Shown here: positions 1-22,821 of the stretch, one piece after another
How the letters are laid out: each line of letters starts with the position of its first letter
How positions within the stretch are numbered: the stretch's first letter is position 1
DNA from: JACPSX01 sp035288405 [NCBI: bacterium]
Lineage (GTDB): Bacteria > JACPSX01
Direction: 5' to 3'
Length of the DNA: 22,821 nt
Assembly (NCBI GenBank): GCA_035288405.1
Contig: DATEAK010000119.1
Coordinates: 1-22,821 of the forward strand
Made by a program: the position numbers and the translations under genes
The notes under the pieces: model-generated
The model's database searches: none
Told to the model about the DNA's origin: nothing
The model's input: the letters and a program-made list of their open reading frames with translations, nothing else

Positions 1-140
1 GGAGATGGTGATGCCTGGGGACAATGTGTCCTTTCTGGTGGAGCTGATCACGCCCATCGCGATGGAGAAAGAGTTGCGCTTTGCGATCCGGGAAGGTGGA
101 CGGACGGTGGGCGCTGGCGTCGTCAGCGAAGTCGTGGAGT
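1..140 (+). repeat. Direct repeat of the tuf 3' end (upstream copy)
   Basis: Bases 1-140 are identical to 16105-16244. The match is cut on the left by the window edge and stops exactly at the second base of the stop codon on the right. It is a same-strand repeat about 16.1 kb from its partner and reflects the duplicated tuf genes. Confidence 0.97.
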
Positions 141-142
141 AG
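1..142 (+). CDS. tuf: Elongation factor Tu, C-terminal end (partial, first tuf copy)
   Basis: This is the last 46 codons of an EF-Tu gene whose start lies before the window; reading begins at the second base and the stop is TAG at 140-142. The encoded end matches EF-Tu domain 3, which contacts aminoacyl-tRNA. Bases 1-140 are identical to 16105-16244 of the complete tuf copy downstream, and the two diverge at the second base of the stop codon (TAG here, TGA there). Two tuf genes are common in Gram-negative bacteria, and their identity is usually kept by gene conversion. The tuf-rpmG-tRNA-Trp-secE-nusG order supports the call. Confidence 0.97.
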
Positions 143-169
143 GCCTGCGCAAGGAGGAGAGAGCTGGCC

Positions 170-319
170 ATGAGGGAGATTGTGACGCTGGCGTGTACCG
201 AATGTAAGCGCCGCAACTACTCAACAACGAAAAATAAAAAGAGCACCCCCGATCGACTGGAGTTCAAGAAGTACTGCCGCTTTTGCCGGAAGCATACCCC
301 ACACCGGGAAACCAAATAG
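170..319 (+). CDS. rpmG: 50S ribosomal protein L33, zinc-ribbon form
   Basis: A 49-residue protein with the L33 layout: [12 protein letters not shown] at the N terminus, a basic middle (KRRNY, TKNKK) and a second cysteine pair CRFC followed by KHTPHRETK. The two CxxC pairs are at residues 9/12 and 36/39 and would bind one zinc ion, so this is the cysteine-containing (C+) form. L33 is a small protein of the large subunit near the tRNA exit site. The AUG is preceded by AAGGAGG at 151-157. It lies 27 nt after the first tuf copy and before tRNA-Trp and secE, a widespread arrangement. The gene is short but complete. Confidence 0.95.
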
Positions 320-432
320 GGATTTTCTGGCGAAGAGAGGATTGCCTCCAGCGGGAAAAGATGCGCACGGAGGGGTCTCTGAGAGTCGCAGGGCGAGAGA
401 GCCTCGGGTTCGGGGATGCAAGATCCGGGAGC
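320..432 (+). other. Spacer between rpmG and tRNA-Trp with an imperfect hairpin
   Basis: No gene is supported in these 113 bases. An imperfect hairpin is possible at 370-405: GAGG and TCTCT on the left pair with AGAGA and CCTC on the right, across a 2x1 internal loop with a 15-nt apical loop. No U-tract follows, so it does not look like an intrinsic terminator. I found no convincing -35/-10 pair. It may be a processing region for releasing the tRNA from a longer transcript. Confidence 0.3.
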
Positions 433-509
433 AGGCCAGTAGCTCTAACGGTTAGAGCACCGGACTCCAAATCCGGGTGTTGGGGGTTCGAATCCCTCCT
501 GGCCTGCCA
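433..509 (+). tRNA. trnW: tRNA-Trp, anticodon CCA, with encoded 3' CCA
   Basis: A full cloverleaf can be drawn by hand. The acceptor stem AGGCCAG (433-439) pairs with CTGGCCT (499-505). The D stem GCTC pairs with GAGC around a 9-nt loop containing GG. The anticodon stem CCGGA pairs with TCCGG around CTCCAAA, placing anticodon CCA at 467-469. A 5-nt variable region follows, then the T stem GGGGG/CCCTC (one G-U pair) around TTCGAAT. The discriminator base is G at 506 and CCA is encoded at 507-509. Anticodon CCA reads UGG, tryptophan. A tRNA-Trp just before secE-nusG is found in many bacteria and is probably co-transcribed with them. Confidence 0.97.
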
Positions 510-547
510 ACGAATTGGGATGAATTGGCAGGGGAAGCGCACGACTG

Positions 548-748
548 GTGAACATGAAGGAAAAGATTGATCAGCTTCTGCAGTTTCTCCGGGAGGTTCG
601 CCTGGAACTCAAGAAAGTTTCCTGGCCCACCCGGGAGCAGACAGTGGCCTCTACGGTCATGGTGCTTATGGTGTCCATCGTCGTGGCAATCTTCCTGGGG
701 GTTGTGGATCTAGGATTGGCCCGTTTTGTGGCCGCCTTAATTCGCTGA
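548..748 (+). CDS. secE: Preprotein translocase subunit SecE
   Basis: A 66-residue single-span membrane protein. Residues about 14-30 hold the amphipathic SecE signature (REVRLELKKVSWPTREQ). One hydrophobic segment follows (about residues 36-60, rich in V, M, L and I), with a short charged tail. SecE clamps SecY in the inner-membrane protein-conducting channel. The short one-helix form is the usual one outside Enterobacteria. The start is GTG at 548, 12 nt after AGGGGA (530-535). An ATG two codons later (554) is possible but lies 18 nt from that site. It sits directly before nusG, as in almost all bacteria. Confidence 0.95.
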   Translation: MNMKEKIDQLLQFLREVRLELKKVSWPTREQTVASTVMVLMVSIVVAIFLGVVDLGLARFVAALIR

Positions 749-759
749 GGTAGGCAGGA

Positions 760-1290
760 ATGGGAAAGCAGTGGTATGTGATCCACACGTATTCCGGGTT
801 TGAGTCGAAAGTAAAGTCCAGCATCGAGGAACGCCTCGGATCCACCGGGCTGGGGGAGAAGGTCACTCAGATCTTGGTTCCTACGGAAGACGTGGTGGAG
901 ATCCGGGGCGGCAAGAAACGAATTTCGGCTCGGAAGTTCTTCCCGGGGTACGTTCTTGTCGAAATGGAAATGGACCATGATACCTGGTACCTGATCAAGA
1001 ATACGCCCAAGGTCACTGGCTTCCTCGGAGGTGGCAATGTTCCCAGCCCGCTCTCCGAGCCGGAGGTGGAAGACCTGCTCAAGCAGGCGCGTGGTGAAAA
1101 AACAAAGCCCAAGCCCAAGGTTATGTTCGAAAAGAGTGAGAACGTACGGGTTATCGACGGGCCTTTTACCAACTTTACTGGAGTCATTGATGAGGTGAAT
1201 CCCGAGCGCGGCAAACTCAAAGTCATGGTTAGTATTTTCGGCCGGGCCACTCCCGTAGAGCTGGAATTCTTACAGGTCGAAAAACTCTGA
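760..1290 (+). CDS. nusG: Transcription termination/antitermination protein NusG
   Basis: A 176-residue protein of normal NusG length. The N-terminal NGN domain ([15 protein letters not shown] through about residue 115) binds the RNA polymerase clamp helices. The C-terminal KOW domain (about 122-176) carries [20 protein letters not shown] and ends [11 protein letters not shown]. NusG raises elongation processivity. Through KOW it contacts Rho or ribosomal protein S10 (NusE), linking transcription to the leading ribosome; S10 is also encoded here, at 16283. It starts with ATG 11 nt after secE and is followed at once by rplK, so the secE-nusG-rplK run is one transcription unit. Confidence 0.98.
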
Positions 1291-1300
1291 GGGTAGGACG

Positions 1301-1726
1301 ATGGCAAAAGAAGTTACGGCATTAGTCAAATTGCAGGTGCAGGCGGGGCAGGCAAATCCTTCACCGCCCGTTGGCCCCGCTCTGGGTCAGCACGGTGTCA
1401 ACATCATGGAGTTTTGCAAAACGTTCAACGCTCAGACCCAGAACCAGGTAGGGACTATTATTCCGGTCCTGATTACCGTGTATTCGGATCGCTCTTTTAC
1501 CTTTGTGACGAAATCACCGCCGGCTTCCGTGTTGTTGAAAAAGGCGGCTGGTATCGTCAAGGGGTCCGGGGAGCCCAATCGGAACAAAGTCGGCAAGGTA
1601 ACTGCGGCGCAGGTGCGGGAGATTGCGGAAGTGAAACGGAAGGACCTGAATGCTGCCGACCCAGAGGCGGCCGTAAAGATTATCATGGGAACTGCCCGAA
1701 GTATGGGAATTGAGGTTGTTGCCTAG
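1301..1726 (+). CDS. rplK: 50S ribosomal protein L11
   Basis: A 141-residue protein, the normal L11 length. The N-terminal domain has the proline-rich factor-binding segment ([24 protein letters not shown]). The C-terminal rRNA-binding domain contains [15 protein letters not shown] and ends [10 protein letters not shown]11 binds 23S rRNA at the GTPase-associated centre with L10 and L7/L12, and in other bacteria is needed for RelA activation and thiopeptide binding. ATG starts 10 nt after nusG and rplA follows with a 9-nt gap. In E. coli L1 represses the rplK-rplA unit; the spacers are too short here for me to see such a site. Confidence 0.98.
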
Positions 1727-1735
1727 GAGGGTAGG

Positions 1736-2443
1736 ATGCGCGCGCACGGAAAGAGATTCGAGGCGTTCCGGAATTCAGTGGATCGCAACCGTCTCTACAG
1801 CCTGGAAGAAGCCATCGAGCTGCTCAAGAAGGGGCCTGCTACCAAGTTCGATGAGGCCGTTGATCTGGCAGTGAACCTTGGCGTCGATCCCCGCCATGCC
1901 GACCAGATGGTAAGAGGAAGCGTAGTTTATCCAAAGGGGATCGGTAAGACGGTCAAAGTGCTCGTGTTTGCCAAAGGGGAGAAGATAAAAGAAGCCCAGG
2001 AAGCGGGAGCCGACTACGCCGGAAGCGAAGAGTATGTGGAGAAAATCCAGGCGGGGTGGCTCGATTTTGATCGAGCCGTGGCGACTCCCGACATCATGGG
2101 GGCTGTGGGTAAGTTGGGAAAAGTCCTCGGTCCCAGGGGGCTCATGCCCAACCCGAAGGCGGGCACGGTCACGTTTGACGTGGCCCGTGCCGTGAAAGAG
2201 ATTAAGGCCGGGAAAGTGGAATTTCGCGTCGAGAAGGCGGGTATTGTGCACGCTCCCCTGGGGAAAGTGAGTTTCAGCCATCAAGATCTGGCTGACAATG
2301 CCAAGGCTTTCTTCGATGTCTTGCTCAGGCTCAAGCCGGCTTCGAGCAAAGGTCAATATCTGAAGAAAATCACTTTGTCCTCAACCATGGGACCCGGAAT
2401 TCGGATCGATCAATCCCAGCTTACCGCCACTCTGAAGGGGTAG
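1736..2443 (+). CDS. rplA: 50S ribosomal protein L1
   Basis: A 235-residue protein matching L1 throughout: [22 protein letters not shown] at the start, the domain II segment around [21 protein letters not shown], and the C-terminal [10 protein letters not shown] close to the end. L1 forms the mobile stalk that moves deacylated tRNA out through the E site, and in some bacteria represses translation of its own mRNA. The start ATG at 1736 follows TAGGAGGG (1724-1731). It is 9 nt from rplK and only 35 nt before the chosen rplJ start. Confidence 0.98.
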
Positions 2444-2478
2444 GTTTCAATTCGTTTCATGGGTAAGGAGTGTGGGTC

Positions 2479-3003
2479 GTGCTCAATCCAGCCAAGATAA
2501 AAAAAGTCGAGGAACTGAGCGAGAAGTTTGCTCGGGCTGAGGCTGCCTACCTGGCGAGTTTTCGCGGAATGAACGTGCAGAAGATCACCGAATTACGCCA
2601 GGCCTTGCGACAAGTCGACTCTGAGATGGCCGTAGTAAAGAATACTCTGGCCCGCCGGGCCGTGCAGGACACTCCCTTCCAGGGGGTTTCCGCCCGTTTC
2701 AGCGGTCCTACTTCGGTCATATTTAGTTATAAGAATCCGGTGGCCACGGCCAAAGTAATTTCAGAGTTCCAGCGCCGTGAACCCCTTCTGGTTGTCACTG
2801 CCGGGGCGATGGAGGGCAGGGTGCTGGAGGCTGCTCAGGTGAAAGCCGTGGCAGATCTGCCCCCCCGGGAGGTTCTCTTAGCCCGGGCTTTGGCCAGTTT
2901 TCAAGCGCCGGCCAGCGGCTTGGTGAGAGCCCTGAGCGGTGTCTTGCGTAAGGTTCTGTATACGTTGGACGCCATTAAGGCAAAGAAGAGCACCCAGAGT
3001 TGA
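2479..3003 (+). CDS. rplJ: 50S ribosomal protein L10
   Basis: L10 anchors the L7/L12 dimers to the GTPase-associated centre of the large subunit. The protein is 174 residues from GTG at 2479. Its N-terminal domain has the L10 pattern VEELSEKFARAEAAYLASFRG and VVKNTLARRA; the C-terminal helix that carries L7/L12 ends near LYTLDAIKAKK. The frame stays open upstream to a GTG at 2470, but that codon overlaps the AAGGAG Shine-Dalgarno at 2465-2470. GTG 2479 sits 8 nt after it and gives the usual start MLNPAKIKKVEEL. Only 35 nt separate it from rplA, so the long L10-binding leader known elsewhere is not present as a separate spacer. Confidence 0.96.
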   Translation: MLNPAKIKKVEELSEKFARAEAAYLASFRGMNVQKITELRQALRQVDSEMAVVKNTLARRAVQDTPFQGVSARFSGPTSVIFSYKNPVATAKVISEFQRREPLLVVTAGAMEGRVLEAAQVKAVADLPPREVLLARALASFQAPASGLVRALSGVLRKVLYTLDAIKAKKSTQS

Positions 3004-3024
3004 GTCAAGGGAGGAAGAAAGGGT

Positions 3025-3405
3025 ATGTCCACGATCACTCAAGATGATGTCATGCACTACGTCGAGAACATGACGGTCCTCGAACTCTCGGAATTCGTCA
3101 AAAAGCTCGAAGATCGATTTGGCGTAACGGCAGCTGCTCCTGTTGCTGTCGCGGCGGCAGCCCCGTCCTCGGCCGCGCCGAAGGAGGAGGAAAAGACCGA
3201 GTTTGCAGTAGTCCTAGCCGCGGCTGGAGAAAAGAAGATCCAGGTGATCAAAGAAGTTCGAGCCCTGACGAGTCTGGGACTCAAGGAGGCCAAGGATCTC
3301 GTGGACGGTGCCCCCAAGACCGTCAAGGAAGGGGTTAGCAAAGAAGAGGCTGCAAAGATCAAGCAGCAGTTAGAGGCAGTGGGAGCCACGGTGGAGGTAA
3401 AGTAA
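3025..3405 (+). CDS. rplL: 50S ribosomal protein L7/L12
   Basis: A 126-residue stalk protein with the three-part L7/L12 design. An N-terminal dimerisation region ([30 protein letters not shown]) binds L10. An alanine/proline-rich hinge spans about residues 36-56. The C-terminal domain ([20 protein letters not shown], then [20 protein letters not shown]) recruits EF-Tu, EF-G, IF2 and release factors. ATG follows GGGAGGAAG after a 21-nt spacer from rplJ. The protein is normally present in several copies per ribosome, so the downstream hairpin at 3407-3425 may matter for dosage against rpoB. Confidence 0.98.
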
Positions 3406-3406
3406 T

Positions 3407-3425
3407 CCGGGCCGTTGTGGTCCGG
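3407..3425 (+). promoter_or_regulatory. Hairpin in the rplL-rpoB spacer
   Basis: CCGGGCC (3407-3413) and GGTCCGG (3419-3425) form a 7-bp stem with one G-U pair around the 5-nt loop GTTGT, starting right after the rplL stop. No U-run follows, so it is not a classical terminator. In E. coli the same junction carries an attenuator and an RNase III site that lower rpoB relative to rplL. A pausing, processing or mRNA-stabilising role here is an inference from position. Confidence 0.45.
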
Positions 3426-3464
3426 CGTTCCGCCTAATGCCACGCTGATTAAGGAAGTATGAGA

Positions 3465-6400
3465 ATGTTTGAGGCCAAGCCAACCTCCCAGGGCAGCAAA
3501 TACAGAGAGCGGATCGACTTTGCTCGAATCGCCAAGATCATCGAGATTCCCAACCTGATTGATATTCAGCTGCGGTCCTATGAGTGGTTTCTCCAGTACG
3601 ATTGCAATCCCCTGCAGCGGGAGGACAAGGGACTGGAAGGCGTATTCCGCAGTGTCTTTCCCATCAGCGACTTCAACGAGACTTCGTTTCTCGAGTACGT
3701 GGGGTACGAGATCGGCGCTTGGGAGTGCGACTGCGGCGAGTACCGTGGTTTGGGTGCTCCGGGCGTGATCTGCGAGAAATGCCACCAGGAGGTTCTCTAC
3801 CGCAGCAAGTATGATGTGGATGAATGCCGCCAGCGGGGGATGACCTATGCGGATCCCCTGCGAGTGTTGGTCCGCATGGTACTGGGGGAGAAGGACAGCA
3901 CCACGAGAGAGTTGCGCGTCAAGGATATTAAAGAACAGAAAGTATACCTAGGCGAAATCCCGCTGATGACCGAGAAGGGAACATTTATCATCAACGGGAC
4001 CGAGCGGGTCATCGTCAGCCAGCTGCACCGCTCTCCGGGCGCCTTCTTCAGCCACGAAAAGGGGAAGACCCATGCCAGCGGCAGGGGAATGTACATGGCA
4101 CGTATCATCCCCTATCGCGGTTCCTGGATCGATTTTGAGCTCGACGCCAAGGAAATCATCTACGTTCGAATCGACCGGCGCCGCAAAATACCCGCCACGA
4201 TTCTTCTGCGCGCTTTCGGTCTCACCACGGAAGACCTCTTGGATGCCTTCTATGAGAAGGAAAAGGTGTCCTACCAGCCCACCAAGGGATCGTTTGTTAA
4301 AAAGGTGTCCGAGCTTCTGCTGCGCCAGCGTGTCCGAGATGATCTGGTGGATTCGGAAACTGGGGAGGTGCTGGTCAAGGCTGGACGCCGAATCTCCCGG
4401 GGGGCACTGAAGAGGCTCCAGCAGCTCAAAGTGGACTCCATCCCGATCCTGGAGGAAGATCTGGTCGGGCAGTTTGTCGCGCGGGATGTGGTCGATCTGA
4501 ACACGGGAGAGGTTTTGCTGGAGATCAACGAGCAGCTCACCCCGGAGAAAGTGGAGTTCATCAAGGGAAAGAAGATCAAAGAATTCCACCTCCTCTTTAT
4601 TGACAATTACCAATACGACAACGCGCTGCGGGATACCATGGCAGTCGACCGTGTGGAGACGCCCGAGGAAGGCTTGATCGACATTTACAAACGCCTGCGA
4701 CCCGGGGATCCTCCGACTCTCGATACGGCGCGGAAGTTGTTCGAGAATCTGTTCTTCAATCCCAAGCGTTACGATCTGTCTCGGATTGGCCGTCTCAAGC
4801 TCAACACCAAGCTGGGACTCGACCTTCCCCTGGATCAGAGAAAGCTCACGGCACAAGACGTGGTGGCGGTGGTCAAATACCTGCTGGGCTTGCGGCACGG
4901 AATTGGGCTCGTGGATGACATTGACCACCTGGGAAACCGGCGAGTGCGCTCGGTGGGAGAGCTGCTGGAAAACCAGTTCCGGATCGGTTTGGTTCGCATG
5001 GAGCGGGCTATCCGGGAGCGCATGAGCATCCAGGATCTGGAAGGAGCCATGCCCCACGATCTCATCAACTCCAAACCGGTTTCGGCGGCCATCAAGGAAT
5101 TTTTCGGTTCAAGCCAGCTCTCGCAATTCATGGACCAGACGAACCCTCTATCGGAAATCACCCACAAACGCCGCCTAAGCGCACTGGGTCCCGGAGGGTT
5201 AACCCGCGAGCGGGCGGGGTTTGAAGTCCGAGACGTGCACCCGACCCATTACGGCCGCATCTGTCCCATCGAGACCCCGGAAGGTCCCAACATCGGGCTC
5301 ATCGCCTCCCTGAGTACCTATGCGCGTGTCAACGAGTTTGGCTTCATCGAGGTTCCCTACCGCAGGGTGCAAAAGGGCAAGGTGACCGACGAGGTGGATT
5401 TTCTCTCTGCGATCGAGGAGGACAAGTACATTATCGCTCAGGCCAACGCAGGGTTGGATGAGAAGGGCTATCTGTCCCAGGACCTGATCTCGGCCCGCAA
5501 AGGTGGAGAATTCGTGATGGTTCCGCCGGACAAGGTGGACTACATGGACGTTTCCCCCAAACAACTGGTGAGCGTGGCCGCCTCCTTGATTCCCTTCCTG
5601 GAGAACGACGATGCGAACCGAGCCCTCATGGGTTCCAACATGCAGAGGCAGGCCGTACCCTTGCTGCGCACAGAAGCGCCCCTGGTGGGAACCGGGATGG
5701 AGTACATCACGGCCTGCAACTCGGGGGCCGTTGTGCTGGCCAAGGCACTCGGGGAAGTGGTGAGCATCGATGCCACTCGCGTCGTGGTCAGAGCCACACC
5801 GGACCGAGGTGAATCCGGCGGGGAGTCTCGGGTCGACATTTACACGCTGACCAAATACCAACGCTCCAATCAAAACACCAGCATCAATCAGAAGCCCGTC
5901 GTCCGGGAAGGGGATCGAGTCGAAGCAGGGGATGTGATTGCCGACGGTCCGGCAACCGATAAGGGAGAGCTTGCCTTGGGCAGGAACATCCTGGTGGCCT
6001 TCATGCCCTGGGGTGGATACAACTACGAAGATGCCATCGTCATTAGCGAAAAGGTGGTGAAGGAGGACATCTTCACTTCGATCCATATCGAGGAGTTCGA
6101 AGTCGAGGCCAGGGACACCAAGCAAGGCAAAGAGGAGATCACTCGGGACATTCCCAACGTCGGCGAGGAAGCGCTGAAGAACTTGGATGAAAGCGGCATC
6201 ATCCGCATTGGCGCCAAGGTCCGTTCGGGAGATATTCTGGTGGGCAAAGTGACCCCGAAAGGGGAGACCCAACTGAGTCCCGAAGAAAAGCTCCTCAAAG
6301 CCATTTTCGGCGACAAAGCGGGAGACGTGAAGGATACCTCCCTCACGGTGCCTCCTGGGATCGAAGGCACCGTAATTGACGTGAAGGTCTTCTCCCGCAA

Positions 6401-7538
6401 GGGGGTCGACAAGGACCTGCGCACCCAGTCCATCGAGGAGGAAGAGATTGCGCGCGTCAAGAAAGATTTCGAGGACGAAATCCGGATCGTGGAGGAGGAG
6501 CGCGACAAGCGGATCCGCAATTTCCTGGAGGGGCGCATGCTCCGGGAGGATTACCAGCGCAAGAAGAGCTCGGAGGTCTTGATCCCCAAGAAAAAGAAAA
6601 TCATCCTGAGCATCGTGGAGAAGTTCGAGGGCAAGGAACTGAGTACCATCGCTTCCCTGATCGATTCGGAATCAGTTCGGGAAAGTATCCAGGAGGTTGA
6701 GGAGGGGGCCAAGGACCAGATTCATGCTCTGGAAACTCTCATGACGGAAAAGATCGCCAGGCTGCGCAAGGGAGACGAGCTTCCCCCCGGGGTCATCAAG
6801 ATGGTCAAGGCTTACATTGCCATGAAGCGCAAGCTCTCCGTAGGAGATAAGATGGCGGGCCGTCACGGGAATAAGGGTGTGGTCTCCATCATCGTTCCCG
6901 AGGAAGACATGCCTTTCATGGAAGATGGAACACCCATTGAGCTCATCCTGAATCCTCTCGGTGTCCCCTCCCGTATGAACGTGGGGCAGATCCTGGAGAC
7001 CAGCTTGGGGTGGGCTGCCCACAAACTCAGGGAGTATTACGCGACCCCGGTCTTTGATGGTGCCAAGGAATTTCAGATCCGTGACCTCCTGATCCGGGCC
7101 AACCTGCCGGAAAGCGGGGAAGCGGTGCTCTACGACGGCAAGACGGGGATCCCCTTCGATCAAAAGGTGGTGGTGGGCGAGATCTACATGATGAAACTAC
7201 ACCATCTGGTCGACGATAAAATTCACGCTCGTTCCACGGGCCCTTACTCGCTGGTTACCCAGCAGCCACTGGGCGGCAAGGCCCAGTTTGGGGGCCAGCG
7301 TCTGGGCGAGATGGAGGTCTGGGCTTTGGAGGCCTATGGGGCGGCTCGGACCCTGCAGGAAATGCTCACCGTAAAATCGGATGACGTGCAGGGCCGCACC
7401 CGCATGTACGAGGCGATTGTGAAAGGAGAAAATACCCTCGAACCGAGCCTGCCCGAGTCGTTCAACGTGCTAATTAAAGAGATGCAGAGCTTGGCGCTGG
7501 ACGTTGAGCTCATTGAGAATGGTACTAAGGAAGAATGA
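3465..7538 (+). CDS. rpoB: DNA-directed RNA polymerase subunit beta
   Basis: A 1357-residue beta subunit. Landmarks include [20 protein letters not shown], the rifampicin-pocket segment [20 protein letters not shown] and [12 protein letters not shown] (about 5107-5217), the active-centre segment [16 protein letters not shown], and the C-terminal [20 protein letters not shown]. The pocket residues equivalent to E. coli D516, S522, H526, R529 and S531 look unchanged. ATG 3465 is chosen because AAGGA (3451-3455) lies 9 nt upstream; the ATG at 3459 is only 3 nt from it. Unusual: residues 85-114 (3717-3806) form a four-cysteine insertion (C88, C90, C103, C106) between YEIG and KYDVDEC, with the same C-x-C-x12-C-x2-C spacing as the RpoC N-terminal zinc ribbon. 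Confidence 0.98.
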
Positions 7539-7737
7539 CCGGTGTTGTTCCAACTATTTTGCCTTGAGAGGGCGGCCAGTGTGCTGGGCCAAGGAACGAG
7601 CATAACGAGGCACGAGACCCGAGCCGACCGAGGCGTACTGAAAGAGTACGCCGCAGGGAGAGCGAGGGCGGGTACCCACCTTGTGGGTGTACGAAGTTAG
7701 GCGAAGTTAATTGGACCAGCGCTAGGGGGAGTGAGAT
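7539..7737 (+). promoter_or_regulatory. Structured rpoB-rpoC spacer, candidate RNA element at 7583-7720
   Basis: No gene is seen in these 199 bases, a long gap for rpoB-rpoC. GCTGGGCCAA (7583-7592) pairs with TTGGACCAGC (7711-7720) with one mismatch, closing a 138-nt domain. Inside are an 8-bp hairpin GGCGTACT/AGTACGCC with loop GAAAG (7632-7652) and a hairpin at 7672-7692, where GTA and CCCAC pair with GTGGG and TAC around CTT with a 2-nt bulge. The tetramer CGAG occurs at 7597, 7606, 7613, 7620 and 7629. CGAAGTTA is repeated at 7692 and 7702, and its GTTA can pair with TAAC (7603-7606). The domain ends 3 nt before the rpoC Shine-Dalgarno (7724-7731). I do not recognise an RNA family. It may be a cis-regulatory leader, a processing element or a small dispersed repeat. 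Confidence 0.5.
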
Positions 7738-10700
7738 TTGGATACCCTACTTGACGAGTTGTTTGAAAAGCCCAAGGATCCAATCACCTTCGATGCCATC
7801 AGGATTCGGATCGCATCTCCGGAAAAGATTCGCTCGTGGTCTTCGGGGGAAGTAAAAAAGCCCGAGACCATCAATTACCGGACTTTCAAACCCGAGCGGG
7901 ACGGGCTGTTTTGCGCCAAAATCTTCGGGCCTGTTAAGGACTGGGAATGCTTGTGCGGCAAGTACAAGCGTATGAAGCATCGTGGGATTGTCTGCGAGAA
8001 GTGCGGGGTCGAGGTCATTCAGTCCAAGGTACGAAGGGAACGGCTGGGGCACATTGAGCTGGCCTGCCCGGTCTCCCACGTCTGGTTCTTCAAGGGATTG
8101 CCGAGCCGCATCGGGAATTTCCTGGACATGTCCCTGCGGGAGTTGGAGAGAGTCCTCTATTTTGAGAACTATCTGATTATCGATCCCGGGGACACACCGC
8201 TCAAGGCCAAGGATCTGCTCACGGAAGAGCGCTATCGGGAGTTGGTCAAAGAGTACGGAGATCGTTTTGTAGCCAGTATGGGAGCCGAGGCAATCCGGGA
8301 GCTCTTGAGGCGAACGAATATCGAAGAGCTGTTTGCAGAGCTCAAGGGCGAGATGGCCGAAGCCACCTCGGTGCAGAAGCGCAAGAAGATCATCAAGCGC
8401 CTGAAAGTCGTCGATGCATTTCGCCGCTCGGGAAACAAACCGGAGTGGATGATCCTCGAAGTGATTCCCGTAATTCCCCCGGAACTCCGTCCTCTTGTGC
8501 CTCTCGACGGCGGGCGGTTCGCCACTTCGGACCTGAACGACCTGTACCGAAGGGTGATCAACCGTAATAACCGTCTGGTGCGCCTGCAGGAACTCAAGGC
8601 TCCGGATATCATCATCCGGAACGAGAAGAGGATGCTTCAGGAGGCCGTCGATGCCTTGTTCGACAACGGGCGCCGGGGCCGTGTTCTGCGTGGTCCGAAC
8701 AAGCGTCCTCTGAAATCCTTAAGCGACATGCTGAAGGGAAAGCAGGGGAGATTCCGCCAGAACCTGCTCGGAAAGCGGGTCGATTATTCGGGGCGTTCTG
8801 TTATCGTCGTGGGACCCGAGCTCAAGTTTCACCAGTGCGGTCTTCCCAAGAAGATGGCCCTGGAACTCTTCAAGCCGTTTATCTACCACAAGCTCGAAGA
8901 GAGAGGGTACGCCACCACGATCAAAGCGGCCAAGAAACTTGTGGAAAAGGAACGCCCTGAGGTTTGGGATGTGCTCGATGAGGTGATCCACCAACATCCG
9001 ATTCTCCTAAACCGCGCTCCCACTCTCCACCGCTTGGGAATTCAAGCTTTCGAGCCGATCCTGATCGAGGGTAAGGCAATTCGGATTCACCCTCTGGTTT
9101 GCGCTGCCTATAACGCCGACTTTGACGGCGATCAGATGGCCGTCCACGTGCCCCTGTCTTACGAGGCCCAGTCCGAAGCGAAGGTCCTCATGCTTTCCTC
9201 CAACAATATTCTGTCTCCCGCCAATGGCAAGCCGTTGGCGGTTCCGAGCCAGGATATGATTTTGGGTTGCTATTACCTCACCAAGGTCCGGGGAGGAAGT
9301 CCTGGGGAAGACAAAGTGTTTGCCAACCTGGACGAGGTTCGCATGGCCTACGACCTGGGCGAGGTGGGACTGCAGGCCCGGATCCGCGTGCGGGTGGGCG
9401 GGGAGATGGTGATTACCACCGTCGGCAGGGTGCTTCTCTACGAGATTATGCCCAAGGTGCTGTCCTTTGCCTCGGTGAATAAGCAGATGGACAAGAAGTC
9501 CCTGACCAATCTGGTGGCGGAGTGCTTCCTGAAAGCGGGGCGACAGGAAACCGTGACTTTCCTGGACAATTTGAAGGAAATCGGTTTCAAGTACGCAACC
9601 CTGTCCGGGATGTCCATCTCCATGGACGACATGCGCATCCCCCTTCACAAGGAGGCTTTGGTGGAGGACGCCCGCAAAGACGTGGTCAAGGTTGAGGAGC
9701 AGTATCGGGACGGTCTCATTACTAACGGCGAGCGCTACAACAAGATCATCGACATCTGGGCTCAAGTGACCGAACAGGTCTCCAAAGAAATGTTCCGGGA
9801 ACTGGAAGCCGAGGACGAGGCGCTGATGAAGGGCCGGGAAGGCGCGCAAGGGGACTTCAACCCGATTTTCATCATGGCGGACTCCGGAGCTCGTGGCAGT
9901 GCCCAGCAAATCCGCCAGCTCGCGGGTATGCGGGGGTTGATGGCCAAACCCTCGGGGGAAATCATCGAGACTCCCATCACGGCCAACTTCCGCGAAGGCC
10001 TCACCGTGCTCCAGTACTTCATCTCCACCCACGGGGCTCGCAAAGGACTTGCCGACACGGCTTTGAAAACCGCCAATTCCGGCTATCTGACTCGCCGGCT
10101 TGTGGATGTGGCCCAGGACATGATCATCACGCAACAGGATTGTCGCACCCTGAAAGGGATCGAGGCTTCGGCCTTGGTGGAAAGCGGAGAGATCATTCAG
10201 CCTCTCTCCGAGCGACTCCAGGGGCGGATCGCCCTCGAGGATATTGCGGATCCCTTCTCCGAAGAGGTGATTGTCCGGGCCAATCAGCAAATTGACGAGG
10301 GAGCTATTGAAAAGATCGAGAACGCGGGTATCGAGACGGTCAAGATCCGCTCGGTCCTCACCTGCGAGGCTCCCGAAGGAACTTGCGCGATGTGTTACGG
10401 GCGTAATCTGGCCACGGGGAGGATGGTGGAGATCGGCGAGGCCGTCGGGGTCATCGCCGCACAGTCCATCGGTGAGCCGGGGACTCAGCTCACGATGCGG
10501 ACCTTCCACATCGGAGGAACCGCAAGCCGGGTCGTGGAGCAGACGACGCTGGAAGCTAAAAAAAGCGGGGTCGTCCGCTACTCGAACCTGCGCACGGTCG
10601 TCAGCAAAGACGGCAACATCGTGGTCATGAACCGTAACGGCGGTCTCGTCATTCAGGACGAGCAGGGCCGCGAACGAGAGCGCTACTCTGTCGTCTATGG

Positions 10701-11841
10701 AGCCCGGCTCAAGATCCGCGACGGACAGGCGGTCAAGGCGGGCGAGAAACTCGTCGAGTGGGATCCTTACACCATCTCCATCTTGACCGAAGTCTCGGGA
10801 CGAGTCGCTTTCGGGGATATCATCGAAGGCGTCACCATGCAGGAAGAGCTCGATGAGGTTACCGGCTTGTCGCGCAAGGTGATTATGGAGCATCAGGACG
10901 AGAAGCGCCAGCCGCGCATCTCCATTAAGGATGACCAAAACCGCACGATCGGCCGCTATCTCTTGCCGGCGGGAGCACACATCGTCGGCATCGAGGGTGG
11001 GGTGGTCGGGGCGGGTGACGTCATCGCCAAGATTCCCCAGGAGACAACCAAGACAAAGGACATCACGGGAGGTTTGCCCCGGGTGGCGGAACTCTTCGAG
11101 GCCCGCAAGCCCAAGGAGCAAGCCATCATTTCCGAGATCGACGGCGTGGTCAAGTTCGGCGGCTTCCAAAAAGGCATGAGGAAGGTGATTGTGGTCAGTG
11201 ACTCCGGGGAGGAGAAAGAGTATCTGATTCCCCGAGGGAAACACGTCAGCGTCCACGAAGGGGATCGCGTTCGTGCCGGTGAGCCTCTGATGGATGGGGC
11301 CGCAAACCCCCATGACATTCTCGATGTTTTGGGTGAACAGGAGCTCCAGAGCTACATGGTCAACGAAGTTCAGGAGGTCTATCGGCTTCAGGGCGTGAGC
11401 ATCAACGATAAGCATATCGAGATCATCGTCCGGCAGATGCTGAGGCGCTTGGCCATCGAGGATCCCGGGGATACGGACTTCCTGGTGGGTGAACAAGTGG
11501 ATCGGGCGAACTTCCGCCGCAAGAACGAGGAGGTCATGGACCGCGGCGGGATTCCCAGTCGCGCTAAGCCCATCCTGCTGGGGATCACGAAAGCTTCACT
11601 AAGCACGGATAGCTTCATCTCGGCGGCCTCATTCCAGGAAACGACCCGGGTTCTGACCCAGGCGAGCATCAGTGGAATGGTCGATCACCTCCGTGGGCTC
11701 AAGGAGAACGTGATCATGGGGAGGCTTATCCCAGCCGGCACGGGAGCGCGTCCCTACCAGAACCTGGTTTTGGATTTTGCAGGAGTGGAGAAAGAAAAGA
11801 TCGAAGGAGCAGAGGTCCCGATCAGCGAAGAAGGACGCTAA
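7738..11841 (+). CDS. rpoC: DNA-directed RNA polymerase subunit beta'
   Basis: A 1367-residue beta' subunit starting at TTG 7738, 6 nt after AGGGGGAG (7724-7731); this gives [15 protein letters not shown], the expected start. The N-terminal zinc ribbon has C71, C73, C86 and C89. The catalytic [12 protein letters not shown] holds Mg-binding D461, D463 and D465. Trigger-loop and bridge-helix residues lie around [20 protein letters not shown]. The second zinc site is C802, C876, C883 and C886. Length and order match the proteobacterial-type subunit. It follows rpoB after an unusually long structured spacer. Use of TTG in such a key gene suggests translation may be limited or coupled to that spacer. 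Confidence 0.98.
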
Positions 11842-11855
11842 GGAAACAAATCTTC

Positions 11856-11884
11856 TTGACATAGAAACGCGATTCTGCGATCAT
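11856..11884 (+). promoter_or_regulatory. Candidate sigma-70-type promoter for the str operon
   Basis: A perfect -35 hexamer TTGACA (11856-11861) is followed after a 17-nt spacer by GATCAT (11879-11884). GATCAT matches 4 of 6 positions of TATAAT, including the key A2 and T6. It begins 14 nt after the rpoC stop and would place transcription start near 11891, giving a leader of about 105 nt before rpsL. The -10 is imperfect, so start-site mapping is needed for certainty. Confidence 0.6.
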
Positions 11885-11996
11885 AGGAAGGTTTTCCTGC
11901 CTTCCAACGAAGTGCTGTCGATAAAGTCAGCACCGGTCGCAGGATGGGGAGTTGAGCCGCTTGCGGAGATGCGGATCCGGATCGGAGGATTCTTAA
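11885..11996 (+). promoter_or_regulatory. Leader before rpsL with three inverted repeats
   Basis: The untranslated stretch before rpsL holds three small inverted repeats. GGAAGG (11886-11891) pairs with CCTTCC (11900-11905). GTGCTG (11912-11917) pairs with CAGCAC (11928-11933). A perfect 10-nt palindrome GATCCGGATC (11974-11983) ends directly against the GGAGG Shine-Dalgarno (11984-11988). In E. coli S7 represses the str operon through the rpsL-rpsG gap, but that gap is only 18 nt here. If feedback exists, this leader is a better place for it; that is an inference. Confidence 0.4.
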
Positions 11997-12368
11997 GTGC
12001 CGACCATCAGTCAGTTGGTCCGAATGGGTCGAAGCCAGAACAAGTACAAGACGAACAGCCCGGCCTTGCGTAGCTGTCCTCAGAAGCGTGGGGTCTGCAT
12101 TCGCGTGTACACCTCAACGCCAAAGAAACCCAATTCGGCTCTCCGTAAGGTGGCTCGCGTTCGCTTGACCAATGGCATCGAGGTCACGACGTATATACCG
12201 GGGATCGGGCATAACCTGCAGGAACACGCCATTGTTCTGATCCGAGGAGGCCGAGTCAAAGACCTGCCAGGCGTGCGCTACCACATCATCCGGGGCACGC
12301 TCGATACCATGGGCGTGCAGAACCGGAAGCAAAGCCGCTCGAAATACGGAGCCAAGAGACCCAAATAG
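11997..12368 (+). CDS. rpsL: 30S ribosomal protein S12
   Basis: A 123-residue protein of normal length. It starts with GTG 8 nt after GGAGG ([20 protein letters not shown]). It contains the decoding-centre loop [11 protein letters not shown] and the second loop [12 protein letters not shown]. The lysines where streptomycin-resistance changes are known (K43 and K88 counting Met) are wild type. D89, which in some bacteria is methylthiolated, is present. S12 sits at the interface of the 30S subunit and monitors codon-anticodon pairing. It is the first gene of the str operon, behind a likely own promoter, and rpsG follows after 18 nt. Confidence 0.98.
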
Positions 12369-12857
<489 letters not shown>

Positions 12858-12884
12858 TGGTGAGGTTGGAGGGTTTTAGGTCCA

Positions 12885-14993
12885 GTGTCTAATCGGGTCC
12901 CGCTTGAAGATGTCCGTAACATAGGGATTATTGCCCATATCGATGCGGGCAAGACCACGACGACCGAGCGCGTGCTCTACTACACGGGGAAATCCCATAA
13001 GATGGGGGAAGTGCACGAGGGTTCTGCGACCATGGACTGGATGGCTCAGGAACAGGAGCGCGGAATCACCATTACCTCTGCGGCCACGACCTGTTTCTGG
13101 AAAGATCACCGGATCAATATCATCGATACGCCGGGCCATGTGGATTTTACAGTGGAAGTGGAGCGCTCTCTGCGGGTTCTCGATGGGGCCGTGGGGATCT
13201 TCTGCGCTGTCGGCGGGGTCGAGCCTCAATCGGAAACTGTCTGGCGCCAAGCGGATAAATACGGGGTTCCTCGCATCGCCTTTATCAACAAGATGGATCG
13301 CCCGGGAGCCGATTTCTTCCGGTGCGTGGAACTTATTCGAGAGCGACTCGGGACGGTCCCGTTGCCGATCCAGATTCCCATGGGAAGCGAGGATAATTTT
13401 CAGGGGATGGTGGACTTGATCGGGCAAAAGGCGATCTTCTACGACAAAGACACCCTGGGTGCCCAATTCCGAGTCGAAGAGATCCCGGACGGGATTCGCA
13501 CGGAGGCGGCAGAGGCCCGGGAGAAGATGCTGGAGACGCTTGCCGATGTCGACGAAGTGCTCATGGATAAATACCTGAACGAGGGAAATTTTTCCGTCGC
13601 CGAGGTCGAAGCCGCCATTCGCAAGGGAACTTTGGGTCAGAAGATTGTCCCTGTCCTTTGCGGCGCTGCCTTCAAGAACAAGGGAGTGCAACTTCTTCTG
13701 GATGCGATCGTTAAGTTTCTCCCCTCGCCTCTGGATGTGCCGGCGGTTCAGGGCCCTCCCAAAGTGGGCTCCGAGCAGGTCGAGATGCGGTCTGCCAGCG
13801 ATGAAGCTCCTCTGGCGGCTCTGGCCTTCAAGATCATGACGGACCCCTATGTAGGGCAGTTGGCCTTTTTGCGGATCTATTCGGGGGTCTTGCGAGCGGG
13901 GTCCTACATTTATAATTCCAGCAAAGATATTCGGGAAAGAGTTTCCCGGCTGCTGCTCATGCATGCCAACAAACGCGAGGAGATTGAAGAAGCTCGCGCC
14001 GGGGACATCGTGGCCGCCTTGGGTCTCAAGAAGACCGGCACGGGAGATACCATCTGTCTGGAGGATCATCCCATCGTCCTGGAATCCATGCAGTTTCCCG
14101 AGCCCGTGATTTCCGTGGCCATCGAGCCCAAGACCAAGGCCGATCAGGAAAGAATGGGGGCTTCTCTGGCCAAGCTTGCTCAGGAAGATCCCACCTTCCT
14201 CGTCAGCAGTGACAGCGACACGGGGCAGACCCTCATCTCCGGCATGGGGGAACTCCATCTGGAGGTTCTCGTCGATCGTCTCATGCGGGAATTTCGGGTG
14301 GAGGCCAATGTATCCCGGCCCCAGGTGGCTTACAAGGAGACCATTCGGGGTTCGGCAGAGGCTCGGGGGCGGTACGTGCGTCAGACCGGAGGACGTGGTC
14401 AGTACGGGGATGTACATCTGCGGGTGGAGCCCTTGGAGCGCGGCGCCGGTTTTGAGTTTGTGGTCGCCATAGTGGGAGACGCAATCCCGAGGGAATTTTT
14501 CTCCGCTGTGGAGCATGGCGTTCGGGAAGCCATGGAAGGCGGAGTTCTGGCCAATTGCCCTATGGTGGACGTCAGGGCGACTCTGTTCGATGGATCCTAT
14601 CATGATGTGGACTCTTCGGAACTTGCCTTCAAAATCGCCGGATCCCTGGCCTTCAAGGAGGCGGTGAAAAAAGCAGGGATCATCTTGCTGGAGCCCATCA
14701 TGCGCGTGGAAGTGGTGGTTCCCAGTGAGTACATGGGAGATGTCCTTGGCGATATAAGTTCACGCCGCGGCAAGATCGAAGAGCTTCGATCCCGAGCGGG
14801 GGCGGAAGTCATTACGGTCAAAGCGCCTCTGGGGGAGATGTTCGGATATGCCACCGGTCTGCGGTCGTCTACCCAAGGGCGCGGTACGTTTACCATGGAG
14901 TTTTTCAAGTACGAAGAGGTGCCGGCTTCTCTTGCTGAAGAAGTGATCTCTCGGGGGCAGGGTTTTTTCCTTGAAAAGAAGACAGCTGTTTAG
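12885..14993 (+). CDS. fusA: Elongation factor G
   Basis: A 702-residue translocation GTPase. It starts with GTG ([20 protein letters not shown]) about 11 nt after GGAGGG (12868-12873). GTPase motifs are AHIDAGKT (residues 17-24), DTPGH (81-85, with H85 as the catalytic histidine equivalent) and NKMD (135-138). Switch I carries [17 protein letters not shown]. Domain IV, which enters the decoding site, contains [14 protein letters not shown]. Full length and intact motifs point to the canonical housekeeping EF-G rather than a tet-type protection factor or EF-G2. It is followed by tuf after 53 nt. Confidence 0.98.
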
Positions 14994-15046
14994 CGGATGT
15001 CGGTCTGAGGGGATAGTCCTGGCCGTTTTCGTGGAGGGAAAGGGGA

Positions 15047-16246
<1,200 letters not shown>

Positions 16247-16282
16247 TAGAGGCGGACCTTGCTGGCAGCGGAAAAGGCGAAG

Positions 16283-16591
16283 ATGGCAGAGCAGAAAATC
16301 CGAATTAAACTCAAAGCGTACGACCACCGGATTCTGGATCAGTCGGTGGGTGAAATCGTGGACACGGCAAAAAGGACGGGTGCGAAAGTGGTGGGACCGA
16401 TTCCTCTCCCCACTATCAAGAACCGCTACACGGTTTTGCGCTCTCCTCATGTGGACAAGAAATCCCGGGAACAGTTCGAGATCCGGACTCATAAGCGGCT
16501 TCTGGATATTCTGGAGCCCACGCCCCAGACCATTGACGCTCTCATGAAGCTCGATCTTTCAGCCGGGGTTGACATCGAAATTAAACTGTAA
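16283..16591 (+). CDS. rpsJ: 30S ribosomal protein S10 (NusE)
   Basis: A 102-residue protein, the normal S10 length, beginning [20 protein letters not shown]. It contains [20 protein letters not shown] and [18 protein letters not shown]10 belongs to the 30S head; as NusE it also binds NusB and the NusG KOW domain. The frame is open upstream to TTG 16259, but ATG 16283 gives the conserved start and follows AAAAGG (16272-16277). It opens the S10 operon 36 nt after tuf. Oddly, rplC, which should follow, is missing: rplD starts 29 nt after this gene. Confidence 0.97.
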
Positions 16592-16620
16592 GAATCGCTT
16601 ACTGGCGGGAAGAGTGGTCC

Positions 16621-17244
16621 ATGACTCTGGACGTTCTGGATTGTCATAAGAAAGTCGTCGACACGGTGGATCTGAAGGATGAGATCTTCAACGTGAAGCT
16701 CAAGGAACACCTGCTTCACGATGTGGTTGTGATGCAGCTGAACAACCGGCGCCGGGGTACGGCTTCCACCAAGAATCGCACGGCCGTCCGCGGTAGCAAC
16801 AACAAACCCTGGAAGCAGAAGGGAACCGGAAGAGCCCGGGCCGGCACTCTGAAATCTCCTCTCTGGGTGGGAGGAGGGACCATCTTTGGCCCCCTGCCCC
16901 GGGACTACAAGTATCAAGTCCCCAAAAAGGTGCGCAGCGAGGCATTGCGGATGGCTCTGAGCTTGAAGCTCCAGAGCAAGCAGTTCCACGTGGTGGACCA
17001 GATTGAGCTGGGAAATCCCAAGACGAAGCAGGCTCTGGCTCTTCTGAAAGACCTGGAGGCCGGGGAGAATGTTCTCTTTGTCGTGATGGAAGAGAACAGA
17101 AATCTGAAGCTGGCCGTGAGAAACCTCCCCGGAGTGGATGTGTTGCCGAGTCGTGGGCTTAACGTTTACGACCTTCTAGACCACGAGCGAGTCATTTGCA
17201 CCCGGGATGCCCTGAACAAAATCGAACAGGTATTGACACCATGA
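16621..17244 (+). CDS. rplD: 50S ribosomal protein L4
   Basis: A 207-residue protein of normal length. The long rRNA-threading loop includes [20 protein letters not shown] and [16 protein letters not shown]. The C-terminal globular part ends [21 protein letters not shown]4 lines the peptide exit tunnel with L22 (encoded at 18685); in E. coli it also represses the S10 operon. It should be preceded by rplC (L3) but follows rpsJ directly. The Shine-Dalgarno is weak (GGGAAGAG, 16606-16613). The stop overlaps the rplW start by 4 nt (ATGA), indicating coupled translation. Confidence 0.97.
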
Positions 17245-17537
17245 AAACCATCTACCAGGTGCTGCGCTCCCCCTTGATCACCGAGAAGGGAACTTTGATC
17301 TCCGAGCCGGGAAACCCGAAGGTTATGTTCAAGGTGGACCAGCGAGCGAACAAGCAGGAAATCAAAGAAGCGGTGGAGTTCCTTTTCAACGTTCACGTGG
17401 AAAGGGTCAATACCCTGAACTTCGAAGGAAAAAAACGGCGGCTCGGAAAAAGATCCGGAAAGCAATCCGACTGGAAAAAGGCCATCGTGACTCTCAAGGA
17501 AGGGGAGTCCATCGAGTTCTTTGAGGGAGTTCGCTAG
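17241..17537 (+). CDS. rplW: 50S ribosomal protein L23
   Basis: A 98-residue protein of typical L23 length: [20 protein letters not shown], then [20 protein letters not shown], and the basic extension [19 protein letters not shown]23 lies at the tunnel exit and is the docking point for trigger factor and signal recognition particle. The frame is open upstream into rplD, but ATG 17241 is the conserved start and overlaps the rplD stop as ATGA. rplB follows after 2 nt. Confidence 0.97.
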
Positions 17538-17539
17538 CC

Positions 17540-18364
17540 ATGGCACTGAAAACCTTCCGACCGATTCCCTATTCCCGTAGATACTACAGCGTTGTCAGCT
17601 TTGCCGATCTCGATGGGAAGGAGCCCGAGAAGAGCCTCCTGCGTCCCTTGCGAAAGTCAGGGGGGCGCAATAACCTGGGCCGAATCACGAGTCGACACCG
17701 GGGAGGAGGCCACAAGCGTTCCTACCGGATCATTGATTTCCGTCGGGACAAAGTGGGCATACCGGCCCGGGTGGCTGCCATTGAGTATGATCCCAACCGT
17801 TCGGCGCACATCGCTCTTCTTCACTACGCGGACGGGGAAAAACGCTATATCCTGGCCCCCGTCGGACTGGCCGCCGGGGCTACTGTTTTGTCAGGTTCCG
17901 GAGCGGACATCAGGCCGGGCAATACCCTGGCGCTCAGGGAAATTCCACTGGGAACCATTATACACAATGTGGAGTTCAAGAAGGGCAAAGGCGGGCAACT
18001 CGTGCGCAGCGCCGGAACTTTTGCCCAGCTGATGGCCAAAGAAGGGGATTATGCCCAGGTGCGCCTGGCTTCCGGAGAGGTGCGGATGGTCCCCGTGGAC
18101 TGCATGGCCAGCATCGGGCAGGTCAGCAACGTGGATCACGAGAATGTCTCCGTAGGAAAGGCGGGCCGGAACCGGTGGTTGGGGTTTCGCCCCTATGTGC
18201 GGGGCGTGGCCATGAACCCGGTCGATCACCCCCACGGGGGTGGCGAAGGCAAGACTTCAGGAGGGCGGCATCCCGTCAGTCCCTGGGGACAACCTACGAA
18301 GGGCTATAAGACCCGGAAGCACAAGAAAGATTCGAATCGTTACATCGTGAAGCGGAGAAAGTAA
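17540..18364 (+). CDS. rplB: 50S ribosomal protein L2
   Basis: A 274-residue protein, the standard L2 length. It contains [20 protein letters not shown] near the N terminus and the universal segment [14 protein letters not shown] near the C terminus, which holds the histidine near the peptidyl-transferase centre; the end is [12 protein letters not shown]2 binds 23S rRNA and is required for subunit joining and peptide-bond formation. The start is ATG only 2 nt after rplW, so it is probably read by coupled translation. An AAGGAGGA site just after its stop serves rpsS. Confidence 0.98.
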
Positions 18365-18376
18365 GGAGGAAAGGGT

Positions 18377-18661
18377 TTGGCACGTTCTATTCGGAAAGGC
18401 CCCTTTGTGGATGAGCATCTGCTCAAGAAGGCCGCTGAAATGAACAAGGCCTGGGAGAAGAAGATCATCCGAACTTGGTCCAGGAGGTCCACGATCGTGC
18501 CCGAACTTCTGGGGCACACGATAGCGGTCCACAACGGCAAGAAGTTTATTCCGGTCTTTATCACCGAAAACATGGTAGGCCACAAGCTCGGGGAGTTTTC
18601 TCCGACGCGGACCTTCAGAGCTCATAGCGGCCACGTCAAGAAGGTGACCTCAGTTAAGTAG
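18377..18661 (+). CDS. rpsS: 30S ribosomal protein S19
   Basis: A 94-residue protein beginning at TTG 18377 ([20 protein letters not shown]), about 7 nt after AAGGAGGA (18363-18370). It contains [35 protein letters not shown] and [12 protein letters not shown], the S19 core. S19 pairs with S13 in the 30S head and touches the A-site tRNA. TTG is the only start giving the expected N terminus, so this is one of several non-AUG starts in the window. rplV follows after 23 nt. Confidence 0.97.
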
Positions 18662-18684
18662 GAAAGAAATAGAAAAGGAATACG

Positions 18685-19029
18685 ATGGAAGTGCGAGCCG
18701 TTCTCAAATTCCTCAGATCTTCCCCTCGGAAGGTGCGATTGGTGGCAGACCTCATCCGGGGCAAAAAGGTTGGAGAAGCGCTTAGCATCCTGACCTACAC
18801 CGAGAAGAGAGCCGCCAGGAATCTGGAAAAAATTCTGCGCTCGGCTGTGGCCAATGCCAGCGAAACCAAAAAGGTGCGAGACGTGGACGAGCTGGTGATC
18901 TCCCGCGTGCTCGTGGACCCTGGTCCGGTTTGGAAGCGCTATATGCCCAGGGCGCGGGGGCGGGCGACTCCGATCCGCAAGCGCACGAGCCACGTCACGC
19001 TGGTCCTGAGCGGGAAGGAACAGGGCTGA
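18685..19029 (+). CDS. rplV: 50S ribosomal protein L22
   Basis: A 114-residue protein of normal L22 length, starting [20 protein letters not shown]. It includes [14 protein letters not shown] and the tunnel-constriction beta hairpin near [20 protein letters not shown]. With L4 it forms the narrow part of the exit tunnel, where macrolide-related changes occur; the hairpin shows no obvious insertion or deletion. AAAAGGAA lies 5' of the ATG. A 52-nt spacer separates it from rpsC. Confidence 0.97.
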
Positions 19030-19053
19030 AGGGTGCGAAGGGTACTGGGGTCT

Positions 19054-19073
19054 CTAGTGACCTACTAGGAGGG
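19054..19073 (+). promoter_or_regulatory. rpsC Shine-Dalgarno partly inside a small hairpin
   Basis: CTAGT (19054-19058) can pair with ACTAG (19064-19068) around GACCT. The last two bases of this stem are the first two of AGGAGGG (19067-19073), the ribosome-binding site 8 nt before the TTG start of rpsC. The stem is only 5 bp and A/T-rich, so the structure may be incidental. Confidence 0.3.
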
Positions 19074-19081
19074 AAGAAGGC

Positions 19082-19726
19082 TTGGGACAGAAGGTTCACC
19101 CCATCGGGTTCCGCCTCGGCATTAACAAAACGTGGTCTTCCATTTGGTTTGCGAAGAAGGATTATGCCACGCTACTCCATGAGGACATCCTCATTCGCAA
19201 GACGGTGAAGGGGGAACTGGCCCATGCCGGAATCTCCCGCATCGAGATCGAGCGGGCGGCCAAGCGAGCGAAGATTAATATCTTTACGGCCCGTCCGGGT
19301 ATCATCATCGGGAAAAAAGGGGCCGAGGTAGACAAACTCAAGACGCAGCTCCAGGGGATTACCGACAAGCAGATCTTCATCAATATTAAGGAAGTTCGCA
19401 AAGCGGAAACGGATTCCCAGCTGATCGCTGAAAATGTGGCTTTGCAGCTGGAGCGCCGGATCGCTTTCCGGCGGGCCATGAAGAAGGCCGTCGCTGCGGC
19501 TCTTCGGTTTGGAGCCAAGGGGATCAAAATTGCCTGCTCCGGGCGCCTGGGCGGCTCCGAGATGTCTCGTATGGAGTGGTACCGTGAAGGAAGAGTTCCG
19601 CTGCATACGATTCGGGCTGACATCGATTACGGGTTTGCGGAAGCTAAAACGACTTACGGCATCATCGGAGTCAAGGTATGGGTTTTCAAGGGAGAGATTC
19701 TGGGCGATCAGAAGGAAGAGCGATAA
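19082..19726 (+). CDS. rpsC: 30S ribosomal protein S3
   Basis: A 214-residue protein starting at TTG 19082, 8 nt after AGGAGGG; this gives the universal start [18 protein letters not shown]. The KH domain has [16 protein letters not shown] with the GKKG loop at residues 77-80. The C-terminal domain contains [20 protein letters not shown] and [15 protein letters not shown]3 forms the mRNA entry channel with S4 and S5 and acts in unwinding mRNA. Length is typical. rplP follows after 19 nt. Confidence 0.97.
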
Positions 19727-19745
19727 CAGCCCGAGGGAATGAATT

Positions 19746-20165
19746 ATGCTGATGCCCGCAAAAGTAAAATATCGCAAGGTGCAGAGAGGGCGTTGCAAAG
19801 GGATTGCAACTTCCGGTGCCACGATCTGTTTCGGGGAGTTCGGGCTGAAGTCTTTGGAGCCGGGTTGGCTTACGGCCCGCCAGATTGAGGCGGCCCGGGT
19901 CGCGATGACTCGTCACGTGAAGAGAGGCGGGAAAATCTGGATCCGCATTTTCCCGGATAAGCCCGTGACCAAGAAGCCCGCCGAAACCCGAATGGGCAAA
20001 GGGAAGGGCCCGCCGGAGGAATGGGTGGCTGTAATCAAGCCGGGCAGGATCCTTTATGAGATGGACGGGATCAGCGAGTCCGAGGCCCGTGAGGCCTTCC
20101 GACTCGCGGCTCATAAGCTTCCCCTGGCCACAAAGTTCGTAAGTAAGTCAGTGGGTGAAGTATGA
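19746..20165 (+). CDS. rplP: 50S ribosomal protein L16
   Basis: A 139-residue protein beginning [20 protein letters not shown], with [39 protein letters not shown] and [17 protein letters not shown]. All are hallmarks of L16, which helps position A-site tRNA on the 50S subunit. R82 corresponds to the arginine hydroxylated in E. coli L16. The first of two nearby ATGs gives the usual MLMP start. The stop overlaps the rpmC start by 4 nt (ATGA), showing translational coupling. Confidence 0.97.
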
Positions 20166-20368
20166 AAATAAGTGAACTTAGAGATTTGGGTGAAGAGGAA
20201 CTCAGGCAGAAGGAAGCGGAATTGTCCAGAGAACGGTTTAACTTGCGGTTTCAGCAGGCCACCCGCCAGATCGAAAACCCGATGCGTTTGAGGATCGTCC
20301 GCCGGGATATCGCCCGGATCAAGACCTTGCTGAAGGAATCGACCCGGAAGAAGACGGAGAGGACCTAG
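20162..20368 (+). CDS. rpmC: 50S ribosomal protein L29
   Basis: A 68-residue, two-helix protein: [20 protein letters not shown], then [20 protein letters not shown] and [17 protein letters not shown]. The pattern (LR.....L......L....F.LR.Q.A..Q..N) is that of L29, which lies next to L23 at the tunnel exit and contributes to the chaperone and SRP docking platform. Its ATG overlaps the rplP stop and rpsQ starts 2 nt after its own stop, so the three genes form a tightly coupled run. Confidence 0.96.
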
Positions 20369-20370
20369 GG

Positions 20371-20679
20371 ATGAGAGAGAGCGCCAGAAGAAAAGTCCGG
20401 GTCGGTGTGGTGGTGAGCGATAAAATGGATAAGACCGTCGTAGTTTCCGTCCAGCGCCGATATCAGCACCGGGTTTACAAGCGGGTGGTGCGTGCTACCA
20501 AGAAGTACAAGGTCCACGATGAGGAGAATCGTTGCCAGGTAGGAGACAAAGTCCGGATTGTTGAGACCCGCCCTCTGAGCAAGGAGAAGCATTGGAGGGT
20601 CGCTGAAATCCTGGCAAAGGCCACTCTCTTGGGTTCGGTTTCGGGAGGGATGGATGCCGCGGGAGAAGAGGCCTTATGA
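20371..20679 (+). CDS. rpsQ: 30S ribosomal protein S17 with C-terminal tail
   Basis: A 102-residue protein. The OB-fold core ([20 protein letters not shown], then [20 protein letters not shown] and [20 protein letters not shown]) is S17, a primary 16S rRNA-binding protein. Most S17 proteins end soon after the HWRV-like segment, at about 80-90 residues. Here a tail of about 15 residues rich in G, S, A and E follows ([17 protein letters not shown]). The stop overlaps the rplN ATG by 4 nt. The tail may simply be the reading frame carried on to reach that overlap. Confidence 0.95.
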
Positions 20680-21044
20680 TTCAGTTGCGGACCATTGTGA
20701 ATATCGCGGACAACTCCGGCGCCAAGCGTGCCCAGTGCATTCGGGTAATGGGGGGGTCTACCCGCAGGTATGCAACGATTGGGGATATTATCGTGGTCAG
20801 CGTCAAGGAAGCCGCACCCAATGCTCCGGTCAAGAAGGGTGAGGTGAAAAAGGCGGTGGTCGTGCGCACCCGCAAGGAAGTAGGCCGGCCGGACGGAACG
20901 TATATCCGGTTTGACGAGAATGCGGCGGTTCTGATCAACGAGCAAAAAGAGCCCGTCGGCACCCGGATTTTTGGTCCCGTCGGGCGGGAGCTGAGGCGCA
21001 AGCGTTTCATGAAGATTATTTCCCTGGCACCGGAGGTGCTCTAG
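20676..21044 (+). CDS. rplN: 50S ribosomal protein L14
   Basis: A 122-residue protein of standard L14 length. It starts [20 protein letters not shown] and contains [40 protein letters not shown] and [10 protein letters not shown]14 lies at the subunit interface, binds helix 44 of 16S rRNA through bridge B8, and is the docking site for the silencing factor RsfS in other bacteria. It is the first gene of the spc group but overlaps rpsQ by 4 nt, so there is no room for a separate spc promoter here. Confidence 0.98.
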
Positions 21045-21046
21045 AC

Positions 21047-21391
21047 ATGCCGACGCAGGCCAGAGGGGTCGTTAAAACCAAGATCAAGAAAAACGACTAC
21101 GTGCAGGTGATCGCGGGAAAAGACCGGGGAAAGTCAGGCAAGGTTCTCCAGGTAGTCCCCCGGGAGAATAGGGCGCTGGTGGAGAAAATCAACATGATGA
21201 AGCGCCACACACGCCCTTCCAACGTTTCCCAGCAGGGCGGGATTTTGGAGAGGGAAGCGATGATTCACATCTCCAACCTCATGCTGTTATGCGCCCAATG
21301 TGGCAAGCCCGTGCGGGTTTCCTGGGCAACCATGCAGGACGGCAAGAAGGTTCGGGTGTGTAAGAAGTGCGGTGAAGTTTTCGACAAGTAG
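21047..21391 (+). CDS. rplX: 50S ribosomal protein L24, four-cysteine form
   Basis: A 114-residue protein. The KOW motif (KKNDYVQVIAGKDRGKSGKV) binds 23S rRNA and is followed by VEKINMMKRHTRPS and GGILEREAMIHISNLMLLC. The C terminus has two cysteine pairs, CAQC (about residues 84-87) and CKKC (about 105-108), a likely zinc site seen in many but not all bacterial L24 proteins. L24 is one of the first proteins to join the assembling 50S subunit. It starts 2 nt after rplN. Confidence 0.97.
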   Translation: MPTQARGVVKTKIKKNDYVQVIAGKDRGKSGKVLQVVPRENRALVEKINMMKRHTRPSNVSQQGGILEREAMIHISNLMLLCAQCGKPVRVSWATMQDGKKVRVCKKCGEVFDK

Positions 21392-21406
21392 GGGTGCGGG
21401 GAATTT

Positions 21407-21949
21407 ATGGAAGCTAGGCTGAAAGAAAAATATCGTCAGGAGGTCGTGCCTGCCCTGACCAAAAAGTTTGGGTATGAGAACGTCATGGAGATCCCCCGGC
21501 TCCAAAAGGTCGTGGTCAATATGGGCCTGGGAGAGGCCATCCAGAATCCCAAGATTCTCGAATCGGCGGTCAGCGAGCTGTCCGCCATCACGGGGCAGAA
21601 GCCGGTGATTACCCGAGCGAAGAAGTCCATCGCCAACTTTAAGCTGCGGGCGGGGATGCCCATCGGCTGCATGGTGACACTGCGCGGCAACCACATGTAC
21701 GAATTCCTGGACCGTCTGATCAATGTGGCCCTGCCACGAGTGCGGGATTTCAAGGGGGTATCTCCAAACGGATTTGATGGCCGGGGAAATTATACTCTGG
21801 GAATTCGTGAGCAGATTATCTTCTCAGAAATCGACTATGACAAGATTGATAAGGTCAAGGGGCTGGGTGTCACGATTTCCACCACAAGTCGCAACGACGA
21901 AGAAGGTAAGGAACTCTTTCGCCTTCTGGGCATGCCGTTTCGGAGTTAA
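21407..21949 (+). CDS. rplE: 50S ribosomal protein L5
   Basis: A 180-residue protein of standard length: [20 protein letters not shown], then [40 protein letters not shown] and [21 protein letters not shown]5 belongs to the 5S rRNA particle of the central protuberance and contacts P-site tRNA. In E. coli, S8 represses the spc operon by binding near the rplE start. The 15-nt spacer here shows no obvious matching hairpin. Confidence 0.98.
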
Positions 21950-21957
21950 GGAAACCT

Positions 21958-22143
21958 ATGGCAAAAACATCGCTCATCAACAAAGCGGCCAGGGGCAGCA
22001 AATTCCGGAGTCGAGTTTACCATCGCTGCCGTCTGTGCGGACGCCCACGCGGCTTCCTGCGCAAGTTCAACCTCTGTCGGATTTGTTTCCGGGCCATGGC
22101 CTTGAAGGGGGAGATCCCCGGGGTCATTAAAGCCAGTTGGTAG
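21958..22143 (+). CDS. rpsN: 30S ribosomal protein S14, zinc-binding type
   Basis: A 61-residue short S14. The zinc site is CRLC and CRIC separated by 12 residues ([12 protein letters not shown]), and the protein ends [18 protein letters not shown]. This short four-cysteine form (also called type Z, rpsZ) is the ancestral one. Enterobacteria and other classical proteobacteria use a longer, cysteine-free form of about 100 residues. S14 helps assemble the 30S head. It is 8 nt after rplE and 10 nt before rpsH, the canonical place. Confidence 0.97.
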
Positions 22144-22153
22144 GGAGTTTCTT

Positions 22154-22552
22154 ATGTCGATGACCGATCCCATTGCAGACCTGCTGACCCGCATTCGCAA
22201 CGGTGTCATGGCCCGTCATGAGGCCGTGGACATTCCCGCCTCGAAGATCAAACTGGCGATTGCCGGGATCTTAAAGGAAGAAGGGTACATCCGAAACGTG
22301 ACCTTGGTGAAGGACCGCAAGCAGGGAATCCTCCACATCGAGCTTAAGTACGATGGCGGGACGGAAAGCGTCATTCGTGGGATTAAGCGGGCAAGCACCC
22401 CGGGAAGACGTTTCTACGCGGGATATCACGACCTGCCCAAGGTTCTCCACGGGCTCGGTATCGCCATTCTTTCCACCCCGCGGGGCATCTTGACGGATCA
22501 TGCCTGCCGGAAGTTGCGGGTGGGAGGAGAGGTTCTCTGTTATGTCTGGTAA
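22154..22552 (+). CDS. rpsH: 30S ribosomal protein S8
   Basis: A 132-residue protein starting [20 protein letters not shown] and ending [20 protein letters not shown] followed by VLCYVW. The LSTPRG-like motif and the C-terminal GGE.LCYVW are diagnostic. S8 binds the central domain of 16S rRNA and is a key early assembly protein. ATG 22154 is used here; ATG 22160 two codons later would also be acceptable. rplF follows after 20 nt with its own GAGGAG site. Confidence 0.97.
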
Positions 22553-22572
22553 AGACGCAAGCGAGGAGTGAA

Positions 22573-22821
22573 ATGTCTCGAGTCGGTAGGAAACCGATCC
22601 CCGTTCCTCCCGGAGTCGAAGTGACCGCCGCCCAGGAGACCGTCGAGGTCAAGGGCCCGAAGGGATGGCTCAAGCAGTCGGTCCATCGGCTCATCCAGGT
22701 CGAAAATGCTTCAGGTACTATCTTGGTGAGTCGGACCACGGAGAGCCGTTTGGCACGGTCCCTGCACGGACTGACCCGCACTTTGATCGCGAATATGATT
22801 ACCGGAGTTACCCAGGGATAT
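22573..22821 (+). CDS. rplF: 50S ribosomal protein L6 (partial, cut by window end)
   Basis: The first 83 residues of L6: MSRVGRKPIPVPPGVEVTAA, then VEVKGPKGWLKQSVH and the segment LARSLHGLTRTLIANMITGV followed by TQGY. The RVGRKPIPVP start and the LHGL.R.LI.NM..GV.. motif are characteristic. Full L6 is about 180 residues, so roughly half is missing at the right edge. L6 lies near the sarcin-ricin loop and the factor-binding site. ATG follows GAGGAG (22562-22567). Its place after rpsH is that of the spc operon. Confidence 0.97.
   Translation, partial: MSRVGRKPIPVPPGVEVTAAQETVEVKGPKGWLKQSVHRLIQVENASGTILVSRTTESRLARSLHGLTRTLIANMITGVTQGY

What the first reader, a model, noticed from the sequence alone, without database searches (positions are those of the whole stretch)
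16592..16620. rplC (L3) is absent from its near-universal place in the S10 operon
Seen: rpsJ stops at 16591 and rplD starts at 16621, with a clean 29-nt spacer and no L3-like reading frame in any frame there or elsewhere in the window. Known: rpsJ-rplC-rplD-rplW-rplB is among the most conserved bacterial gene orders, and L3 is needed for 50S assembly and the peptidyl-transferase centre. Inference: rplC has moved elsewhere in the genome, or it was lost from the assembly. The flanking genes are full length, so a deletion would have to be exact.
Basis: partly seen in the sequence, partly recalled or inferred. Interest (0 to 1): 0.8.

Follow-up and report, generated by a model that had tools for sequence, protein, structure and literature searches.

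The report
Ribosomal gene rplC left its operon
The gene for ribosomal protein L3 is truly missing from its usual place in this bacterium's ribosomal gene cluster; in the nearest relative found it sits alone elsewhere in the genome, and the same move recurs in other bacterial lineages, nearly always together with one unusual version of the protein's loop near the ribosome's active centre.

Summary
rpsJ (stop 16591) and rplD (start 16621) are 29 nt apart and the window holds no L3. An assembly gap is unlikely: the nearest relative found (Candidatus Tectomicrobia MAG, RplD 85% identical, here G001) has the same junction with a 31-nt spacer. Its single L3 is an intact 221-aa gene on another contig, between a CDC48-type ATPase and a glutaredoxin-thioredoxin reductase fusion. 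The window's own genome is not held, so relocation there is inferred. Stand-alone L3s nearly always carry one loop type (HG[T/S/A]HE..RHGG[S/A]IG or close): 16 of 17 against 15 of 123 operonic ones. They resemble each other more than seven neighbouring ribosomal proteins predict, even with that loop removed. The best reading is a stand-alone L3 lineage that repeatedly displaced the operonic gene by lateral transfer, as reported for ribosomal protein S4. Relocation is well supported; transfer is favoured, not proven: single-gene topology tests lack power, no genome holds both copies, and the second genome batch largely resamples the first batch's relocated lineages.

The parts
16283..16591 (+). 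rpsJ, ribosomal protein S10 (uS10), 102 aa
   Evidence: NCBIfam PRK00596 and TIGR01049
16592..16620 (+). 29-nt spacer where rplC normally lies; its 3' part is kept in the relative and is probably the rplD leader
   Evidence: sequence; alignment with L001; function inferred
16621..17244 (+). rplD, ribosomal protein L4 (uL4), 207 aa
   Evidence: NCBIfam TIGR03953, 254.8 bits
15047..16246 (+). tuf, EF-Tu, upstream neighbour of rpsJ
   Evidence: NCBIfam TIGR00485
17241..17537 (+). rplW, ribosomal protein L23
   Evidence: NCBIfam L23 models
17540..18364 (+). rplB, ribosomal protein L2
   Evidence: NCBIfam TIGR01171

Best explanation
rplC has left the S10 operon in this lineage and is kept as a single stand-alone gene elsewhere; the operon closed up between rpsJ and rplD. 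Shown: the junction in the window; the same junction in G001; one intact L3 on another contig of G001; the same arrangement in 16 further genomes. Inferred: that the window's organism has a stand-alone L3 too. Most likely history (inferred): a stand-alone L3 with the HE-type loop near the peptidyl-transferase centre spread laterally between distant bacteria, inserted at unrelated sites and made the operonic copy dispensable, which was then cleanly lost. In the window's own clade, where most operonic L3s have the HE-type loop too, the relocated copy may instead be its own former operonic gene. L3 then works in trans, made from its own transcript and joining the ribosome as usual (inferred). My confidence in relocation is about 0.95 for G001 and 0.9 for the window; in lateral spread of the stand-alone gene about 0.5. 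The figure below is for the whole statement.
For: Same rpsJ-rplD junction in G001. Single L3 match in G001, contig C288; it passes TIGR03625 (250.8 bits, cut-off 142.9). C288 has the bin's tetranucleotide make-up (r 0.931; 18 other contigs 0.879-0.972; pieces of the L3 contigs of 17 other genomes at most 0.852). L3 and L4 apart in 17 of 187 genomes, all 17 with S10 next to L4, 21-178 nt between match ends. HE loop in 16 of 17 relocated and 15 of 123 operonic L3s, Fisher p 1e-11. A two-residue insertion elsewhere in L3: 13 of 17 against 17 of 123 (19 of 123 at its other column). Relocated L3s closer to each other than seven neighbour proteins predict: z -14.5; loop masked -7.1; loop and insertion masked, distant pairs only, -6.6, controls -3.2 to +1.3. 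On 51 of the 140 genomes the seven other proteins reject one clade of the 16 HE-type relocated genomes (p-AU 9e-5, dlnL 409), while L3 does not (constrained tree 5.4 lnL better with the loop masked, 22.8 better whole). Independent pairs: of 9 on supported branches the HE loop goes with relocation in 7.5 on average and against it in 0.1, median p 0.016. Nearest picked neighbours of 18 stand-alone L3s share one weak match only (26%, G110/G178).
Against: The window's genome is not held. Single-protein topology tests have little power: L4 and L2 do not reject the 16-row clade either (p 0.18; 0.23; S3 does, 0.005), and three matched random sets for masked L3 are not rejected (p 0.32, 0.33, 0.14). 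Masked L3 does not reject the two clades of the concatenated tree that hold most relocated genomes (9 rows p 0.28, 20 rows p 0.19), i.e. it is also compatible with vertical descent there. With the loop masked, the 140-row L3 tree scatters relocation as much as the concatenated tree does (12 and 11 changes). In the second batch alone the loop-masked residual is not significant (z -0.9), and four of its five relocated genomes are sisters of first-batch ones, so it is no independent replicate. Three control proteins (S10, S19, S3) also lean negative (z to -3.2). No genome examined has both an operonic and a stand-alone L3. G082 is relocated without the HE loop. The concatenate does not reject G001+G050 as sisters (p 0.58), so their shared relocation may be vertical. 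The 16-row group left out G082 because of its loop, so it was not named by position alone. Neighbours were picked mechanically as the longest open frames, and some may be spurious.
Confidence: 0.6

Rival explanations
1. Repeated in-genome moves: in each lineage its own rplC was moved out of the operon with no lateral transfer, and the HE loop and insertion are either an older L3 type more prone to be moved or convergent changes that follow the move.
For: Loop-masked L3 trees do not group the relocated genes more than the concatenated tree, and masked L3 does not reject the two main concatenate clades. In the window's clade 6 of 7 operonic members of the 9-row clade already have the HE loop. 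No double-copy intermediates.
Against: Similarity between relocated L3s beyond the loop and insertion (z -6.6); two markers some 54 residues apart both go with relocation; a simple move of an own gene does not explain why 16 of 17 movers are of a type that is rare among operonic genes.
Confidence: 0.35
2. Assembly or binning artefact: rplC was dropped from the contigs, and the stand-alone L3 contigs are contaminants.
For: Many of the genomes are fragmented assemblies without names; the window begins in a tuf repeat, where contigs tend to break.
Against: The same clean junction in two separate assemblies; in 16 of the 17 relocated genomes L3 lies on contigs of 11.9 to 329 kb, in G001 on one of 4.9 kb; C288 matches the composition of its bin; one L3 per genome.
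Confidence: 0.03
3. L3 has been lost outright in the window's organism.
For: None; only that its genome is not held.
Against: L3 is needed for 50S assembly (established knowledge), and the closest relative found keeps an intact L3.
Confidence: 0.02

Closest known systems
Ribosomal protein S4 outside the alpha operon (Chen, Roberts and Luthey-Schulten 2009, PMC3087516; passages read)
   Same: A universal ribosomal protein gene found alone outside its conserved operon, as a particular sequence type (C- forms); the authors ascribe all S4 genes outside the operon to lateral transfer, with loss of the operonic copy where only the outside one remains.
   Different: L3, not S4; the types differ in a loop near the peptidyl-transferase centre rather than in zinc binding; no genome with both copies was seen here, whereas S4 has such intermediates.
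Ribosomal proteins with zinc and non-zinc forms and lateral transfer (Makarova 2001; seen only as a reference entry in PMC3353972; content recalled)
   Same: Core ribosomal protein genes replaced by other forms.
   Different: No zinc ribbon is involved in L3; L3 is not among the cases that I recall.
uL3 loop substitutions linked to tiamulin (Thermus thermophilus R144, E. coli numbering 149; PMC7345174, passages read)
   Same: The HE motif lies in the same L3 loop, 11-12 residues before that arginine, judged on the best solved-structure match (an L3 that I recall to be of T. thermophilus; its numbering fits R144).
   Different: Those are point mutations in one species; here it is a natural loop type, with no evidence on drugs.

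Membership tests
Standard bacterial S10 operon (rpsJ-rplC-rplD-rplW-rplB) | rplC between rpsJ and rplD | tested here: not met
   29-nt spacer, no L3 in window
Standard bacterial S10 operon (rpsJ-rplC-rplD-rplW-rplB) | remaining gene order kept | tested here: met
   S10-L4-L23-L2-S19-L22-S3-L16-L29-S17-L14-L24-L5-S14-S8-L6 named by eye from the translations; five of them (S10, L4, L23, L2, L6) tested by family; same order in G001 by tblastn
Bacterial ribosomal protein L3 (stand-alone gene of G001) | full-length match to the bacterial L3 model above its cut-off | tested here: met
   TIGR03625 250.8 bits against 142.9, profile 1-202 of 202
Laterally displaced ribosomal protein (S4-like case) | gene alone outside the operon, operonic copy gone | tested here: met
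   17 of 187 genomes
Laterally displaced ribosomal protein (S4-like case) | sequence type of the outside copy differs from most operonic copies | tested here: met
   HE loop 16 of 17 against 15 of 123
Laterally displaced ribosomal protein (S4-like case) | gene tree conflicts with the genome tree | tested here: inconclusive
   the concatenate rejects the clade and L3 accepts it, but masked L3 also accepts concatenate clades and matched controls show low power
Laterally displaced ribosomal protein (S4-like case) | genomes with both copies | tested here: not met
   no genome with two L3 genes

The most novel reading that the evidence does not exclude
A laterally mobile, stand-alone L3 gene with its own type of peptidyl-transferase-centre loop has displaced the operonic L3 in roughly ten separate bacterial lineages, so that a core ribosomal protein used in species trees has a transfer history visible as a break in the S10 operon.
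Probability: 0.45. Interest if true: 0.75.

Novelty: new member of a known kind. Interest (0 to 1): 0.58.

Why it matters
L3 is among the universal proteins used in concatenated trees of life and is an early assembly protein reaching the peptidyl-transferase centre (established knowledge). If stand-alone L3 genes were transferred, L3 should be left out of, or checked in, such trees, and one can ask why one loop type travels. Even without transfer, the link between leaving the operon and one loop type is unexplained and testable.

Tried and rejected
Assembly loss: made unlikely by the same junction in a separate MAG. Mis-binned L3 contig in G001: against it, composition (a first script gave no values because one fetched contig reads N throughout; it was dropped, leaving 18 of the 19 returned). 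One shared relocation of all 16 HE-type relocated genomes by descent: rejected by the seven neighbour proteins on 51 of 140 genomes. One ancestral insertion site: the nearest open frames on either side of 18 stand-alone L3s share one weak match only; they were picked mechanically, two loci had a frame on one side only, and some frames may be spurious. A sigma-70-like promoter for the stand-alone G001 gene: the scan found two sites on the contig (shuffles 1.5 on average), none in the 600 bases before the gene, so none is claimed. Random sets of operonic L3s as a control (all three rejected) were judged unfair because they split near-identical pairs; matched sets replaced them and showed low power. 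Taxonomy look-up of Tectomicrobia gave only three species names. Paper searches (listings only, those not complete): no listed title or abstract start reports rplC outside the S10 operon or transfer of L3; most subscription papers are not in that library. Phylum-wide surveys returned one genome each and told nothing.

Full report
Check. The window has tuf (15047-16246), rpsJ (16283-16591), rplD (16621-17244), then rplW, rplB and the rest of the S10-spc order (most genes named by eye from their translations, six tested by family). Between rpsJ and rplD are 29 nt. With 141 L3 proteins as queries the window gives no L3 match better than E 0.003, inside other genes.

Artefact or real. No whole genome is held for the window. 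One scan of named species genomes with RplD, which by its method reaches close relatives only, found three loci: a Candidatus Tectomicrobia MAG at 85% protein identity and two Saprospiraceae at 38-39%. The Tectomicrobia MAG (L001, genome G001) has the same rpsJ-rplD junction with a 31-nt spacer; 826 of 928 aligned bases agree. Over seven ribosomal proteins of this operon the two are 92% identical (1095 columns). In both Saprospiraceae the L3 match lies just before rplD.

Where L3 went. G001 has one L3 match, on contig C288 of 4,861 bases. It is a complete bacterial L3 of 221 aa (TIGR03625, 250.8 bits). The nearest convincing genes are not ribosomal: a CDC48-type AAA ATPase before it and a glutaredoxin-thioredoxin reductase fusion after it, both on the other strand. 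Tetranucleotide make-up places C288 in the bin (r 0.931; 18 other contigs 0.879-0.972; 4,861-base pieces of the L3 contigs of 17 other genomes at most 0.852).

How common. The tool gave 145 genomes as relatives of G001, unnamed and with kinship untold; their RplD is at most 56% identical to the window's, G001 apart. 144 have an L3 match and 143 an L4 match. One has neither (G004), one lacks L4 (G135), one only fragments (G085). Of 142 with both, 12 have them apart: G001, G050, G100, G110, G045, G101, G042, G031, G090, G035, G093, G082. A second batch of 47 genomes (named, placed) gave 45 with both and 5 apart: G181, G191, G188, G152, G178. So 17 of 187; a script checked 140 of them (123 adjacent, 17 apart), the other 47 were read by eye from the listings. 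All 17 have S10 next to L4 with 21-178 nt between match ends, stop codon included. No genome has two L3 genes; four genomes with more than one L3 row (G040, G108, G138, G180) have one gene in pieces.

A loop type goes with relocation. In the loop of L3 near the peptidyl-transferase centre, relocated L3s read HG[T/S/A]HE..RHGG[S/A]IG or close to it; operonic ones vary, often HG-S.FHR.PGSIG or HGQSDR.RAPGSIG. The HE pair is in 16 of 17 relocated and 15 of 123 operonic L3s (Fisher p 1e-11; first batch 11 of 12 against 12 of 92; second batch 5 of 5 against 3 of 31). A two-residue insertion some 54 residues upstream is in 13 of 17 relocated against 17 of 123 operonic (19 at its other column). The exception for the loop is G082. 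G135, which has L3 and no L4 match, also has the loop. The second batch is not a fresh sample: G178, G152, G188 and G191 are sisters of relocated first-batch genomes in the concatenated tree (support 100, 98, 100, 88).

Shared history or not. On a tree of S10, L4, L23, L2, S19, L22 and S3 relocation is scattered: 12 changes in 89 rows, the window among them, like shuffled labels (306 of 500 as low), and 11 in 140. On a whole-L3 tree of 89 it is clustered (8 changes, shuffled mean 12.3, none of 500 as low, G135 counted as relocated). Measured as distance left over after the seven other proteins are accounted for, relocated L3s are closer to each other than chance (z -14.5, none of 5000 permutations). 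With the loop masked z is -7.1, and within HE-type L3s alone -3.8; with loop and insertion masked and only distant pairs kept, -6.6. The same measure for the seven control proteins runs from -3.2 to +2.5 on all pairs and -3.2 to +1.3 on distant pairs, so small negative values are not telling, but L3 stands out. Second batch alone: -3.35, and -0.9 with the loop masked, not significant.

Tests of one clade, on 51 of the 140 genomes (the two concatenate clades that hold most relocated genomes plus 22 others, chosen by me). The seven other proteins reject the 16 HE-type relocated genomes as one clade (dlnL 409, p-AU 9e-5). L3 accepts it, masked (constrained tree 5.4 better) or whole (22.8 better). 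This looks like transfer, but single proteins have little power: L4 and L2 do not reject that clade (p 0.18; 0.23), S3 does (0.005, 46 rows), masked L3 does not reject three matched random sets (p 0.32, 0.33, 0.14), nor the 9-row and 20-row clades of the concatenated tree (p 0.28 and 0.19). The masked 140-row L3 tree scatters relocation (12 changes). The concatenate does not reject G001+G050 (p 0.58) or G001+G050+G181 (p 0.12). Pairs of genomes that differ in relocation on supported branches: 9, the HE loop going the same way in 7.5 on average, opposite in 0.1 (median p 0.016, range 0.004-0.125).

Insertion sites. The nearest picked open frames beside 18 stand-alone L3s (17 relocated genomes and G135) share no similarity by BLAST except one weak match (G110 and G178, 26%). 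So either separate insertions occurred or the flanks have turned over; some frames may be spurious.

Reading. Relocation is as good as shown for G001 and strongly implied for the window. That relocated L3s share more with each other than their genomes do, in two markers and in the rest of the protein, favours lateral spread of a stand-alone L3 and loss of the operonic copy. Within the window's own clade, six of seven operonic relatives also have the HE loop, so there the relocated gene may be native. The HE pair lies 11-12 residues before the tiamulin-linked arginine (T. thermophilus R144, PMC7345174, passages; alignment, organism of that chain recalled), in the loop that approaches the catalytic centre; what the type does is unknown.

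Known. Chen et al. [quoted passage not shown] Yutin et al. 2012 (PMC3353972, passages) on ribosomal proteins gave no passage on L3 transfer with the terms used. The listings of my searches show no title or abstract start on L3 outside the S10 operon.

Noticed in passing
1-140: The window opens with the last 46 codons of a second tuf gene, 100% identical over 140 bases to 16105-16244; secE and nusG, named by eye, follow, so two tuf copies flank the rpo region.
   Followed up: partly
L007 3369-4577: Next to the stand-alone rplC of G001 is a single 402-aa gene joining an N-terminal glutaredoxin to a thioredoxin reductase.
   Followed up: partly
L007 21-1988: A CDC48-type AAA ATPase with a CDC48 N-domain and two AAA stretches on the other side of the stand-alone rplC.
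   Followed up: no
G082 (L090, L091): The only one of 17 relocated L3s without the HE loop; it may be a separate in-genome move.
   Followed up: no
G058 (L094) and G112 (L095): Gaps of about 390-450 bases between L3 and L4 match ends in otherwise ordinary S10 operons.
   Followed up: no
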